DNA of 64,000 nucleotides from Zavarzinia marina. Lineage in GTDB: Bacteria; Pseudomonadota; Alphaproteobacteria; Zavarziniales; Zavarziniaceae. The translations under genes and the position numbers were made by a program. How positions within the stretch are numbered: the stretch's first letter is position 1; every line of letters starts with the position of its first letter. Below are positions 1 to 64,000 of this stretch, piece after piece. The stretch spans positions 372,001-436,000 of the forward strand of contig NZ_JAKGSB010000003.1 of assembly GCF_021568905.1 (NCBI RefSeq). The letters run 5' to 3'. Below the pieces are notes generated by a model. It was not told the origin of the DNA and searched no databases. It saw only the letters and a program-made list of their open reading frames with translations.

Positions 1-36
1 GGCCTTCATCGCCAGCTCACGGATCTCGCTCGACAT
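1..36 (-). CDS. 5' end of an unidentified leftward gene (partial)
   Basis: Reading leftward, an ATG at 36-34 follows a good AAGGAG ribosome site 9 nt upstream and opens a frame (MSSEIRELAMKA) that runs off the window. The frame also stays open upstream to about position 150, so an earlier start is possible. It lies downstream of the toxin-antitoxin pair on the same strand. Twelve residues are too few to name a family. Confidence 0.3.
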   Translation of the reverse strand, partial: MSSEIRELAMKA

Positions 37-154
37 TTCGCAGAACTCCTTGTTGCAGGCGTGTTCGTAAGGCGCGCGGACGGGAGCGTCAATGGGGCGG
101 CGGTCCGACGATGCGCCTTGGTCGGGTTCGCGGAGCAGTGCCGATGTCGAGCCG

Positions 155-586
155 TCAGATCTGTCCGCGCATTGGGTTGACCATTTCCAGCCCCTCGAAG
201 TCCCGCTCGTTATCTGTCACCACTACACAACCGTTCGCTTCCGCCGTCGCGGCGATGATCATGTCGAGGGCGCTGCGGGGGCGGCCGGCGGCTTTTCCGT
301 CCGCCATCAGTTGGGCCCAAATCAGCGCGGCATCAGCGTCGAAGGGAAGGATACGGCCGGCGAAGAGGGACTGCGGGCCTTCGGGGCCGGAGAACCAGGC
401 TTCGAGCGCATCGCGCTTTCTGCCACGCGGCTTTTCCAGAATGCCACGCCTGAGTTCGGCGATGGTCAAGCTCGAGACGAATAGGGTTTCGTCATGCTGT
501 ACGGCCATCCAGGCGAGCAGCGCGTCGGACGGCTGAGGCTTGACGACATTGCTGATGATATTGGTGTCGATGAGATAGCGGGTCAC
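155..586 (-). CDS. vapC: VapC-like PIN-domain toxin (FitB type)
   Basis: A 143-residue protein with the full layout of a PIN-domain ribonuclease, the toxin of a type II toxin-antitoxin pair that cleaves RNA with Mg2+. The expected acidic residues are present: D7 in LIDTN, E44 in IAELRRG, D108 in SALDMIIAATA and D125 in VVVTDNERDF. The length is normal for VapC/FitB. It starts with GTG, and its first four bases (GTGA, 583-586) overlap the stop of the upstream antitoxin gene, so the two are translationally coupled. The RNA target cannot be read from the sequence. Confidence 0.9.
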   Translation of the reverse strand: MTRYLIDTNIISNVVKPQPSDALLAWMAVQHDETLFVSSLTIAELRRGILEKPRGRKRDALEAWFSGPEGPQSLFAGRILPFDADAALIWAQLMADGKAAGRPRSALDMIIAATAEANGCVVVTDNERDFEGLEMVNPMRGQI

Positions 587-882
587 AGGTCGACCTCGCG
601 GCCTTCGTTACGGTCGCGCTCGATATGAAGGTCGGCTCCCACCAGCGGCGAGCGGCGAAGGGCCGCCAGGATACCGCCGGCCTGTGGCGGTTCACCGGCG
701 ATCGCCTGACCGACCACGGCGCGTAGGCGCGCCGCGTCGCGATCGTCTTCCGCCAGGCGGCGGGCAAAAGCGCGGATCAGGTCGCGGTCCGCGTCGCGGC
801 CCAGGACTTCGAAACGGGCGAGCCCACGTGCACTGAGACGGGCACGATAGGCGTCGATGGCGCGCTTTTGCGACTTGCTCAC
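583..882 (-). CDS. Probable antitoxin partner of the PIN toxin
   Basis: This 99-residue protein begins at a GTG (882-880) preceded by a clear AGGAG ribosome site 6 nt upstream; longer readings of the frame lack such a site. It is charged and mostly helical. Its stop overlaps the toxin start by 4 bp. Position, size and coupling identify it as the antitoxin that would bind the PIN protein and repress its own promoter. The N-terminus (SKSQKRAIDAYRARLSARG) could be a small DNA-binding fold, but I do not recognise a specific antitoxin family. The C-terminal part (about residues 70-99) would be the toxin-binding tail by analogy. Confidence 0.75.
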   Translation of the reverse strand: MSKSQKRAIDAYRARLSARGLARFEVLGRDADRDLIRAFARRLAEDDRDAARLRAVVGQAIAGEPPQAGGILAALRRSPLVGADLHIERDRNEGREVDL

Positions 883-995
883 AGCGTACTCCTGAATTTC
901 TAACCTGTAATATATCTGGGAATAGCCAACTGAACAAGCAATGGCCTCCGCCCGCGGCCTTCGCGTCAATCGTTTCCTCCCGCTATCATCCCTCG

Positions 996-3731
996 ATGTC
1001 CGAATCGTTTCCCGTGCCCGCCACAGACGTACTCGACATCCCCGCCCTGGTCGTGGGGGTGGGGCAGGCGGTCGTGGTGCATGGGGATGGGGAGGTCGAG
1101 GAACTCGGCCTCGGTGAAGCGGCACGGCGGGCGGCGCGGGCGCCCGTGCTGCTGGCCCATGGGCCGCTGACGGCGCGACGGCTCGATGTCGCGCGGTTCC
1201 GCTGTTTCGACATTCTCGAACTCTTCGCCTTCGTGCGGCCGGCGCAATTCTGCCTGCCGAGCCCGGCGGGGCTGGCGCTCGTCTTCGGCTTCGATGCGCC
1301 GCGCGATCTGGTGGAGGAGGCGATGGTGCTGCCGGCGGTCGCGGCGCGCCTGCTCGGCGAATTGCGCGAGGCGCGGGACGGGGCGGAGGCTGCCCGCGTG
1401 GCCTTCACCATGGGCCGGGCCGGGTGGCCCTGGGCGCCGCTGGTGTTGGCGGCGCTGGGGCGGGCCGACGGCGGCGAGGGGCGGGGGACCGGGCTCGACG
1501 TCTGGAACCGCCTGCCGGAATGGGAGGAGCCGCCGCCGGTGCCGCCGCCCCTCGGCGTGCCCGTGACGGGCGACGAGGCGCGTGCGGCGCTGGAGACCCT
1601 GAAGGGGCCGGGGGCGGAGGCGCGGCCGGCCCAGGGCGATTATGCCGCTTGCGTGGCGGAAGCTTTCGCGCTCCGTGACGTCGCCGGGGTGCCGCGCGTG
1701 GTGCTGGCCGAGGCCGGCACGGGCATCGGCAAGACGCTGGGCTATATCGCGCCGGCGGCGGTCTGGGCGCGGAAGAACCGGGCGGCGGTCTGGCTCTCCA
1801 CCTATACCAAGAACCTGCAGCGGCAGTTGGACCGGGAACTGTCGCGTCTCTATCCCGATCCGGCGGAAAAGGCGCGGAAGGCGGTGATCCGCAAGGGGCG
1901 GGAGAACTATCTCTGCCTGCTCAATCTCGAGGAAGTGGCGGGGCCGGGCGGCGTGGCGCCGGGCACCGATGCGGTCGCGGTGGGCCTCGTCGCGCGCTGG
2001 GCGCGGGCGACACGGGACGGCGACATGGTGGGCGGCGATTTCCCGACCTGGGCGATCGAACTGCTGCACGGCGCCCGCCTCGGTGCGCTGACCGACCGGC
2101 GCGGCGAATGCATCCATTCGGCCTGCGCCCATTTCCGCAAATGCTTCATCGAACGCGCCCGGGCCAAGGCCAAGACGGCGGAAATCGTCATTGCCAATCA
2201 TGCCCTGGTGATGATCCAGGCGGCGCTGGCGACCGAGGCCAAGGATCTGCCCACCCGCTATGTCTTCGACGAGGGCCATCAGGTCTTCGATGCTGCCGAC
2301 AATGCCTTCTCCGCCCATCTGACCGGGGCCGAGGCGGCGGAACTGCGGCGCTGGGTGCGCGGCGCCGAGGCGGGGCACCGCCGCGCCGGCCGGGGCCGGG
2401 GCATCGACAAGCGGATCGGCGATCTGGTGGTGGGCGACGAGGGCGCCGAACAGGCGCTGGAGGCGCTGCGCCTCGCCGCCGCCGGCCTGCCGGGGGAGGG
2501 CTGGCAGGCGCGGGTCGCGGGCAAGGCGCCGGTCGGTTTCGCCGAGCAGTTCATGTGCGAGGTCCGGCGCTGCGTCGCCGCAAGGGCGATCGATGCGCGC
2601 GGCGGCTTCGCCCTGGAAGCCCCGGTGATCGAACTGCCGTCCAGCCTGATGGATGCGGCGATCACCCTCGACGGCCTGCTGCGCCGCCTGCTGGAGCCGG
2701 CGGCGGCGCTGAAGACGCGCCTCGCCAAACGTCTCGACGAGGAGGCGGAGGATCTCGACACGCCGACGCGCCTTCGCATGGAAGCGGGCATCCGCAGCCT
2801 CGACCGCCGCCTGGTGCAGCCGGTCACCGCCTGGCGCGCCATGCTGCGCAGCCTGGGCGAGGAACCGGCGGAGCAATTCGTCGACTGGCTGGCGATCGAG
2901 CGCGACCGGGGGCGCGAGACCGACATCGGCCTGCACCGCCATTGGCTGGACCCGACCCTGCCCCTGACCGGCGCCCTGCTGGAACGCACCCACGGCGTGC
3001 TCGTCACCTCGGCGACGCTGCGCGACAGCGGGCCACAACAGGTCGACGACTGGCAGGCGGCGGAGGCGCGCACCGGTGCCGGCCATCTGATCCTGCCGGC
3101 GAAACGCGCCAGCTTCGCCTCCCCCTTCGATTACGGCGAGCAGGCCCGCGTGCTGATCGTGAACGATGTCCGCCGCGACGAGGCGGACGAAGTCGCGGCT
3201 GCCTATCGCAGCCTGTTTCTGGCGGCGGGGGGCGGCGGTCTCGGGCTGTTCACGGCGGTCGATCGCCTGCGCCGGGTTCATGCCCGGATCGAGAAACCGC
3301 TGGACGAAGCGGGCATCCGGCTGTTCGCCCAACATGTCGATCCCATGGACGCGGGCACCCTGGTCGATCTGTTCCGGGCGGAAGAAAACGCCTGCCTGCT
3401 GGGGACCGACGCGGTGCGCGACGGTGTCGACGTGCCGGGCCGGGCGCTCCGCCTCATCGTCTTCGACCGGGTGCCCTGGCCGCGCCCCAGCCTGCTGCAT
3501 CGGGCACGGCGCGATGCCTTCGGGGGTGCCGCCTATGACGACATGCTGGTGCGCTTTCGCCTGCGCCAGGCCTTCGGCCGGCTGATCCGCCAGGGCGGCG
3601 ACCGGGGCGTCTTCGTCCTCCTCGACGCCATGACGCCAACCCGTCTGCTGCCGGCCTTTCCCGAAGCGGTCGAGGTCCGGCGTCTCGGCCTCGCCGAAGC
3701 GGTGGCGGCGGTGCGGGCTTTCCTCGGTTGA
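996..3731 (+). CDS. dinG: DinG/XPD-type ATP-dependent DNA helicase
   Basis: A 911-residue superfamily 2 helicase. The Walker A motif GTGIGKT is at about 241-247 (K246) and the DEGH box at 425-428. Between them lie four cysteines, C307, C372, C377 and C383, spaced like the 4Fe-4S cluster of the XPD/DinG family. HGVLVTSATLRD (about 668) and a C-terminal RLRQAFGRLIRQGGDRG match helicase motifs III and VI. Such enzymes unwind 5'-tailed duplexes, D-loops and R-loops during repair. The first 230 residues have no helicase motif and are specific to this DinG type. No operon partner is evident. Confidence 0.88.
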   Translation: MSESFPVPATDVLDIPALVVGVGQAVVVHGDGEVEELGLGEAARRAARAPVLLAHGPLTARRLDVARFRCFDILELFAFVRPAQFCLPSPAGLALVFGFDAPRDLVEEAMVLPAVAARLLGELREARDGAEAARVAFTMGRAGWPWAPLVLAALGRADGGEGRGTGLDVWNRLPEWEEPPPVPPPLGVPVTGDEARAALETLKGPGAEARPAQGDYAACVAEAFALRDVAGVPRVVLAEAGTGIGKTLGYIAPAAVWARKNRAAVWLSTYTKNLQRQLDRELSRLYPDPAEKARKAVIRKGRENYLCLLNLEEVAGPGGVAPGTDAVAVGLVARWARATRDGDMVGGDFPTWAIELLHGARLGALTDRRGECIHSACAHFRKCFIERARAKAKTAEIVIANHALVMIQAALATEAKDLPTRYVFDEGHQVFDAADNAFSAHLTGAEAAELRRWVRGAEAGHRRAGRGRGIDKRIGDLVVGDEGAEQALEALRLAAAGLPGEGWQARVAGKAPVGFAEQFMCEVRRCVAARAIDARGGFALEAPVIELPSSLMDAAITLDGLLRRLLEPAAALKTRLAKRLDEEAEDLDTPTRLRMEAGIRSLDRRLVQPVTAWRAMLRSLGEEPAEQFVDWLAIERDRGRETDIGLHRHWLDPTLPLTGALLERTHGVLVTSATLRDSGPQQVDDWQAAEARTGAGHLILPAKRASFASPFDYGEQARVLIVNDVRRDEADEVAAAYRSLFLAAGGGGLGLFTAVDRLRRVHARIEKPLDEAGIRLFAQHVDPMDAGTLVDLFRAEENACLLGTDAVRDGVDVPGRALRLIVFDRVPWPRPSLLHRARRDAFGGAAYDDMLVRFRLRQAFGRLIRQGGDRGVFVLLDAMTPTRLLPAFPEAVEVRRLGLAEAVAAVRAFLG

Positions 3732-3796
3732 GCTTGCTCCTTCGGTGGCGATCCTCTATTCCTGCCGGCCGACACTGCATGAGGGACGGAACGGCA

Positions 3797-4210
3797 ATGA
3801 CCGAACGCATCAGCCATCACGACGCATTGATCTGGGTGATGGTCTGCGTGGCCGCCGCGGACGGCGACATGACCAACGCTGAACTGCATTCGATCGGCGA
3901 GATCGTGAAGACCCTGCCGGTATTCCGCGACTACGATCCCGACAAGCTGCCGGATTCGGCCCGCGCCTGCGGCGCCATGCTCCATGCCCCGAACGGCATG
4001 GACGAAGTGATGAGCATGATCCGGGTCAGCCTGCCGGCGGAACTGCGCGACACCGCCTATGTGCTCGCCTGCGAACTGGCGGCGGTCGACAGCCATATCG
4101 AATTGTTCGAGGTCCGCCTGTTGCAGATCATCCGCCACGGCCTGAAGCTTTCCCGTCTCGACGCCGTCGCTATCGAGCATGCGGTGCAGGCCCGCTACCG
4201 CCGCCTCTGA
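3797..4210 (+). CDS. TerB-like tellurite-resistance family protein
   Basis: A 137-residue all-helical acidic protein. HDALIWVMVCVAAADGDMTN matches the start of the TerB domain, where acidic residues bind metal, and a second half-repeat (ACELAAVDSHIELFEVRLL) follows. TerB proteins are cytoplasmic and linked to stress and metal responses, but their biochemical role is unclear. Upstream in-frame ATGs at 3728 and 3779 exist; 3797 is chosen because the conserved domain begins directly there and a purine-rich stretch precedes it. It follows the helicase by 65 bp and may share its transcript. Confidence 0.75.
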   Translation: MTERISHHDALIWVMVCVAAADGDMTNAELHSIGEIVKTLPVFRDYDPDKLPDSARACGAMLHAPNGMDEVMSMIRVSLPAELRDTAYVLACELAAVDSHIELFEVRLLQIIRHGLKLSRLDAVAIEHAVQARYRRL

Positions 4211-4363
4211 TCCCGAAGCGCCCCGCCCGCCCCCGGGGGCGCGGCAAATCGCGCCTGTCGTTGTGCCACATTGCGGATTGCACCACCTAGCCACGATCGC
4301 GATCGGGCGGCTATGTTCGACGCGCAGACTGCAGATTGTCGCCGTTCCGTGACCGGGAAAAAG

Positions 4364-4879
4364 ATGAAGACCGTGATCCTCCTGCGCCACGCCAAGTCGA
4401 GTTGGGACGATGCCACGCTCGACGACCACGACCGTCCGCTGGCGCCGCGCGGGGAGAGGGCGGCCGGGCTGGTCGCCGCCTTCCTGCATCAAAAGGCCCT
4501 GCTGCCCGACGTCATCCTGTGTTCGACCGCGCGGCGCACGCGCGAAACCCTGGCCCGGATCCAGGCCGTGGTCGGCGACGACGCGCCGGCCCTGATCGAG
4601 CGCGACCTCTATCTCGCCCCCGCCGCCAGCCTGCTCGACCGTCTGCGCCGGCTCGGCGACGATGCATCGAGCGTCATGCTCGTCGGGCATAATCCCGGGC
4701 TGGAGGATCTGGCGGGCGCCCTGGTGGCACCCACGGGCAGCACGGCGGAAGCCCGCATGGCCGAGAAGTTTCCGACGGCCGGGCTTGCCGTCATCCGCAG
4801 CGACATCGGGGTGTGGTCGGCGCTGAGCCGGCGCAAGGCCGCCCTCGATCTGTTCGTGATACCGAAGGACCTGGTCTGA
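4364..4879 (+). CDS. sixA: SixA-type histidine phosphatase
   Basis: A 171-residue branch-1 histidine phosphatase. The catalytic RHA motif is in VILLRHAKSSWDD at residues 4-16, a second Arg pair is in STARRTRET, and the second catalytic His is in MLVGHNPGLEDLAG. This matches SixA, which removes phosphate from phosphohistidine in signalling and phosphotransferase proteins. Start 4364 puts the conserved strand at the N-terminus. Its TGA overlaps the next gene's ATG (TGATG at 4877-4881), so it is coupled to the CYTH-CHAD gene. Confidence 0.87.
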   Translation: MKTVILLRHAKSSWDDATLDDHDRPLAPRGERAAGLVAAFLHQKALLPDVILCSTARRTRETLARIQAVVGDDAPALIERDLYLAPAASLLDRLRRLGDDASSVMLVGHNPGLEDLAGALVAPTGSTAEARMAEKFPTAGLAVIRSDIGVWSALSRRKAALDLFVIPKDLV

Positions 4880-6411
4880 TGTCATCGGAAGTCGAACTGA
4901 AACTGGCGGTCGATCCCGACGATCTGCCCCGATTGCGGCGCCTGCCGCTGCTGACGCGGGGCAATATCTCGCCGGCGCGCAACCGAAGCCTCAAGACGAT
5001 CTATTTCGACACCGCCGAGCGCAGCCTCGCCAAGGGCAAGGTCACGCTCCGCGTGCGCGAGGACGGGCGCAAGCGCATCCACGGCGTGAAGGTCCCGGTG
5101 AAGAGCCTGGCCGGCCTCGCCACCCGCCGGGAATGGGAGATCGAGAGCCGCGACACGGTGCCCGATCTCGATGCCTTTCCGCCCGGCACGGTCGACAGCG
5201 TGCTCGACACCAGGGCCCTCGGCGCCGACGCCCTCGAAGCCGTGTTCGAGACCGAGTTCAAGCGCAACCTGCGCCATCTGGCCCTCGGCACCGGGGGCGA
5301 GGTCGAGGTCGCTGTGGACGAGGGCGCGATCCGCGCCGCCGGCAAGGGCGAGGCGGTGATCTCCGAAATCGAATTCGAGCTGAAGGCGGGCGATCCCGCC
5401 GATCTCTTCGCGCTGGCGCTCGCCGTCGCCGAACAGGTGCCGGTGCGCGTGCTGGTCGAATCCAAGGCGGAGCGCGGCTCCCGCCTCGCCACCGGGCGCG
5501 TCGCCAAGCCCGTGAAGGCCGAGAAGCTGAGCCTGCACGAGGATATGAGCGCCTGCGACGCCTTCGCCGCCATCGTCCAGGACTGCACAAGCCATTGGCT
5601 GGCCAATGTCGAGGCGGTGCTGGACGGCACCGACGTCGAAGGCGTGCACCAGATGCGCGTCGCGCTGCGCCGGCTGCGTTCCGGCTTCAAGGTGTTCCGC
5701 CGCATCCTGGGGCCCGAACCGTCGAACGCCCTCTCGGACGAGGTGAAATGGCTGGCCAACAGCCTGGGCCCGGCGCGGGACTGGGACGTCTTCATCGGCG
5801 ATGTCGCGGGCCCCGTGTTCAAGGCGCTGGGGCCCGATGCCCGCTTCGACCGCATCATGCTCCAGGCCGACAGCGAGCGGCGCATCGGCTACGGCCTGGC
5901 GCGCGGCGCGATCGAGGACGAGCGCCACACCCGCCTCGCCCTCACCCTGGGGCGCTTCGTCGCCGCGCGCGAATGGCGCGAGGGCGGCGAGACGGGCAAG
6001 CTGGACGGGCCGGTGAAGAAATTCGCCGCCGACGTGCTGGACGCCCATTTCAAGCGCGTGCGCCAGCGCGGCCGGCGCATCATGCAGTTGGAGGCCGAGG
6101 CCCTGCATGGCCTGCGCATCGAGATCAAGCGCCTGCGCTATGCGCTCGAATTCTTCGGGTCCCTGTTCGACGCGCGCGAGGTGCGCCGTTTCCTCGACGG
6201 GCTCGCGGGCCTGCAGGATTTCCTGGGCGAATTGAACGACATGGCGGTCTCCCAGCGCCTGATCGTCACCCTGGGCCGTTCGGATTCCAGCCGTGCCTTC
6301 GCCGAGGGCGTGCTGACCGGCTTCTACGGCGCCGCCCTGGAGCGCAAGCGCAAGAACCTGCGCAGCCAATGGGGCGAGGTTCTGGTCCAGGACCGCTTCT
6401 GGCGGGATTGA
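4879..6411 (+). CDS. CYTH and CHAD domain protein (inorganic triphosphatase-like)
   Basis: 510 residues. The N-terminal CYTH domain (about 1-205) opens with the signature ExExK (E4, E6, K8) and carries the Arg/Lys-rich tunnel strands (TLRVREDGRKRIHGVKVP). A helical CHAD domain (about 225-500) follows, with HQMRVALRRLRSGFKVFRR and LRIEIKRLRYALEFF, the conserved His/Arg helices that bind polyphosphate. CYTH-CHAD proteins such as YgiF hydrolyse inorganic triphosphate. Start at 4879 overlaps the sixA stop. The pair may act together in polyphosphate or phospho-signal handling (inference). Confidence 0.88.
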   Translation: MSSEVELKLAVDPDDLPRLRRLPLLTRGNISPARNRSLKTIYFDTAERSLAKGKVTLRVREDGRKRIHGVKVPVKSLAGLATRREWEIESRDTVPDLDAFPPGTVDSVLDTRALGADALEAVFETEFKRNLRHLALGTGGEVEVAVDEGAIRAAGKGEAVISEIEFELKAGDPADLFALALAVAEQVPVRVLVESKAERGSRLATGRVAKPVKAEKLSLHEDMSACDAFAAIVQDCTSHWLANVEAVLDGTDVEGVHQMRVALRRLRSGFKVFRRILGPEPSNALSDEVKWLANSLGPARDWDVFIGDVAGPVFKALGPDARFDRIMLQADSERRIGYGLARGAIEDERHTRLALTLGRFVAAREWREGGETGKLDGPVKKFAADVLDAHFKRVRQRGRRIMQLEAEALHGLRIEIKRLRYALEFFGSLFDAREVRRFLDGLAGLQDFLGELNDMAVSQRLIVTLGRSDSSRAFAEGVLTGFYGAALERKRKNLRSQWGEVLVQDRFWRD

Positions 6412-6426
6412 GGCCATAAGTTTCGT

Positions 6427-6507
6427 CGTCGTCCCGGCGAAGGCCGGGACCTTTCCCAGGAAAAGGCGCCTTCTCGTCATGAGGTCCCGGCCTTCGCCGG
6501 GACGACG
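6427..6507. repeat. REP/BIME-like element, complete copy 1
   Basis: Two 25 bp arms (6427-6451 and 6483-6507) are perfect reverse complements built on GTCCCGGCGAAGGCCGGGAC. They flank a 31 bp spacer containing AAGGCGCCTTCTCGTC. The same layout recurs at 63702-63781, and one arm recurs at 59782-59806. The element lies between the 3' ends of two convergent genes, the usual site for extragenic palindromes, and could act as a bidirectional transcript end. Confidence 0.85.
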
Positions 6508-6552
6508 AGCAGGGGATGGACGACGAGTTGTATTTGAACGACGGGATAGACC

Positions 6553-7485
6553 TTACTTCCCCGCCAGATGCGCGGGCGGGCGGCGCTGGGGGTTCATCCA
6601 GTCCTCCAGCCGTTTCCACGCCCGGCTGAGCACCCAGGTCAGCATCAGATAGAGCACGGCGGCATAGAGATAGACCTCGAACGAGAAGGTCTGGGCATAG
6701 GCGCGCTTGGTCTGGCCCATGAGATCCAGGATGGTCACCACCATGGCGACCGCGCTCGCCTTGATCATCAGGATGATCTCGTTGCCATAGGCGGGAAGGG
6801 CGATCCGATAGGCGCCGGGCAGGATGACGCGGCGCAGGATCATGAAACGGCTCATGCCCAGGGCCTTGGCCGCCTCGATCTCGCCCGCCGGCACGCCCTG
6901 GATGCCGCCGCGCAGGATCTCGCCGGTATAGGCCGCCGTGTTCAGGCTGAAGGCGAGCAGCGCGCACCAATAGGCTTCGCGGAACATGCCCCACAGCCCG
7001 AGATCCTCGAAGAACGGCCGGAACTGGCCCGAGCCGTAGTAGATGAGGAAGATCTGCGCCAGCAGCGGCGTGCCCCGGAAGAAGAAGATGTAACCCGTGG
7101 CCATCCAGCGCAGCGGCAGGAAGCGCGACAGCAGCGACAGCGCCACCGGAACGGCCAGGATGCCGCCGATGAGCAGCGACAGCGAGACCAGTTCGAAGGT
7201 GGTCCACAGGCCGTCCAGCAGCTTCGGCCCGTATTTGCCGAGGATCGGCAGATGCTCGGTAATGACCGCGCCGATCGGATCGAGCACGGGCGCCAGAATG
7301 TCGCCCAGGAAGAGCCATATCTGGCGGAGCGCGTATTTGAACTGGCCACCGGCCCATACGAAGGCGCCGACGACATGTTCGAGGAGCCACAGCAGCCCGG
7401 AGAAGACGCCGCCGACCGCATCCCAGACGAAGTCGAAGGTGCCGCCGTCCGGCTCGGCCGCGGGGGGAAGGGTTTCCGGTTCCAT
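6553..7485 (-). CDS. Polar amino acid ABC transporter permease (HisM-like), N-terminally extended
   Basis: A 310-residue inner-membrane permease of the His/Glu/Gln/Arg/opine type. The EAA loop, which docks the ATPase, reads EIEAAKALGMSRFMILRRVI, and the HisM-like FFFRGTPLLAQIFLIYYG segment is present. Family members are usually about 230 residues. Here roughly 75 extra N-terminal residues with hydrophobic stretches (FSGLLWLLEHVVGAFVW) precede the core. It is last in the operon ATPase, HisQ-like, HisM-like, 13 bp after the preceding permease. The substrate is undetermined. Confidence 0.88.
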   Translation of the reverse strand: MEPETLPPAAEPDGGTFDFVWDAVGGVFSGLLWLLEHVVGAFVWAGGQFKYALRQIWLFLGDILAPVLDPIGAVITEHLPILGKYGPKLLDGLWTTFELVSLSLLIGGILAVPVALSLLSRFLPLRWMATGYIFFFRGTPLLAQIFLIYYGSGQFRPFFEDLGLWGMFREAYWCALLAFSLNTAAYTGEILRGGIQGVPAGEIEAAKALGMSRFMILRRVILPGAYRIALPAYGNEIILMIKASAVAMVVTILDLMGQTKRAYAQTFSFEVYLYAAVLYLMLTWVLSRAWKRLEDWMNPQRRPPAHLAGK

Positions 7486-7498
7486 CGCGTCCTCCCCC

Positions 7499-8566
7499 TC
7501 AGGCCCGGCGCACGCCGCGCGAGGCCCAGCGTTCGGCGCGCGCGAAGACGGTCATGGAAACGCCGGTGACCGCCAGATAGAGGAGACAGGTGGCGCCGTA
7601 GAACAGGAAGGGTTCCTTGGTGACGCCGACCGCGATGCTGGTCTTGCGCATCAATTCGTCGAGCGCGATCACCGAGACCAGGGAGGTGTCCTTCACGAGG
7701 TTGAGCCACAGGTTGCCGAGGCCGGGCAGGGCGAAGCGCCAGACCTGGGGCACGAGAATGCGGCGGATCACGAGGGGGCGCGACATGCCGATGGCCCGTG
7801 CCGCCTCGAGCTGCCCCCTGGGCACGGCCAGGATGGCGCCGCGCAGCACTTCGGTCGCGAAGGCGCCGAAGACGAGGGAAAGGGCGACGACGCCGGCGGC
7901 GAAACTGGAGACGTCCACCGTCTCGGTGGCGCAGAAGGATCGCGCGCCGTCGCCGAGATCGATCAGGTCGAGCTTGTCGGGCAGGCCGAGGCCGGCGCAG
8001 AGGTCGGGCAGGCGCACCGCCTCGATCAGGGCCTGGATGCCGAACTGGATGCCGTAGTAGATCAGCAGCAGGGTGAGCAGTTCGGGCAGGCCGCGGATCA
8101 GCACGGTATAGAGATTGCCGATCCGGTTCAGCGCCTTCGAGGGCGCGAGCTTGGCGCCGGCGCCCATGAAGCCGATGGCAAGACCGATCGCGAGCGAGAT
8201 GACCGCAAGCTGCATGGTCAGTTGCAGCCCTTCCCACAGATCGTCGCCCCAGCCGCCCTGGCCGAAGCCGATCAGGTCGATATAGGGCAGGGTGCCGGGG
8301 AATTCGGCGCCGAGAAAATCATAGAGCGCGCTGCCGATGCCGCCGAAGACCCAGCCGAGGGCATCGACGGCGAGGCCGAGCACACGACCGACGGGCCACC
8401 AGATGAGGCCGAGCAGGCGGAACAGCAGATCGAGGCCGAGGCCGACGAGGTGGAAGAGGCCGACGATCGCGGCGATCACCCAGCCCAGAAGGTCGCCGAG
8501 GAAGGAGAGGAAGCCGCCGGCGACGACCGGTTCGGCGACCATTTCGGGGACAGATGTCGCCGTCAT
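7499..8566 (-). CDS. Polar amino acid ABC transporter permease (HisQ-like), N-terminally extended
   Basis: 355 residues from the ATG at 8566, which lies just after the ATPase stop. The conserved EAA loop is QLEAARAIGMSRPLVIRRIL. The core starts near residue 105 (GLQLTMQLAVISLAIGLAIG). Before it is a long Leu/Val/Gly-rich region (about 15-100) with two or three possible membrane helices that ordinary HisQ proteins of about 240 residues lack. A further insertion with two cysteines (LCAGLGLPDKLDLIDLGD) lies between core helices. It pairs with the downstream permease. Confidence 0.87.
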   Translation of the reverse strand: MTATSVPEMVAEPVVAGGFLSFLGDLLGWVIAAIVGLFHLVGLGLDLLFRLLGLIWWPVGRVLGLAVDALGWVFGGIGSALYDFLGAEFPGTLPYIDLIGFGQGGWGDDLWEGLQLTMQLAVISLAIGLAIGFMGAGAKLAPSKALNRIGNLYTVLIRGLPELLTLLLIYYGIQFGIQALIEAVRLPDLCAGLGLPDKLDLIDLGDGARSFCATETVDVSSFAAGVVALSLVFGAFATEVLRGAILAVPRGQLEAARAIGMSRPLVIRRILVPQVWRFALPGLGNLWLNLVKDTSLVSVIALDELMRKTSIAVGVTKEPFLFYGATCLLYLAVTGVSMTVFARAERWASRGVRRA

Positions 8567-8579
8567 GCGGACATCCGGC

Positions 8580-9383
8580 TCAGAGGTGCTTGGCCAGGAA
8601 CTGGCGGCATCGTTCCGACGCCGGGTCGCGGAAGACCTGCGAGGGCGGGCCCTCCTCCTCGACCTTGCCCTGGTGCAGGAACATGACGGTGGAGGAGACA
8701 TCGCGGGCGAAGGCCATCTCGTGGGTGACCACCAGCATGGTCCGTCCCTCTTCGGCGAGGTCGCGCATGACCTTCAGCACTTCGCCCACCAGTTCGGGAT
8801 CGAGGGCCGAGGTCGGTTCGTCGAACAGCATGACGGCCGGATTCATGGCCAGCGCCCGCGCGATGGCGACGCGCTGCTGCTGGCCGCCGGAGAGATGGGC
8901 GGGGTAATAGCTGCGCCGTTCGGCCAGGCCGACCTTGGCGAGCAGCGCCTCGGCCTCCGCGATCGCCTCCGCCTTCGGCTTCTTCAGGACATGGACCGGG
9001 GCCTCGATCACATTCTGCAGCACGGTCATGTGGGACCAGAGATTGAAGCTCTGGAACACCATGCCGAGCTTGGCGCGGATACGGTCGACCTGACGCAGAT
9101 CGGCGGGGACGGAGCGGCCGTCGCGATCCGGCTTCATGCGGATCAATTCGCCTTCCACGCGAATGTCGCCGGCGTCGGGCGTCTCCAGGAGATTGATGCA
9201 GCGCAGGAAGGTGCTCTTGCCCGAGCCCGATGCCCCGATCAGGGAAATGACGTCGCCCTTGCTGGCGGAGAGCGAGATGCCCTTCAGAACCTCGAGGTTG
9301 CCGAAGCGCTTGTGAATACCGTCGACCTTGAGGGTGGCATCGCCCGCAACGGTCCCGTCATCCGTGATTGTCGCATCATTCAT
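8580..9383 (-). CDS. Polar amino acid ABC transporter ATPase (HisP/GlnQ-like)
   Basis: 267 residues with all ABC ATPase motifs: Walker [11 protein letters not shown]-loop in MVFQSFNLW, signature LSGGQQQR, Walker [13 protein letters not shown] and switch His in VVTHEM. The sequence is typical of importers for basic or polar amino acids. Start ATG 9383 is chosen over an upstream in-frame start (9428), whose extra residues are Arg-rich and non-conserved. It is the first gene of a leftward three-gene operon with both permeases. No periplasmic binding protein is encoded nearby. Confidence 0.92.
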
Positions 9384-9569
9384 GCGCCGATAGTCCGCCC
9401 CCTCGCAGACGCGGCGCCGCCCCGGCACCCCGTCTCGCCCGTCATTACGGTTTCAAGGCTAAGGCGGTTCGCCGCCGAGCGAAAGCCTTTCGTGTGCACT
9501 GCGGCAAGGCGGGCGCCCGGAAAGGCCCCCGGGAAAGGACTTGGGGCGAACGCCTTTGGGGCGGCACCC

Positions 9570-10013
9570 TCAGGCGATGTCGAAATTGTCGCCCGCGCCC
9601 TGGCCCTCGTTCGAGACCTTGGACAGCGCGTTCATCATGACGGCGCGCAATTCGCTGACGGAATTGGGATTCTCGATGATGCCGATGACCCGGCGGCGCG
9701 ACGAGCGCGACGCGGTGTTCTGGCCCTGCTCGGTCAACATGATCACCGGCGCCCGCGAACCGAGGCGGACCGCCCCGTCGATCACGACCGAGGACGACCA
9801 CCCCTTCAATTCGGCGTCGACGACGATCAGTTCCGGCCAGGTGCTCATGATGTGGCGCAGCCCCGAATAGCCGTCGTGGGCGACGGTCACGGCGAAGCCC
9901 CAGGACGCCAGATGCTCCCGGAGATGGCGGCTGCGCTCGATATTGCTGTCGACCAGCAAGACCTGCGGTCCTGTTTGCGGGCTGCTCGTCAAGGCGTGTC
10001 CCATCATAGCCAC
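9570..10013 (-). CDS. Single-domain response-regulator-like protein with degenerate active site
   Basis: A 147-residue stand-alone receiver domain. The phosphoacceptor Asp is in ELIVVDAELKG and the switch Thr in VIMLTEQG. The N-terminal acidic pair is reduced to one Asp (LLVDSN), and the invariant Lys before Pro is replaced (IIENPNS instead of xxKP). Phosphorylation may therefore be weak or absent, and binding may be phosphate-independent. The start is GTG 10013 with GAGGTG 5 nt upstream; ATGs at 10007 and 10004 are alternatives. It is divergent from the secreted repeat protein and the Cpa/Tad cluster. Confidence 0.75.
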   Translation of the reverse strand: MAMMGHALTSSPQTGPQVLLVDSNIERSRHLREHLASWGFAVTVAHDGYSGLRHIMSTWPELIVVDAELKGWSSSVVIDGAVRLGSRAPVIMLTEQGQNTASRSSRRRVIGIIENPNSVSELRAVMMNALSKVSNEGQGAGDNFDIA

Positions 10014-10622
10014 TCGTTCACCTCGGCTCCCGTGGTTTCGGGAGCATCCCCTTTATTCGGCGGACCATGCCCCCTGCCGCCCGACCGGCGCCGAACCCGG
10101 CGCCCTTCGTGCCGCCGCCGATCCTTCCCCCGAAGACCGGCCCCCAGAGACTGGAGCGCGTCACATCCTTCGATGCCGGAACCTGGGTGTTTTTCGACCC
10201 GGTCGCGTTTCAGCGCCGTCGAACCCGTTCGAAAGCCTCACGCCGTCCCTGGGGCGAGCCTCGATCCGGCGGGCCGAGCCTCGCTCGGGCACCGGCACCC
10301 GTCCTGCATATCCTTGACGCAACTTTGAAGGACCATGGGTCGGGGTCAAGGAACAAAGGCGCCATTTTCCTCCCGTTTTGCGGCGAGCCGTTACATCCGA
10401 TTTGGAGCAATTTCCCTCATTATACCCGGATTGAGGAACAATCATATTCGATGCGGGGACTAATGCTGTGTAAGACGGGAGGGACGATTTCAGTACGGCG
10501 GCTTCTCATTTCCGGTCTCGATTGTCGAGCCTCGGGTCATGGGCCGGGCACCTGAATCGTGGTTTCGATCCGGTATTGGGCAAGGGGCCGTTTCCGGACT
10601 CGTGCACAGGGGCTTGCAAGAA
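10014..10622. other. Long intergenic region before the secreted repeat protein gene
   Basis: About 600 bp between the leftward receiver gene and the rightward repeat-protein gene. It must hold both promoters. An A/T-richer stretch at 10380-10460 is the most likely place for a promoter, but no convincing -35/-10 pair with proper spacing could be fixed. Rightward open frames here are Arg/Pro-rich and look non-coding. Confidence 0.5.
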
Positions 10623-12212
10623 ATGAAGATGAATCCTTCGCCTAAATTGGCTCTCTTCGCGACGACGGCCATGGCCGTACTGTTCGGAACCGCCTTCGCG
10701 ACCGCGCAGGAAAGCTATCCGATCTCCGGCGACCAGTTCGGTTACGGCGAACGCGCCGTCGCCGAAACCAGCTTCAATCTCGAGTTGTTCGGCGGTGGCG
10801 ACGAGAACGGCGGCACCTACGGCGGCGCGCCCACCATCACCATCCCCCTCGGCGACAGCCTGGGGCTGCAGGTGGACGGCGTGGCCGGCTTCGCGGCGGA
10901 CGAGGCGGGCTTTGCCGGCGGCGCGGCCCAACTCTTCTTCCGTGATCCCCAGAGCGGCCTGATCGGCGTCGCCGGCGGCGGCTACTACGTCGAGGGCACG
11001 GCGCAATACGCGGTCGCGGGCATCGCCGAATATTATCTCGACTCGGTCACCCTCGAGGCTCTCGTGGGCTATCAGACGGGCGACGTGATGGACGGCGCCT
11101 ATGGCCGCGCCGGCATCTCGATCTACGCCAACCCGAACCTGCGCATCGGCGGCGGTGTCTCCTATTCCGAGGAGACCGAGATCGGCGGCGACATCCAGCT
11201 CGAGGCCCTGCTCACCGACATTCCGGGCATGGCCCTGTTCGCCACCGGCGTCTTCGACCAGCAGGGCTCCATGGGTTACGGCGGCGTGAAGTTCTACTTC
11301 AACAGCGCCACCAACCTGCTCGCGACCGACCGCACCAAGCAGGCGGGCGGCCCGACCCTGATCGACATGCACCGCAACCTGGGACGTCCCAATTTCTTCA
11401 CCTCGGGCGGTGCCGGCTTCGGTCTGCGCCAGATCAGCCTCGTCGGCAGCGCGCTGAACGGCGGTGACCCGTTCGGTGACATCGATCCCGATCCCGAGAC
11501 CCCCGACGGCGACACGGCGAATTGCGGCGACGGCGCCATCTGCGCGGTCCAGGATCTCGTCGACAATCTGACCGAAGGCACCGTGCTCGAACCGCTGAAC
11601 GATCTGATCGTCGGCCTGCTCGACCCGAACGACGGCGCGCTCTCGGCGCTGACCGGCGCGCTCGAGGATCTGACCTCGTCGGACGACGGTGCGCTCGGCG
11701 CGGTCACCGATCTGGTGAACGCCCTGGTCAATACCCAGGACCAGGCGCTGGAGCCCCTGATCTCGGGCCTGAACGACATCCTGGCCGGTCTCACCGGCGG
11801 GCTGACGGGCGGTCTGTCGAGCAATGCGCTCGGCGACTTCATGGCCGCCGACGGCACGACCGACGAAGGCCTGATCGACGTCGTCCAGGATACGGTCGCC
11901 AACCTGCTGGACGGGACGCCGCTCGAGGGCGTCGGCGATCTGGTCGATGGTCTCGTCGACCCGGATACCGGCGCGCTGGCCGCCCTCACCGGGCAGCTGA
12001 ACGAGCTGACGTCCGAGGACGCGGGCGCCCTCGGTCCGGTGACCGGCCTGGTCGACGCGCTGGTCGATCCCGACGTCGGTGCCCTCGACCCGGTGCTCGA
12101 CGGCGTGAACGACCTGCTCGAAGGCCTCCTCGGCGGACTCGCCGGCGGCCTTTCGGGCGACGGCGCCAGCCTGAGCGGCCTGACCGGCCTGCTCGGCGGC
12201 CTCGGTGCCTGA
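10623..12212 (+). CDS. Secreted barrel-like protein with a duplicated 112-residue Leu/Gly/Asp-rich unit
   Basis: 529 residues, family not recognised. A signal peptide (1-27) ends at an AxA site before QESYP. Residues about 30-265 are Gly/aromatic-rich with alternating strands (GLIGVAGGGYYVEGTAQYAV), resembling a small outer-membrane barrel. The C-terminal half carries two copies of a long unit with period 112: the first starts at residue 309 (VQDLVDNLTEGTVLEPL), the second at 421 (VQDTVANLLDGTPLEGV). Both contain DPxxGAL motifs and end in GGL-rich tails. It lies upstream of the Cpa/Tad genes, so it may be exported by or work with that system (inference). Confidence 0.7.
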   Translation: MKMNPSPKLALFATTAMAVLFGTAFATAQESYPISGDQFGYGERAVAETSFNLELFGGGDENGGTYGGAPTITIPLGDSLGLQVDGVAGFAADEAGFAGGAAQLFFRDPQSGLIGVAGGGYYVEGTAQYAVAGIAEYYLDSVTLEALVGYQTGDVMDGAYGRAGISIYANPNLRIGGGVSYSEETEIGGDIQLEALLTDIPGMALFATGVFDQQGSMGYGGVKFYFNSATNLLATDRTKQAGGPTLIDMHRNLGRPNFFTSGGAGFGLRQISLVGSALNGGDPFGDIDPDPETPDGDTANCGDGAICAVQDLVDNLTEGTVLEPLNDLIVGLLDPNDGALSALTGALEDLTSSDDGALGAVTDLVNALVNTQDQALEPLISGLNDILAGLTGGLTGGLSSNALGDFMAADGTTDEGLIDVVQDTVANLLDGTPLEGVGDLVDGLVDPDTGALAALTGQLNELTSEDAGALGPVTGLVDALVDPDVGALDPVLDGVNDLLEGLLGGLAGGLSGDGASLSGLTGLLGGLGA

Positions 12213-12252
12213 TCCGTTTCGGCCTGATCCGTTTCGGCCTGATCCGGCTCCG
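12208..12252. repeat. 15 bp tandem repeat spanning a stop codon
   Basis: Two exact copies and one degenerate copy of CCTGATCCGTTTCGG start at 12208. The first contains the TGA stop (12210-12212) of the repeat-protein gene, and every later copy carries another TGA in the same frame. It looks like local slippage duplication at the 3' end of the gene. Confidence 0.8.
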
Positions 12253-12332
12253 GAGGGGGCGGCCCGTTTGCAGCGCGGCCGCCTCTCCGCTATGGTCCTT
12301 GGCTCCTGCATCCCTTCGGGAACGGAAGCGAC

Positions 12333-12503
12333 ATGAAACCAATCCTTCGCCGGGCGAACCTGCGCAAGATCGTCGCCATGGCGCTGGTCGTGGGCATGGT
12401 CTCCGCGCTCGGCGCCTGCGGTGCCCGGCTCAAGGGCGGCGCCAGTGGCGGTACCGGCCGCGGCAGCTCGGCCGGCGGCGGCATCTCCATCCCCTTCCCC
12501 TGA
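12333..12503 (+). CDS. Small lipoprotein (56 aa)
   Basis: A short gene. Positively charged residues (RRANLRK) precede a hydrophobic stretch (IVAMALVVGMVSAL) and the lipobox LGAC with lipidation Cys at residue 29. The mature part is only about 28 residues, Gly/Ser-rich, ending GGGISIPFP. A GGAAG ribosome site precedes the ATG. It sits between the repeat protein and cpaB on the same strand. The function is unknown; small lipoproteins in such positions sometimes help secretin assembly (inference). Confidence 0.65.
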   Translation: MKPILRRANLRKIVAMALVVGMVSALGACGARLKGGASGGTGRGSSAGGGISIPFP

Positions 12504-12981
12504 GCGGCGCGCTCCCGAACGGTGGTTCCGGGAGGCGGCGCCGGCGGTCCGGACAGGGCGCTCCGGACAGGGCGTTCCGGACAGGGCGTTCCGGGTTACG
12601 GAACCGTGACCGATTCGGGCCGCGACCGGTTTCAGCGCGGTCTCGCGGCGCGGGTCTCGCGGGCGTCCCGACCCGCTTGCGGTGGCATGGGCAGGCTTCC
12701 TACCGCAATGCGGTAGGTCGGCCCGAATTCTCCACAAACTTACACCTGTTTGGCCGTTATTCGGTTCTGTCTGCGGCCAGTTCGATTATAGTTACCGCGG
12801 TGGATGTGCGGAAGGCGGGGGATCGCGCACCGGGGGGGAATGCCCATGTGCGTCCAGAACGCAAACGAAGCCTTTACCAAATTGCGCCAGATTGGCGTGG
12901 TGTTAACGGTTGAGTCGGTGGCCGGTCCTCGGTCGCGGGTGAGGCCTGGTCTTTGGACAACCTTGTCAGGGGCGCGGTCCG
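12504..12981. other. Intergenic region before cpaB
   Basis: About 480 bp with no convincing gene. It holds a 14 bp tandem repeat at 12549-12590 and a more A/T-rich stretch near 12720-12920 that probably contains the cpaB operon promoter. I searched it for a small Flp pilin (the GATAIEYGLI-type signature) and found none. A possible 49-codon frame from the ATG at 12846 overlaps cpaB and looks non-coding. Confidence 0.5.
12549..12590. repeat. Three tandem 14 bp repeats
   Basis: Three consecutive units, CCGGACAGGGCGCT then CCGGACAGGGCGTT twice, followed by a partial fourth (CCGGG). They lie between the small lipoprotein gene and cpaB. The direct 14 bp period is not an obvious operator and may be slippage-prone DNA. 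Confidence 0.85.
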
Positions 12982-13869
12982 ATGGGGCGATCTAAGTTTC
13001 GGTTGATCTTGGGGGTGGTGCTCGTGGCGATTGCCGTGGGCCTCATCGTCTACGGTATAAACTCCATGCGGCGGCCACCGCCGCCACCGCCGGCCAGCGA
13101 CGGCCGGCCCGTCGCGGCGGCCCCGCGCGAGGATCTGGTGCCCGTCGTCGTCGCGCTGAAGAACATCGGCCGCGGTGCCAAGATCACGGCCGAACAGGTC
13201 ACCACCCTTCGCGTCCAGGGGCCGGCGCCCGTCGGCTCGCTGTCGGAGCCGAAGCTGGCGGTCGACGCGATCGCGCTGACGGCGCTGCCGGCCGGCCAGA
13301 TCCTCCTCCAGAGCACGATCCTCGCCCCCGGCGACGATGCCAAGCCCGGGCTTTCGGTCCTGGTGCCGGAAGGCATGCGGGCGGTGGCGATCCGTGTGAA
13401 CGACGAGGTCGCGGTCGGCAACTTCCTGCGTGCCGACGACATCGTCGACATCCAGCTCGTGCTCGCCAACAACGCCCTCGGCCCGCCCGAGGAGGGCGGC
13501 AACCCGGAACGCCGCGAAAGCCGCGTGGTGCTCCAGGCGCTGAAGGTTCTCTCGGTCGGCGAGGCACTGACCATCGAGAACGATCAGCAGGCCGTGCGCA
13601 TGCAGAACATCACGGTGGCCGTCACCCCGGAACAGGCGCTGGTGCTCGCCGTCGCCAAGCAGTCGGGCAGTTTCTACCTGGCGCTGCGCAATCCGGCCGA
13701 CGAGGAGAAGGACGAGGTCAAGCCGGTTCGCCTGGAAGACCTGCTGGGCGCCGCGCGCCAGCAGCCGGTCTCCGACAGCGGCGAAGCCCTGCCGGCGCCG
13801 GCCGTGGTCGCGCCCCGTCAGGTGGAAGTCATCCTTGGGACCAACACGGGTAAGCAGGCGGTGCCATGA
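12982..13869 (+). CDS. cpaB: Flp pilus assembly protein CpaB (RcpC-type)
   Basis: 295 residues. An N-terminal membrane anchor (LILGVVLVAIAVGLIVYGI, about 8-26) is followed by a Pro-rich linker and an SAF-like domain (LVPVVVALKNIGRGAKITAE, from about 52). A second beta-rich domain contains VPEGMRAVAIRVNDEVAVGN. CpaB is a periplasmic partner of the secretin in Tad secretion systems. It is the first gene of the machinery operon, and its stop overlaps the cpaC start (ATGA at 13866). Confidence 0.92.
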   Translation: MGRSKFRLILGVVLVAIAVGLIVYGINSMRRPPPPPPASDGRPVAAAPREDLVPVVVALKNIGRGAKITAEQVTTLRVQGPAPVGSLSEPKLAVDAIALTALPAGQILLQSTILAPGDDAKPGLSVLVPEGMRAVAIRVNDEVAVGNFLRADDIVDIQLVLANNALGPPEEGGNPERRESRVVLQALKVLSVGEALTIENDQQAVRMQNITVAVTPEQALVLAVAKQSGSFYLALRNPADEEKDEVKPVRLEDLLGAARQQPVSDSGEALPAPAVVAPRQVEVILGTNTGKQAVP

Positions 13870-15308
13870 GTGAGATGAAGATGCTTCGGGTTCCCGAGAA
13901 TCCGGTGGCGCCGCGAGGCCTTGCCGCGATGTCCGCAACGAATCCCCCGTCCGGTCTTCGGCGCCTCGCGCTGTCGGCCGTCGCCGCCACCGCTCTCGCC
14001 CTGGTGGCGCCCTGTGTCGACGGCATCGGCGTCCCTGAGGCCCGGGCGGCGGACTACGTCAACCGGCCGACCCTGGTGATCCAGCCCGGCGTGCAGACGC
14101 CGCTGAGCCTCGGCACCCCGATCGAGCGGGTGGCGATCGGCGATCCGGCCACGGTGACCGGCCGCGTGGTCGGGCCGCAGGACATCCTGCTGCTCGGCCT
14201 GAAGCCGGGCCGCACCAATCTGATCGTCTGGGAAGTGGGCGGCGAGACCGCCTATGTCTACCCGGTGGTGGTGCCGCTGAGCGTGGGCGACCTCGCGCGC
14301 GACCTGCGCGAGGATCCCGAGCTGGGCACCGTGCGGGTCGATACGGCGGGCGGCACGGTCGCGCTCAAGGGTTCGGTCTCGTCGAACGAGGCCCATGCCC
14401 GGGCGCTCCGCCTCGCCGCGCGCTATTTCCCGGACGGTGTGACCGACCAGATCCAGGTCATGCAGCAGCAGATGGTCAGCGTGGAGATCAAGTTCGCCGC
14501 GCTTTCGACCACAACGCTGAAGCGCCTCGGCTTCGATTTCCGCTCGGGCTCTTCCAACAGCTTCGAATTCGCGGTGGCGTCGCCGAGCGGCTCTATCACC
14601 GGCGATCTCAGCGGCGTCTCGCCGGTGGCGGACGCCCTGAACGTGCTGCTGCGCCTGCCGGGGTCCGACCTCTCGGCCGTGCTCGGCGTGCTCTCGGGCG
14701 CCAAGCTCGCGCAGATCCTGGCCGAGCCGACGCTGCTGGTCCGCTCCGGCGAGACCGCGGAATTCATCGTCGGCGGCGAAGTGCCGATCCCGGTGCCGCA
14801 GGACAATTCCGACACGATCACCGTCGACTACAAGGAATTCGGCATCCGCCTCAAGGTCTCGGCCACGGTGCTCAGTTCCAGCCGCATCCTGCTGAACCTG
14901 GCGCCCGAGGTTTCCGAACTCGACTACGGCAACGGCGTGACCATCCAGGGCACGCAGGTTCCGGGCCTCACCCGGCGCGGCGCGTCCTCGACCCTCGAAC
15001 TCGGCGACGGCCAGAGCTTCGTGCTCGCCGGCCTCATGTCGTCGACCTCGGCGGATGCGGACGACGCCATTCCGATCCTCGGCGACCTGCCGGTCATCGG
15101 CGCCTTCTTCCGGCGCCAGCAGACCACGCGCGAGCGTCAGGAACTGATCATCGTGGCGACGCCGCGGCTGGTCTCGCCCATCGATCCGCGCAGCCTGCCG
15201 CCCATGCCCGGCACCGACCTGCAGAACTATGATCCCTCACTCGGCGACATGCTGATGGGCCGCAACCGCCTGCGCGATGTCCTGCCGCAATACGGGCTGA
15301 TGCCATGA
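13866..15308 (+). CDS. cpaC: Secretin CpaC (RcpA-type outer-membrane channel)
   Basis: 480 residues. After a signal-like segment (about 31-57, ending ARAAD) comes the pilus-assembly N-domain (RPTLVIQPGVQTPLSLGTPI), a BON-like middle part (GTVALKGSVSSNEAHARALR), and the secretin domain (about 225-440) with the hallmark FIVGGEVPIPVPQ and a C-terminal LGDLPVIGAFFRR. It would form the multimeric outer-membrane pore. The start overlaps cpaB and the stop overlaps cpaE, both as ATGA. The N-terminus could begin at a later Met (residue 5 or 22). Confidence 0.93.
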   Translation: MSEMKMLRVPENPVAPRGLAAMSATNPPSGLRRLALSAVAATALALVAPCVDGIGVPEARAADYVNRPTLVIQPGVQTPLSLGTPIERVAIGDPATVTGRVVGPQDILLLGLKPGRTNLIVWEVGGETAYVYPVVVPLSVGDLARDLREDPELGTVRVDTAGGTVALKGSVSSNEAHARALRLAARYFPDGVTDQIQVMQQQMVSVEIKFAALSTTTLKRLGFDFRSGSSNSFEFAVASPSGSITGDLSGVSPVADALNVLLRLPGSDLSAVLGVLSGAKLAQILAEPTLLVRSGETAEFIVGGEVPIPVPQDNSDTITVDYKEFGIRLKVSATVLSSSRILLNLAPEVSELDYGNGVTIQGTQVPGLTRRGASSTLELGDGQSFVLAGLMSSTSADADDAIPILGDLPVIGAFFRRQQTTRERQELIIVATPRLVSPIDPRSLPPMPGTDLQNYDPSLGDMLMGRNRLRDVLPQYGLMP

Positions 15309-16576
15309 CTTCGGAACGTCGCGCCATTCTCGTCGTCTCGAGCGACGAAGACTTCGCCGAACGTGTCACCTCGGCACTGTTCTCCCGCTGCAGCGTCGTG
15401 CGCGGCCTGCCGCAGCTCGAAACCCTGCGCGGCCTGATCGAATCGACGGGCGTCGAGGCGATCATCGTCGATCTCGACGACGTCGCCTGGGACGGCCGCA
15501 ACATCACCGAGCTGATCGTCAGCCTGAAGGCGGAACAGCCGACGATCCCGCTCGTGGTCGCCAGCTACAACATCAGCGCCAATGCGCTGATCCCCGCCAT
15601 GCGGGCCGGCGCCAACGACGTCATCGACAAGGATTTCGCCTCCGACGACCTGATCGCCCAGATGGATTGGCTGCTGCAGTCGCGGCCGGCGAAGCGCGGC
15701 GGCCATTCCGCCCGCATCGTCGCCGTGATGGGCCCGAAGCCCGGCGTCGGCTCGACCTCGATCGCGGTCGCCATGGCCGCCGAACTGGCGCGCCGCGCGG
15801 GGCCCAACGAGCGCGTGCTGCTGCTCGATTTCGGCTTTCCGCCGTCCGAGTCGGTGGACCTTCTGGGGATCAAGGCATCCTATTTCATGACCGATGCCCT
15901 GGGTGACATCGGGCGTCTCGATTCGACCCTGATCGAAGGCGCCTTCGCCCAGACCAAGGCGCCGCGCCTGTTCGTCCTGCCGCTCGCGGTCGATGACGAG
16001 AACGCCCAGATCGCGGGCGAGGGGGATCTGTCCCAGCTCGTCGACGTGCTGCGCTCCTATTTCACGGCGATCGTGATCGATGTGAACCGGCCGCTGGCGC
16101 CGCGCGTGGCGGACCGCATCTTCGTCGATGCCAATGCCGCGATCCTCGTCGTCGACCAGTCGATGACCTCGATCCACGGCGCCTCCATGGTGCTCGACCG
16201 CATGCGCCGCTCGATCAACAAGGATCCGGATTTCACCCTGGTGGTGTCGCGCCATGTCGCGCGGATGCCGCCGGCGCCGGAGGAGATCGCGACGGCGCTC
16301 AGGGCCAAGGGGCGGCCCTTCGTCGTGCCCGAGGACCGTCAGTTCATGGACGGCCAGCGCAACCTCGGCACCATGCTGGTGGCGGACGGCAGTTCGGCCG
16401 TCTCGAAGGCCGTGCGCACGGTGGTCGATGCCGTCGTGGCGAGCCAGATGCCGGCATCGGGGGGCAAGGCCCCGGCCGCGCCGGCGGCGCCCTCCCAGGT
16501 CGCGGCGACCCAGTCCCGCATCGCGGCGGGAGGCATTCTCTCGCGGTTCGGCATCGGCCGTTCCGGTTCCCGTTGA
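15305..16576 (+). CDS. cpaE: CpaE/TadZ-type localisation ATPase
   Basis: 423 residues. A receiver-like N-terminal domain (about 1-125, beginning RAILVVSSDEDFAERV) lacks a full phosphorylation site. A MinD/ParA-like domain follows with an atypical P-loop, GPKPGVGSTS, in which the catalytic Lys of the usual GKT/S is replaced by Ser, as known for CpaE/TadZ proteins. These proteins place the secretion complex at the cell pole or at foci. The last 45 residues are Ala/Pro-rich. It is coupled to cpaC by ATGA and lies 15 bp before cpaF. Confidence 0.92.
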   Translation: MTSERRAILVVSSDEDFAERVTSALFSRCSVVRGLPQLETLRGLIESTGVEAIIVDLDDVAWDGRNITELIVSLKAEQPTIPLVVASYNISANALIPAMRAGANDVIDKDFASDDLIAQMDWLLQSRPAKRGGHSARIVAVMGPKPGVGSTSIAVAMAAELARRAGPNERVLLLDFGFPPSESVDLLGIKASYFMTDALGDIGRLDSTLIEGAFAQTKAPRLFVLPLAVDDENAQIAGEGDLSQLVDVLRSYFTAIVIDVNRPLAPRVADRIFVDANAAILVVDQSMTSIHGASMVLDRMRRSINKDPDFTLVVSRHVARMPPAPEEIATALRAKGRPFVVPEDRQFMDGQRNLGTMLVADGSSAVSKAVRTVVDAVVASQMPASGGKAPAAPAAPSQVAATQSRIAAGGILSRFGIGRSGSR

Positions 16577-16591
16577 GGTCAGGAGTAGGCG

Positions 16592-17962
16592 ATGCGTGAA
16601 GCAGGCGGTTCCGGCGGCAATGTTCCCCTCGGCGTTCCGGCCTTCCCGACCAATGTGCCGGGCGGGCGCGGCGACGGCGACATCTACACGTCGCCGCTCT
16701 ATCAGGAGCTGAAGTTCCGCGCCCTCACCATCGTCCACGACTATCTCGAGAAGCGCGGCTTCACGCCCGACAAGGCGAACGGCGAAGTGGTGCGCAGCGA
16801 GATCAGCCGCGCCATCTCGGTGGTCGTCGCCGGCGCCGGCGTCGCCCTCAACGCCGCCGAGCGCGAGCGCCTGCTGGACGACGTCTTCTTCGAGATCGTC
16901 GGCCTCGGCCCGCTCGAACCCCTGCTGGCCGACACCACGGTGGACGACATCATCGTCAACGGCCCGAACCGGGTCTATGTCGAGCGCAGCGGCGTCCTGG
17001 AGAAGGTCACCACGCGCTTTCGCGACGACGCCCATCTGATGAACATCATCCAGCGCATCGTCAGCCCCATCGGGCGCCGGGTCGACGAGGCTTCGCCCTT
17101 CGTGGATGCCCGTCTGAAGGACGGCAGCCGCGTGAACATCGTGATCCCGCCGATCGCCCTCGACGGCGCCACGGTCTCGATCCGCAAGTTCAAGCGCATC
17201 CCCCTCAAGATCCACGACCTGATCCGCACCGGCACCATCAGCCAGGAAATGGTCGACTATCTGGCCGCCGCCGTGCGCTCGCGCCTGAACGTCCTGATCT
17301 CGGGCCGGACAGGCTCGGGCAAGACGACGATGCTGAACATCCTGTCGGGCTTCATCTCGGCGACGGAACGCATCGTCACCATCGAGGACGCGGCGGAGCT
17401 GCAGCTTCGCCAGTCCCATGTGGTGCGCCTCGAGACCCGGCCGCCGTCGGCCGACGGCACGCCCGAGATTACGGCGCGCGATCTCGTGAAGAATGCCCTT
17501 CGCATGCGTCCCGACCGCATCATCCTCGGCGAAATCCGCGGCGGCGAGGCGGTCGAAATGGTGCAGGCCATGACCACGGGCCACGACGGCTCGATGGCGA
17601 CGGTCCACGCCAATTCGCCCCAGGACGCCATGAGCCGCCTCGAACTGCTGCTCTCCTTCGGCGGCATGAAGGCGGATGTCGCCACGGTGCGCAAGCAGAT
17701 CACCTCGGCGGTCCAGGTCGTCGTCCAGGTCCAGCGCCTGTCCTCCGGCGCCCGCAAGGTGATCTCCATCGCCGAGGTGGTGGGCATGGAGGGGGAGACC
17801 ATCGTCCAGAACGAACGCTTCCGCTACCGCGAGAATCCGGGCGCGCCGGGCCAGGGCTCCTTCGTCATGGTCACGCGCCATTCCGCGTTCCAGGAACGTC
17901 TGGCCACGGTCGCCGGCACCGGCTTCGGCGGCGGCGTCGGCCGCTTCGACGGGCGGCCCTGA
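16592..17962 (+). CDS. cpaF: Secretion ATPase CpaF/TadA
   Basis: 456 residues. This is the hexameric ATPase that powers Tad assembly at the inner membrane. Walker A is GRTGSGKTT at about 238-246. The Asp and His boxes are intact, and Walker B is in ILGEIRGGEAVEMVQAM, followed by TTGHDGSMATVHANS. An N-terminal helical region (ALTIVHDYLEKRGF) is typical of CpaF. It is the most conserved gene of the cluster and has normal length. Confidence 0.95.
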   Translation: MREAGGSGGNVPLGVPAFPTNVPGGRGDGDIYTSPLYQELKFRALTIVHDYLEKRGFTPDKANGEVVRSEISRAISVVVAGAGVALNAAERERLLDDVFFEIVGLGPLEPLLADTTVDDIIVNGPNRVYVERSGVLEKVTTRFRDDAHLMNIIQRIVSPIGRRVDEASPFVDARLKDGSRVNIVIPPIALDGATVSIRKFKRIPLKIHDLIRTGTISQEMVDYLAAAVRSRLNVLISGRTGSGKTTMLNILSGFISATERIVTIEDAAELQLRQSHVVRLETRPPSADGTPEITARDLVKNALRMRPDRIILGEIRGGEAVEMVQAMTTGHDGSMATVHANSPQDAMSRLELLLSFGGMKADVATVRKQITSAVQVVVQVQRLSSGARKVISIAEVVGMEGETIVQNERFRYRENPGAPGQGSFVMVTRHSAFQERLATVAGTGFGGGVGRFDGRP

Positions 17963-17979
17963 GGCCCGGGAGAGAGATC

Positions 17980-18903
17980 ATGATCCAGATCGGTCTCGCC
18001 ATTCTGATCATCGTCGCGGCGGGTTACCTGGTCGACGCCTATCTCCACGACAGGAACGTCGACAAGCGTTACCGCGCCCGTCTCGCAAGCCTCAGCCGCT
18101 CGGTCGGCGGCGGCTTCGAGGGCGACGAGGAGATGATGGAGACGGAACGCCTGATGGCGCGCCTGATGATGTCGTCCTCCGGCATCACCCGGCGTCTGAT
18201 GCAGGCCGACTGGAAGGTGACGCCGGAACGTTTCGTCGCCTTCATCGCGGGGCTCTTCGTCGTCGCCGCGGTGGCCATCTGGTTCCTCGGCCTGCTCGGC
18301 GGCCTGGCGGCCGGCCTCGCCTATGTGGGCCTCGCCTACATGCTGCTGTCGAATGCGGCCGACAAGCAGGTGAACGCCTTCCTCGAGGAATTGCCCAATT
18401 TCCTCGAGCGGCTGCGCCAGCTCGTCTCCACCGGCAACAGCCAGGTTCAGGCCTTCGACAAGGCGCTCGCCTATTCGGGGGACGCGACGCGGTGCTATCT
18501 CGATCCCGTGGCACTGCGCCTCAAGATCGGCGTGCCGCTGCCGGACGCGCTGCGGGTGCAGGCCCAGCGCCTGGGGATCGCGGAACTGGCGATGCTGGCC
18601 ATGATCGTGCGCACCAACCTGCGCTACGGCGGCAATCTCGGCTATATCCTGGAGCATCTGGCCCGGGTGCTGCGCGATCGGACAAGGGTGCGCAGCGAAT
18701 TCAAGTCGCTGTCGTCGGAACTTCGCTCGACCGCCATCGTCATGGTGGCGATCCCGCCCCTGGTCGCGGTCGCCATCATGGTGATGAACCCCTCCTATCT
18801 CGACTATTTCGTCGAGGAAGGGCAGACCGCGCTGTGGCTCGCGATCGGGCTCGAAGTCGTCGGCATTCTCATCATGCGCCGCATGATGAAGGTCGAATAT
18901 TGA
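17980..18903 (+). CDS. tadB: Tad platform protein TadB (T2SS GspF-like)
   Basis: 307 residues with an N-terminal membrane segment (1-18), a central pair of hydrophobic segments (about 87-125) and two C-terminal ones (AIVMVAIPPLVAVAIMVM and the last 20 residues). The cytoplasmic domain has the GspF-type FLEELPNFLERLRQLVSTGN and RYGGNLGYILEHLARVLRDR motifs. TadB and TadC form the inner-membrane platform driven by CpaF. It lies 17 bp after cpaF and 10 bp before tadC. Confidence 0.92.
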   Translation: MIQIGLAILIIVAAGYLVDAYLHDRNVDKRYRARLASLSRSVGGGFEGDEEMMETERLMARLMMSSSGITRRLMQADWKVTPERFVAFIAGLFVVAAVAIWFLGLLGGLAAGLAYVGLAYMLLSNAADKQVNAFLEELPNFLERLRQLVSTGNSQVQAFDKALAYSGDATRCYLDPVALRLKIGVPLPDALRVQAQRLGIAELAMLAMIVRTNLRYGGNLGYILEHLARVLRDRTRVRSEFKSLSSELRSTAIVMVAIPPLVAVAIMVMNPSYLDYFVEEGQTALWLAIGLEVVGILIMRRMMKVEY

Positions 18904-18913
18904 GAGGGGCGCG

Positions 18914-19843
18914 ATGATGTCGGCGATCTTCTTCGTCTCCATAGCCTTCGTGCTCTCCGGGCTGCTGCTCCTCTTCGTCGGCAGCAACGTGGTTCTGGAC
19001 GAGATGCGCGGCATGAGCAACGACCGCCGCCTGCGCGGCCGTCTGGCGGATGTCGGCCGGACCGACGCCATCGTCGAGGAGGATCGCGACGAGGGCGGTT
19101 TCTTCGAGACGATCGGCCGCGCGACCACGAGCAGCGCCAGCACCATCGCCGAATTCGAACAGATCATGCGGTCCGTCGGGCGCTACGACGCGGGCGCGCC
19201 CTATTGGCTGGCGGGCCTGCGGCTGGTCGCGGCGATCGCCCTCGCCCTGATCGGCTTCGGCGTCGGTCTCGGGTTCTGGAGCATGACGACGGCGCTGTTC
19301 CTCTGTCTCACCGGTTTCGCCGTCGGCTATCTGGTGCCGCGCTACTTCCTCTCCAGCATGGCGGCGGCGCGGCGGCGGCGCATCGAGCGCGAACTGCCGT
19401 TCATGATCGACATGCTGCTACTTCTCGTGCGCTCCGGCGCCTCGATCGAACAGGCGTTCCGCCACCTGACCCAGGAAGAGGCGGACGGCCTCGGCACCAT
19501 CAAGGCCACCCTCGACCGGCTCGTGAACGACATCGACCAGGGCAAGGGCTACGAGGTCTCGCTGCAGCGCTGGGGCGCGCGCCTCGCGATCGACGAAGGC
19601 CGCGAATTCTCGGCCCTGCTGATCCAGTCGCTGGCCCATGGCACCGAACTGACCCAGGCCCTGAAGGTGTTTTCCGACACGCTGATCGAACGGCGCATGA
19701 ACAATGCCCGGTCCACCATCGGCAAGCGCATGACGCAGATGACGGTGATCATGATGCTGTTCATGATGCCGCCGCTGCTGATCGTGATCGGCGCGCCGGC
19801 GGTCACCCGTCTGATCGACGGCTTCGCCCGGGTGAACGGATGA
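18914..19843 (+). CDS. tadC: Tad platform protein TadC (T2SS GspF-like)
   Basis: 309 residues. Membrane segments lie at the N-terminus (about 5-26), the centre (LRLVAAIALALIGFGVGLGF and following) and the C-terminus (MTVIMMLFMMPPLLIVIGAP). The cytoplasmic domain has RELPFMIDMLLLLVRSGASI and the GspF-type EFSALLIQSLAHGTELTQAL motif. It is the second platform subunit beside TadB. The start is ATGATG, and its TGA overlaps the tadD start (ATGA at 19840). Confidence 0.92.
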   Translation: MMSAIFFVSIAFVLSGLLLLFVGSNVVLDEMRGMSNDRRLRGRLADVGRTDAIVEEDRDEGGFFETIGRATTSSASTIAEFEQIMRSVGRYDAGAPYWLAGLRLVAAIALALIGFGVGLGFWSMTTALFLCLTGFAVGYLVPRYFLSSMAAARRRRIERELPFMIDMLLLLVRSGASIEQAFRHLTQEEADGLGTIKATLDRLVNDIDQGKGYEVSLQRWGARLAIDEGREFSALLIQSLAHGTELTQALKVFSDTLIERRMNNARSTIGKRMTQMTVIMMLFMMPPLLIVIGAPAVTRLIDGFARVNG

Positions 19844-20523
19844 CCATCCGGCGTTCCTGTTCGGCCGCCTGTCGCGCCCTCGGCATCGTCTTGGCGGCGG
19901 CCGTGCTGACGACCGGTTGCGCCCGCTCGGCGCCGACCCGGTCCGTCGACGGCGTGGCGTCGAACGCGCCGACGCCAGAGGAGGACCAGCTCTATATCGC
20001 GCTGATCCGGGGCATGAACGAACGCGGCCAGTCCCAGGCGGCGCTGGCCTTCCTCGACGATTACCTGGGGCGCCACCCGGGCGATGTCGAAGCCCTGTCC
20101 CTGAAGGGCGAGGCGCTGCTGCGCACCGGCCAGACCGACGAGGCGGACCAGATCTACATCCAGCTCGACCGGCGGCGCATCCAGCCCGTCGCGGCGTTCG
20201 GGCTCGGCCAGGTGCGCGCCAAGGTCGGCGACTGGAAGGGAGCGGTGCCGCAATATGCCCGCGCCGCGAAGGCCGCGCCGACGGATTCGCGCGTCCTGAA
20301 CAATTACGGCTTCGCCCTCATGAAGATCGAGGACTACGCTGAGGCCTATGACGTGCTGGCTCGCGCCAGCCAGTTGAGTCCCGAGAGCACACAGATCAGG
20401 ACCAATTTCGCCATCGCGGCGATGAAGAGCGGCCGCGAGGCCGAAGTGCCCAAGATTCTGGCCCGCATCCCCGAAGAGGAACGCGGCGCCACCCTTTCCT
20501 TCGTTCGGAGTTGGCAGCCATGA
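19840..20523 (+). CDS. tadD: TadD-like TPR lipoprotein
   Basis: 227 residues. The N-terminus is a lipoprotein-type signal ending TTGC with C27 as the probable lipidation site. TPR-like helices follow: QSQAALAFLDDYLGRHPGD, ALSLKGEALLRTGQTDEA and VLNNYGFALMKIEDYAEAYD. TadD proteins are lipoproteins that support secretin or pilus assembly. It is coupled by 4 bp to both tadC and the next gene. A long upstream open frame exists but is out of register with coding signals. Confidence 0.88.
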   Translation: MTIRRSCSAACRALGIVLAAAVLTTGCARSAPTRSVDGVASNAPTPEEDQLYIALIRGMNERGQSQAALAFLDDYLGRHPGDVEALSLKGEALLRTGQTDEADQIYIQLDRRRIQPVAAFGLGQVRAKVGDWKGAVPQYARAAKAAPTDSRVLNNYGFALMKIEDYAEAYDVLARASQLSPESTQIRTNFAIAAMKSGREAEVPKILARIPEEERGATLSFVRSWQP

Positions 20524-20891
20524 CACGATACAATCAGTCGCGCGCCCGGGCCCGGGTTCAGGCCATTACCGTTTCGCCGGCGGCGATCGTCGCCGGTGTC
20601 CTGCTCGCTTCGGCCTTGGCCTTCGCCGCGGCCATGGTCGTCCCGGCGCCGGCGCGCGCCCAGTCCGGCCCGACCAGCCTCAGCACCGGCGGGACGGCGA
20701 CGCCGGTGCTGCCGCCCTTCGCCCGTACGCGCTCGATCATCCAGGCCCAGAACGCCTCGCGCGGGGCGCGCGCCATCAGCGGCGGGCCGGAGCTCGACAA
20801 GATCTATCAGAACTATCTGGATTCGATCGGCAAGGGTGGGGCCGGCGGCGAGGGGGTTTCGTTGAGCGCCGGGCCGGGCAGCCCCGACTGA
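20520..20891 (+). CDS. Unknown exported protein at the end of the Cpa/Tad operon
   Basis: 123 residues. An ATGA overlap with tadD shows it belongs to the operon. The N-terminus has basic residues and a hydrophobic stretch (AIVAGVLLASALAFAAAMVV, about 22-41) ending at a likely cleavage site (ARAQ). The mature region is Ser/Gly/Thr-rich with one recognisable helix (PELDKIYQNYLDSIGKGG). It has no similarity I know to pilins or TadE/F/G. It may be a small secreted or periplasmic accessory. Confidence 0.7.
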   Translation: MTRYNQSRARARVQAITVSPAAIVAGVLLASALAFAAAMVVPAPARAQSGPTSLSTGGTATPVLPPFARTRSIIQAQNASRGARAISGGPELDKIYQNYLDSIGKGGAGGEGVSLSAGPGSPD

Positions 20892-20895
20892 GGCT

Positions 20896-20923
20896 GCCGC
20901 CGGCATCCCGTCATGTCGGCGGC
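20896..20923. terminator. Hairpin between convergent genes
   Basis: GCCGCCGGCA and TGTCGGCGGC can pair over 10 bp with one G-U pair and an 8 nt loop. The site lies just after the end of the Tad operon and just before the end of the leftward receiver gene. There is no T-tract, so factor-independent termination is uncertain. Confidence 0.35.
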
Positions 20924-20927
20924 GCGG

Positions 20928-21323
20928 TCAGCCGCCGGCCTTCACCAGACTGTCGATCACGCGGCGGCAGATGTCGAAGCTGAGCGGCTTGTTGAGGACG
21001 ATCGGCGCCAGTCCGCGGTGCGACGCGGCCTCGGCCACCATTTCCGGATTGCCGCTCATCAGCACCACCTGCTCGGTGTGGCGCAGCAGGGTCATGATCT
21101 CGGCGGCGCGCACGCCGCCCAGCTGCGGCATGCCGACATCCATCAGGACGACGTCGGGCCGCTGGTCACGGGCGATCTCCACCGCCTCGATCCCATTGGC
21201 GGCCTCGAGCACGCTGTAGCCGACGCGGCCGAACAGTTCCGCCAGTTCGGTGCGCAGATCGAAATCATCGTCCACCACCAGAATGGTCGGCTTCTTGTCC
21301 GTCTTGTTGCTCGCGACATTCAT
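20928..21323 (-). CDS. Single-domain response regulator
   Basis: 131 residues with an intact receiver domain: acidic pocket VVDDD, phosphoacceptor Asp in DVVLMDVGMP, switch Ser in VVLMSGN and Lys in VLNKPLS. No output domain follows, so it acts through protein contacts or as a phosphorelay intermediate. It starts 2 bp after the histidine kinase gene stop and is almost certainly its partner. Confidence 0.9.
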   Translation of the reverse strand: MNVASNKTDKKPTILVVDDDFDLRTELAELFGRVGYSVLEAANGIEAVEIARDQRPDVVLMDVGMPQLGGVRAAEIMTLLRHTEQVVLMSGNPEMVAEAASHRGLAPIVLNKPLSFDICRRVIDSLVKAGG

Positions 21324-21325
21324 CG

Positions 21326-23002
21326 TCAGCTGGCCGCTTCCTCGACATAGGTCGGTATCTCCAGGCGGAAGACAGCGCCTCCCTCCCGGTTGAAGGCGGC
21401 GATGTTGCCGCCCATGTCGGTCATCAGCGTGCGGCAGATGGCGAGTCCCAGTCCGCTGCCGTGTCCCACCTCCTTCAAGGTGAAGAATGCGTCGAAAATA
21501 CGGTTCATGACGTCGGCCGGGATGCCGCCGCCCGTATCCTGGACCTCGACCACCAGGCGGTCGGAGACACCGTCGTCATAGACGGCGACATGGATCACGC
21601 CCTTGGTCGGTTCGCCCCGGCGCTTGCAGTATTCCGTGATCGCGTCGCGCGCGTTCACCACCAGGTTCAGGAACACCTGCTGCAGCGACACCGGATTGGC
21701 CTTCAGCGCCCGGCAATAGGGTGGCGCCTCGCAGATCAGCTCGATGCCGCGGTTGCGCAGCGAACCCTCCGTCAGGTTGCGGATGTTGTCCATGATCTCG
21801 GTGACCGAGACGGGGCGCAGCCCCAGGGTGCGGCGGTCCGGATGGGCGAGGGTGCGGATCGCGCTGATGATCTCGCCGGCGCGCAGCGCCTGATCGTGGA
21901 TGCGGTCCAGCTTGCTGTCGACGATGGCGCGTTCGGCGGCCATGCCGTGATTGCTCTCGCCGACCGCCTCGAGCGCCAGCTTGGCATTCTTCACGGCCAT
22001 GGCGATGACCGACAGCGGCTGGCTGATCTCATGGGCGATAACGGTCATCAGCTCGCCGAGCGTGGCGAGCTTGGCCGTGTTGATCAGCACGTTCTTCTGC
22101 TCGTCGACCTCGAAGGCCTGGGTGGCGATCAGGCTGAGGCGCTGCATCAGGGCCAGTTGCGACGGTTCGAAGAAGCCGGGCCGCGCGTGCAGCGCGACCA
22201 GCATCGCCGCCTCGTTGCCGATGGTGATCGGCGCCACCAGGGCATTGCGGAAGCGTTCGCGCATGATGTCGGGGAAATCGTTCCATTCCCGCACGGTCGC
22301 CAGATCCTCGACCAGCAGCGCCTCGCCCATCAGGGCGGCGTTGATGACGTCGCCCGGCGGCCATTGCAGGCCGGTCAGGCGCGGATCGGTGGCGACCACC
22401 GCCAGCAGTTCGTCGCGGGTGCGCCGGCGCACCACCAGGGCTTCGTCGAAGCGCAGCAGGCGCGAGAACAGATTGAACAGATCGGCGCATTTGTCGGCCA
22501 GCGGGCTCGGCTGGATCAGGGCGCGCAACGAGGCGAGGAGGACGTCCGCCTCCTCGCGCAGGCGCATTTCGCGGTTCCGGTTGGCTTCGGCGCGTTCCAG
22601 CAGTTCGACCAATTCGCCCCGGTGCTGTTCGTCGAAGGGCCGGCCGCTCCAGACCTTGCCGACGCCGACATAGCCGCCGCCGTCCTGCGGCGTGCCGGTC
22701 AGGGTGAAATTGGCGACCGAACCGTCGCGCTGCACGAAGCTGAGGGCGACGTCGCGCATGGGCACCTGTCGGTGCAGGAGATCGCTGAACGCCTCGCCCT
22801 GGGCGGGGTAGAGGGTGCGCTGCGCGAGGCGGTCCAGCCTGGCGCCGCGCAGGAGTTGGATGACGGCGGGATCGCAGGCGACGTCGAGGGGCGATGCATC
22901 CTCGACCCTGAAGTCGGCGCCGGTGCGCCAGGTGAAATCGGCCGCGAGGCTGAGAAGGTCGGGCAGGGGGGCGCGGGCGCCGGCATCGGCGACGTCGACC
23001 AT
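21326..23002 (-). CDS. Soluble hybrid-less sensor histidine kinase (PAS/GAF-like + HisKA + HATPase)
   Basis: 558 residues without membrane helices, so a cytoplasmic sensor. The N-terminus looks PAS-like (about 20-125), and a GAF-like domain covers about 160-300. A coiled helix leads to the phosphoacceptor H324 (VIAHEISQPLS). The ATPase boxes are complete: N-box FLNLVVNARDAI, G1 VEVQDTGGGIP and G2 GHGSGLGLAI. The signal is unknown. It forms an operon with the receiver gene 2 bp downstream. Its leader has two strong hairpins (23022-23069). Confidence 0.9.
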   Translation of the reverse strand: MVDVADAGARAPLPDLLSLAADFTWRTGADFRVEDASPLDVACDPAVIQLLRGARLDRLAQRTLYPAQGEAFSDLLHRQVPMRDVALSFVQRDGSVANFTLTGTPQDGGGYVGVGKVWSGRPFDEQHRGELVELLERAEANRNREMRLREEADVLLASLRALIQPSPLADKCADLFNLFSRLLRFDEALVVRRRTRDELLAVVATDPRLTGLQWPPGDVINAALMGEALLVEDLATVREWNDFPDIMRERFRNALVAPITIGNEAAMLVALHARPGFFEPSQLALMQRLSLIATQAFEVDEQKNVLINTAKLATLGELMTVIAHEISQPLSVIAMAVKNAKLALEAVGESNHGMAAERAIVDSKLDRIHDQALRAGEIISAIRTLAHPDRRTLGLRPVSVTEIMDNIRNLTEGSLRNRGIELICEAPPYCRALKANPVSLQQVFLNLVVNARDAITEYCKRRGEPTKGVIHVAVYDDGVSDRLVVEVQDTGGGIPADVMNRIFDAFFTLKEVGHGSGLGLAICRTLMTDMGGNIAAFNREGGAVFRLEIPTYVEEAAS

Positions 23003-23538
23003 GGTCCTCAGCCTTTCAAGGTCGGGCGTTTCGCGCCCGATGCCTTCGGGACCGGGCGCTTCGCGCCCGACGGTGCCGCACGATAAGCCGGTACTGTTGC
23101 GCGCGCCTTAATCTTCACAACCGCTTCCCTCGCCCCTTGCCCACGAACTTCGAAACGAAGCTCGATCGGCCTTCTGCCAAAGCCCTGCGGGAATCAAATC
23201 CCCGGATTCGCCTCATGCGCGGACTTTTACCCTTATTCGTCCGTCCGGCCGGCGTATCCGACGCAGAGATTAACGCATGTTAAGGAAACTTCGTGAATAC
23301 GGCGTAAATTTCTCCCGCTTTGGCGTCTGCCGAAATTACATTGTTCCGGGGGCGCGACTATCGCGAATCATTCGGTTTTGGATCAGTTTATGATTTGTTT
23401 ATGATGTTTGGGTATAGTCCCAACCAGCATGAAGCCGGTTGAGCCGGCTCGGTCGGCGCGGATGGAATCACTTCCATTTCGTGTCTGAAAAGGCATAAAG
23501 GGTTCATGTCCGCCCAAATGGGGGAGGTGGAGTTTCAG
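23003..23538. other. Divergent promoter region between two-component genes
   Basis: About 535 bp. Near the kinase it has two GC hairpins. Further right it is A/T-richer. TTAACGCATGTTAA (23270-23283) is an inverted repeat that resembles a CtrA site (TTAA-N7-TTAA) but has a 6 bp spacer. TTTATGAT occurs twice, at 23387 and 23398, 11 bp apart, about 140 bp before the rightward gene. These are plausible regulator sites; no gene is seen. Confidence 0.5.
23022..23069 (-). promoter_or_regulatory. Two tandem hairpins in the kinase mRNA leader
   Basis: TCGGGCG/CGCCCGA (23022-23040) and CGGGCG/CGCCCG (23053-23069) each close a 5 nt loop. They lie 20-67 bp upstream of the histidine kinase ATG, in what would be its 5' leader, and share the same stem sequence. 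They could be a leader structure or a protein-binding array. Confidence 0.5.
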
Positions 23539-24573
23539 ATGACGTCTGGTCCCAATCGTTCGAACGCGATCTCGACACCTGTCTATGTGATCGACGACGA
23601 TGCCTCGATCGTTGAGGAGGTGGGCGATTTCCTGAAGCTCAAGGGGTTCGTGGTCAAGGCCTTCTCCGTGCCGGCCGAGGCGCTGGAGCAGATGCTGGCC
23701 GAATCGGAGCCCTTCCTCCTCGTCACCGACATGCAGATGCCGGGCCTCAGCGGTCTCGACCTCGTGCGCGAGTTGCGCCATTTCGGCGGCAGCCCCCGGG
23801 TATTCGAAACCATCCTGTTTTCCGCCTTCGCCGATCTCGACCGGGCCATCAACGCCCTGAAGCTCGGTGTGCTCGACTTCCTGGTGAAGCCGGTCGATCT
23901 CGATCAACTCGTCGCCGCGATCCATCGCGCCGCCGAGGCGCTGGATCAGCGCCGGGACGCCAAGGGCAACGACCGCGACCTCTCGACCCAGCTCGCCGAG
24001 ACCCTGGCCAAGGCGAAGGAACTGACCTCGACGATAGAGAATGCCGCCGTGCGGCTCTCGCGCGAATCGATCACGCCGGCGACGTCGCCGCTCGCCCGGC
24101 CCGCGGCCGCGCCGCCGCCCAGCGCCGGCCCGGCGCAGCCGGTCCACCGTCTGGTGGTCAATCCGCCCCGTACCCTGCCCGGCCAGGCCCCGGAAGAGGG
24201 GGAGATGCTTCACCGCATCAAGGCGTTGCAGGCCGCGCGTCGCTTCCGCGACAAGCTGCTGCCGTCCTGTGTCGACGGTGACGCCAATTGGGAAATCCTG
24301 CTCTATCTGATCGAGCAGTCGCTGCTGCATCGGGTGGTGTCCGTCACCAGCGCCTGTCACGCGACGACGCTGCCGTCGACCACCGCCATGCGCAAGATCG
24401 ACGAACTGGTCTCGACCGGCTGGCTGCAGAAGCGTCCCGATCCCTCGGACCGCCGCCGCACCCTGATCGCGCCGACCGATCTGTGCCGCGAGCGCATGCG
24501 CAACTACCTGCTGGGCCTGCCGGTGAACATCGGCACCCCGGGCTTCGAATCCTCGGTTCCGGCCCTGGCCTGA
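23539..24573 (+). CDS. Response regulator with C-terminal MarR-like winged helix
   Basis: 344 residues from ATG 23539, which has GGAG 6 nt upstream; an in-frame ATG at 23506 would add 11 residues. The receiver domain (about 15-135) is intact: VIDDDAS, LLVTDMQMP, ILFSAF and FLVKPVD. A helical linker and a Pro-rich stretch (about 185-225) follow. The C-terminal part (about 240-330) has VTSACHATTLPSTTAMRKID, DELVSTGWLQKRPDPSDRRR and LIAPTDLCRERM, the helix-turn-helix plus wing pattern of MarR proteins. Receiver-MarR fusions are uncommon. It is divergent from the kinase operon. Confidence 0.85.
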   Translation: MTSGPNRSNAISTPVYVIDDDASIVEEVGDFLKLKGFVVKAFSVPAEALEQMLAESEPFLLVTDMQMPGLSGLDLVRELRHFGGSPRVFETILFSAFADLDRAINALKLGVLDFLVKPVDLDQLVAAIHRAAEALDQRRDAKGNDRDLSTQLAETLAKAKELTSTIENAAVRLSRESITPATSPLARPAAAPPPSAGPAQPVHRLVVNPPRTLPGQAPEEGEMLHRIKALQAARRFRDKLLPSCVDGDANWEILLYLIEQSLLHRVVSVTSACHATTLPSTTAMRKIDELVSTGWLQKRPDPSDRRRTLIAPTDLCRERMRNYLLGLPVNIGTPGFESSVPALA

Positions 24574-24621
24574 TCACGGGGCCGCCCCCCGCCTGGCGGC
24601 CCGCCCTTCACTTCCGAAAAA

Positions 24622-26019
24622 TCAGATGACGCTGGCCGTCGCCGCCGGCGCCGGGTGATTCATGGCGTCCGCCACGAATTCCAGGGCCTGACGGGTCGCC
24701 TGGCGGTCCAGCACGCCGCCCAGGCAGACGCGCACCGCCTCCGGCGGCGTGCCGCCCACATTGAAGGCATCGCTGCCGACGACACCGATGCCGGAATGGC
24801 GCATGTGGGCGGCGAAGCCCGCCCGGGTCCAGGGCGGCGGCAGGTGGATCCAGACGTGGAACGCTTCGGGATCGGTGTCGTAGGTGCCGGCCGGCAGGAT
24901 CTCGCGCACCAGGACCTGGCGCGCGCGCGATTCCTCGCGCACGGCGGTCAGCAATTGCTCGGCGACGCCGTCCTCGATCCACTGAGTGGCCAGCGCCACC
25001 GTCAGGGGCGAGGCCATCACCGTCGCGGCCCGGAGCGAGGCGGCGAGCGGCCAGACGCTGCGCACGTCGGGCGCCACCAGATAGGCGATGCGCAGGCCCG
25101 CGCCGAGGCTCTTGGCAAGGCCCGAGACGTAATAGGTGATTTCGGGCGCGAGCGTGGCGAAGGCCGGCGGCGGCGACACCGGGATGAAGCCATAGGCGTC
25201 GTCCTCGACGATCTTCACGCCGTGGCGCCGCGCCACCGCGATCAGGGCCTGACGCCGGCGCTGCGAGATCGTCGCCGTCGTCGGATTGAGCAGGGTCGGA
25301 TTGCAGTAGAGCGCCTTGGGCGCATGCTCGCGGCAGACCGCCTCGAAGGCATCGGCGATCATGCCCTCGCCGTCGGTCGGCACGCCGATCAGGCGCAGGC
25401 CCAGTTGCGCCGTCAGCGCGCGGACCCCCGGATAGGTCAGGGCCTCGCAGGCGACGGCGTCGCCCGGGCGCGCCAGGGTGCCCAGAATGGCGAGAAGGGC
25501 GCTGTGGGCGCCGGGACAGATCAGCAGGCGGTCAGCGGTCGTGTCCAGGCGGTGGCGCGCCAGCCAGCGCACCGCCACTTCCTTGTCCGTGGGCGCGCCG
25601 CCGAAACCCTGATAGCGCAGCAGCACGTTGAGATCGGCGCCGATCTCGACCAGGCCCCGGCGCATCCGTTCCAGAAGCGCCGGATCGCGGGGCTCCGGCG
25701 GCAGGTTCATGGTCATGTCGGCGAGTTCGAGCGGCCGCGCCGGCCGAGCCCCCGACGCCGGCATGACGGTGCGCACGAAACTGCCCGCGCCGACCCGGGA
25801 TTCGATCAGGCCGCGGCGCTGCGCCTCGACATAGGCGCGGGCGACGGTGGTGAAGTTCAGGCCGAGTTGTTCCGCCAGCCGGCGCTGGGGCGGCAGGCGA
25901 TCGTTCGGGGCCAGACGCCCGGCGCGCATGTCGGTCTCGATGGCGTCGGCGATGGCGATGTAGTGGGGGCGGCTCGTCTTCCCGATGTGCGGGACCCATC
26001 CGACGATTTTGCGCGACAT
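24622..26019 (-). CDS. MocR-type regulator (GntR helix-turn-helix fused to PLP aminotransferase fold)
   Basis: 465 residues from ATG 26019. The N-terminal winged helix (about 15-85) has RLPPQRRLAEQLGLNFTTVA, typical of GntR. The rest is a fold-type I aminotransferase domain with the PLP Lys in VSGLAKSLGAGLRIAYL and a substrate Asp in VEDDAYGF. MocR proteins sense PLP or amino compounds and usually control amino acid, vitamin B6 or GABA genes. Repeats at 26036-26105, just upstream, are candidate self-operator sites. It is divergent from the nitrilase cluster 530 bp away; a link is not shown. Confidence 0.9.
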   Translation of the reverse strand: MSRKIVGWVPHIGKTSRPHYIAIADAIETDMRAGRLAPNDRLPPQRRLAEQLGLNFTTVARAYVEAQRRGLIESRVGAGSFVRTVMPASGARPARPLELADMTMNLPPEPRDPALLERMRRGLVEIGADLNVLLRYQGFGGAPTDKEVAVRWLARHRLDTTADRLLICPGAHSALLAILGTLARPGDAVACEALTYPGVRALTAQLGLRLIGVPTDGEGMIADAFEAVCREHAPKALYCNPTLLNPTTATISQRRRQALIAVARRHGVKIVEDDAYGFIPVSPPPAFATLAPEITYYVSGLAKSLGAGLRIAYLVAPDVRSVWPLAASLRAATVMASPLTVALATQWIEDGVAEQLLTAVREESRARQVLVREILPAGTYDTDPEAFHVWIHLPPPWTRAGFAAHMRHSGIGVVGSDAFNVGGTPPEAVRVCLGGVLDRQATRQALEFVADAMNHPAPAATASVI

Positions 26020-26035
26020 TCCACGACCTGCCCGA

Positions 26036-26105
26036 ATTGACTGCATCAAATGGGCCAGATGCGCCCTGATTGACTGCATCGAAGTTGAGATGCAAAGACT
26101 GCATC
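26036..26105. promoter_or_regulatory. Repeated GACTGCATC motifs upstream of the MocR gene
   Basis: GACTGCATC occurs at 26039-26047, 26072-26080 and 26097-26105; the first two copies are extended to ATTGACTGCATC. The last also forms an inverted repeat, GATGCA-aagac-TGCATC (26089-26105). Repeats of this kind are typical of MocR operators. They lie 20-86 bp upstream of the MocR start codon. Confidence 0.6.
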
Positions 26106-26482
26106 CGGCCCTTGGGGGTCGGCGCGACCATCAATGCTGTCTTTCATTAAACGCCCCGATGATGCGGCACGCAAGCGGGCTTCGCTTGCACGCCGCCGTC
26201 GGCGGCGCCAGCCGCCTCCCGGCCCGGAATTCCGACAGCCGCAGGATCTCAGGGGTATCGGCAGGGATGGTCGCTTCGGGTATCGGGCCGAACGCGCGGG
26301 CCAAGGCCATTTCGGCGCACCGCGACGCGATCTGGATTGATTAAAAAAAGCGCACATGCGTGCCCGGATTCGCATCACAGCCCAATTTGCAGGCATCGGT
26401 GATTCTCCCGGCAGGGCCTAATTGAATGCATTTATTGATCGCATTGAAATGCTTCTGACTATTGATTGTGCAGATATTTGAC
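26106..26482. other. Intergenic region between MocR and the nitrilase cluster
   Basis: About 375 bp without a credible gene. From 26340 the base composition becomes much more A/T-rich. It includes GCACATGCGTGC (26352-26363) and an inverted pair GCATTT...AAATGC (26428-26452) lying 30-130 bp upstream of the sigma-54 promoter, where an enhancer-binding activator would sit. No activator gene is present in the window. Confidence 0.5.
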
Positions 26483-26498
26483 TGGCACGGCGTTTGCA
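26483..26498 (+). promoter_or_regulatory. Sigma-54 (RpoN) promoter of the nitrilase cluster
   Basis: TGGCACGGCGTTTGCA matches the consensus TGGCACG-N4-TTGCA at every position, with GG and GC exactly 10 bp apart. It lies 55 bp upstream of the first gene's ATG. Transcription therefore should need RpoN and an enhancer-binding activator, usually tied to nitrogen status. Confidence 0.9.
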
Positions 26499-26553
26499 AT
26501 CCGAGGCCTGTCCAGCGCGCGGATTTCGGCAACCACAGTTCGGAGAAAAGGCG

Positions 26554-27036
26554 ATGCCCGCAGTTACCAAACCCGCCCACGAGAAGGGCGATTTCTTCGT
26601 CGACTACGAGGAAAAGGTATTCGAGGACGTGAAGGCCCAACCGGGTGAGAAGGCGCTGGTCACCTTCCACACGGTCGCCTTCGAAGGCTCCATCGGCCTC
26701 GTCAACCTGCTGCAGGCGACCCGCCTGCTGCGCAAGGGGTTCGAAACCTCGGTCCTGCTCTATGGTCCCGGTGTCACCCTCGGGGTTCAGCGGGGCTTTC
26801 CCACCCTGGGCGACGAGGCCTTCCCCGGCCATCTCGCCATGAACAACCAGATCGTCAAGTTCATGGGCGAGGGGGGCAAGGTCTATGCCTGCCGCTTCGC
26901 GCTCCAGGCCCTCTACGGCCATGGCGAGCCGTCGCTGATCAAGGGCATCACGCCGATCAACCCGCTGGACGTCATGGATCTGATCCTGCTCCACCGGCGC
27001 GACAACGCCTTCATCGTCAACACCTGGACGCTCTGA
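26554..27036 (+). CDS. MSMEG_0572/Sll0783 family protein (Nit1C cluster, first gene)
   Basis: 160 residues, no signal peptide. It resembles DsrE-type small alpha/beta proteins: [34 protein letters not shown] and a single conserved-looking Cys in [13 protein letters not shown]. Members of this family always accompany Nit6803-type nitrilases; the biochemical role is unknown. GGAGAAAAGG precedes the ATG. It is the first gene after the sigma-54 promoter, and the nitrilase starts 1 bp after its stop. Confidence 0.9.
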
Positions 27037-27037
27037 C

Positions 27038-28090
<1,053 letters not shown>

Positions 28091-29144
28091 TCCAGGCGCG
28101 GGCGCGCCCAGCCGCCGTGGCGGCGCCGGCCCGTCGGACCACAAGGCGATGACCATCGAGGGCCGCACGGTGATGGTGCCGGTCCATACGGCGGGCGCCT
28201 TCGCCTCGCCCTACGTCGCCTCGGTGCCCGACGCCGCCGGCGTCTCCACCATCCGGCGCGACGGCACGGTGGTGGGCGAGGTCAGCTTCCCGCTGCAGCC
28301 GCGCTTCTATGCGATGCAGACCCTGGACGGCGTACCCTATTCCCAGATCGCCACGCTCCATGGAAGGGACGTGCTGGCGACCACCATCCTGCAAACCTGC
28401 ATCCGCTATCAGAGCCGGACCAAGACCTGCCGCTTCTGCGCCATCGGCCAGTCGCTGGCGGCCGGGCGCACCATCGCCCACAAGACGCCGGAACAACTGG
28501 CGGAAGTGGCGCGCGCCGCCGTCCTTCTCGACGGCGTGAAGCACATGGTGATGACGACCGGCACGCCCAACGTCACCGACCGGGGCGCCGCCGTGCTGTG
28601 CGACAGTGCCTTCGCGGTCAAGGCGGCGGTCGACTTGCCGATTCAGGGCCAATGCGAACCACCGGACGACGATCAATGGTTCCACCGCATGAAGGCGGCG
28701 GGGATCGACGCTCTCGGCATGCATCTCGAAGTGGTCACGCCCGACCTGCGCCGGGCGATCATGCCGGGCAAGGCGTCCGTGCCCGTCTCACGCTATCTCG
28801 ACGCTTTCTCGGCCGCCGTGCCCGTCTTCGGCCGGGGCCAGGTCTCGACCTATATTCTGGCCGGTCTCGGCGACACGAGAGAAGCGATCCTGTCGATCTG
28901 CGAGACCCTGATCGGCCTCGGCGTCTATCCCTTCGTGGTGCCCTTCGTGCCGATCAGCGGCACGCCCCTCGAGGATCATCCGACACCGTCGCCCGCCTTC
29001 ATGCGCGAGCTGCTGGGCCCGCTCGGCGCCATGCTGAAGGCGGGGGGGCTGCGATCGGCCGACATCAAGGCGGGCTGCGGCAAATGCGGGGCGTGTTCCG
29101 CGCTCTCGGCCTTCGAGGCCCCCGCAGAGTCGGAGAATTGAACC

Positions 29145-29687
29145 ATGCTGTTCGAGCCGATCCTGCCCTATGTCAGCGGCGAAGCGCGGGTGAAGCTGGT
29201 CACGGCATCGTGGGAGTTGGCGGACGCGCGTGATCTGCGCCGTCTCGTCTTCTGCCGCGAACAGCGGATCTTCACCGGCGACGACGGCGACGCGCGGGAC
29301 GGCTCGGCCGTGCCCCTGGTCGCCCTGGCGCCGATCTTCGGCGTCGCCGATCAGGTGGTCGGCACCGTCCGCATCAACGAGGAGGCGCCGGGGCACTGGT
29401 CCGGCTCGCGTCTCGCCGTCGATCCCGCCTGGCGGCGTCTCGGCGCGCTGGGCGGGGCCTTGATCCAGCTTGCGGTCTCGACCGCGACGGCAAGGGGCGC
29501 GCGGCGTTTCACGGCCCATGTCCAGGCCGCCAACGCGCCCCTGTTCCACCGCCTGCATTGGCGCACGATCGAGGTCGTCGATTGCCACGGCAGGCCCCAC
29601 CATTTCATGGAAGCGGATCTCGCGCATTATCCCCCCTTCGCCGACGGCGCGCGCGGCTTCCAGGTCCTGATCCGGAGAGAACGGTGA
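29145..29687 (+). CDS. MSMEG_0567/Sll0786 family GNAT acetyltransferase-like protein (Nit1C cluster)
   Basis: 180 residues with a GNAT fold. DARDLRRLVFCREQRIF is the N-terminal strand-helix, and GSRLAVDPAWRRLGALGGAL is the acetyl-CoA loop, where the usual Q/RxxGxG/A pattern reads RRLGALG. The acyl acceptor is unknown. It lies 3 bp after the radical SAM gene, and its TGA overlaps the next gene's GTG start (GTGA at 29684). Confidence 0.88.
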   Translation: MLFEPILPYVSGEARVKLVTASWELADARDLRRLVFCREQRIFTGDDGDARDGSAVPLVALAPIFGVADQVVGTVRINEEAPGHWSGSRLAVDPAWRRLGALGGALIQLAVSTATARGARRFTAHVQAANAPLFHRLHWRTIEVVDCHGRPHHFMEADLAHYPPFADGARGFQVLIRRER

Positions 29688-30679
29688 GCATGGCCGCCCT
29701 CGCCAGACGCCTCGCCGAGGCCCGGGGCCTCGGTCACAAGCGCGACATCGACGCCGTCATGGGCGCCCTCGGTCTCGGCGGCGCGCCCATCGCCGTGGGC
29801 GACGATTGCGCGGCGATCCCGGACGGCGACGGTTACCTGCTGTTCGCGATCGAAGGTTTTCTTGCCGATTTCGTCCAGGCGGAACCCTGGTTCGCCGGCT
29901 ATTGCGGCGTGATGGTCAATGTCTCCGACATCGCCGCCATGGGCGGGCGCCCGGTCGCCGTGGTCGACGCGTTGTGGGCGCGCGACAGCGCCCATGCCGG
30001 CCCCATCCTGGGCGGGCTCGCCGCCGCCAGCGCCGCCTATGGCGTGCCCATCGTCGGCGGCCACAGCAACACCCGCAATCCCGGCGGCGAGCAATTGTCG
30101 GTCGCCATCATCGGCCGGGCGAAACGCCTGCTGACCAGTTTCGACGCGGCGCCGGGCGACCGCCTCCTGATGGCGATCGACCTGCGCGGGCGCTATCGCG
30201 ATCCGCATCCCTATTGGGATTGCAGCAGCAACGGCAATCCGCCCCGGCTCCGCGCCGAGATCGAGATCCTGCCGGCGCTCGCCGAAGCCGGTCTCGCCAA
30301 GGCGGCCAAGGACATCAGCATGGCGGGCGCCGTCGGCACCGCGCTCATGCTGCTCGAATGTTCGGGGCTCGGCGCCATGATCGACGTCGGCTGCATTCCA
30401 AGACCGCCGGGCATCGATCTCGATCGCTGGCTGGTGTCGTTTCCGAGCTTCGGTTTCGTCCTCGCCGTGCCGCCGGGCAATGCGGAGACGGTGATCGCGC
30501 GTTTCGCCGCCGCCGGCATCGCCTGCGCCGATGTCGGTGCCTGCGACGGAAGCGGCCTGGTCACCATCACCGACGGCGCGGGCGACGTCGCGCCGGTCTG
30601 GGACTTCAACGAAAGCCCGCTCATCGGCTGCGCGCCGGGAACGGGAGCCGGGCCGGGGGGAGGGCGGCGCCATGCCTGA
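29684..30679 (+). CDS. Sll0787 family AIR synthase-like (PurM fold) protein (Nit1C cluster)
   Basis: 331 residues from GTG 29684, with GGAGAG 4 nt upstream and a GTGA overlap; ATG 29690 is the alternative. PurM/SelD-type motifs are present: VGDDCAAIPDG (nucleotide/Mg loop), MVNVSDIAAMGGRPVAVVDA, VGGHSNTRNP and KDISMAG. The fold binds ATP and activates an amide or carboxylate oxygen. It overlaps the next gene by 8 bp. The substrate is unknown. Confidence 0.88.
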   Translation: MSMAALARRLAEARGLGHKRDIDAVMGALGLGGAPIAVGDDCAAIPDGDGYLLFAIEGFLADFVQAEPWFAGYCGVMVNVSDIAAMGGRPVAVVDALWARDSAHAGPILGGLAAASAAYGVPIVGGHSNTRNPGGEQLSVAIIGRAKRLLTSFDAAPGDRLLMAIDLRGRYRDPHPYWDCSSNGNPPRLRAEIEILPALAEAGLAKAAKDISMAGAVGTALMLLECSGLGAMIDVGCIPRPPGIDLDRWLVSFPSFGFVLAVPPGNAETVIARFAAAGIACADVGACDGSGLVTITDGAGDVAPVWDFNESPLIGCAPGTGAGPGGGRRHA

Positions 30680-30974
30680 AGTCTGGTTCGACGTCCGCTG
30701 GCCCGACGGCACCGACGAGACCTGCTATTCGCCGTCGACCGCCATCACAGACCATCTGGCGCCCGGCGCCACATACGAAATCGCCGAATTCGTGGCGCGC
30801 AGCCGCGCCGGCCTCGGCGCCGCCAGCGACAGGGTGAAGGCCCGCTACGGCTATCCCTGCTCGCGGGCCATGGGGCAACTCGCCCGGATCGAACGGACGG
30901 CGGCCCGCCATGCCGGCAATCCCGGCGCCACCGTCACCATTTCCGCCATGTCGAAGTCGGGATCGAAGCCATGA
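30672..30974 (+). CDS. MSMEG_0570 family nitrogen starvation response protein (Nit1C cluster)
   Basis: 100 residues. The N-terminus, VWFDVRWPDGTDETCYSPST, fits this small family, named from nitrogen-starvation induction in mycobacteria. It is a predicted soluble protein with a beta-rich start and a helical centre. It overlaps the previous gene by 8 bp and the following one by 4 bp (ATGA). It is possibly a subunit or adaptor for the flavoprotein that follows (inference). Confidence 0.87.
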   Translation: MPEVWFDVRWPDGTDETCYSPSTAITDHLAPGATYEIAEFVARSRAGLGAASDRVKARYGYPCSRAMGQLARIERTAARHAGNPGATVTISAMSKSGSKP

Positions 30975-32230
30975 CTACGCCCAATACCCATTACCCGGTC
31001 ATCGTCGTCGGTGGCGGCCAGGCCGGCCTGTCCATCAGCTATTTCCTGCAGGAGGCGGGGATCGAGCATCTCGTTCTCGAGAAGCACCGCCCGGGTCACG
31101 CCTGGCGCACGGAACGCTGGGACAATTTCTGCCTGGTGACGCCCAATTGGCAGTGCCAGCTGCCGGGCTTTCCCTATCCCGGGCAGGATCCCTTCGGCTT
31201 CATGAAGAAGGACGAGGTGCTCGATTATATCGACGCCTATGTCGAACGGACGCGGCCGCCCTTGCGCACCGGCGTCACCGTCGATGCCCTGCGCCGCCGC
31301 GACGGCGCCGGCTTCGAACTGGAGACCAGCGCCGGCACCTTCACCGCCGATCAGGTGGTGATCGCGGTCGGCGGCTATCACATCCCGTCGATCCCGCGGG
31401 TGGCGGAGCGCCTGCCGGCGTCCGTCGCGCAGATCCATTCGTCGCGCTATCGCAATGCCGCCGCCCTGCCGCCCGGCGCCGTCCTCGTGGTCGGGTCCGG
31501 CCAGTCGGGCTGCCAGATCGCCGAGGACCTGCACATCGAAGGGCGCAAGGTCCATCTCTGCGTCGGCAGCGCGCCGCGCGCGCCGCGCCGCTATCGCGGC
31601 CGCGATGCGGTCGAATGGCTGCACGACATGGGCCATTACGACATGCCGATCGAACGCCACCCCCTGAAGGAAAGGGTGCGCGGCAAGGCCAATCACTATC
31701 TGACGGGCCGCGACGGCGGGCGCGAGATCGACCTGCGCCGCTTCGCTCTCGAAGGCATGGAACTGCACGGCCGCCTGACGAACGTCGCCGGCGGCCGGCT
31801 CCATTTCGCCGACGATCTGGCCCGCAACCTCGATGCCGCCGACGAGACCTACAATCGCATCCGCGCGGGCATCGACGCCCATATCGCGGCCAAGGGGATC
31901 GAGGCGCCGGTGGATGCGCCCTATGTCGCGCCCTGGCGGCCGGGCGCGCTCGTGCCCGCGATCGACCTGGCCGAGGCCGGCATCGCCACCGTGATCTGGG
32001 CCACCGGCTTTCGCTCCAACTTCACCTGGGTCGAGGTGCCGGCCTTCGACGGCAAGGGCTATCCCACCCATCGGCGGGGCGTTTCGGCCGTGCCGGGGCT
32101 CTATTTCCTCGGCCTGCCGTGGCTTCATACCTGGGGTTCGGGCCGGTTCTCCGGCATCGCGCGGGATGCCGCCCATATCGCGGGCCAAATCGCGCGCCGT
32201 GACGCCGCGAGCGACCGGCGCACCGGTTAG
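30971..32230 (+). CDS. MSMEG_0569 family flavin-dependent oxidoreductase (Nit1C cluster)
   Basis: 419 residues, resembling flavin monooxygenases. The FAD Rossmann motif is VGGGQAGLSISYFL at about 12-25, and the NADPH motif is VVGSGQSGCQIAEDL at about 174-188. A C-terminal ATGF segment (IWATGFRSNFTWVEV) completes the FAD site. It is the last gene of the nitrilase cluster. The substrate may be the product or precursor handled by the nitrilase and radical SAM protein. Confidence 0.9.
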   Translation: MTTPNTHYPVIVVGGGQAGLSISYFLQEAGIEHLVLEKHRPGHAWRTERWDNFCLVTPNWQCQLPGFPYPGQDPFGFMKKDEVLDYIDAYVERTRPPLRTGVTVDALRRRDGAGFELETSAGTFTADQVVIAVGGYHIPSIPRVAERLPASVAQIHSSRYRNAAALPPGAVLVVGSGQSGCQIAEDLHIEGRKVHLCVGSAPRAPRRYRGRDAVEWLHDMGHYDMPIERHPLKERVRGKANHYLTGRDGGREIDLRRFALEGMELHGRLTNVAGGRLHFADDLARNLDAADETYNRIRAGIDAHIAAKGIEAPVDAPYVAPWRPGALVPAIDLAEAGIATVIWATGFRSNFTWVEVPAFDGKGYPTHRRGVSAVPGLYFLGLPWLHTWGSGRFSGIARDAAHIAGQIARRDAASDRRTG

Positions 32231-32400
32231 TCGACGCGCGTTCCGGATTTCTGGGTTGTGGGAGACGAGATGAAAGTCTAGGGCGGCGCGGCCGTGGCAA
32301 TGTTTGCGCTAGAGTCACTGATTCCGTTAATATGCCCCGAATCGGGTGGAAATCTTGGGGACATCCCACGCGACTTCAACGATTCGGCGCGGGTGGCGGA
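32231..32400 (+). promoter_or_regulatory. Leader region of the cellulose operon
   Basis: 170 bp between the nitrilase cluster and the first cellulose gene. TTGCGC (32304-32309) and TAATAT (32328-32333) are separated by 18 bp and form the best promoter candidate here, though the -35 match is weak. No terminator for the nitrilase cluster is visible. Confidence 0.3.
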
Positions 32401-32835
32401 ATGGCGAAATCTGACGACACCTCGAGGCTCTTCAGGGCGATGGGGCTCGAAGGCGAACAAGGCAAATACAAGGACATCGGGGCGCTCTCCAGGCGACGGA
32501 GCGATGGCGCTGAGGATTTGCCGCTGGTCGCCGCCGTCGACGATCTGCTGAAGGCCCCCGCGACGCCCCGGAAAGCCGGGACGCCCGAAAAATCCGTGGG
32601 GCCCGAGAATTCCGTGAGGCCGAGACATGTCCCGGCCAGGGCCGCGCCCGATACCCGGCATGTCCCGGGCGCCGCGCCGCGCCAGGAAAACCCCAGATCC
32701 GAGAGCCATGCACAGGCGCCGCCCGCATCCGGCACCGGCCTCGGCCGGATCTTCCAGCGGCAGACCGTGGCGTCCGCCGAGCGGCCGCCGCCCCGGGGCA
32801 CACCGCTTCGAACCCTGTTCGACAGACTGCGCTGA
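32401..32835 (+). CDS. BcsR/BcsP-like cellulose biosynthesis accessory protein
   Basis: 144 residues, Pro/Ala/Arg-rich and largely disordered. The N-terminus, DDTSRLFRAMGLE, matches the DDIxxLFxxFG motif of BcsR/BcsP, and the C-terminus, TPLRTLFDRLR, resembles the short tail motif of BcsO/BcsP proteins. Such proteins regulate assembly or placement of the synthase with BcsQ. Start ATG 32401 is chosen over 32332 because the family motif follows directly. It couples to bcsQ through TGATG. The family call is likely, not certain. Confidence 0.65.
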   Translation: MAKSDDTSRLFRAMGLEGEQGKYKDIGALSRRRSDGAEDLPLVAAVDDLLKAPATPRKAGTPEKSVGPENSVRPRHVPARAAPDTRHVPGAAPRQENPRSESHAQAPPASGTGLGRIFQRQTVASAERPPPRGTPLRTLFDRLR

Positions 32836-33653
32836 TGCCGGTCGTCGCCTTCTCCTCACCCAAGGGCGGTGTCGGCAAGACGACACTGGCGGCCAATGTG
32901 GCGATTGCTCTCCATGATCTCGGGTGGGGGGTCGTGGCGATGGACTTCGACGTCCAGAACAGCCTGCGGCTCCATTTCGGGATCGAGCTTGCCGACGGGC
33001 GCGGCTATGTCGCCGCCCATGACCAGCCGGAGGAATGGCCGAATCTCGCCCTGCCGACGGATTCGGGCGTCTTCGTCCTGCCCTATGGCCAGGTGACGGA
33101 ACAGGAGCGCATTCTCTTCGAGCGCCACCTGATGGAGGAGCCGGACTATCTGCAGCGCGGCCTCGGCCCGATCCTGGAACGGCCGGACTGGGTCGTGCTG
33201 GCGGATCTGCCGCCGGGCCCGGCACCCGCGCTCCGCGCCCTCGACGGCGTGGGCGCGCTCCATATCTCGGTATTGCTGGCGGATGCCACATCGCTGTCCC
33301 TGTTGCCGCTCATCGAGCGCGGGCATTTCTACGGCGACAAGCGGCCCCTCGTGGTGGTCAACCAGGTCGACCCGCGCCGCCGTCTCAGCCGCATGGTCAC
33401 CGACTTCATCTCGGGCCGCATTCCCGAAAGCCTGCTCGGCCAGGTCTATCGCGACGAAGGCGCCGCCGAGGCGATCGGCTGGCAGCGTTCGGTCTTCGAA
33501 CAGGCGCCGAGCGGCGTCGCCGCGCGCGACATCCGCGCGGTCGCGGAACGCCTCTCGCTGCGCCTGAAGGGCGAGGCCGACGACACAGCCGAGACGGCCG
33601 AGGACGCGGCGCCCGAAGACGGCGAAGCCGGGGAGGCGCGCAAATGGCCGTAA
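32835..33653 (+). CDS. bcsQ: Cellulose synthase accessory ATPase BcsQ (ParA/MinD-like)
   Basis: 272 residues. A deviant Walker A, PKGGVGKTT, is at 9-17, followed by MDFDVQNSLRLHFG (switch Asp), as in BcsQ. BcsQ is needed for polar placement and assembly of the cellulose synthase. The C-terminal 30 residues are acidic and variable. It starts within the stop of the upstream gene and overlaps the bcsAB start by 10 bp. Confidence 0.92.
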   Translation: MPVVAFSSPKGGVGKTTLAANVAIALHDLGWGVVAMDFDVQNSLRLHFGIELADGRGYVAAHDQPEEWPNLALPTDSGVFVLPYGQVTEQERILFERHLMEEPDYLQRGLGPILERPDWVVLADLPPGPAPALRALDGVGALHISVLLADATSLSLLPLIERGHFYGDKRPLVVVNQVDPRRRLSRMVTDFISGRIPESLLGQVYRDEGAAEAIGWQRSVFEQAPSGVAARDIRAVAERLSLRLKGEADDTAETAEDAAPEDGEAGEARKWP

Positions 33654-36600
33654 CCGGCGAGGCCCCCCCGCGCGAGCCCTGGTACCGGCGCATCCGCCCG
33701 GGTTCGGGCTGGTTCACCGAACAGCTCGTCCCGCTCGAGGCGCTGCCGCGCTGGGTGCTCTATCTGGTCATCGGCTTCGGCATGCTGCTGTCGGTGCCGG
33801 TGATCGTGGCGCCCCTCGATCTTCGCCAGCAACTGATCTTCGGCGCCCTGGTCTTCCTGATCGCGCTTCTGGTGAACCGGCTCCGCTCCCAGCCGATCAC
33901 CATGGTGCTCAGCATGCTCTCGGTGCTGGTCTCCACGCGCTATCTCTACTGGCGCCTGACCGAGACCCTGGATTTCACCAATTGGTTCGGCGGCTTCCTG
34001 GGCGTCGGTCTGGTGATGGCCGAAATCTATGCCTGGCTGATCCTGATCCTCGGCTTCTTCCAGACCGCGGCCCCCCTCGACCGCCCGGCCGAGAAACTGC
34101 CGGACGATACCTCGCTCTGGCCGACGGTCGACGTCTACATCCCGACCTACAACGAGGAACTGGAAATCGTCGCCGATACGATCCTGGCGGCCCTCAACCT
34201 CGACTATCCGGAAGACAAGCTGCGGGTCTATGTGCTCGACGACGGCCGGCGCGAGCAGTTCCGCGAATTCGCCGAAAAGGCCGGCGCGGGCTACATCGTC
34301 CGGCCCGACAATGCCCATGCCAAGGCGGGCAACCTGAATCACGCCCTGAAGCTGACCGACGGCGACCTGATCGCCGTCTTCGATGCCGACCATGTGACCA
34401 CGCGCGGCTTCCTGCAGATGACCGTCGGCGGCTTCCTGACCGATCCGGCTCTCGCCCTGGTGCAGACCCCGCACCATTTCTATTCGCCCGATCCCTTCGA
34501 GCGGAACATCCGGGGCGGCGCCTCGATCCCGAACGAGGGCGAGCTGTTCTACGGCCCGGTGCAGAAGGGCAACGACCTCTGGAATGCCGCCTTCTTCTGC
34601 GGCTCCTGCGCCGTCATCCGGCGCGCGGCCCTGGACGACGTCGGCGGCTTCGCGGTCGAGACCGTGACCGAGGACGCCCATACCGCGCTTCGCATGCAGA
34701 AGCGCGGCTGGAACACCGCCTATCTCGACGTCGCCCTCGCCGCCGGCCGGGCGACGGAGCGCCTGGTGCTGCACGTCGGCCAGCGCGTGCGCTGGGCGCG
34801 CGGCATGACCCAGATCCTGCGGCGCGAGAACCCGCTGTTCGGCGGCAAGCTGACCCTGGCGCAGCGCCTCTGCTACCTGAACGCCATGCTGCACTTCCAG
34901 TTCGCCCTGCCACGCATCGTGTTCCTGACCGCGCCCATCGCCTTCCTGCTCCTGAACGAGAACATCATCGCCTCGACGGCGCCCATGGTGCTCGCCTATG
35001 CGGGGCCGCACCTGCTGCACGCGGCCCTGACCAACACCCGGGTGCACGGTCCCTATCGCCTGACCTTCTGGGGCGAGCTCTACGAGACGTCGCTGTCGTT
35101 CCATCTGGTCTGGCCGGTGCTCGCCGCCATGATCAATCCGCGCCTCGGCAAGTTCAACGTGACCGAGAAGGGCGGCCTTCTCGAGCGGGAGTATTTCGAT
35201 TTCCGCATCGCCCGCTTCCACATCTTCACCCTGGTCCTCGTCGTGCTCGGCCTCGGCATCGGCGTCTATCGTCTGATCTACGTCTGGGGCGACGAGACGA
35301 TCCGCGACGTGCTCCTGATGAACGTGGCCTGGGCCTCGTTCAACGCAGTGATCCTGATGGGGGCGATGGCGGCGGCCTTCGAGACCAGGCAGATCCGCCG
35401 CACCATCCGCCTGCCCATCATCATGCCCGTCACCGTGTTCACGGCGACGGGCCATGCCGTCTGCGCGACGACCGTCAACATGTCCATGGGGGGGGCCATG
35501 CTCCGCATGCCCGAAGGCACCGTGATCGAGGCCGAGGACGTCGAGGCCGTCGAATTTCCGGTCGCCGACCGGACCGAAGTCTTCCCCGCGACCGGCGTCG
35601 CGATCAACGGCGACAGCCTGCGTATCAGTTTCGGTGAAATGCCCGTATCCCTCTATCGTCTTCTCGTCGGCGTCGTCTTCGGGCGCGCCGACGCCTGGGT
35701 GGAGCGCCGCACGCGCCCACTCGACAAGCCCTCCCGCGCCGTCTTCTCGATCCTGCGGGCGACCTTCGGCCTGTTCCTGCGCTGGCGTCCCAAGGCGGCG
35801 CCCGCCGCGCAGCCGAAACCGGCGGCCGAGATCGCGGCCGCGGTTCAGGACGTGCCCTCGCGCACGATGGTGCCCGGTGCCCGCGTACCCGGCGCCCGCG
35901 TGGCCGATGCGCGGGCACCCGCCGCCGGCGGCGTCCTGCGCGGCGCGCTTCCCTTCGCCCTGGCGGCGGCGCTGGCCCTCGGCTTCGGGGCCGCGCCCGA
36001 TGCCAGGGCCCAGAATGCGCCGGTACAGCTCGTGCCCGGCACGGCGGCGCCGGACGCCGGCCCGACGACGGACGCCGGGGCCACCGGCGCAAGGATGCCG
36101 CAGCCGCCGGAAGGCCTGGACCCCGGCCCGGACTCGAGGCCCACCGTGGCGCCCGGATCGGCGTCTCCCGCCGCGTCGGCCCCGCCCGGCGTGCCGCCGC
36201 GTCCGACGGAAGGGCCTGCCGCGCCCGCGCCGGCGGCCATGGCACCCGCCACGTCCGCCCCCTATGTGCCGGCGGTCCCGGCCGCGCCGGCGGCCGGTTC
36301 GCGCAACGTCACCGTCAGCCTGCAGGATCTCGGCGCGCGCGAACCTCTCCGCCTGCTCGGCGTCGAATCCGAGATCGGCTTTCCCCTCGACATCCGTCAG
36401 GACGAAGTGGTGACGGCGGCCAAGATCACGGTCGAATTCGCCTATTCGCCGTCGCTGATACCGGACCTGTCCCATCTCTCGGCGCTGGTGAACGGCGTCG
36501 TCGTCGGCACCGTCGCCCTCCCGCGCGAGAATGCGGGCGGCATGAAGGTGGAGATTCCGGTCAACCCGGCGCTCTTCGTCCGCCGCAACCGTGTCGGCGT

Positions 36601-38419
36601 CCGTGTCATCGCCCATTACACGATGGAATGCGAGGACCCGGTCCACAGCAGCCTGTGGTCGATCATCGACAACGCGACGCGCCTCGATCTCACCCTGCAG
36701 TCGCTGCCGCCGGCGACGGACCTCGCGGCGCTGCCGGCGCCCTTCTTCGACGCGGCGGAGCGCAAGGCGCTGAAGCTGCCGATCGCGCTGCCGCCCAATC
36801 CCTCGCCCGAGCTTCTGAAGGCGGCGGCGGTCGTCGCGGGTTACTTCGCCGCCGAGGCGGGCGAACGCGGCGCCGACTTCCCGGTCACCCTCGGTTCCGT
36901 CGCGACCGGCGACCATGTCGTCGTGGCGACGCCGCAGAGCGCGCCGGCGGGTCTCGACCTGCCCGCCCTGACCGGCCCGACCATCGCCAATGTCGCCAAC
37001 CGGGGCGGCGGCCGCATCCTGCTGATCGCCGGGCGGAACGACGCGGAACTGAACGCGGCGGCGGCGACCCTCGCGCTCGGCTCGGTCACGCTGACCGGCC
37101 CCAGCGCCACGGTCGGAACGCCCAAGGTGGCGCCGCGCGAGGCCTATGACGCGCCGCGCTGGGTGCCGGACGACCGTCCGGTGCGTTTCGGCGAGCTGGT
37201 GGAACCCGACACCTTGCAGGGCTACGGTCTGATTCCGGGGCCGCTCGGCGTACCCTTCCGCACCGCGCCCGATCTCTTCGTCTGGAGCGACCGGGGCCTG
37301 CCGATGGTGGTGCGCTACCGCTATCCGCGCGGCGAATGGATGGATCTGGAACGCTCGCGCCTCGACGTTTCGATCAACGGCCAATATCTGAAGTCCCTGC
37401 CGGCGACGGGGCCCAACCTGCTCGACGACGTGCGCGACATCGTGGGCGACGATTTCGTCCTGAACGAAGCCCGGGTGAAGGTGCCGCCGTTCCAGGTCTA
37501 CGGCCGGAACCGGCTCGAATTCTTCTACGATCTCCGGCCGAGGAAGAAGGGCGAATGCGAAGGCGTGCTGCCGACCAACGTGGTTTCGGCGATCGACCCG
37601 GATTCGACCCTCGACATCTCGGGCGCGGAACGTTTCGCGGTGATGCCCAATCTGTCGTTCTTCGCCGGTGCCGGTTTCCCCTACACGAAATACGCCGACA
37701 TGGGCGAGACCGCGGTGATCCTGCCCGAACGCCCGAAGGCGGACGAGATTCGCGCCTTCCTCGACCTCATGGGGCGCTTCACGGAATTCACCGGCTTTCC
37801 GCCGCTGCGCCTCACGCTGCTGTTCGGCACGGGCGATCTGGCGCCGGCGCGCGGCCGGGACGTGATCGTCGTCGGCACGCTGGGCGACCGCCTGAATCTC
37901 GAGCGGCTGGCGACGGACGGGCCGCTCCGGGTCGCGGACGGGCGCCTGGCGATCGCGACCGGCCGGCCGATCGACCGCGCCTACGCGCTCCTCGACGGCG
38001 ACGACTGGGTCGAACAGCAGCGCGAGGCGGGCGAGCTTCTGATGACCAGCCCGGATTTCGCCGGGCTCGTCGGCGAACGGATCGGCGGGGCGGACGACCG
38101 CTCCCTCGTCATGGTGGTGGCGAGCAAGAGCGAACGGCTGCCGATCCTCGTCAGGTCCCTCAACGATCCCGACGTCAACGCGGCGGTGCAGGGCGATCTC
38201 GCGGTGCTGGACGGCAATGCCATGCGCAGCTTCCGCGTCGGCGACACCTATACGGTCGGCAGTCTCGGGTTCTATGGCGAACTGCGCTGGTATTTCCGCA
38301 ACAGGCCCCTGGTGCTGATCGCGTTCGCGGTGGGCGCCATGGTCCTGATCGGCATCGTGGTCTACACTTTGCTGCGGCTGATCACCAAGGCGCGGCTTCG
38401 CCGAAAGGCGACGACATGA
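33644..38419 (+). CDS. bcsAB: Fused cellulose synthase catalytic and co-catalytic subunits (BcsA-BcsB)
   Basis: 1591 residues in one uninterrupted frame. Residues 1-700 are BcsA: N-terminal helices, a GT2 domain with VLDDG (197-201), DAD in VFDADH, FFCGS, TED (342-344) and QRVRW (380-384), more helices, then a PilZ domain (about 580-690) with RRTIR and NMSMGG for cyclic di-GMP. Residues about 765-795 form a hydrophobic segment ending ARAQ. A Pro-rich linker leads to BcsB from about 884 with a C-terminal membrane anchor (about 1555-1578). It makes and translocates cellulose. Such fusions are known in Komagataeibacter. The start has GGGGAGG upstream. Confidence 0.95.
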   Translation: MAVTGEAPPREPWYRRIRPGSGWFTEQLVPLEALPRWVLYLVIGFGMLLSVPVIVAPLDLRQQLIFGALVFLIALLVNRLRSQPITMVLSMLSVLVSTRYLYWRLTETLDFTNWFGGFLGVGLVMAEIYAWLILILGFFQTAAPLDRPAEKLPDDTSLWPTVDVYIPTYNEELEIVADTILAALNLDYPEDKLRVYVLDDGRREQFREFAEKAGAGYIVRPDNAHAKAGNLNHALKLTDGDLIAVFDADHVTTRGFLQMTVGGFLTDPALALVQTPHHFYSPDPFERNIRGGASIPNEGELFYGPVQKGNDLWNAAFFCGSCAVIRRAALDDVGGFAVETVTEDAHTALRMQKRGWNTAYLDVALAAGRATERLVLHVGQRVRWARGMTQILRRENPLFGGKLTLAQRLCYLNAMLHFQFALPRIVFLTAPIAFLLLNENIIASTAPMVLAYAGPHLLHAALTNTRVHGPYRLTFWGELYETSLSFHLVWPVLAAMINPRLGKFNVTEKGGLLEREYFDFRIARFHIFTLVLVVLGLGIGVYRLIYVWGDETIRDVLLMNVAWASFNAVILMGAMAAAFETRQIRRTIRLPIIMPVTVFTATGHAVCATTVNMSMGGAMLRMPEGTVIEAEDVEAVEFPVADRTEVFPATGVAINGDSLRISFGEMPVSLYRLLVGVVFGRADAWVERRTRPLDKPSRAVFSILRATFGLFLRWRPKAAPAAQPKPAAEIAAAVQDVPSRTMVPGARVPGARVADARAPAAGGVLRGALPFALAAALALGFGAAPDARAQNAPVQLVPGTAAPDAGPTTDAGATGARMPQPPEGLDPGPDSRPTVAPGSASPAASAPPGVPPRPTEGPAAPAPAAMAPATSAPYVPAVPAAPAAGSRNVTVSLQDLGAREPLRLLGVESEIGFPLDIRQDEVVTAAKITVEFAYSPSLIPDLSHLSALVNGVVVGTVALPRENAGGMKVEIPVNPALFVRRNRVGVRVIAHYTMECEDPVHSSLWSIIDNATRLDLTLQSLPPATDLAALPAPFFDAAERKALKLPIALPPNPSPELLKAAAVVAGYFAAEAGERGADFPVTLGSVATGDHVVVATPQSAPAGLDLPALTGPTIANVANRGGGRILLIAGRNDAELNAAAATLALGSVTLTGPSATVGTPKVAPREAYDAPRWVPDDRPVRFGELVEPDTLQGYGLIPGPLGVPFRTAPDLFVWSDRGLPMVVRYRYPRGEWMDLERSRLDVSINGQYLKSLPATGPNLLDDVRDIVGDDFVLNEARVKVPPFQVYGRNRLEFFYDLRPRKKGECEGVLPTNVVSAIDPDSTLDISGAERFAVMPNLSFFAGAGFPYTKYADMGETAVILPERPKADEIRAFLDLMGRFTEFTGFPPLRLTLLFGTGDLAPARGRDVIVVGTLGDRLNLERLATDGPLRVADGRLAIATGRPIDRAYALLDGDDWVEQQREAGELLMTSPDFAGLVGERIGGADDRSLVMVVASKSERLPILVRSLNDPDVNAAVQGDLAVLDGNAMRSFRVGDTYTVGSLGFYGELRWYFRNRPLVLIAFAVGAMVLIGIVVYTLLRLITKARLRRKATT

Positions 38420-41400
38420 CATCGGGGCATGACATGAAGCGCGGGCAATCGATCGGGGCGTCCGCACCGGCGGGCCGGCCCATGACGGACGGCATGTTCC
38501 GGAACGCGCGGCGGCGCAGGCCGGGAATGCGGCATTCGCCGGCACTGTTCGCGCTGGTGCTCGCCCTGTCGCCGCTGGCCGCCGCCGCGACTCCCGGTCC
38601 GGCGGATGCCGTGCCCGCGAAGGACGCGGTCGGCACGCTTCTGGAACAGGCGGCGTTCTGGCGCGCCCAGGGCCGGGCCGATCTGGCGGTCCAGGCCATG
38701 CAGCGCGTCTATGCCCTGGCGCCGCGCGATCCGGCCGTGATTCGGCACCTCGGCCTCTTTGCCGTCGAGGACGGCGATCTCGCCGCCGCCCGGGGCTGGC
38801 TCGGGTTGCTCCGCCGCGTGGCGCCCGACGACGACGGTGCCGTCGCAGGCCTCGAAGCCGCGCTGTCGCGCGCCACGCCCCGCACGGCGGATCCCGCCGC
38901 CGTGATGCCGCAGGCGGCTGCCGCCGCCACCACGCCGCAGGCGGCGGCCCTGGCGCACGTCCGTCAGGACGCGCAAGGACCGCTGCGGGGGCCGGCCGCG
39001 CGCTATGCCGGCCATGTGGCGCTGCTGGCCGGCGCTGGCCTCGACGCCGAGGCGCTGGCCCTGCTCAATCGGCTGGAACAGACGCCGGGCATGGATCGCG
39101 ACGGGGTCGCGCGGCTGAACGCCGTGGTGGCGGCCGCGCGGGCCGACCGGCTGCGCGCCGCCGGGCAGCTTGCGGAAGCCTATGACGTCATCGCGATGGC
39201 CCTGGCCCTGACCGCCGACGATGCCGGCCTGCAGGCGGCGCTCGCGCGTCTCTACGATGCCGGCGGCCTGCACCGCGAGGCGCTCGCGGTCTATGGCCGC
39301 CTGCTGACCGTCGATCCCGATGACCCGATCCTGATCCGGGGCGCGGTCGACGCCGCGATCGGCGCGGGCGATCCGGCAACGGCCGGGCGCCTGCTGGCGA
39401 CGGCGCTGGCGCGCCTGCCGGGCGATCCGGACCTTCGCGCCGCCGCGGATCGGCTGGCGGCGGGCCGTGGTACGCCGGCGGTCACGACGATCGCCATGGC
39501 CACCGGCAATCCGTTCCGCCGGGCGGAAGAAGGGCCCGCCGACGTATCGGCGCCGACGACCCTGACCCGGATCGAGGAACCGGCGGCGGCCCCGGCCCGG
39601 CCCCGAATCCTGCCCCGAATCCTGCCCGCGCGCCCAACCATCGTCGCCGCCCCCGCACCGCCCGCCGCGCCCGACCGCCCACGCCCGGTCGCGACCGAGG
39701 CGGCGCTGATGCCCCGGACCGCCGCTTCCGGCGCGACGTCCGGCGGGCTCTATCTGCCCGGATCGGAAATCCGCTCGGTCTATGTCCCGCCCGAGGGCCC
39801 GGCCGAAACAACGGCCCCCGCCGGCACGGTCGGCGCCTATGGCCAGCCGTTGACGCCGCCGCAGGTGACCTATCCGCCGCCGGGGGCGGCACCGGTCGCG
39901 GTCGAATATGCCGCCGCGCCGTCGCCCGCGCTCGCCAATGATCCGATGGCCCGGGACATCGACCGTCAGCTCGCCGAACTGCGGGAGCAGACGGTCGCCT
40001 TCGTGAGGGGCGACGTGCGGCTTCGTTCGCGCGACGGCGAATCCGGACTTTCGGAACTGACGGAACTGGGGGCCGATTTCTCGGCTTCGGTATCGCCCTT
40101 CGGCGATGGCCGTCTGACCCTGACCGCGACCCCCATCAGTCTCGATGCCGGCACCGCATCGGACATCGGCGCCCAGCGCTTCGCCCTCAATCCCCTGGTG
40201 CCGACCGAGGTCACCGAGACCAATCGCGACGAACTGGAGACGCTGGTCACCAGCAACCCCAACGTCTGGAACTATCTGACGACGGAACAGAAATCGATCC
40301 TGGGGGCGGCCATCACGGCGCCCACGGTGACGCCGCTGGCGGATTTCACCGCCGCCAATCCCGACATCGTCGCTGCCCTTTCGAGCGATCTGCAGACGGC
40401 GATCACCGACGCCCTGGCGGCCAATGCCGATGCCGCGCTCAGCACTTTCGTCACCCTCAACCCGACGATCCGGACCTTCCTGACCACGGCCCAGGAAGCG
40501 ACCCTGGACGCCGCCATCGCGACCGAGATCTATGCCTTCGATTCGGCGCGCCTCGCCGCGCTCCGGCGCGCGCCGTCGCAGAAGACGACCGGCCTCGGGC
40601 TCAATCTCGCCTATGCCAACGGGCCGCTGACGGTCGATGTCGGTACTTCGCCGCTCGGCTTCGCGGTCGAGAACGTGGTCGGCGGCGTCAATTGGACGCC
40701 GCGCCTGTCCGATACCGCGCAGGTCTCGATCACGGCGGAGCGGCGCGCCGTGACCGACAGCATGCTGGCCTTCGCCGGGACCGAGGATCCCTTCACCGGC
40801 GAGACCTGGGGCGGCGTCACGCGGACCGGCGGTCGCGTCATGTTCGCCTCGGACGACGGCAATGTCGGCCTCTATGCCGGCGGCGGCTATTACGAGCTGG
40901 AGGGCGAGAATGTCGCCGACAACAGCCAGGTCGAGGCGACGGTCGGCGCCTATTTCCGCCCCTATCGCACCGAGCGCAGCGAGCTGAAGGTCGGCCTCAA
41001 CCTGAGCTATACCGACTACGACCGCAATCTCGGCGAATTCACCTTCGGCCACGGCGGCTATTTCAGCCCGCAGAACCTGATTTCCCTGGCGATCCCGGTC
41101 GACTACGAGGGCAAGAGCCGCGACGGCAAATGGCAATATGGTCTCGGCGGCGCCATCGGCTACCAGTCCTACGACAAGGAAGCCTCGCCCTATTTCCCGA
41201 CCAATGCCGCCTATCAGAGCATCCTCGATCAGGAGGCCGACGCCGGCCTGATCTCCTCGTCCTATTATCCGGCCGTCAGCGAGAGCGGCGTCGGCGGCAA
41301 TATCCACGGCAGTTTCGACTATGAGATCGACGACCGCACCACGGTCGGCGGCGCCGCGTCCTACGACAGTTTCGGCGAGTTTTCGGAGAGTTCGGTCATG

Positions 41401-41439
41401 TTCTACGTGAAGCATTTGGTCGACGAGGTGCTGCCATGA
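38416..41439 (+). CDS. bcsC: Cellulose export protein BcsC with an unusual repeat insertion
   Basis: 1007 residues. A signal segment (about 44-58, LFALVLALSPLAAAA) is followed by TPR-type helices (about 70-350), then a disordered Pro/Ala-rich region (about 365-510). The C-terminal barrel domain (about 530-1007) includes GLGLNLAYANGPLTVDVGTS and ends KHLVDEVLP. The TPR set is shorter than in enterobacterial BcsC. Three 34-residue repeats interrupt the barrel domain at 607-708. It forms the periplasmic and outer-membrane conduit for cellulose. It is coupled to bcsAB and bcsD by ATGA. Confidence 0.92.
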   Translation: MTSGHDMKRGQSIGASAPAGRPMTDGMFRNARRRRPGMRHSPALFALVLALSPLAAAATPGPADAVPAKDAVGTLLEQAAFWRAQGRADLAVQAMQRVYALAPRDPAVIRHLGLFAVEDGDLAAARGWLGLLRRVAPDDDGAVAGLEAALSRATPRTADPAAVMPQAAAAATTPQAAALAHVRQDAQGPLRGPAARYAGHVALLAGAGLDAEALALLNRLEQTPGMDRDGVARLNAVVAAARADRLRAAGQLAEAYDVIAMALALTADDAGLQAALARLYDAGGLHREALAVYGRLLTVDPDDPILIRGAVDAAIGAGDPATAGRLLATALARLPGDPDLRAAADRLAAGRGTPAVTTIAMATGNPFRRAEEGPADVSAPTTLTRIEEPAAAPARPRILPRILPARPTIVAAPAPPAAPDRPRPVATEAALMPRTAASGATSGGLYLPGSEIRSVYVPPEGPAETTAPAGTVGAYGQPLTPPQVTYPPPGAAPVAVEYAAAPSPALANDPMARDIDRQLAELREQTVAFVRGDVRLRSRDGESGLSELTELGADFSASVSPFGDGRLTLTATPISLDAGTASDIGAQRFALNPLVPTEVTETNRDELETLVTSNPNVWNYLTTEQKSILGAAITAPTVTPLADFTAANPDIVAALSSDLQTAITDALAANADAALSTFVTLNPTIRTFLTTAQEATLDAAIATEIYAFDSARLAALRRAPSQKTTGLGLNLAYANGPLTVDVGTSPLGFAVENVVGGVNWTPRLSDTAQVSITAERRAVTDSMLAFAGTEDPFTGETWGGVTRTGGRVMFASDDGNVGLYAGGGYYELEGENVADNSQVEATVGAYFRPYRTERSELKVGLNLSYTDYDRNLGEFTFGHGGYFSPQNLISLAIPVDYEGKSRDGKWQYGLGGAIGYQSYDKEASPYFPTNAAYQSILDQEADAGLISSSYYPAVSESGVGGNIHGSFDYEIDDRTTVGGAASYDSFGEFSESSVMFYVKHLVDEVLP

Positions 41440-41930
41440 GCATGTTCGCCCGTCCCGCCGCACCCGCGACCGCCACCTCCGACGTCACCGATCCGGAAAG
41501 CCTCTATGCCCTCGCGCTGCGTACCGAAGGGCCGCTGCCGCTGTTCCTCGACGCCGTGGTCGAGGAATTGTTCGCCATGGCCAGCGGCGACGACGCGGCC
41601 GCCTTTCTGCGTCTCGTCGGCGGCCATATGGCACGCGGCATGAGCCTCGAGGCGGTGGAGACCCTGGAAGCCCTGGAAGGCCTGATGAACGCGGCCCTGA
41701 CCGCCAGGCGCTGGGGCTGGGTGCGCCTGTCGGAGGTCGAGGCGGGCATCCGCATCCGCCACGGCGGCCTGCCGGTCCGCCCGTCGTCCACCACCGGCCA
41801 GGCCATGGCGGCGCTGCTCGAAGGGCTCTACGGCCATTGGCTGGAGCATGCCGGCGGCAGCGCCGATCTGAAGGCCCGCCATACCGGCACTCTTGGGGGC
41901 GAGACGGTCGAACTGGTCTACGGCCGGTAA
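41436..41930 (+). CDS. bcsD: Cellulose synthase subunit D (BcsD)
   Basis: 164 residues, mainly helical, matching BcsD: VVEELFAMASGDDAAAFLRL, MSLEAVETLEALEGLMNAAL and a C-terminal LEGLYGHWLEHAGG. In acetic acid bacteria BcsD forms a periplasmic octameric ring that guides glucan chains into crystalline fibrils. Its presence places this operon in the BcsD-containing class. It starts at an ATGA overlap with bcsC, and bcsZ follows after 3 bp. Confidence 0.92.
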   Translation: MSMFARPAAPATATSDVTDPESLYALALRTEGPLPLFLDAVVEELFAMASGDDAAAFLRLVGGHMARGMSLEAVETLEALEGLMNAALTARRWGWVRLSEVEAGIRIRHGGLPVRPSSTTGQAMAALLEGLYGHWLEHAGGSADLKARHTGTLGGETVELVYGR

Positions 41931-41933
41931 GGC

Positions 41934-42968
41934 ATGCGGGCTCTCGCGCGCCTCGTCCTCCTTGCGGCGATCGTGTTCGGCGCGCTGGGCGGCGTGGCGA
42001 CCGCCCAGGCGCCAGTGCCCTGGACCGATTTCAAGGGCCGTTTCCTGAAGCCGGACGGCCGCATCGCCGACAACGGCAACGACGGCGTCAGCCACAGCGA
42101 GGGCCAGGGCTTCGCCATGCTGCTGGCCGTGATCGCGAACGACCGGCCGGCCTTCGACCTGATCTGGGGCTGGACGCGGGATCACCTGCGGCGCGAACAG
42201 GATGCGCTGTTCGCCTGGCGCTGGGTGCCCGGCGCCGGTGATCCGGTGCCCGACCGCAACGATGCGGCGGACGGCGACATCTTCATCGCCTGGGCCCTGA
42301 TGCGTGCCGGCAGCCGCTGGGAAGATCCCGGACTGACCGAAGCCGGCGCCGAGATCCGCCGGGCGATCCGCGAGAAGCTGGTGATCGAGCACGTCGGGCG
42401 TCACCTGCTGCTGCCGGGCGTCGAGGGGTTCCGCACCGAGGGCGAGGCGGGCAAGCCCGGCGACGTCATCGTCAATCCGTCCTACCTCGTGTTTCCGGCT
42501 TTCCTGGCCTTTCACGCGGCAGCGCCGGAGGAGGGCTGGGACCGGGTGATCGCCGATGGCTTCACCCTTTTGCTGGATGCCCGTTTCGGGCGCTATGGCC
42601 TGCCGCCGGACTGGCTGGTGGTGACCGGGGACGGGCGTCTGGCGCCGGCGCCGGGCTGGCCGCCGCGTTTCGGCTTCGATGCCTTCCGGGTAGCACTCTA
42701 TCTCGCCTGGGGGCGGGCACCGGCGGAGCAGTTCGGGCCCCTGCGCGGCTATTTCACCGGTTACGCCGGGCGGCTGCCGGCCTGGGCCGATCTCGCCACC
42801 GGCGCCATCGCCGACTATCAGGGCTCGCGCGGGATGCGGGCGGTCGCCGGTCTGGTCCTCGGCGTCCGCGACGTCGCGGCCGAGGTCACGCAGCCGGACG
42901 ACGAATATTATGCCGCCGTCATCGCCCTGCTGACCGCCGCCGCCTGGCACGACCGCGCCCATCCCTGA
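41934..42968 (+). CDS. bcsZ: Periplasmic endo-1,4-beta-glucanase BcsZ (GH8)
   Basis: 344 residues. A signal peptide (1-25, ending ATAQA) precedes a GH8 barrel with the catalytic acid E56 in SHSEGQGFAMLL, the Asp motif AADGDIFIAWAL at 111-122, and the base Asp in RFGFDAFRVALYLAWG. BcsZ trims cellulose during export and is needed for normal fibre formation. It is the last gene of the operon. It ends base-to-base against the convergent MFS gene (no gap at 42968/42969). Confidence 0.94.
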   Translation: MRALARLVLLAAIVFGALGGVATAQAPVPWTDFKGRFLKPDGRIADNGNDGVSHSEGQGFAMLLAVIANDRPAFDLIWGWTRDHLRREQDALFAWRWVPGAGDPVPDRNDAADGDIFIAWALMRAGSRWEDPGLTEAGAEIRRAIREKLVIEHVGRHLLLPGVEGFRTEGEAGKPGDVIVNPSYLVFPAFLAFHAAAPEEGWDRVIADGFTLLLDARFGRYGLPPDWLVVTGDGRLAPAPGWPPRFGFDAFRVALYLAWGRAPAEQFGPLRGYFTGYAGRLPAWADLATGAIADYQGSRGMRAVAGLVLGVRDVAAEVTQPDDEYYAAVIALLTAAAWHDRAHP

Positions 42969-44171
42969 TCAGCGTCGCAGGGCCCGTGTCGCGATGGCGA
43001 CGGCGGCGAGGCCGAGCACGGCCGCCAGCAGGAAGGCGGCGCCGGGGAAGTGGACGGGCGTCGACGGACCGATGAAATGGCGGAAGACGAAGGCGCCGGT
43101 CAGGGGGCCGGCGACGGCGGCAAGGCCGGTGACGCCGCTGATCGTGCCCTGGAGAAGCCCCTGTTCGTCGTCGCCGACGGACGTCGAGGTCAGCGCCTGC
43201 ACGGCCGGCGCCGCCGCCATGGCGAAGGGCATGAAGACGAGGGCGGCATAGAGTTGCCAGCCCGCCGTCACGAAGGCGAGGGCGGTGCAGAACAGGGTCA
43301 TGGCGACAAGCCCGATCAGCAGGGTGCGCCCGGGGCCGAGGCGCCGGATCATCTGTGGTGCGAAACCGGCCTGGGCGAGGATGGCGGTGATGCCCAGCAC
43401 GCCGAGCGAAATCCCGACCTCGCGCGGGCCCCAGCCCAATTGGACGCCGGTGAACAGGACCCAGGTCGCCTGCACCCCGGAATGGGCCAGCATGAACAGG
43501 AAGACCACGGCCATCAGCCCCGCGACGACGCGGTTGCGGCGCCAGGCCATCAGGCCCGACAGCGGATTGATGGCGGCGAGATCCAGCGCCTTTCGCTTTT
43601 CGGGCGCCAGACTCTCGGGCAGGACGAAGAAACCGTAGAGCACGTTGATGCCGGTCAGGATCGCGGCCGCGACAAAGGGCACGCGCGGCCCGAATTCGCC
43701 GAGCAATCCGCCGATCGCGGGGCCGGAGACGAAGCCGATGGCGAAGGTGGCGCCCGCGATGGCGAAGGCGCGGCCGCGATCGTCGGGCCGCGAGACGTCC
43801 GCGACATAGGCGGTGGCGGCGGCGGTGCTGGCGCCGCAGATGCCGGCGACGAAACGCGCGCCGAACAGCAGCCAGACCGATCCCGCCAGGGCCGCGACGA
43901 TGTGATCGAGGGTGGCGCCGGCCATGGCGATCAGCAGCACGGGCCGGCGCCCGTAACGGTCCGACAGGCGGCCCAGAAGGGGGGCGCAGACGAAGGTGGC
44001 GGCGGCATAGGCGGCCTGCATGGCGCCGAAGGCGGTGCTGGCTTCCGCCGGGCCGCCGCTCACCAGGCTTTCCACCAGATGGGGCACGACCGGCGCCACC
44101 AGGCCGTAACCCATGGCATCCAGCAGAATGGTGAAGAGGATGAAACGTCCGGCGGCGGAAGAATGGGTCAT
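42969..44171 (-). CDS. MFS drug exporter (TetA-like)
   Basis: 400 residues, 12 predicted membrane helices. The TetA-type motif A is GRLSDRYGRRPVLL, and ILLDAMGYGLVAPVVPHLVE is typical of the tetracycline/multidrug antiporter branch. Its first 4 bp overlap the RND permease stop (44168-44171), so it is the last gene of the leftward efflux operon. The substrate is unknown; membership in an operon with a glycosyltransferase suggests a small organic compound. Confidence 0.88.
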   Translation of the reverse strand: MTHSSAAGRFILFTILLDAMGYGLVAPVVPHLVESLVSGGPAEASTAFGAMQAAYAAATFVCAPLLGRLSDRYGRRPVLLIAMAGATLDHIVAALAGSVWLLFGARFVAGICGASTAAATAYVADVSRPDDRGRAFAIAGATFAIGFVSGPAIGGLLGEFGPRVPFVAAAILTGINVLYGFFVLPESLAPEKRKALDLAAINPLSGLMAWRRNRVVAGLMAVVFLFMLAHSGVQATWVLFTGVQLGWGPREVGISLGVLGITAILAQAGFAPQMIRRLGPGRTLLIGLVAMTLFCTALAFVTAGWQLYAALVFMPFAMAAAPAVQALTSTSVGDDEQGLLQGTISGVTGLAAVAGPLTGAFVFRHFIGPSTPVHFPGAAFLLAAVLGLAAVAIATRALRR

Positions 44172-47100
44172 TCGGCGGGCAGGTCCGAGGGCAGCCAGCG
44201 CGAGCGGTGCCGGCCGCGCAGCCGGTCGATCGCGACATAGACCACGGGGGTCGTATAGATCGTCACCATCTGGGCCGCCAGCAGGCCGCCGACGATGGCG
44301 ATGCCCAGCGGCTGGCGCATTTCGGAGCCGATGCCGATGCCGATCGCCAGCGGCACGGCGCCGAAGACGGCGGCCATTGTGGTCATGGTGATGGGGCGGA
44401 AGCGCAGTTTGGCCGCGCGCACGATGGCGTCGCGCGGTGAAAGTCCCAGCTCGCGTTCCGCGACCAGGGCGAAATCGACCATCATGATCGCATTCTTCAT
44501 GACGATGCCGATCAGCAGGATCAGGGCGATCGCGGCGATGAAGGAGAATTCGGTGCCCGTGATCAAAAGCGCGATCAAGGCGCCGACGCCGGACGACGGC
44601 AGGGTCGAGAGGATGGTCAGGGGATGGGCATAGCTCTCATAGAGCATGCCGAGCACGAGATAGATGGCGACGATGGCACCCAGCAGCATCCAGCCCTGGG
44701 CCTGATCGGCGTCCGATGCCGCCTTGGCGTCGCCGGCGAAGAGGCCCTGGATGTCGGGCGGCAGGTTGATCGCTACGGCCTTTTCCCGGATCCGGTCCAT
44801 GGCATCGCCCAGCGCCACGCCCGGCGCCAGATTGAAGCCCACGGTGATGGCCGGCACCTGGCCCATGTGGTTGATCTGCACGGGCGAAAGGCCGATTTCC
44901 GTCCGGGTCACGCTGGACAGCGGCACCTGCTGGCCCTCGCCCCCGGTGACATGCAGCCGGTCCAGGGCGGCGAGATCCATGCGGTTCTCGGCCGTCACCT
45001 CCATCACCACCTTGGACTGGTCGAATTCCTTGTAGATGGTGGCGATCTGGCGCTGGCCGAAGGCATTGTAGAGCGCGAGATCGATGGCGGCGACGGAAAC
45101 GCCGAAGCGCGCCGCATTCTCGCGGTCGATCACCAGATGGGCGGAGAGACCGTTCGCGTTCTGGTCGGTCGAGACGTCGGCCAGTTCCGGCATGCCGCGC
45201 ATGGCATCGCGCATGCGCGCGACCCAGGTTTCCAGCTTCGGCAGATCGGCGCCGGTCAGCGTGTATTGATAGGCGGCGCGCCCGGCCCTGCCGCCGACAC
45301 CGAAATCGTCGACCGGCGAGAGATAGGTGTCGATACCGTAGAGCGCGGCGAGCTTGGGGCGCAGGCGATCGACGACCTCCTGCGCGCTGACGTCGCGTTC
45401 GTCGAAACCCTTCAGGTTCACGGTCAGATTGCCGTTGTTGATCGAATTGAACAGGCCGACGCCGACGAAGGAGGAGACGCTGTCGACCGCCGGATCGGCC
45501 AGGATCACGCGCGTCGCCTCGGCCTGACGCTCGCGCATGGCCTCGAAGGAAATGTCGGGCGGGGCATCGGTCACGCCCTTGATCACGCCCGTGTCCTGCT
45601 TGGGCAGAAAGCCCTTGGGCACGGCGCCGAACAGGGACAGCCCCAGGATCATGGCGCCGAAGACGACACCCAGCATGGTCCAGGGCCGGCCCAGCGCGGC
45701 GTCGAGGCCCCGGCCATAGGCATCGGTCACGCGCTGGAGGAACGTCTCGACGGCGGTCGAAAATCGCCCGGGCGCCTTCTCCTGGTCCGGCGTCGGCAGC
45801 AGATGGCCGCACATCATGGGCGTGACGGTCAGCGAGATGAAGGCGGAGAGCACGATCGCGACCGCCAGGGTCACGCCGAATTCCTGGAAGAAACGGCCCA
45901 GAATGCCGGGCATGAACAGGATCGGGATCAGCGCCGCCAGCAGGGACGCGGTCAGGGAGACGACGGTGAAGGCGATCTGACGCGCGCCCTTGGCCGCCGC
46001 CGCCATCGGCGTCTCGCCCTGTTCGATCAGGCGAAAGACGTTTTCGATCATCACGACCGTATCGTCGACGATGAAGCCGATGGCCAGGATCAGGGCCATG
46101 ATCGACAGATTGTCGAGACTGTAGCCCAGCAGATACATGACCGCGAAGGTGCCGCAGATGGCGACGGGAATGGTCACGCTGGGGATGAAGGTCGCCCAGA
46201 AACGGCGGAGAAACAGGGCGATCACCAGCACCACCAACGCCGTCGACAGCAGCAGGGTGAGTTGCAGGTCCATGATGCCGGCGCGCAGGATCCGGGTCCG
46301 GTCCGCCACCACCTGAACCTCGATCGCCGGCGGCAATACGGGGCGAAGCGACTGCAGTTCGGCGCGGACGGCATCGACGACATCGATCGTATTGGCGCCC
46401 GGGCGCTTACGCACCTCGACCAGCACGGCGCGCTTGCCGTTCAGCCAGGATCCGACCTTCAGATTGGAGACGTCGTCGGTAACGAGGGCGATATCGCCGA
46501 GGCGGATGGGGGCACCGGCGCGCCAGGCGACGATCTGGCCGCGCCAGGCTTCCGCATCGGCCAATTGATCGTCGGCGCCGATGGTCAGCACCCGCTCCGG
46601 CCCATCCAGCGCGCCCTTCGGCCCGAGGTTGGAAACGGCGCCCATGGCGGCGCGCAGGTCCTCCATCGAAAGACCGAGGGCGGAGAGGCGCAAGGGATCG
46701 ACCGCGACCCGGACGGCCGCCTTGTCCGCGCCCGAGATCGAGACCTGGGAGACGCCCGGCAGGCGCGAGAGTTTCTGGGACAGGATCTGATCGGCGAAAC
46801 CATAGACTTCCGCCGCCGGCAGGATGTCGCTGGCCAGCGCCATGGTGATCACGGGGAAGATGTTGGGATTGGCCTTGATGTAGAAGGGCGGCGCCGGCAT
46901 GTCGGCGGGCAGGAAGGCGGCGGCGGCATTGATCGCGGCCTGGACGTCGCGCGCCACCGCGTCGACGTCGCGGCCGATGTCGAATTGGGCGACGATGGTG
47001 GTGCCGCCGACGGCATTGATCGCGGTCAGTTCCGTCAGGCCGCCGATCACGCCCATCTGGCGTTCCAGGGGGGTGGCGACGGCGGCGGCCATAGTCTCCG

Positions 47101-47263
47101 GGCTGGCGCCGGGCAGGCTGGCGCGCACCACCACCGTCGGCAGGTCGACGATGGGCATGGAAGAGACCGGCAGGCTGAAATAGGCGACGATGCCGAGCAG
47201 CAGCGTGCCCAGCATGACCAATGTGGTCGCCACCGGCCGGCGGATGAAGGGATCGGCGATCAT
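44168..47263 (-). CDS. mdtC: RND efflux permease, MdtC-like
   Basis: 1031 residues, normal RND length. It has the N-terminal FIRRPVATTLVMLGTLLLGI helix, two large periplasmic loops, and the proton-relay helix GFIVDDTVVMIENVFRLIEQ. It lies 5 bp after a second RND permease and forms with it the two-permease arrangement typical of MdtBC. No outer-membrane channel gene is in the window, so a TolC-like protein must be encoded elsewhere. Confidence 0.9.
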   Translation of the reverse strand: MIADPFIRRPVATTLVMLGTLLLGIVAYFSLPVSSMPIVDLPTVVVRASLPGASPETMAAAVATPLERQMGVIGGLTELTAINAVGGTTIVAQFDIGRDVDAVARDVQAAINAAAAFLPADMPAPPFYIKANPNIFPVITMALASDILPAAEVYGFADQILSQKLSRLPGVSQVSISGADKAAVRVAVDPLRLSALGLSMEDLRAAMGAVSNLGPKGALDGPERVLTIGADDQLADAEAWRGQIVAWRAGAPIRLGDIALVTDDVSNLKVGSWLNGKRAVLVEVRKRPGANTIDVVDAVRAELQSLRPVLPPAIEVQVVADRTRILRAGIMDLQLTLLLSTALVVLVIALFLRRFWATFIPSVTIPVAICGTFAVMYLLGYSLDNLSIMALILAIGFIVDDTVVMIENVFRLIEQGETPMAAAAKGARQIAFTVVSLTASLLAALIPILFMPGILGRFFQEFGVTLAVAIVLSAFISLTVTPMMCGHLLPTPDQEKAPGRFSTAVETFLQRVTDAYGRGLDAALGRPWTMLGVVFGAMILGLSLFGAVPKGFLPKQDTGVIKGVTDAPPDISFEAMRERQAEATRVILADPAVDSVSSFVGVGLFNSINNGNLTVNLKGFDERDVSAQEVVDRLRPKLAALYGIDTYLSPVDDFGVGGRAGRAAYQYTLTGADLPKLETWVARMRDAMRGMPELADVSTDQNANGLSAHLVIDRENAARFGVSVAAIDLALYNAFGQRQIATIYKEFDQSKVVMEVTAENRMDLAALDRLHVTGGEGQQVPLSSVTRTEIGLSPVQINHMGQVPAITVGFNLAPGVALGDAMDRIREKAVAINLPPDIQGLFAGDAKAASDADQAQGWMLLGAIVAIYLVLGMLYESYAHPLTILSTLPSSGVGALIALLITGTEFSFIAAIALILLIGIVMKNAIMMVDFALVAERELGLSPRDAIVRAAKLRFRPITMTTMAAVFGAVPLAIGIGIGSEMRQPLGIAIVGGLLAAQMVTIYTTPVVYVAIDRLRGRHRSRWLPSDLPAE

Positions 47264-47268
47264 GGGCG

Positions 47269-50200
47269 CTATTCGGCCGCTGCCGGCCGACGCCCGCCGA
47301 GGGCCTTCAGGCGCCGTTGCAGGCGATCGAAGGCGAGATAGATCACCGGTGTCGTATAGAGGCTGATCACCTGGGACAGGATCAGCCCGCCGACGATGGC
47401 GATGCCCAGCGGCTGGCGGATCTCCGCCCCCGTGCCGCCCGCGACGGCCAGCGGCACGGCGCCCAGCAGGGCGGCCATGGTGGTCATCATGATCGGGCGA
47501 AAGCGCAGCAGGCAGGCCCTGAAAATGGCTTCCTCCGGCGGCTTGCCGTGGCTGCGTTCCTCCTCCAGCGCGAAGTCGATCATCATGATCGCATTCTTCT
47601 TCACGATGCCGATCAAGAGGATGATCCCGATCAGCGAGATCACGTCCAACTGCTTGCCGAACAGCATCAGGCCGAGAAGGGCGCCGATGCCGGCGGACGG
47701 CAGGGTGGAGAGAATGGTGATCGGGTGGATGTAACTCTCGTAGAGGATGCCGAGGACGATATAGACCGTGACCAGGGCGGCCAGGATCAGCAGGGCTTCC
47801 GTCTCGCGCGAGCGGCCGAATTCGGCGGCGCTGCCGACGAAGCTGCGCCCGATCGAATCCGGCATGGCGATCGCCGCCTCCGCCTCGTGGATCGCCTCGG
47901 TCGCGTCGCCCAGGGAATAGCCGGGGGCCAGATTGAACGACAGGGTGACCGCCGGGAACAGGCCCTGGTGCATCAGCGCGAGCGGCGTCGCCTTCTGTTC
48001 GAGGCGGGTGAAGGCGGACAGCGGCACCATCTCCCCGCCGGCCGATTTCACATAGGTGAAGCGGAATGCCTCCGCATCCTCGCGGAATTCCGGCGCCACC
48101 TCCAGGATCAAGCGGTATTGGTTGGTCTGGGTATAGATGGTGGCGATCTGGCGCTGGCCGAAGGCGTTGTAGAGGGCGTCGTTGATGTCGCCGATGGAAA
48201 GCCCCAGGCGGGCGGCGGCATCGCGGTCGATGGTCAGCGCCGCCTCGAGGCCGCCGGCCTGGGCGTCGGAGGCGACGTCGGCCAGCGCCGGATAATTCCG
48301 CAATTCCGCCATCAGTCGCCCGGACCAGAGGTTCAGATCCGCCGCCGCCGTGCCCTGCAACAGATATTGGAACTGGGTCCGGGCGTTATTGGTGCCGACG
48401 GTCAATTCCTGGGCCGATTGCAGATAGAGGCTGACACCCTGCACGTCGCCGACCGCGGCCTTCAGGCGGCGCATGACCGTGTCGGCGCTATCGCCGCGCT
48501 CGCCGTGGGGTTTGAGCGCGATGAACAGGCGCCCGGCATTGCCGGTCGTGTTGATCGTGCCCGTGCCGACGAAGGCGCTGACGCCGGCGACCGCCTCGTC
48601 CTTGCGGACGGTGTCGGCGATCCGCTGCTGGCGCGCCGCCATGGCGGCGAAGGAAATATCCGGGGCGGCGTCGGTCACGCCGATGATCAGGCCGGTGTCC
48701 TGCTGCGGCAGGAAGCCCTTGGGCACCACGACATAGAGAAAGAGCGTGCCGGCGATGGTGGCGATCGCAACCATCAGGGTCTCGCGCTGATGGCGCAGCA
48801 CGGTGCGGAGCGTGCGCTCGTAGAAAGCCAGCGCGTCGTCCAACACCGTCTCGCTCCAGGCGATGATCCGGCCCGGCGGCTTGTCCGTCCGGTCGCGCTG
48901 CAGGAGATGGGCGCACATCATCGGCGTCAGGGTCAGGGAGACGACGGCGGAAATGGCGACGGCGGCGGAGAGCGTGATGGCGAATTCATGGAACAGCCGC
49001 CCGATCACCCCATCCATCAGCAGCAGGGGGATGAACACCGCGATCAGGGAGACGGTGAGGGAGACGATGGTGAAGCCGATCTGGCGTGCGCCGTCGATGG
49101 CGGCGGCGAGCGGCTTCTTGCCCTCCTCCATATGGCGGACGATGTTCTCGATCATGACGATGGCATCGTCGACGACGAAGCCGGTCGCCACCGTCAGCGC
49201 CATCAGGGAAAGATTGTCCAGGCTGAAGCCGGCCAGCGCCATCACCCCGAAGGTCGCGATCAGCGAGACCGGCAGGGTGACGCTGGGGATCACCGTCGCC
49301 CAGAGCTTGCGCAGGAAGAGGAAGATCACCATGACGACGAGGGCGATCGAGAGCAGCAGGGTGAACTGCACCTCGTGGATCGCGGCGCGGATCATGTCCG
49401 TCCGGTCGGTCAGGACTTCCAGCTTCACGGTCGGCGGCAGGGCGGCGCGCAGGCCCGGCAACAGGGCGTGGATGGCGTCGACCACTTCGATGATATTGGC
49501 GCCGGGCTGGCGCTGGATGTTCAGAAGCACGGCGGGGCGACCGTCGTACCAGCCGGCCATGCGGTCGTTCTCGACACTGTCGGTGACCTTGGCGACATCG
49601 CCCAGGCGCACCGGGGCGCCGTCCTTCTGGGCGACGATCTGGTCGCGATAGGCGTCGGCGTCCAGCAATTGGTCGTCGGCACTGATCTGGAACGATTGGC
49701 GCGGGCCGTCGATGCCGCCCTTGGGGCTGTCCACCGTCGAGGTCCGGACGGCGAGGCGCACGTCCTCCAGCGACAGGCCGAGGCCGGCGAGGGCGACCGG
49801 ATTGACCTGAATGCGCACCGCCGCCTTCTGTCCGCCTTCGATGGTGACGAGGCCGACACCCGGCACCTGGGACAGTTTCTGGGCGACCAGCGTATCGGCA
49901 TAATCATTGACGGCGCGCAGCGGCAGTTCGCCCGACGTCATGGCCAGGATCAGCACCGGCGTATCGGCCGGATTGACCTTGGAATAGGTCGGGCGGCTGG
50001 GCATCAGGTCGAGGGGCAGCAGGCCGGCGGCACCGTTGATCTGGGCCTGAACGTCCTGGGCCGCGGCGTCGATATCGCGCGAGAGGTCGAATTGCAGGGT
50101 GATCTGGCTGGTTCCGAAGGACGAGACGGAACGCATGGTGGACAGACCCGAGATCTGACCCAGGCTGTGTTCCAGCGGTGTCGTCACCAGGGAGGCCATG

Positions 50201-50373
50201 ACGTCGGGGGCGGCGCCGGGCAGGCGGGCGGTCACCTGGATCGTCGGGAAATCCACGGTCGGCAGGGCGGTGACCGGCAGCAGGCGATAGCCGAGAAAGC
50301 CGAGCAGGATGATGCCGATGGTCAGCAGCGTGGTGGCCACCGGCCGAAGGATGAAGGGCCGTGCGATGTTCAT
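47269..50373 (-). CDS. mdtB: RND efflux permease, MdtB-like
   Basis: 1034 residues from ATG 50373 (NIARPFILRPVATTLLTIGI); the open frame upstream of this is an unrelated reading of the adaptor gene. The relay helix is GFVVDDAIVMIENIVRHMEE. Homology to the neighbouring permease through the whole length, in tandem, supports a heteromeric MdtBC-type pump. It lies 11 bp after the adaptor gene. Confidence 0.9.
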   Translation of the reverse strand: MNIARPFILRPVATTLLTIGIILLGFLGYRLLPVTALPTVDFPTIQVTARLPGAAPDVMASLVTTPLEHSLGQISGLSTMRSVSSFGTSQITLQFDLSRDIDAAAQDVQAQINGAAGLLPLDLMPSRPTYSKVNPADTPVLILAMTSGELPLRAVNDYADTLVAQKLSQVPGVGLVTIEGGQKAAVRIQVNPVALAGLGLSLEDVRLAVRTSTVDSPKGGIDGPRQSFQISADDQLLDADAYRDQIVAQKDGAPVRLGDVAKVTDSVENDRMAGWYDGRPAVLLNIQRQPGANIIEVVDAIHALLPGLRAALPPTVKLEVLTDRTDMIRAAIHEVQFTLLLSIALVVMVIFLFLRKLWATVIPSVTLPVSLIATFGVMALAGFSLDNLSLMALTVATGFVVDDAIVMIENIVRHMEEGKKPLAAAIDGARQIGFTIVSLTVSLIAVFIPLLLMDGVIGRLFHEFAITLSAAVAISAVVSLTLTPMMCAHLLQRDRTDKPPGRIIAWSETVLDDALAFYERTLRTVLRHQRETLMVAIATIAGTLFLYVVVPKGFLPQQDTGLIIGVTDAAPDISFAAMAARQQRIADTVRKDEAVAGVSAFVGTGTINTTGNAGRLFIALKPHGERGDSADTVMRRLKAAVGDVQGVSLYLQSAQELTVGTNNARTQFQYLLQGTAAADLNLWSGRLMAELRNYPALADVASDAQAGGLEAALTIDRDAAARLGLSIGDINDALYNAFGQRQIATIYTQTNQYRLILEVAPEFREDAEAFRFTYVKSAGGEMVPLSAFTRLEQKATPLALMHQGLFPAVTLSFNLAPGYSLGDATEAIHEAEAAIAMPDSIGRSFVGSAAEFGRSRETEALLILAALVTVYIVLGILYESYIHPITILSTLPSAGIGALLGLMLFGKQLDVISLIGIILLIGIVKKNAIMMIDFALEEERSHGKPPEEAIFRACLLRFRPIMMTTMAALLGAVPLAVAGGTGAEIRQPLGIAIVGGLILSQVISLYTTPVIYLAFDRLQRRLKALGGRRPAAAE

Positions 50374-50384
50374 GGCCCGGACCC

Positions 50385-51599
50385 TCAGGCGTCGGGGCGG
50401 CTGGAGCCGGCGATGGGCGCTTCCGGCTGGGCCGGCGCGGGCACGGTGGCCACGCCGGGCTGGAGCTTGTATTGCCCGTCGATCACCACCTTCTGGCCGG
50501 GCGGCAGGCTCGACGTGATCAGGGCGGTGCCGTCCTGGAGCCGGGTGACGACGACGCTGCGCATGCCGGCCTTGCCGTCGCCGTCGATGGTCCAGAGATA
50601 GGCGCCGTTCGGACCCTGCTGGATCGCCGTCGCGGCGACGCTGAGGCCCTGATAGATCGCGACGCGGAGCCGGGCGTTGACGAATTGCCCGGGCCACAGG
50701 CGGTGGTCGGGGTTGGGGAAACTGGCCTTCAGCTTCACCGTGCCGGTCGCCTGGTCGATCTGATTGTCGACGAGGTCGAGGCTGCCGGTAGCGAGAAGAC
50801 TGCGGTTGTCCTTGCCATAGGCTTCGACCGGCAGGGGGCCCGCCGCCATGCCGTCGACGATCAGCGGCAGATTGTCGGCGTTCAGGGTGAACAGGACCGA
50901 CACGGGATCGAGCTGGGTCACCGTGACCAGCGGCGTCGGATCGCCGGCCCGGACCAGATTGCCGACGTCCATCTGGCGCAGCCCGGTGCGCCCGGCGATG
51001 GGCGAGCGCACGGTGGCGTCGTCCAGCTGTGCCTTGGCATGGGCGACCTGTGCGGTGCTGGCGGCGACCAGGGCCTCGAATTGCGCGACCTGGGCGCGTT
51101 GATTGTCCACCGCCTTGCGGCTGGCGAATTCGCCGATGGATTCGAGACGGCGCAGGTTCGACCGCGCATCCTTCAACTGCGCCTGATCGCGCAGCAGATT
51201 GGCTTCCGCCTGATGGAAGTTCGCTTCATAGGTGCGCGGGTCGATCACGGCGAGAATGTCGCCGGCGGCGACGTCCTGGCCTTCCTCGAAGCGGATTTCC
51301 AGGATCTCGCCGTCGACCCGGGGGCGGATCTGCACCGTCTTCGAGGCCTGGACCGTGCCGATCCCGTCGAGGAAGACGGGAATGGGCCGCTTGTCGATGG
51401 TGCCGGTGACGACCGGCACCTCGGCCGTGGCGAAATCCGGCATGGCCCCCTTGCCGCCGGCGGCATAGGCGAGAAGTCCGATCAGCAGGCCGCCGGCGAT
51501 GCCGCCCAGGATCAGGCGCGCGCGCAGGTCCAGCCCGGTCCAGCGCCGGCGAAGGCGCCGCGAGGTTTCGGCGGCGGCGGCTTGATAATCAGACAGCAT
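50385..51599 (-). CDS. mdtA: RND periplasmic adaptor, MdtA-like
   Basis: 404 residues from ATG 51599 with AAGGG upstream. An N-terminal membrane anchor (LILGGIAGGLLIGLLAYAAG) is followed by a lipoyl-like half motif (EIRFEEGQDVAAGDILAVID), a coiled hairpin (RDQAQLKDARSNLRRLE) and the second half (ATVRSPIAGRTGLRQMDVGN). It connects the two permeases with an outer-membrane channel. Its start lies inside the end of the glycosyltransferase gene (11 bp overlap), showing coupled translation. Confidence 0.9.
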   Translation of the reverse strand: MLSDYQAAAAETSRRLRRRWTGLDLRARLILGGIAGGLLIGLLAYAAGGKGAMPDFATAEVPVVTGTIDKRPIPVFLDGIGTVQASKTVQIRPRVDGEILEIRFEEGQDVAAGDILAVIDPRTYEANFHQAEANLLRDQAQLKDARSNLRRLESIGEFASRKAVDNQRAQVAQFEALVAASTAQVAHAKAQLDDATVRSPIAGRTGLRQMDVGNLVRAGDPTPLVTVTQLDPVSVLFTLNADNLPLIVDGMAAGPLPVEAYGKDNRSLLATGSLDLVDNQIDQATGTVKLKASFPNPDHRLWPGQFVNARLRVAIYQGLSVAATAIQQGPNGAYLWTIDGDGKAGMRSVVVTRLQDGTALITSSLPPGQKVVIDGQYKLQPGVATVPAPAQPEAPIAGSSRPDA

Positions 51600-52905
51600 T
51601 TGCCCTTGTCGCGGATTCGGTCGGCTGGGGCTCACCCTGGGTCAGCAGGCCCCATTCGGTCAACTGGTCGATGGCGCGGCCGATGCCGTCCTCCGCCCGG
51701 ATCTTCGCGCCGACGGCTTCGGCGCGTGTCTTCATGGCGGGGTCCAGCAGGCGGGTGATGCCGCGCTTGAAGGCGCCCTGGGTCACGGTCTTGCGGTTGA
51801 GGCGCGGCGGCGCGATGCCCTTCTCCTCCAGCCGGCCCGACCAGAAGGCCTGTTCGGTGATGAAGGGCATGATCAGGGAGGGGATGCCGGCACGGCAGGC
51901 GGCGGCGGTGGTGCCGGCGCCGCCATGATGGACGGCGCCCGCCATGCGCGGAAACAGCCAGTCGTGCGGCGCCTGCTTCAGGACGAAGACATTGGCATCG
52001 GCCAGGCTCGGATCGGCGGAAAGGCCACCCCAGCCGGTCGCCAGCACGGCGCGGCAGCCGATCTCCTTCACGGCGCCCAGCACCATGCGGGTCACGGCCT
52101 CGGCCTTCTGGGTCAGCATGGAGCCGAAGCCGATGTAGACAGGCTTTTCCCCGGCCTCCAGGAAACGGGCCAGATCGTCGGGCGGCGTCCAGTCGGCGCC
52201 TTCGTCGAGGAACCAGTAGCCTGTCACCTGCGCCAACTCGGTCCAGTCGCGGGAGCGGGGCAGGACGGCTTCCGAATAGGCATAGAGCACGCGGCGGCGT
52301 TCCGGCGACAGGTTGCGATAGACGTCCGAATAGGTCACCGGCGGCAGGCCCAGGTCCTTGCGCACCACGTCGTTGATCGCTTCCTTGAACAATTGCCAGA
52401 TGGTGATGCGCAGCCCGTGATAGAGGCCGCGGTTGATGAAGCCGGGCAGGCGGAACGGGCTTTGCGGCAGCATGACCGGCGGAATGTCGCTGCACGGCGT
52501 GACCGGCTGGAACTGCACCTGGACCGAGGGCACGCCGAAGGCTTCGGCCAGCGACATGGCAAGCACGGTGCCCGACCCCTGGCCGACGATCAGCTCGGCG
52601 CCTTCGCAGGCCGCGCGCCCTTCCTCGGCCCAGTGCTGGGCCATGTCGTGCAGCAGGCCGCGCATGATGCGCGTGCCCTGGACCAGGTTCATGCCGCGCT
52701 CGACCAGTTCGGGCGAGTTGCGCATGAGTTTCTCGTAGTCCGCCGTCATGGGCGAGAAACCGATGCCGTGTCCGCGGATCAGGTCCTCGAAATTGCGCCC
52801 GGTGGTGATGGTGATCTCGTGCCCCCGGGCCTGGAGTTCCCGCGACAGGGCGATGAAGGGCCGCACGTCACCCTGGGTGCCGACGGCGAGAATGGTGATG
52901 CGCAT
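51589..52905 (-). CDS. GT1-family UDP-glycosyltransferase
   Basis: 438 residues from ATG 52905 (MRITILAVGTQGDVRPFIAL, the standard GT1 start). The acceptor-domain N-terminal half and the donor-binding motif VHHGGAGTTAAACRAGIPSL identify a GT-B enzyme similar to sterol, macrolide or flavonoid glucosyltransferases. The acceptor is not known. It is followed directly by the efflux genes, so it may modify a compound that the pump then exports, or inactivate a toxin. Confidence 0.9.
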   Translation of the reverse strand: MRITILAVGTQGDVRPFIALSRELQARGHEITITTGRNFEDLIRGHGIGFSPMTADYEKLMRNSPELVERGMNLVQGTRIMRGLLHDMAQHWAEEGRAACEGAELIVGQGSGTVLAMSLAEAFGVPSVQVQFQPVTPCSDIPPVMLPQSPFRLPGFINRGLYHGLRITIWQLFKEAINDVVRKDLGLPPVTYSDVYRNLSPERRRVLYAYSEAVLPRSRDWTELAQVTGYWFLDEGADWTPPDDLARFLEAGEKPVYIGFGSMLTQKAEAVTRMVLGAVKEIGCRAVLATGWGGLSADPSLADANVFVLKQAPHDWLFPRMAGAVHHGGAGTTAAACRAGIPSLIMPFITEQAFWSGRLEEKGIAPPRLNRKTVTQGAFKRGITRLLDPAMKTRAEAVGAKIRAEDGIGRAIDQLTEWGLLTQGEPQPTESATRANAV

Positions 52906-53013
52906 CAGGGCCGCCCCCGAACTGTGAAGACCGCGCGCATGGTAGGAACAGCGCGGGCGGCCTGACAGGGGCATTGATCCCGATGGGGCGGCATTCCGAA
53001 CCTCTTCGCGCCT

Positions 53014-53793
53014 TCAGTGCCCGCCGGCGGGACCGCAGAGATCGGCCAATGTCACGGGTCTGACGTCGATCCGGCCGAGCGGCCGGTCGGAGGCGAGGGC
53101 GACGGCATGGCCCGCCGGTCCCTCGATCTCGTGGAGCCAGAGGGGGGCGGTGGCGCCGCGCCGCGCCAGCAGGGCCGGCGCCCGGCGCGGGTCCGCCTCC
53201 ACGTCGAAACTGTCGAGAGGCAGGGAAAGCCCCATGCCCCAGGCTTTCACGCAGGCCTCCTTGGACACCCAGGCCTGGAAGAAGCCCGCCGTGTGGCGTT
53301 CCGCCGGCAGACGCTCCAGGGCCCGGTTCTCCGCCGGCGAGAAGAAACTGCGCGCCAATTGCGTGCAGGGGAAATCGTCGCGGCGGCGTTCGATGTCGAC
53401 GCCGAGGCGGCAGCGGCGTGACAGGGCGACCACGGTAAAATTGCCGGTCCGGGAACAATTGAAATCGAATTGGTTGTTACCGGCAAGGCGCGGGCGGCCC
53501 GCCTCGTCCGGCACGATATCCAGATGCTGCGGCGCAATATCGGTCTGGCGCGACAGGATCCGGCGCAGCGCGGCCCGGCCACGGGTGAAGCGAAGGCGGT
53601 CCGCCGGGCGAATCAGGCGCGCGGCTCGGGCTTTTTCTGACACTGATGTAAAAGAATCAATGTCTTGAACAAGATTGTCGGCAAGCTGCAGATCGACGAT
53701 CCAGGCCGTCGCCTCGAACGTCGTCGTCCGGGCCGGCTCCTGTCCGCGATCGGGCATCGGCGTCGCGAGCCGAGTTTTTGCGCGCTGCGTCAT
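53014..53793 (-). CDS. Sfp-type 4'-phosphopantetheinyl transferase
   Basis: 259 residues. The Mg-binding motif is LGVDIER (D133, E135), and the second motif is WVSKEACVKAWGMG (W175, K178, E179, K183). It transfers phosphopantetheine from CoA to carrier-protein serines. The usual Asn-x-Ser-His motif reads FNCSRTGNF, with Arg in place of His. No carrier protein or synthase is in the window. It lies 108 bp upstream of the glycosyltransferase on the same strand, so it may belong to that operon or serve a distant synthase. Confidence 0.88.
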   Translation of the reverse strand: MTQRAKTRLATPMPDRGQEPARTTTFEATAWIVDLQLADNLVQDIDSFTSVSEKARAARLIRPADRLRFTRGRAALRRILSRQTDIAPQHLDIVPDEAGRPRLAGNNQFDFNCSRTGNFTVVALSRRCRLGVDIERRRDDFPCTQLARSFFSPAENRALERLPAERHTAGFFQAWVSKEACVKAWGMGLSLPLDSFDVEADPRRAPALLARRGATAPLWLHEIEGPAGHAVALASDRPLGRIDVRPVTLADLCGPAGGH

Positions 53794-53895
53794 ACCCGAG
53801 GTTAGAGTCGGTCATCTACTTAATTGGAGCCAAACCGCCTTCGGAATGGATGCGTTGGCCGAAGTTTGAACCGATATGGGCGCAACATGGGGTGG

Positions 53896-54816
53896 CTAGA
53901 GGTCTCGCGTGGGCAGAGATGCCATTGTCTCGGCGATCACGCGGCGCAACCAAAGGTTGGCGGGATCCGTCTCGACATTGGCATGCCAATAGAGATAGGC
54001 GTCGAGGCCCGGCCCCTCCACGGGGAAGGGCAGGATCTGATTGGCGAAGGGGCGGTTGGTGATGCGGGCGTAATGTTCCGTCATGGTCAGGATCAGGTCG
54101 GTCTGGCTGACCACCCGGCAGCCCGCGAAGTAATGCTGGCAGCGCAGGCGCACGTGGCGGCTGTGGCCGAGGCGCGTCAATTCCAGGTCCTCCAGCCCGG
54201 GGCCGGAGGTGCGGGCGGAGACCAGCACATGCTGTTCCGCCAGATAGCCGTCGAGATCGATCCGGCCCCGCACCCTGGGATGGCCGTTGCGGACGACGAC
54301 GATGAAGCGGTCCTCCATCATCAGGCGGCGGTGGATGCGTTCCGGCAGGCCCAGCCAGATGTCGAGGGCGGCATCGACCCGGCCGGCCGCCAACTCGCCT
54401 TCCAATTCGCGCCGGTCGATATGGATCGCCGACAGGTCGACGCCCGGCGCCTCTTCCGTGATGCGGTGGAGAAGGGCGGGCAGGATGCGTGCCTCGAGCA
54501 CGTCGCGAATGCCGAGGACGAAGCGCCGCCGGCTGTTGGCGGGATCGAAATGCGCCGCTTCGGAAAGCGCGATCTCCAGCCCGCGCAGGGATTCGCGCAC
54601 GGGATGAATCAGGTTGCGGGCAAAGGGTGTCGGCGTCAGGCCGCGCCCGGCGCGCACGAACAGGGGATCGCCGAGCAGGTCGCGCAGCCGGGCGAGGGCG
54701 TGGCTGACCGCCGGCTGGGTCAGATTCAGCTTCGCCGCCGCCTGGGTGATGCCGCCCTCGGTGAAGATCGCGTCCAGCACCACGAGGAGGTTAAGGTCCA
54801 TCCGCCCGACATGCAT
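53896..54816 (-). CDS. LysR-family regulator, NodD-like
   Basis: 306 residues. An N-terminal helix-turn-helix (ITQAAAKLNLTQPAVSHALA, about 23-42) precedes a substrate-binding domain. The N-terminus aligns best with NodD-type proteins (M-x5-DLNLL), favouring ATG 54816; ATG 54801 is possible. It is divergent from the SDR/acyl-CoA dehydrogenase operon, which it likely controls, and an inverted repeat lies between them. Confidence 0.9.
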   Translation of the reverse strand: MHVGRMDLNLLVVLDAIFTEGGITQAAAKLNLTQPAVSHALARLRDLLGDPLFVRAGRGLTPTPFARNLIHPVRESLRGLEIALSEAAHFDPANSRRRFVLGIRDVLEARILPALLHRITEEAPGVDLSAIHIDRRELEGELAAGRVDAALDIWLGLPERIHRRLMMEDRFIVVVRNGHPRVRGRIDLDGYLAEQHVLVSARTSGPGLEDLELTRLGHSRHVRLRCQHYFAGCRVVSQTDLILTMTEHYARITNRPFANQILPFPVEGPGLDAYLYWHANVETDPANLWLRRVIAETMASLPTRDL

Positions 54817-54852
54817 GGAATTTATGTGTCCTGCTCAAAAACATTCATTAGA

Positions 54853-54881
54853 CGCAGGGTATTCCCGGGCTACCCTCTGCG
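54853..54881. promoter_or_regulatory. Inverted repeat between LysR gene and SDR operon
   Basis: CGCAGGGTA and TACCCTCTGCG face each other across a 9 bp centre, with a two-base insertion in one arm. The position, 37 bp upstream of the LysR start and about 80 bp before the SDR start, fits a LysR-type binding site. Confidence 0.5.
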
Positions 54882-54961
54882 CAACCCGCCGCCACGAACA
54901 GGCGGGGCAGACAAGAACGACCGCAATCACAACAAACAAAGAGCAAGCGGGGGAGAACGGG

Positions 54962-55801
54962 GTGCAGGACCTGAACGGCAAGATCGCGGTGATCACCGGG
55001 GCGGCCAGCGGTTTCGGCCGCGAACTGGCGATCCAATGCGCGGCGGCGGGCATGAAGCTCGCCCTCGCCGACAGGGACGAGGCGGGCATCGGGGCGACCG
55101 TCGCCCTGCTGCCCGCCGGCACCGAAACCATGGAGCGGCGCTGCGACGTCTCGAAGCCCGACGACGTCGAAGCCCTGGCGGAAGCGACCTACGGCCGCTT
55201 CGGTGCCGCCCATCTTCTTTTCAACAATGCGGGCGTGGCGGTTTCCGGCCCGACCTGGACCACCACCCTCGACGAATGGAAATGGGTGCTGGACGTCAAC
55301 CTGATGGGCGTCGTTCACGGCATCCGCAGCTTCGTGCCGCGCATGCTGGCCCAGGGCCAGCCCGCCCATGTGGTGAATACGGCATCCGCCGCCGGCCTCG
55401 TCTCGCCGCCGGGGTCGAGCGTCTATTGCGTCTCGAAGCACGGCGTCGTCACGCTCTCCGAGTGCCTGCACCATGAATTGCGCATCGCCGGCCATCCGAT
55501 CGACGTCTCGGTGCTGTGCCCGGCCTTCGTGCCGACCGGGATCGGCGAGTCGGAGCGCAACCGACCGGCGGAACTGGCCGATTCCAACCCGGACTCGGCC
55601 TTCTATACCGAGGTCCTGAAGAAGGCGATCGCGTCGGGCAAGCTGACCGCCGCCGATATCGCGCGCATCACCCTCGATGCCGTGCGCGACAATCACTTCT
55701 ACATCATCACCCATCCGACGATCAAAAAGGCGATCGAGGTCCGCATGCAGGACATTCTCGAGGAACGCCAGCCCACCAACACGCTGCGCCTGCCGCGCTG
55801 A
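54962..55801 (+). CDS. SDR-family oxidoreductase
   Basis: 279 residues from GTG 54962, with GGGGGAG upstream; no ATG fits. The NAD(P) motif is TGAASGFGRE, and the fold motif is NNAGVAVSG. The active-site motif is YCVSKHG with a Ser three turns earlier. The C-terminal ITHPTIKKAIEVRMQDIL resembles SDRs found with acyl-CoA or terpene catabolism. It is the first gene of the LysR-divergent operon. The substrate is unknown. Confidence 0.88.
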   Translation: MQDLNGKIAVITGAASGFGRELAIQCAAAGMKLALADRDEAGIGATVALLPAGTETMERRCDVSKPDDVEALAEATYGRFGAAHLLFNNAGVAVSGPTWTTTLDEWKWVLDVNLMGVVHGIRSFVPRMLAQGQPAHVVNTASAAGLVSPPGSSVYCVSKHGVVTLSECLHHELRIAGHPIDVSVLCPAFVPTGIGESERNRPAELADSNPDSAFYTEVLKKAIASGKLTAADIARITLDAVRDNHFYIITHPTIKKAIEVRMQDILEERQPTNTLRLPR

Positions 55802-55819
55802 GACCGGAAAGGTTTCGTC

Positions 55820-57025
55820 ATGGATTTCGAATATTCCGACAAGGTGAAGGGCCTGATGGAGCGGGTCTCCGCCTTCATGGACGAGCATATCTTCCCGAAC
55901 GAAGCCCGTTTCGAGGAGGAGGTCGCGGAAGGCGACCGCTGGCAGCCGACCAAGGTGGTCGAGGAATTGAAGCGGAAGGCCAAGGCGGCCGGCCTCTGGA
56001 ACCTGTTCCTGCCGGAATCGGAACGCGGCGCCGGTCTCACCAACCTCGAATATGCGCCGCTCTGCGAATTGATGGGCCGGGTCGCCTGGGCGCCGGAAGT
56101 CTTCAACTGCTCCGCCCCCGACACCGGCAACATGGAAGTGCTGGAACGCTACGGCAGCGAGGAGATGAAGAAGCAATGGCTGGAGCCCTTGCTGAACGGC
56201 GAGATCCGTTCGTGCTTCGCCATGACCGAGCCCGAGGTCGCGTCGTCGGACGCCACCAACATCCAGAGCTCGATCATGCGCGAGGGCGACAACTACGTGA
56301 TCAACGGCCGCAAGTGGTGGTCGTCGGGCGCGAATGATCCGCGCTGCAAGGTCTTCATCTTCATGGGCAAGACCGATCCGGCGAACCCGAACCGGCACCT
56401 GCAGCAGTCCATGATCGTGGTGCCGCGCGACACGCCCGGCATTACGGTGCTTCGTGCGCTGCCCGTCTTCGGCTATGACGACGCGCCCCATGGCCACGGC
56501 GAGGTTCTGTTCGAGAATGTGCGCGTGCCCGCCGGCAACATCCTCCTCGGCGAGGGGCGGGGCTTCGAGATCGCCCAGGGCCGCCTGGGCCCGGGCCGCA
56601 TCCATCATTGCATGCGCCTGATCGGCCTCGCCGAACGCGCGCTGGAGAAGATGTGCAAGCGGGTGAAGAGCCGGGTCGCCTTCGGCAAGACCGTGGCGGA
56701 ACAGACCGTGACGCTGGAGCGCATCGCCGAGGCACGCATCATGATCGACCAGTGCCGTTTCCTCACCCTCAATGCGGCCGACAAGATGGATCGCTACGGC
56801 AACAAGGTCGCGGCCAAGGAAATCGCCATGATCAAGGTGGCGGCGCCCAACATGGCCTGCAAGGTGATCGACTGGGCGATCCAGGCCCATGGCGGCGGCG
56901 GCGTCTCCAACGACTTCGGCCTCGCCTATGCCTATGCCGGCGCCCGCACGCTTCGCCTCGCCGACGGCCCGGACGAGGTTCACCGCAACCAGATCGGCAA
57001 GCTCGAACTGCGCCGCGTCCAGTAA
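55820..57025 (+). CDS. Acyl-CoA dehydrogenase (ACAD10/11-like)
   Basis: 401 residues. It has the FAD/acyl-binding strands [17 protein letters not shown] and [19 protein letters not shown], and a C-terminal helix bundle ending [19 protein letters not shown]. This last motif is typical of the ACAD10/11 branch that handles branched or hydroxylated acyl-CoAs. It oxidises the alpha-beta bond and passes electrons to ETF. It lies 18 bp after the first SDR gene and 14 bp before the second. Confidence 0.92.
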
Positions 57026-57039
57026 TCGAGAGCGTAGCC

Positions 57040-57825
57040 ATGAGCGTGAAATCCCTGTTCGACCTCTCCGGCAAGGTCGCCCTCGTCACCGGCGGCTCGC
57101 GCGGCCTCGGCCTGCAGATGGCCGAGGCGCTGGGCGAATTGGGCGCCAAGGTCGCGATCGCGGCCCGGAAGCCCGCCGAACTCGAAGCCGCCGAGGCGAA
57201 GCTGACGGCGATGGGTGTCGAGACCCTGTCGGTCCCCGTCGATCTCGGCGATCTCTCGGGCGGCGCGGTGCAACGTCTGGTCGAGGCCGTGATGGCGCGC
57301 TTCGGGCGGATCGACATCCTGGTCAACAATGCCGGCGCCACCTGGGGCGCGACCGCCGAGGATTACCCCGAGGCGGCGTGGCGCAAGGTCATGACCCTGA
57401 ACATCGACGCGGTCTTCGCGCTTTCGCAGGCGGTGGGCAAGCGCGCCTTCATTCCCCAGGGCGGCGGCAAGGTCATCAACATCGCCTCCATCGCCGGGCT
57501 CGGCGGCAATCCGCCCAATCTCTCGATGTTCACCATCGCCTACAACACCTCGAAGGGCGCGGTGGTGAACTTCACGCGGGCGCTGGCGGCGGAATGGGGG
57601 CGTTACAACATCAACGTCAACGCCATCTGCCCCGGCTTCTTCCCCTCGAAGATGTCCCAGGGTCTGCTCGACCGTTTCGAGCAACAGGTCGTGGAGGCGA
57701 CGCCGCTCGGCCGTCTCGGCGGCGACGAGGACATGATGGGCGCCGTGGCCTTCCTGGCCTCGGATGCGTCACGCCACGTCACGGGCCAGATGCTGGCGGT
57801 CGACGGCGGCGTCTCGGCCACCTGA
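57040..57825 (+). CDS. SDR-family oxidoreductase (ketoreductase-like)
   Basis: 261 residues. Cofactor motif TGGSRGLGLQ, NNAGATWG, catalytic YNTSKG and the C-terminal MLAVDGGVSAT are those of a classical SDR similar to 3-oxoacyl reductases and gluconate 5-dehydrogenases. It completes the three-gene operon. With the dehydrogenase and first SDR it could carry out successive oxidation and reduction steps on a CoA-bound substrate (inference). Confidence 0.9.
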   Translation: MSVKSLFDLSGKVALVTGGSRGLGLQMAEALGELGAKVAIAARKPAELEAAEAKLTAMGVETLSVPVDLGDLSGGAVQRLVEAVMARFGRIDILVNNAGATWGATAEDYPEAAWRKVMTLNIDAVFALSQAVGKRAFIPQGGGKVINIASIAGLGGNPPNLSMFTIAYNTSKGAVVNFTRALAAEWGRYNINVNAICPGFFPSKMSQGLLDRFEQQVVEATPLGRLGGDEDMMGAVAFLASDASRHVTGQMLAVDGGVSAT

Positions 57826-57846
57826 TCGGTCAAGGGAGCGTAAGGC

Positions 57847-58125
57847 ATGAAGCAATACTTCTGGCTGAACGACGAAGCCTGGGAGAAGGTCGAACCCCTG
57901 TTGCCGAATCCCGGCCGGGGCGCGCCGCGCGCCGACGACCGGCGTATCATTTCCGGCATTCTGCACATGCTGCACGCGGGCGGGCGCTGGCGCGACTGGC
58001 CGGCCTCCTATTACGGGCCCTATGCCACGGTCTGCAACCGCTACACCCGCTGGCGCAAGCAGGGCGTCTGGCCCGCGATCCACGAAGTGGTGACGCCCCT
58101 GGTCGAGGAAGCGCGCAGCCACTGA
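57847..58125 (+). CDS. Orphan IS5-type OrfA (DUF4096-like) protein
   Basis: 92 residues that match the N-terminal part of IS5-family transposases: WLNDEAWEKVEPLLP, then DDRRIISGILHMLHAGGRWR and YGPYATVCNRYTRW. This domain normally precedes a DDE catalytic domain, which is missing: the frame stops at 58125 and a LysR gene begins nine bases later on the other strand. No terminal inverted repeats were found. It is an insertion-sequence remnant or a retained small DNA-binding protein; GGGAG precedes its ATG and it sits 21 bp after the SDR operon. Confidence 0.8.
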   Translation: MKQYFWLNDEAWEKVEPLLPNPGRGAPRADDRRIISGILHMLHAGGRWRDWPASYYGPYATVCNRYTRWRKQGVWPAIHEVVTPLVEEARSH

Positions 58126-58134
58126 CGGCGATGC

Positions 58135-59052
58135 TCAAGGTGCGCCGCGCCCGTTGCAGCGAACGCCCACCACATTGACCATGAAGTCGACGAAGGCGCG
58201 CACCTTCGGGCTCAGGTGACGGGCCGGCGGATAGATCACGAAGATCGAATGGTCCGAAAGCCGGTAACCGCCGAGATCGATGGGCACCAGGCGGCCGGCC
58301 GCCACCTCGCCTTCCGCCAGGAAATCCGGCGTGCGCCAGATTCCGAGCCCGGCGACGGCGGCGTTGCGCAACACGTCGCCATTGTTGGCCGACAGCCGAC
58401 CCGAAACCCGGATCCGCTTCTCGTTGCCCGAAGCATCGAAGAAATGCCATTCGTCGCCCGTGGCGCTGAGCGTGTAGTGCAGGCATTCGTGATCCATCAG
58501 ATCCTCGGGCACGCGGGGCGTGCCGTGCCGGGCCAGGTAATCGGGCGAGGCGCAGACGACGGGCTTCACGCCGCCGATGCGCCGGCCGATCATGCTGGTG
58601 TCGCCGAGATCGGTACGGATGCGGATGCCGACGTCGAAACCTTCCTCCACCAGGTCGACCAGACGGTCGCTCATCACCAGGTCGACCGTGATGTCGGGGT
58701 AGCTGTCCATGAAGTGGGGCAGCATGGGCCCGAGGGCCGCGAGGCCGAAGGACAGCGGGGCATTGACGCGGAGCGTGCCGCGCGGCTTCGCCTCCATGGT
58801 GCCGACCGCCTGTTCGAGATCGGCCAGATCGTCCAGCAGGCGCACGCCGCGCTCATAGACGGCGCGCCCCGTCTCGGTCAGGGACAGGCGCCGCGTGGTG
58901 CGGTGAAGGAGCTGGGCGCCCAGATGGGCCTCCAGCGCCGCGATCTGCTTGCTGGTCGCGGCATTGGACATGTTGAGGTCCCGTGCCGCCCCGGCGAAGG
59001 AGCCCAGTTCCACCACCCGGCGGAATACCGCCATGGCTGCCAGCCGATCCAT
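58135..59052 (-). CDS. LysR-family regulator
   Basis: 305 residues from ATG 59052, with GAGG upstream. Helix-turn-helix [20 protein letters not shown] is at about 18-37, and a substrate-binding domain of the CrgA/AphB type follows ([20 protein letters not shown]). It is divergent from wrbA with 112 bp between starts and most likely controls it, as LysR proteins often control quinone reductases. Confidence 0.9.
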
Positions 59053-59164
59053 CACCGCCTCACTGTTTCCGTTTCCGAAACGATTATGTTCCAAGGGGCC
59101 GGATTATCAAGAGATCGGCGAGACACTAGCTTTGCGTCACGGATCGAACCAAAGGACCACGATC

Positions 59165-59767
59165 ATGACCAAAGTGCTCGTTCTCTATCACTCCAGCTAT
59201 GGCCACATCGAGACCATGGCCAAGGCCGTCGCCGAGGGCGCGGCTTCGGTCGAGGGGGTCGAGGTCACGGTGAAGCGCGTGCCCGAGCTGATGGATGCCG
59301 AGACCATGAAGCAGTTCGGCATGAAGCCGGATCAGGCTGCGCCCGTCGCCGCGCCCGGCGAACTGGCGGATTACGACGCCGTGATCTTCGGCACGCCGAC
59401 CCGCTTCGGCATGATGACCGGCCAGATGCGCAATTTTCTCGACCAGACCGGCGGTCTCTGGGCCAAGGGCGCGCTGATCGGCAAGGTCGGCAGCGTCTTC
59501 ACCTCTTCCGCCACCCAGCACGCGGGCCAGGAATCGACCATCCTGTCGTTCCATACCACCCTGCTGCACCATGGTTTCGTGGTCGTCGGCGTGCCCTTCT
59601 CGGAGCCCGGCCTGTCGCGCATGGACGAAATCACCGGCGGCTCCCCCTATGGTGCCTCGACCATCGCCGGCGGCGACGGCAGCCGCCAGCCCTCCGAGAA
59701 CGAACTGACCATCGCCCGCTTCCAGGGCAGGCATGTGGCCACCGTCGCCGCCAAGCTGGCGGCCTGA
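59165..59767 (+). CDS. wrbA: NAD(P)H:quinone oxidoreductase WrbA
   Basis: 200 residues, flavodoxin-like. It has the FMN phosphate loop [15 protein letters not shown] at about 9-23, [20 protein letters not shown] and [20 protein letters not shown], all hallmarks of WrbA. It forms tetramers that reduce quinones by two electrons and limit oxidative stress. It is divergently transcribed from a LysR regulator. A single arm of the REP-like element lies just after its stop. Confidence 0.95.
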
Positions 59768-59781
59768 CGCCCATAGGATCG

Positions 59782-59806
59782 CGTCGTCCCGGCGAAGGCC
59801 GGGACC
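59782..59806. repeat. REP-like element, single arm
   Basis: The 25 bp sequence is identical to the left arm at 6427-6451. It is followed by a short palindrome, ACCTCGTGACGAGGT (59804-59818). The second arm and spacer of the complete element are missing. It lies downstream of wrbA. Confidence 0.85.
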
Positions 59807-59892
59807 TCGTGACGAGGTGTTCCGGGGCGGCGCGGGTTTTCACCCGGCGCCGCCTTCGCTATGTCTGGGGCGTCCTCGAACCCGGAACGGCC

Positions 59893-60231
59893 ATGACCCC
59901 CGAACCCCGCCTGAAGACCCGCCTTGCCGTGCAGGCCCTGATCCGCGCCCTGGAGGTGCGGGGCCTCGTCGCCGTCGTACAGCGGAAGGGCGATGAGGAC
60001 GCCGGCGGTCTCATGCTCCTGGTCGATCGTTTCGCCGCCGGAACAAGGCTCTATGACCGGGTGCGCGACGGCGCGGGGACGCTTGTCTGGGCCCCGGCCG
60101 ATGGCGGCGCGGCGCTCGATCCGATGGCGCTGTCCGAACGCCTCGAGCGGGCCGTCCGGCGCGACCCCGATCTGTGGCTGGTGGCGGTGGAGGATCCGCG
60201 CGGCCTATTCGACCCAATGCAAGCGGACTGA
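59893..60231 (+). CDS. DUF1491 family protein
   Basis: 112 residues matching the alphaproteobacterial DUF1491 family: PRLKTRLAVQALIRALEVRG, VAVVQRKGDEDAGGLMLLVD and DPDLWLVAVEDPRG near the C-terminus. It is a small cytoplasmic protein of unknown role; in related genomes it often sits near peptidoglycan or division genes, but not here. Its last 27 bp overlap the convergent GH17-like gene. Confidence 0.85.
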   Translation: MTPEPRLKTRLAVQALIRALEVRGLVAVVQRKGDEDAGGLMLLVDRFAAGTRLYDRVRDGAGTLVWAPADGGAALDPMALSERLERAVRRDPDLWLVAVEDPRGLFDPMQAD

Positions 60232-61917
60232 GGCGGCGAAGGGCAGCGCCAGCAGGACGAGGCAGGCGGCCCAGACCCAGGCTTCGACATTCGCCGTGCC
60301 CTCGACCGTGATCAACCCGCCGGCCATGGCGAGAAAGCCGAGGCCGGTGGCGGCCGCGAACCAGGCCCGGCCCCGGGGCGGTGCCCGATCGACCGTGCCG
60401 AAGATCCGCCCGAAGGCGAGACGGTCCAGGAAGCGGTCGCGTCCGGTCGCGGCGGCGAGGCCGGCGACGATGGGCGGGGCCAGGGCGGCGATCGCCAGAT
60501 AGGCGGTCGGGAAGTCGCGATAGCGCCCGTCGACCGGCAGCAGCGGCCACAGAAGATCGATGGTCGACCGTGGCAGCAAGGGCATCAGGATGTCGTCGGT
60601 GACGCCGACCACCATCAGGAACGACAGGACGAAGGCGAGCCCGGTCGCCAGCACCAGCATCAGGTCACCCGCCGCCACCACCCAGCCGCCGGCCCGCGCG
60701 CGCCGGTCGTCGTCCAGGATGCGGCAGGCGGTGACGAACAGGGTCACGGCGACGCCATTGGCGATCACGGCCTTGAACAGGGCCCAGGCCTCCGGCCCCG
60801 GCATATAGGAATAGATCACGGCCTCGAGGGCGGCGCGGCTGCCGGCATAGGTCGCGACCGCAAGCACGAGGCCGGCGGCCGCCACGCGCGGCCAACTCAT
60901 CTCCACCGCCCGGCGGCGCTGGTGAACGGCGAGTCCGATCGCCACCAGCGCGGCGAAGGCGGCCCCCAGCGGCCAATAGGGCTGTTCGACGACGGGGCCT
61001 GACAGGTCGTATTTTGGCTGCCAGCTTTCGTCGAACAGGCCCCAATTGGCGCCGACCGTGCCTTCCATGGCGCTTTTCCATGGCTGGTCGAAGGCTTCGA
61101 TGACGTTGTAGCGAATGCCTTCCGCCCGCGCCTTGGTCATGAAGGCGGTCAGGAAACGGGCCTGTTCCAAGCGCCCGGCGACGGCGGCCTCGCGGTCGCG
61201 GCCGTGGGTCGGCCAGCCGATCTCGCCGATCACCACGGGCTTGCCTGGAAAGGCCGCCTTCACCTCGGCCAGGATGTGGTCGACATGGGCGTTGCCGGCT
61301 TCGACGGGCAGGGGCTGGTCTTCCCAATAGGGCAGGATGTGGATGGTGATGAAATCCACCTCCGCCGCCAGTTGCGGGTTCCTCAGCCAGAATTCCCAGA
61401 CGTCGGCATAGGTGACGGGCTGCTTCACCGCCGCCTTCACCCGCCGGATATCGCCGATCAGGGCATCGACGGGCAGGTCCCGGCGCAACAGTACCTCGTT
61501 GCCGACGATCACCCGGTCGATCGTGTCGGGATAGGTATTTGCGAGTTCGATCAGGCTCGCCACCTCGTCCTGATTGACATGGGCGATGGTGCCGAGCCAG
61601 GCCCCGGCGAAGACCTTGAGCCCGCGCGCGCGGGCCAGTTCGGGCACGATCTGCATGCCCTCGCGCGACGTGTAGAGCCGGATGCCCCGCACCTTGCCGA
61701 CCAGGGCGTCCAGTGCCTCGGCGATCTCGGTGTCGCTCGGGAAATTGCCGGTCAGCGGGCTCTGGCTGCCGCGGAACGGCGCGAAGGAGACGCTCTCGAC
61801 CAGCCCCGCGTAGGGCGTCGGCAGGGGCATGGGCCGGTTCGGCCAGGACCAGCCGAAAAATGTGAGCACGAGGGCCACGGCCAGCAGAACGAAAGGCTTC
61901 GCGATTGATAAGGACAT
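60205..61917 (-). CDS. Membrane GH17-like beta-1,3-glucan-modifying protein
   Basis: 570 residues. An N-terminal membrane anchor (about 8-24) is followed by a glycoside hydrolase 17-type barrel with the acid/base E141 in VIVGNEVLLRR and the nucleophile E232 in VVIGEIGWPTHG. About eight hydrophobic segments follow from residue 320. This resembles the NdvB/NdvC-associated glucosyltransferase part of cyclic or linear beta-glucan synthesis, where GH17 domains transfer rather than hydrolyse. No glucan synthase is nearby. The 3' end overlaps the DUF1491 gene by 27 bp. Confidence 0.85.
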   Translation of the reverse strand: MSLSIAKPFVLLAVALVLTFFGWSWPNRPMPLPTPYAGLVESVSFAPFRGSQSPLTGNFPSDTEIAEALDALVGKVRGIRLYTSREGMQIVPELARARGLKVFAGAWLGTIAHVNQDEVASLIELANTYPDTIDRVIVGNEVLLRRDLPVDALIGDIRRVKAAVKQPVTYADVWEFWLRNPQLAAEVDFITIHILPYWEDQPLPVEAGNAHVDHILAEVKAAFPGKPVVIGEIGWPTHGRDREAAVAGRLEQARFLTAFMTKARAEGIRYNVIEAFDQPWKSAMEGTVGANWGLFDESWQPKYDLSGPVVEQPYWPLGAAFAALVAIGLAVHQRRRAVEMSWPRVAAAGLVLAVATYAGSRAALEAVIYSYMPGPEAWALFKAVIANGVAVTLFVTACRILDDDRRARAGGWVVAAGDLMLVLATGLAFVLSFLMVVGVTDDILMPLLPRSTIDLLWPLLPVDGRYRDFPTAYLAIAALAPPIVAGLAAATGRDRFLDRLAFGRIFGTVDRAPPRGRAWFAAATGLGFLAMAGGLITVEGTANVEAWVWAACLVLLALPFAASVRLHWVE

Positions 61918-62104
61918 GACATTCTCGCGCCCGGGAATGCGCCATGCTTACACGAAGCGGCGTTCCGGTGGAACGGCCCGCCGTGCCGCGATTTTCGCGA
62001 CTTGAGGCGGCGCCACGGCGCCCCTAAACTCGGCCGCAAGAAAAGAAGAACGGACGCGGCCCTGCCGAGCCCAAGGGGACGGCCCGCGCCACGGGGAGAA
62101 CGGA

Positions 62105-63688
<1,584 letters not shown>

Positions 63689-63701
63689 ACGTTTTTTTCA
63701 G

Positions 63702-63781
63702 CGGCGTCCCGGCGAAGGCCGGGACCTTCATCCGGAAGGGCGCCTTCTCGTCGAAAGATCCCGGCCTTCGCCGGGATGACG
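63702..63781. repeat. REP/BIME-like element, complete copy 2
   Basis: Left arm 63706-63726 (GTCCCGGCGAAGGCCGGGACC) and right arm 63757-63781 (GATCCCGGCCTTCGCCGGGA...) flank a spacer with GGGCGCCTTCTCGTCG, the same order as the element at 6427-6507 but with a few changes. It follows the acyl-CoA ligase stop. Confidence 0.85.
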
Positions 63782-63800
63782 CATTGGGGATGACCCAATG
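63782..63800. promoter_or_regulatory. Perfect inverted repeat after the REP-like element
   Basis: CATTGGG-gatga-CCCAATG has 7 bp arms around 5 bp. It touches the end of the REP-like element. It could be an operator for the gene starting at 63951 or part of a transcript end; no T-tract follows. Confidence 0.45.
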
Positions 63801-63950
63801 GCCTCCCCCCGGAAACACTCTGTTGACGGACGCCGTGGCGGCCCGTCCGTGCTTGTCGTCATCCCGTTCCCCTCTCATATAGATCCGGGACACCGCGATA
63901 CCGGGGCATAACCGGAGCGGTGCGAGGGGAAACGAGAACGGGGAATCGCC

Positions 63951-64000
63951 ATGGATGGGGGAAGGCTTTCGGGGTCGACGGCCGTTTCGGACGGCGTCAT
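63951..64000 (+). CDS. 5' end of an unidentified rightward gene (partial)
   Basis: An ATG at 63951 follows GGGGAATCGCC and opens a frame (MDGGRLSGSTAVSDGV) that continues past the window. Sixteen residues are not enough to name it. Confidence 0.4.
   Translation, partial: MDGGRLSGSTAVSDGV

Follow-up and report, generated by a model that had tools for sequence, protein, structure and literature searches.

The window analysed here, a stretch of 64,000 nucleotides from Zavarzinia marina, carries a Cpa/Tad operon on its forward strand. This includes cpaB/rcpC (12982–13869; Pfam RcpC, 1.2e-24; NCBIfam TIGR03177, 1.8e-47), the secretin gene cpaC/rcpA (13866–15308; Pfam secretin, 1.3e-41), cpaE/tadZ (15305–16576), in whose product Pfam recognizes a receiver or receiver-like domain and the MinD-like ATPase domain AAA_31, the motor ATPase gene cpaF/tadA (16592–17962; Pfam T2SSE, 2.9e-65), two platform genes, tadB/cpaG (17980–18903) and tadC/cpaH (18914–19843), both matching Pfam T2SSF, and tadD/cpaO (19840–20523), encoding a TPR protein with Pfam TPR matches. 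A first-pass annotation, made from the sequence, had described these genes as complete and coupled, and this is borne out by their tight spacing over 12982–20523 and by the Pfam support for each of them. The motor, the TadB and TadC platform, the CpaC secretin, CpaB, CpaE/TadZ and TadD by which a Tad system is recognized are therefore found together. As had also been claimed, there is no Flp, A24 peptidase or TadE-G among the ORFs of the cluster. CpaD/RcpB, whose absence had been overlooked, was found neither in the cluster nor in the whole genome, nor in any of six Zavarzinia genomes (0/6). It is listed as an accessory component of the Tad model in the excerpted part of PMC6668835, and since it was not found in the genome the outer-membrane part of the machine may differ.

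Several smaller or regulatory genes surround the operon. Upstream, on the forward strand, are the gene for a repeat protein (10623–12212), treated below, and a 56-residue lipoprotein-like ORF (12333–12503) with an LGAC lipobox identified by eye. A small ORF for an exported protein (20511–20891, forward strand) overlaps and is coupled to tadD; its true start is perhaps at 20517 and its C-terminal core is conserved in five Zavarzinia genomes. Both small ORFs had been noted previously, and relatives occur at two of four (lipoprotein) and four of four (exported protein) other Zavarzinia Tad loci. A receiver-like protein (9570–10013, reverse strand) is encoded divergently from the repeat protein, and this adjacency is conserved. 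Downstream lie a receiver-domain protein (20928–21323) and a GAF histidine kinase (21326–23002), both on the reverse strand, and a response regulator with a C-terminal winged-helix-like domain (23506–24573, forward strand). The first two have homologues within the compact Tad locus of a distant genome, G034, and the third has one after tadD in that locus.

Control signals were sparse. Between 9900 and 13100, a promoter scan revealed no sigma-70-like site and terminator-like sites were no commoner than in shuffled sequences. Joint control of CtrA type was rejected for the genes considered below: TTAA-N7-TTAA, which we take to be the full CtrA-type site, occurs neither in the window nor in the 21 other loci scanned. 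CtrA half-sites number four in all loci scanned (in L003, L065, L066 and L072).

Tad components elsewhere in the genome

A whole-genome search for flp, cpaA and tadE found all of them, all outside the cluster. Two Flp_Fap genes lie at C2 (1.4e-15 and 1.3e-5, the second being below the cut-off of the profile search), and both products carry, as read by eye, a G-x4-E-Y motif, given as the Flp pilin motif in the excerpted part of PMC10934763. TadE and three TadG-like proteins are encoded at C12 and C13, among which no separate TadF could be told apart. There are two A24 prepilin peptidase genes. One lies near the gspE-type ATPase gene, at a distance of approximately 9 kb, and the other stands alone (C11:316365–317009); the product of the latter, a CpaA-like peptidase, is a candidate for processing the Flps. 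The genome includes one CpaF and one GspE-type secretion ATPase and no more and, since its CpaF is single, the C2 Flps have no other Tad motor. Encoding at one locus, which is usual for Tad systems without defining them, is thus not found in this genome. The first-pass annotation had left two options, pilins from another locus or export of a different substrate: the former is upheld by the two Flps, the peptidase, TadE/TadG and the single CpaF, while the latter finds no support, as discussed below.

All six Zavarzinia genomes encode Flp, TadE and a single CpaF, and flp lies at least ~17 kb from CpaF in the five with informative contigs. The neighbours of flp are shared by the five loci fetched (5/5), as are those of TadE/G in four of four. 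The Tad components exist and are unlinked, and the scattered arrangement is conserved in Zavarzinia.

Occurrence of the split arrangement and related systems

Tad systems encoded at several loci are called "very rare" in the excerpted text of a published survey. According to PMC6668835, the genes of a Tad system nearly always sit at one locus, a feature linked to frequent horizontal transfer, and an excerpt of PMC8460266 refers to Tad splitting as "a unique situation". We examined 154 genomes of the class, in 76 of which CpaF was found; the linkage count was restricted to the 29 of these with no more than 10 contigs (contig counts rounded and tallied by hand), the 47 more fragmented CpaF genomes, three Zavarzinia among them, being set aside. 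Among the matches listed, 22 of these 29 near-complete alphaproteobacterial genomes have flp no more than ~7.2 kb away from a CpaF, and no Flp above the cut-off appears in two (G028 and G115). In five (G018, G026, G088, G110 and G159), for which every Flp match was taken into account, flp is unlinked from CpaF. These cases add three further families, so that scattering exclusive to Zavarzinia was rejected and "a unique situation", at least as worded in the excerpt of PMC8460266, looks too strong.

With the alphaproteobacterial Tad/Flp (type IVc) pili (Caulobacter cpa, Sinorhizobium flp-1) the system described here shares CpaB, C, E and F, TadB, C and D, a Flp with G-x4-E-Y, an A24 peptidase and TadE/TadG. 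It differs in the location of its genes at several places, in that the genome search recovered no CpaD, and in the adjoining barrel-repeat protein. The Kil system of Myxococcus xanthus also has a Tad-like core in separate clusters; as described in the excerpted part of PMC8460266, however, it comprises two clusters and acts in contact killing, whereas in the present genome flp, cpaA and TadE/G all have separate locations and killing is not indicated.

Another counterpart is the second Tad locus of G034 (L077), whose order is TadG-TadE-flp-kinase-regulator-cpaB-C-E-F-tadB-C-D-regulator, with all parts homologous to those of Zavarzinia. CpaD was likewise not found in this locus; unlike the Zavarzinia system, it is single and compact and is without a repeat protein. 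In a CpaF tree, the Zavarziniaceae and the second G034 copy split from 21 others with a support of 100/100, a grouping that carries a long-branch warning for the G034 sequence. With a scattered full set and a distant compact relative to compare, the idea that dispersal halts horizontal transfer can be tested directly.

Copies and predicted architecture of the repeat protein

The repeat protein (529 residues) includes a signal peptide, a 12-stranded outer-membrane barrel predicted with confidence by a structure model (residues 50–227; 10770–11303), a conserved linker (residues 246–278; 11358–11456), some of whose residues are invariant across seven paralogues, and a passenger of predicted helical repeats. 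A duplicated 112-residue unit had been recognized previously and sequence self-comparison agrees: unit 1 (11523–11858) and unit 2 (11859–12188) are 52% identical at an offset of 112 over 110 residues, and the DNA copies are 336 nt apart. The model of the repeat protein has a pTM of 0.81 and a mean pLDDT of 82.6; in the passenger model pLDDT is below 50.

The intimin barrel (Z 17.6, with 202 residues aligned at rmsd 2.8, model residues 23..246) and invasin (Z 16.6, with 198 at rmsd 3.1, model residues 23..262) were the sole listed matches whose aligned range, comparing ranges alone, extends well beyond the barrel into the linker. The porins KdgM (Z 19.3, rmsd 1.8, 168 aligned) and NanC and the classical autotransporter barrels fit the barrel as well or better, and self-export is therefore not proven by the fold alone. 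Many other barrels appear in the Foldseek and VIA listings, and a barrel match by itself was not counted as kinship. In a distant relative, L041, barrel and linker are present and the passenger is absent, so that the linker may be a mere plug.

The predicted order, with a 12-stranded barrel at the N-terminus and a passenger after it, is that of inverse autotransporters (type Ve), and the post-barrel linker and C-terminal position of the passenger would also be shared with intimin and invasin. In contrast to these, whose passengers are Ig-like domains, the repeat protein has a passenger of predicted helical 112-residue repeats and lacks a Pfam sequence match. No Pfam family of inverse-autotransporter barrels was matched at E ≤ 1 in 13 members of the repeat-protein family; the sole matches of the barrel at this threshold were to two unrelated families, each in one of the 13. 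With the full-length protein only sub-threshold Pfam matches were obtained, to a baculovirus envelope domain and a DUF, both taken as chance, and a PDB sequence search with the barrel returned no solved relative and one chance match (E 0.95).

There are seven copies in the genome, six besides that in the window, most beside unrelated genes and away from Tad genes. One lies within a transposon-like island. Comparison with other Tad loci, which the first-pass annotation had proposed, indicates that the position beside cpaB is kept across the family (6/6 resolvable Zavarziniaceae genomes, a second genus included). Another copy is 4.8–7.0 kb from flp in three of four resolvable genomes. Orthologues at the same locus have 529, 662 and 810 residues and vary in repeat number.

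Proposed roles of the operon and the repeat protein

The most likely explanation, judged from gene content, is an ordinary Tad pilus machine with genes scattered over the chromosome. More fully, we favour, at a probability of roughly 0.7, a scattered, CpaD-less Tad (type IVc) pilus together with a linked surface protein resembling inverse autotransporters, as read from genes and models. The operon in the window would supply the motor, secretin and platform, the remaining genes being dispersed in Zavarziniaceae. The C2 Flps would be processed by the lone CpaA-like peptidase and polymerised by CpaF, TadB and TadC, with TadE/TadG contributed from C12 and C13 and exit through the CpaC secretin; the histidine kinase and regulators at 20928–24573 may provide control. 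The repeat protein would not be cargo: its predicted barrel would be placed in the outer membrane and, in the manner of inverse autotransporters, would let the protein's C-terminal helical repeats pass to the outside by way of the barrel pore. The result would be a linked protein of the cell surface or an adhesin, which might act with the pilus.

A pilin-free machine for export of some non-pilin substrate, whether the repeat protein or a different one, might be suggested by a cluster without a pilin gene and by the constant position of the repeat protein beside cpaB. This is very improbable: Flp, peptidase and TadE/TadG occur in the same genome with a single CpaF, and flp and TadE/G are inside the compact G034 relative. 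The repeat protein is no stand-in for a pilin and was rejected as a Tad substrate because of its signal peptide, its own predicted barrel and its six other genomic copies. A Tad cluster judged pilin-less from one locus is thus an unsafe conclusion.

The repeat protein might be a bystander, a multicopy outer-membrane protein upstream of cpaB by chance, and its seven copies with mostly unrelated neighbours, including that on the island, together with the 478 bp separating the lipoprotein ORF from cpaB, make this a serious possibility, if a somewhat less probable one than a real association; its adjacency to cpaB in both genera, kept while flp and TadE are elsewhere, and the further copy near flp argue against it. 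We consider it rather doubtful that the protein is OmpA-like, with periplasmic repeats perhaps contacting the secretin or cell wall. An even strand number puts the C-terminus of a barrel protein in the periplasm by default, and the passenger-less L041 and the good fit of porins point the same way; varying repeat number, as seen among the same-locus orthologues, is nevertheless more typical of surface proteins, and the intimin and invasin alignments extend into the linker. As a predicted outer-membrane barrel protein with variable repeats, it may aid surface attachment. An elaboration that we regard as unlikely is a two-part attachment organelle in Zavarziniaceae, in which the scattered CpaD-less Tad system would be joined by multicopy, self-exporting barrels with variable repeats, one of them fixed next to the motor operon and a second mostly close to the pilins; at the outer membrane, the barrel might make up for the missing CpaD. 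The Pfam searches yielded no model for the barrel-repeat family, which represents an unannotated surface-protein candidate.

A probable Tad pilus system with scattered genes

The cluster in the window is most likely part of a Tad pilus system whose genes are scattered here. Seven tightly spaced genes in the order cpaB-cpaC-cpaE-cpaF-tadB-tadC-tadD (12982-20523), adjacent members of which overlap or stand apart by at most 17 bp, all give clear family matches. A small exported ORF (20511-20891) overlaps tadD and a 56-aa lipoprotein-like ORF lies 478 bp upstream of cpaB. Family searches for Flp, A24 peptidase, TadE and CpaD return no match within the cluster, and the first-pass annotation was therefore correct in describing a cpa/tad cluster without pilin, peptidase or TadE. 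One of its two suggestions, pilin-less secretion, is not upheld, since these parts are present elsewhere in the genome (3.95 Mb, 17 contigs). Contig C2 carries two adjacent Flp genes, and genes resembling TadE/TadG are located on C12 and C13. A lone A24 peptidase gene (214 aa) on C11, approximately 65 kb before the cluster, adjoins a gene identified by eye as cobS-like, and a second lies about 9 kb from a GspE-type ATPase gene. As the genome encodes a single CpaF, no second Tad motor is available to the Flp genes. CpaD, which exceeds the family cut-off in 19 of the 60 genomes searched, was found in none of the six Zavarzinia genomes.

All six of these genomes carry one CpaF and two Flp matches. 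CpaF and flp are 1.8 Mb apart on a single contig in G004, and contig extents and positions place them at least ~113 kb (G000), ~340 kb (G001), ~70 kb (G003) and ~17 kb (G005) apart; the G002 assembly is too fragmented to provide a distance. The flp neighbourhood (by eye, aminotransferase-, homoserine-dehydrogenase-, glpX- and FAD-protein-like genes) is the same in all five fetched loci, and that of TadE/TadG is unchanged in four of four. Together, these separations and constant neighbours show that the layout is inherited and is not an accident of assembly.

A compact counterpart and the frequency of scattering

The complete genome of a distant relative, G034, includes two Tad loci, both with flp. 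One (L078) is canonical. The other (L077) has the order TadG-TadE-flp-histidine kinase-receiver-cpaB-cpaC-cpaE-cpaF-tadB-tadC-tadD-regulator and is thus compact, whereas the Zavarzinia parts are scattered. Like the Zavarzinia system it has no detectable CpaD, the sole G034 match in the CpaD search being in the canonical locus. Zavarzinia CpaC and CpaB match L077 (45% and 43%) better than the canonical locus (31% and 30%). In a tree with 21 other CpaFs, the L077 copy groups with those of the Zavarziniaceae (100/100), with a program warning of a long branch. The flank of the Tad operon in the window (20928-24573) encodes a histidine kinase with a GAF domain, a receiver protein and a regulator whose end is winged-helix-like, and their homologues lie inside L077. 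The content of this locus, its similarity and the CpaF tree imply that flp, TadE, TadG and the kinase and regulators belong with the Tad machine of the window. They suggest that the Zavarziniaceae dispersed an originally compact locus, a direction which is unproven.

A published survey (Denise et al.) describes Tad systems encoded at more than one locus as very rare, and splitting of Tad is called a unique situation in the Kil paper (PMC8460266). We sampled 154 alphaproteobacterial genomes, of which 76 include CpaF, and counted the 29 of these with at most 10 contigs. Among the matches listed, flp occurs within ~7.2 kb of CpaF in 22 and no Flp exceeds the cut-off in two; flp is unlinked to CpaF in the remaining five. 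These counts make scattering an uncommon but recurrent arrangement, seen in a minimum of three other families (f13, f21 and f83).

Two further features concern individual genomes. In addition to its Zavarzinia-type locus, the sister genus G006 has a further Tad locus (contig C3, L063) of canonical appearance, with matches to Flp, TadE and CpaD. In G004, the reading frames of cpaF, tadB and an aldehyde dehydrogenase gene are broken (L065 and L069), which suggests an assembly with many errors.

The repeat protein upstream of cpaB

The 529-aa repeat protein (10623-12212), a predicted outer-membrane protein, is associated with Tad but separate from it. An N-terminal signal peptide (by eye) is followed by a confidently predicted barrel of 12 consecutive strands (mean pLDDT 82.6, pTM 0.81), a linker with residues invariant in seven paralogues and two 112-residue repeats, which share 52% identity and have no confident fold in the model. 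The length at this locus differs among orthologues (529, 662 and 810 aa), and the named closest relatives are Zavarzinia records. The solved structure that best fits the barrel is the KdgM porin (Z 19.3, rmsd 1.8, 168 aligned). Among the rows listed, only the alignments with intimin (Z 17.6, rmsd 2.8, 202 aligned, model residues 23-246) and invasin (Z 16.6, rmsd 3.1, 198 aligned, 23-262) extend well beyond the barrel into the linker. Sequence searches detected no family. Given these fits, the protein may function in the manner of an inverse autotransporter; we do not class it as one. An alphaproteobacterial MAG encodes a 295-aa protein (L041:9998-10885) composed of barrel and linker without passenger.

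The genome contains seven copies, and each of the six Zavarzinia genomes four to eight; matches of any kind occur in eight of 60 relatives, the eighth (G057) being weak. In six of six genomes whose contigs cover both genes, among them G006 of the sister genus, a copy immediately precedes cpaB; one contig, L030, stops within the repeat-protein gene. In G000, G003 and G004, though not in G001, flp has another copy at a distance of 4.8 to 7.0 kb. Other copies adjoin unrelated genes. The linkage with Tad is therefore conserved, but the family as a whole is not specific to Tad.

One paralogue lies in a 13-kb stretch, together with IS-like ORFs and a Tn3-like transposase gene (by eye), that is 99.9% identical between the Z. 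marina genome (L027:4904-17907; C9:675904-688907) and a contig assigned to a Ferrovibrio MAG (L040:1880-14882), where the upstream DNA differs. This reflects either transfer of the repeat-protein gene from one bacterium to another by a transposon or misbinning of the MAG contig.

Follow-up and report, generated by a model that had tools for sequence, protein, structure and literature searches.

Structures are available for the cellulose exporter BcsC of E. coli (PDB 6tzk, 9b8a and 9b8h; Pfam PF05420), and the TPRs that precede the N-terminus of the BcsC barrel are periplasmic (PMC11379886). A gating loop of BcsC has been reported, as have clustered pores in the acetic acid bacteria, and BcsD has been described as a subunit that nascent chains require in order to crystallise (PMC7811197). 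In the polysaccharide exporter PelB, the loops between strands 7 and 8 (which includes a short helix), 11 and 12, and 15 and 16 are extracellular, and Plug-O is an external, length-variable loop that forms a dome and whose partial deletion left conductance unchanged (PMC12141448). The handling of chains just outside of the BcsC pore is poorly known. The window (the whole stretch of DNA analysed, 64,000 nucleotides from Zavarzinia marina) encodes a BcsC in which a helical domain of three repeats is predicted to occupy the loop between barrel strands 3 and 4.

Gene context and predicted structure of the BcsC insert

The bcs cluster of the window lies on the forward strand in the order bcsQ-like gene (32835..33653; a ParA/MinD-type ATPase with the P-loop KGGVGKTT in its translation and homologues in the genus), fused bcsA-bcsB (33653..38419; glycosyltransferase, PilZ and BcsB), bcsC (38416..41439), bcsD (41436..41930; PF03500) and bcsZ (41934..42968; a GH8 endoglucanase), and no cluster-specific gene beyond the usual bcs set was found in it. 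The fusion of bcsA and bcsB is a single ORF of 1588 aa. BcsC (1007 aa), co-encoded with bcsA, bcsB and bcsZ, consists of approximately eight TPRs, a proline-rich linker and a 16-strand outer-membrane barrel with the insert. The match to PF05420 (BCSC_C; E 5.6e-97) covers residues 705-1002 and a stretch ahead of the insert, while TPR_19 and TPR_14 are above cut-off in the N-terminal region. The TPR region is short (residues ~60-350, ~290 residues; ~8 TPRs compared to 19 in E. coli) and is followed by a proline-rich and very GC-rich linker of ~145 residues (~350-495), with the TPRs and linker together at 38593-39900. The number of TPRs in BcsC appears to vary within Zavarzinia. A second TPR protein of ~908 aa with ~32% identity to the BcsC TPRs occurs in G000 (C9:879849-882185) and its genus mates, and is possibly from another export system.

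An AlphaFold model of BcsC residues 495-1007 (model residue 1 = 495), made with 43 BcsC sequences, has a mean pLDDT of 92.4, a pTM of 0.84 and pLDDT values of 83-94 for the blocks of the insert. The 16 strands fall, in model numbering, at 35-45, 54-65, 72-85, 228-241, 244-250, 260-266, 274-284, 303-319, 323-337, 342-357, 361-374, 393-406, 412-427, 460-476, 481-492 and 495-507, and the barrel aligns with E. coli BcsC 6tzk (VIA-align Z 40.2, 374 residues) and with PelB (Z 25.0). Between strand 3 (40111..40152; residues 566-579), directly ahead of the loop, and strand 4 (40579..40620; residues 722-735), the model places nine helices, three per repeat unit, and a short exit helix. As the original prediction had stated, the segment is modelled as helical and as interrupting the barrel region, which rules out ordinary barrel strands. 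The repeats had been placed at residues 607-708, where the reading frame and every motif named in that prediction are present, though the insertion itself is slightly larger, at ~117 aa beyond the short-loop BcsC (40207..40557; residues ~598-714).

The three units are unit 1 (40228..40329; residues 605-638, DELETLVTSNPNVWNYLTTEQKSILGAAITAPTV; helices 604-613, 615-618 and 623-633), unit 2 (40330..40431; residues 639-672, TPLADFTAANPDIVAALSSDLQTAITDALAANAD; helices 641-647, 649-654 and 657-669) and unit 3 (40432..40533; residues 673-706, AALSTFVTLNPTIRTFLTTAQEATLDAAIATEIY; helices 675-681, 683-688 and 691-702), all helices being from the AlphaFold model. They are followed by a conserved anchor, Y.FD..R.A.LRR (40534..40569), which includes a short helix (710-714) and returns the polypeptide to the barrel. 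Each 34-residue unit would comprise a short helix, an Asn-(Pro) kink, a second short helix, a T-T or T-P turn and a longer helix, and the three units may stack to form a small helical domain. Self-comparison of the insert peaks at shifts of 34 and 68, and the BLOSUM62 score of 51 at shift 34 was matched by none of 20,000 shuffles, nor by any of 4,000 shuffles scored at their best shift in the range 10-60. The exact 34-34-34 spacing previously proposed holds in three of the four insert-bearing species; in the other, G001, unit 2 is 31 aa long. Three positions are the same in all 12 units from the four species (L3, N10 and A28), positions 6, 7, 13, 17, 25 and 29 are mostly hydrophobic, and the flanks that hold the insert to the barrel are conserved (N-x-L-x-P-T and Y-x-F-D-x-x-R). 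The domain is acidic and sparse in aromatics (W1 Y2 F5 in 130 aa), several of which are core repeat positions; the Trp of unit 1 is invariant, and unit 3 has a Trp in two species.

When the insert was folded alone (four sequences), units 2 and 3 reached a pLDDT of ~90 and unit 1 ~62-67. Comparison of this isolated model, in which unit 1 is weak, to PDB and BFVD returned no convincing match (best VIA Z 2.0; Foldseek rows, at E ≥3 and TM ~0.2, judged to be noise). The units are not TPRs, as both the barrel model and the isolated model give them three helices each and not two antiparallel ones, and TPR profiles matched neither the insert alone nor the four-member insert alignment at E values up to 1. 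A match to PF03480 (DctP; E 0.006) was below the family cut-off and is judged to be chance.

The original prediction had left to structure modelling which face of the barrel the segment occupies. In the model, connections after even strands are short (6, 2, 7, 3, 3, 5 and 4 residues), while those after odd strands tend to be longer, 18-32 residues in several cases (8, 142, 9, 18, 4, 18, 32 and 2). With a periplasmic N-terminus and an even number of strands, the loops after odd strands lie outside, so that an insert between strands 3 and 4 would be extracellular. PelB aligns over the same strands and its 7-8, 11-12 and 15-16 loops are external, indicating that loop 3-4 is external too; the short helix of PelB loop 7-8 is also present in the window BcsC model, at model residues 289-292. 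Strand parity, the periplasmic N-terminus, the lengths of the turns and the comparison to PelB together lead to the prediction that the insert forms the second external loop of the barrel. Of the locations first proposed, the external one is supported by this topology, which argues against docking to a partner in the periplasm. A periplasmic loop that docks to BcsD was rejected based on the strand count of the model and the topology of PelB; docking on that side, to BcsD for example, is unlikely for an extracellular loop.

Distribution, age and constraint of the repeat

The insert is present in four of the five Zavarzinia genomes for which the barrel is available: G000, G001, G003 (Z. aquatilis HR-AS, locus L030) and G005 (a Zavarzinia sp. 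MAG, locus L029). The BcsC of G002, also Zavarzinia, ends at a contig end and was not counted. There is a short loop at the insertion point, e.g., RFGTNPLLAPARPLRPADQTDTGLGL, in G004, of the same genus, and in G006, of a sister genus in the same family. At the G004 locus (L095; C11:2051500-2058500), the BcsC matches to the TPRs and to the barrel are in separate reading frames, which suggests a frameshift or an assembly error in that genome.

Outside of Zavarzinia, the repeat was not found in the BcsC barrels examined, sampled by Pfam family from 387 Alphaproteobacteria and 397 Pseudomonadota genomes and from 198 genomes of the order of G554, and no relatives of the insert were found in Pfam, NCBIfam, PDB sequences, plasmids or phages. 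The original prediction, that no such unit was known in BcsC and that a profile search of BcsC and other proteins should decide, is borne out to the extent that nearly all other BcsC examined lack a counterpart and that no relative was found beyond the genus; the absence rules out an insert common to BcsC generally. A module copied elsewhere in the genome was also ruled out, with the insert profile hitting a single place in its own genome, without a further copy, and producing only weak per-genome matches (E ~1e-3, judged to be chance) in 398 Pseudomonadota genomes. A contig scan with genus-specific patterns returned two named loci only. No paper describing such a BcsC insert was found in a literature search thin on subscription journals, which is weak evidence of novelty.

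The repeat is old, as no tandem array was detected at the DNA level across the units (TRF), which rules out a recent DNA tandem expansion. Orthologous units of different species share 51-62% identity on average and different units 24-36%, which dates the triplication to before the insert-bearing species diverged. Pairwise NG86 estimates within Zavarzinia give the insert a dN of 0.20-0.45 and a dS of 0.58-0.68, while dN elsewhere in BcsC is 0.49-0.87 for the linker and 0.07-0.27 for the remaining barrel. The insert is thus shown to be under moderate purifying constraint, weaker than that on the barrel and stronger than that on the linker, with ratios that are rough due to the high dS.

Other lineages of Pseudomonadota have helical-looking inserts at the same loop, which the original prediction did not foresee. 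These are ~150-190 aa and of a coiled-coil type in L090, L091, L133 and L134, with inserts of ~110 aa in L136 and L139 and ~70 aa in L101 and smaller extensions in L071, L078, L079, L102 and L104; those of the f213/f215 group resemble coiled coils. No profile similarity connects the Zavarzinia insert to the L090/L091/L133/L134 or L136/L139 groups, in comparisons of low power due to small alignments. All seven loci with inserts of ~70 aa or more are in operons with bcsD. In a barrel tree of 59 BcsC rows, with the insert columns removed, BcsC with an adjacent bcsD group together as a single clade (26 rows, SH-aLRT 96). A long loop is present in 11 rows of this clade and in none of the 33 others, for many of which the absence of bcsD was judged from only ~0.8-1.5 kb downstream. 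The loop label changes three times on this tree and the bcsD label once, making the link between long loops and bcsD a property of the clade that is phylogenetically confounded, and not an independent correlation. Constraining all long-loop rows to a single clade is rejected (p-AU 5e-9), while the narrower grouping of Zavarzinia with f213/f215 is not rejected (p 0.37). The first of these results and the lack of profile similarity were the grounds for setting aside a shared origin of the inserts across lineages. That unrelated helical additions have this same position in other bacteria argues that the loop repeatedly gains new domains. In E. coli-like BcsC (L059-L068), the strand 3-4 loop has a cysteine pair (e.g., TCATQDC and TCYETPC) that possibly closes an external loop by a disulfide.

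Proposed role of the domain at the pore exit

The insert is probably an extracellular domain, specific to its lineage, on a BcsC that is ordinary in other respects, and at the exit it would serve nascent cellulose as a cap, spacer or guide. From its place in the second external loop, it would shape the space where cellulose chains leave the pore and first associate, may also or instead shield the pore mouth, and would be neither a gate nor a periplasmic docking site. It may be the same sort of feature as Plug-O, the loop of PelB that varies in length. The low confidence of unit 1 when folded alone and the existence of close relatives that lack the domain both count against this reading.

Those relatives, together with strand 3-4 inserts that are unrelated between lineages, are what would be expected if the loop drifts as a surface feature, without a specific export role, and changes, like the loops of porins, under pressure from phages, predators or LPS. 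Plug-O also varies in length without a gating role (PMC12141448). Within Zavarzinia, however, the domain is retained, the repeat register is kept and purifying constraint exceeds that of the linker, leaving drift a doubtful account.

Direct binding of the domain to the emerging chain or sheet, with a part in ordering it into fibrils as a fibre-binding or crystallisation guide, is unlikely. This role is made attractive by the link between BcsD and crystallisation (PMC7811197), by the restriction of long strand 3-4 inserts to BcsC with bcsD in the operon, by the position of the domain beside the exit, and by the tryptophans of units 1 and 3. Yet the association with bcsD is one event on the tree and not many, numerous bcsD-type BcsC, including that of G004, lack an insert, and the aromatics are few and partly accounted for by the repeat core. 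No carbohydrate-binding family in Pfam or NCBIfam matches the insert, although a new binding domain would be unlisted.

Helical repeats are common interaction platforms, and the domain could conceivably make contact with an adjacent BcsC or some other surface protein and cluster pores in rows, an arrangement for which the clustered pores of acetic acid bacteria are a precedent (PMC7811197). Such docking is rather improbable: no partner was found, the cluster has only the usual bcs set, and, provided that the topology is correct, BcsD and other periplasmic partners are across the membrane from it. A plug or gate, folding into or over the channel and controlling its opening, is very unlikely despite the external loops that occlude polysaccharide barrels and the gating loop on record for BcsC (PMC7811197), because the gate of PelB is its 15-16 loop and not 3-4 and conductance survived the partial deletion of Plug-O (PMC12141448), ~100 helical residues would hardly fit a barrel of ~1.5 nm, and close relatives lack the domain.

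A broader and distinctly speculative proposal is that, in the bcsD-type branch, the external strand 3-4 loop recurrently accepts helical domains, unrelated to one another, that arrange cellulose chains or pores on the surface of the cell, as an unrecognised layer on the outer face of the cellulose machinery, of which the Zavarzinia triple repeat, a new small repeat family, would be one instance. A genus-specific and removable external domain with natural relatives that lack it would offer a clean test of exit-surface effects on yield, fibre width and crystallinity. The loop tolerates large insertions and has potential use in exporter engineering or tagging.

Comparison with known systems

The window protein shares with E. 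coli BcsC the 16-strand barrel after periplasmic TPRs, the family and the role in the operon, but the E. coli type has a short strand 3-4 loop where the window protein has the additional ~117 helical residues, and the window protein has far fewer TPRs. Plug-O of PelB is likewise an extracellular, partly helical and length-variable loop over a polysaccharide-export barrel; it lies between strands 11 and 12, has 31 residues and lacks repeats, whereas the Zavarzinia insert is in the 3-4 loop. The BcsC inserts of other lineages have the same insertion point, helical look and operon with bcsD, but are without profile similarity to the Zavarzinia repeat. The TPR, present elsewhere in BcsC, is also a helical repeat of 34 residues, but it is built of two helices, while the insert unit is predicted to have three short helices and an Asn-Pro kink, with other positions conserved.
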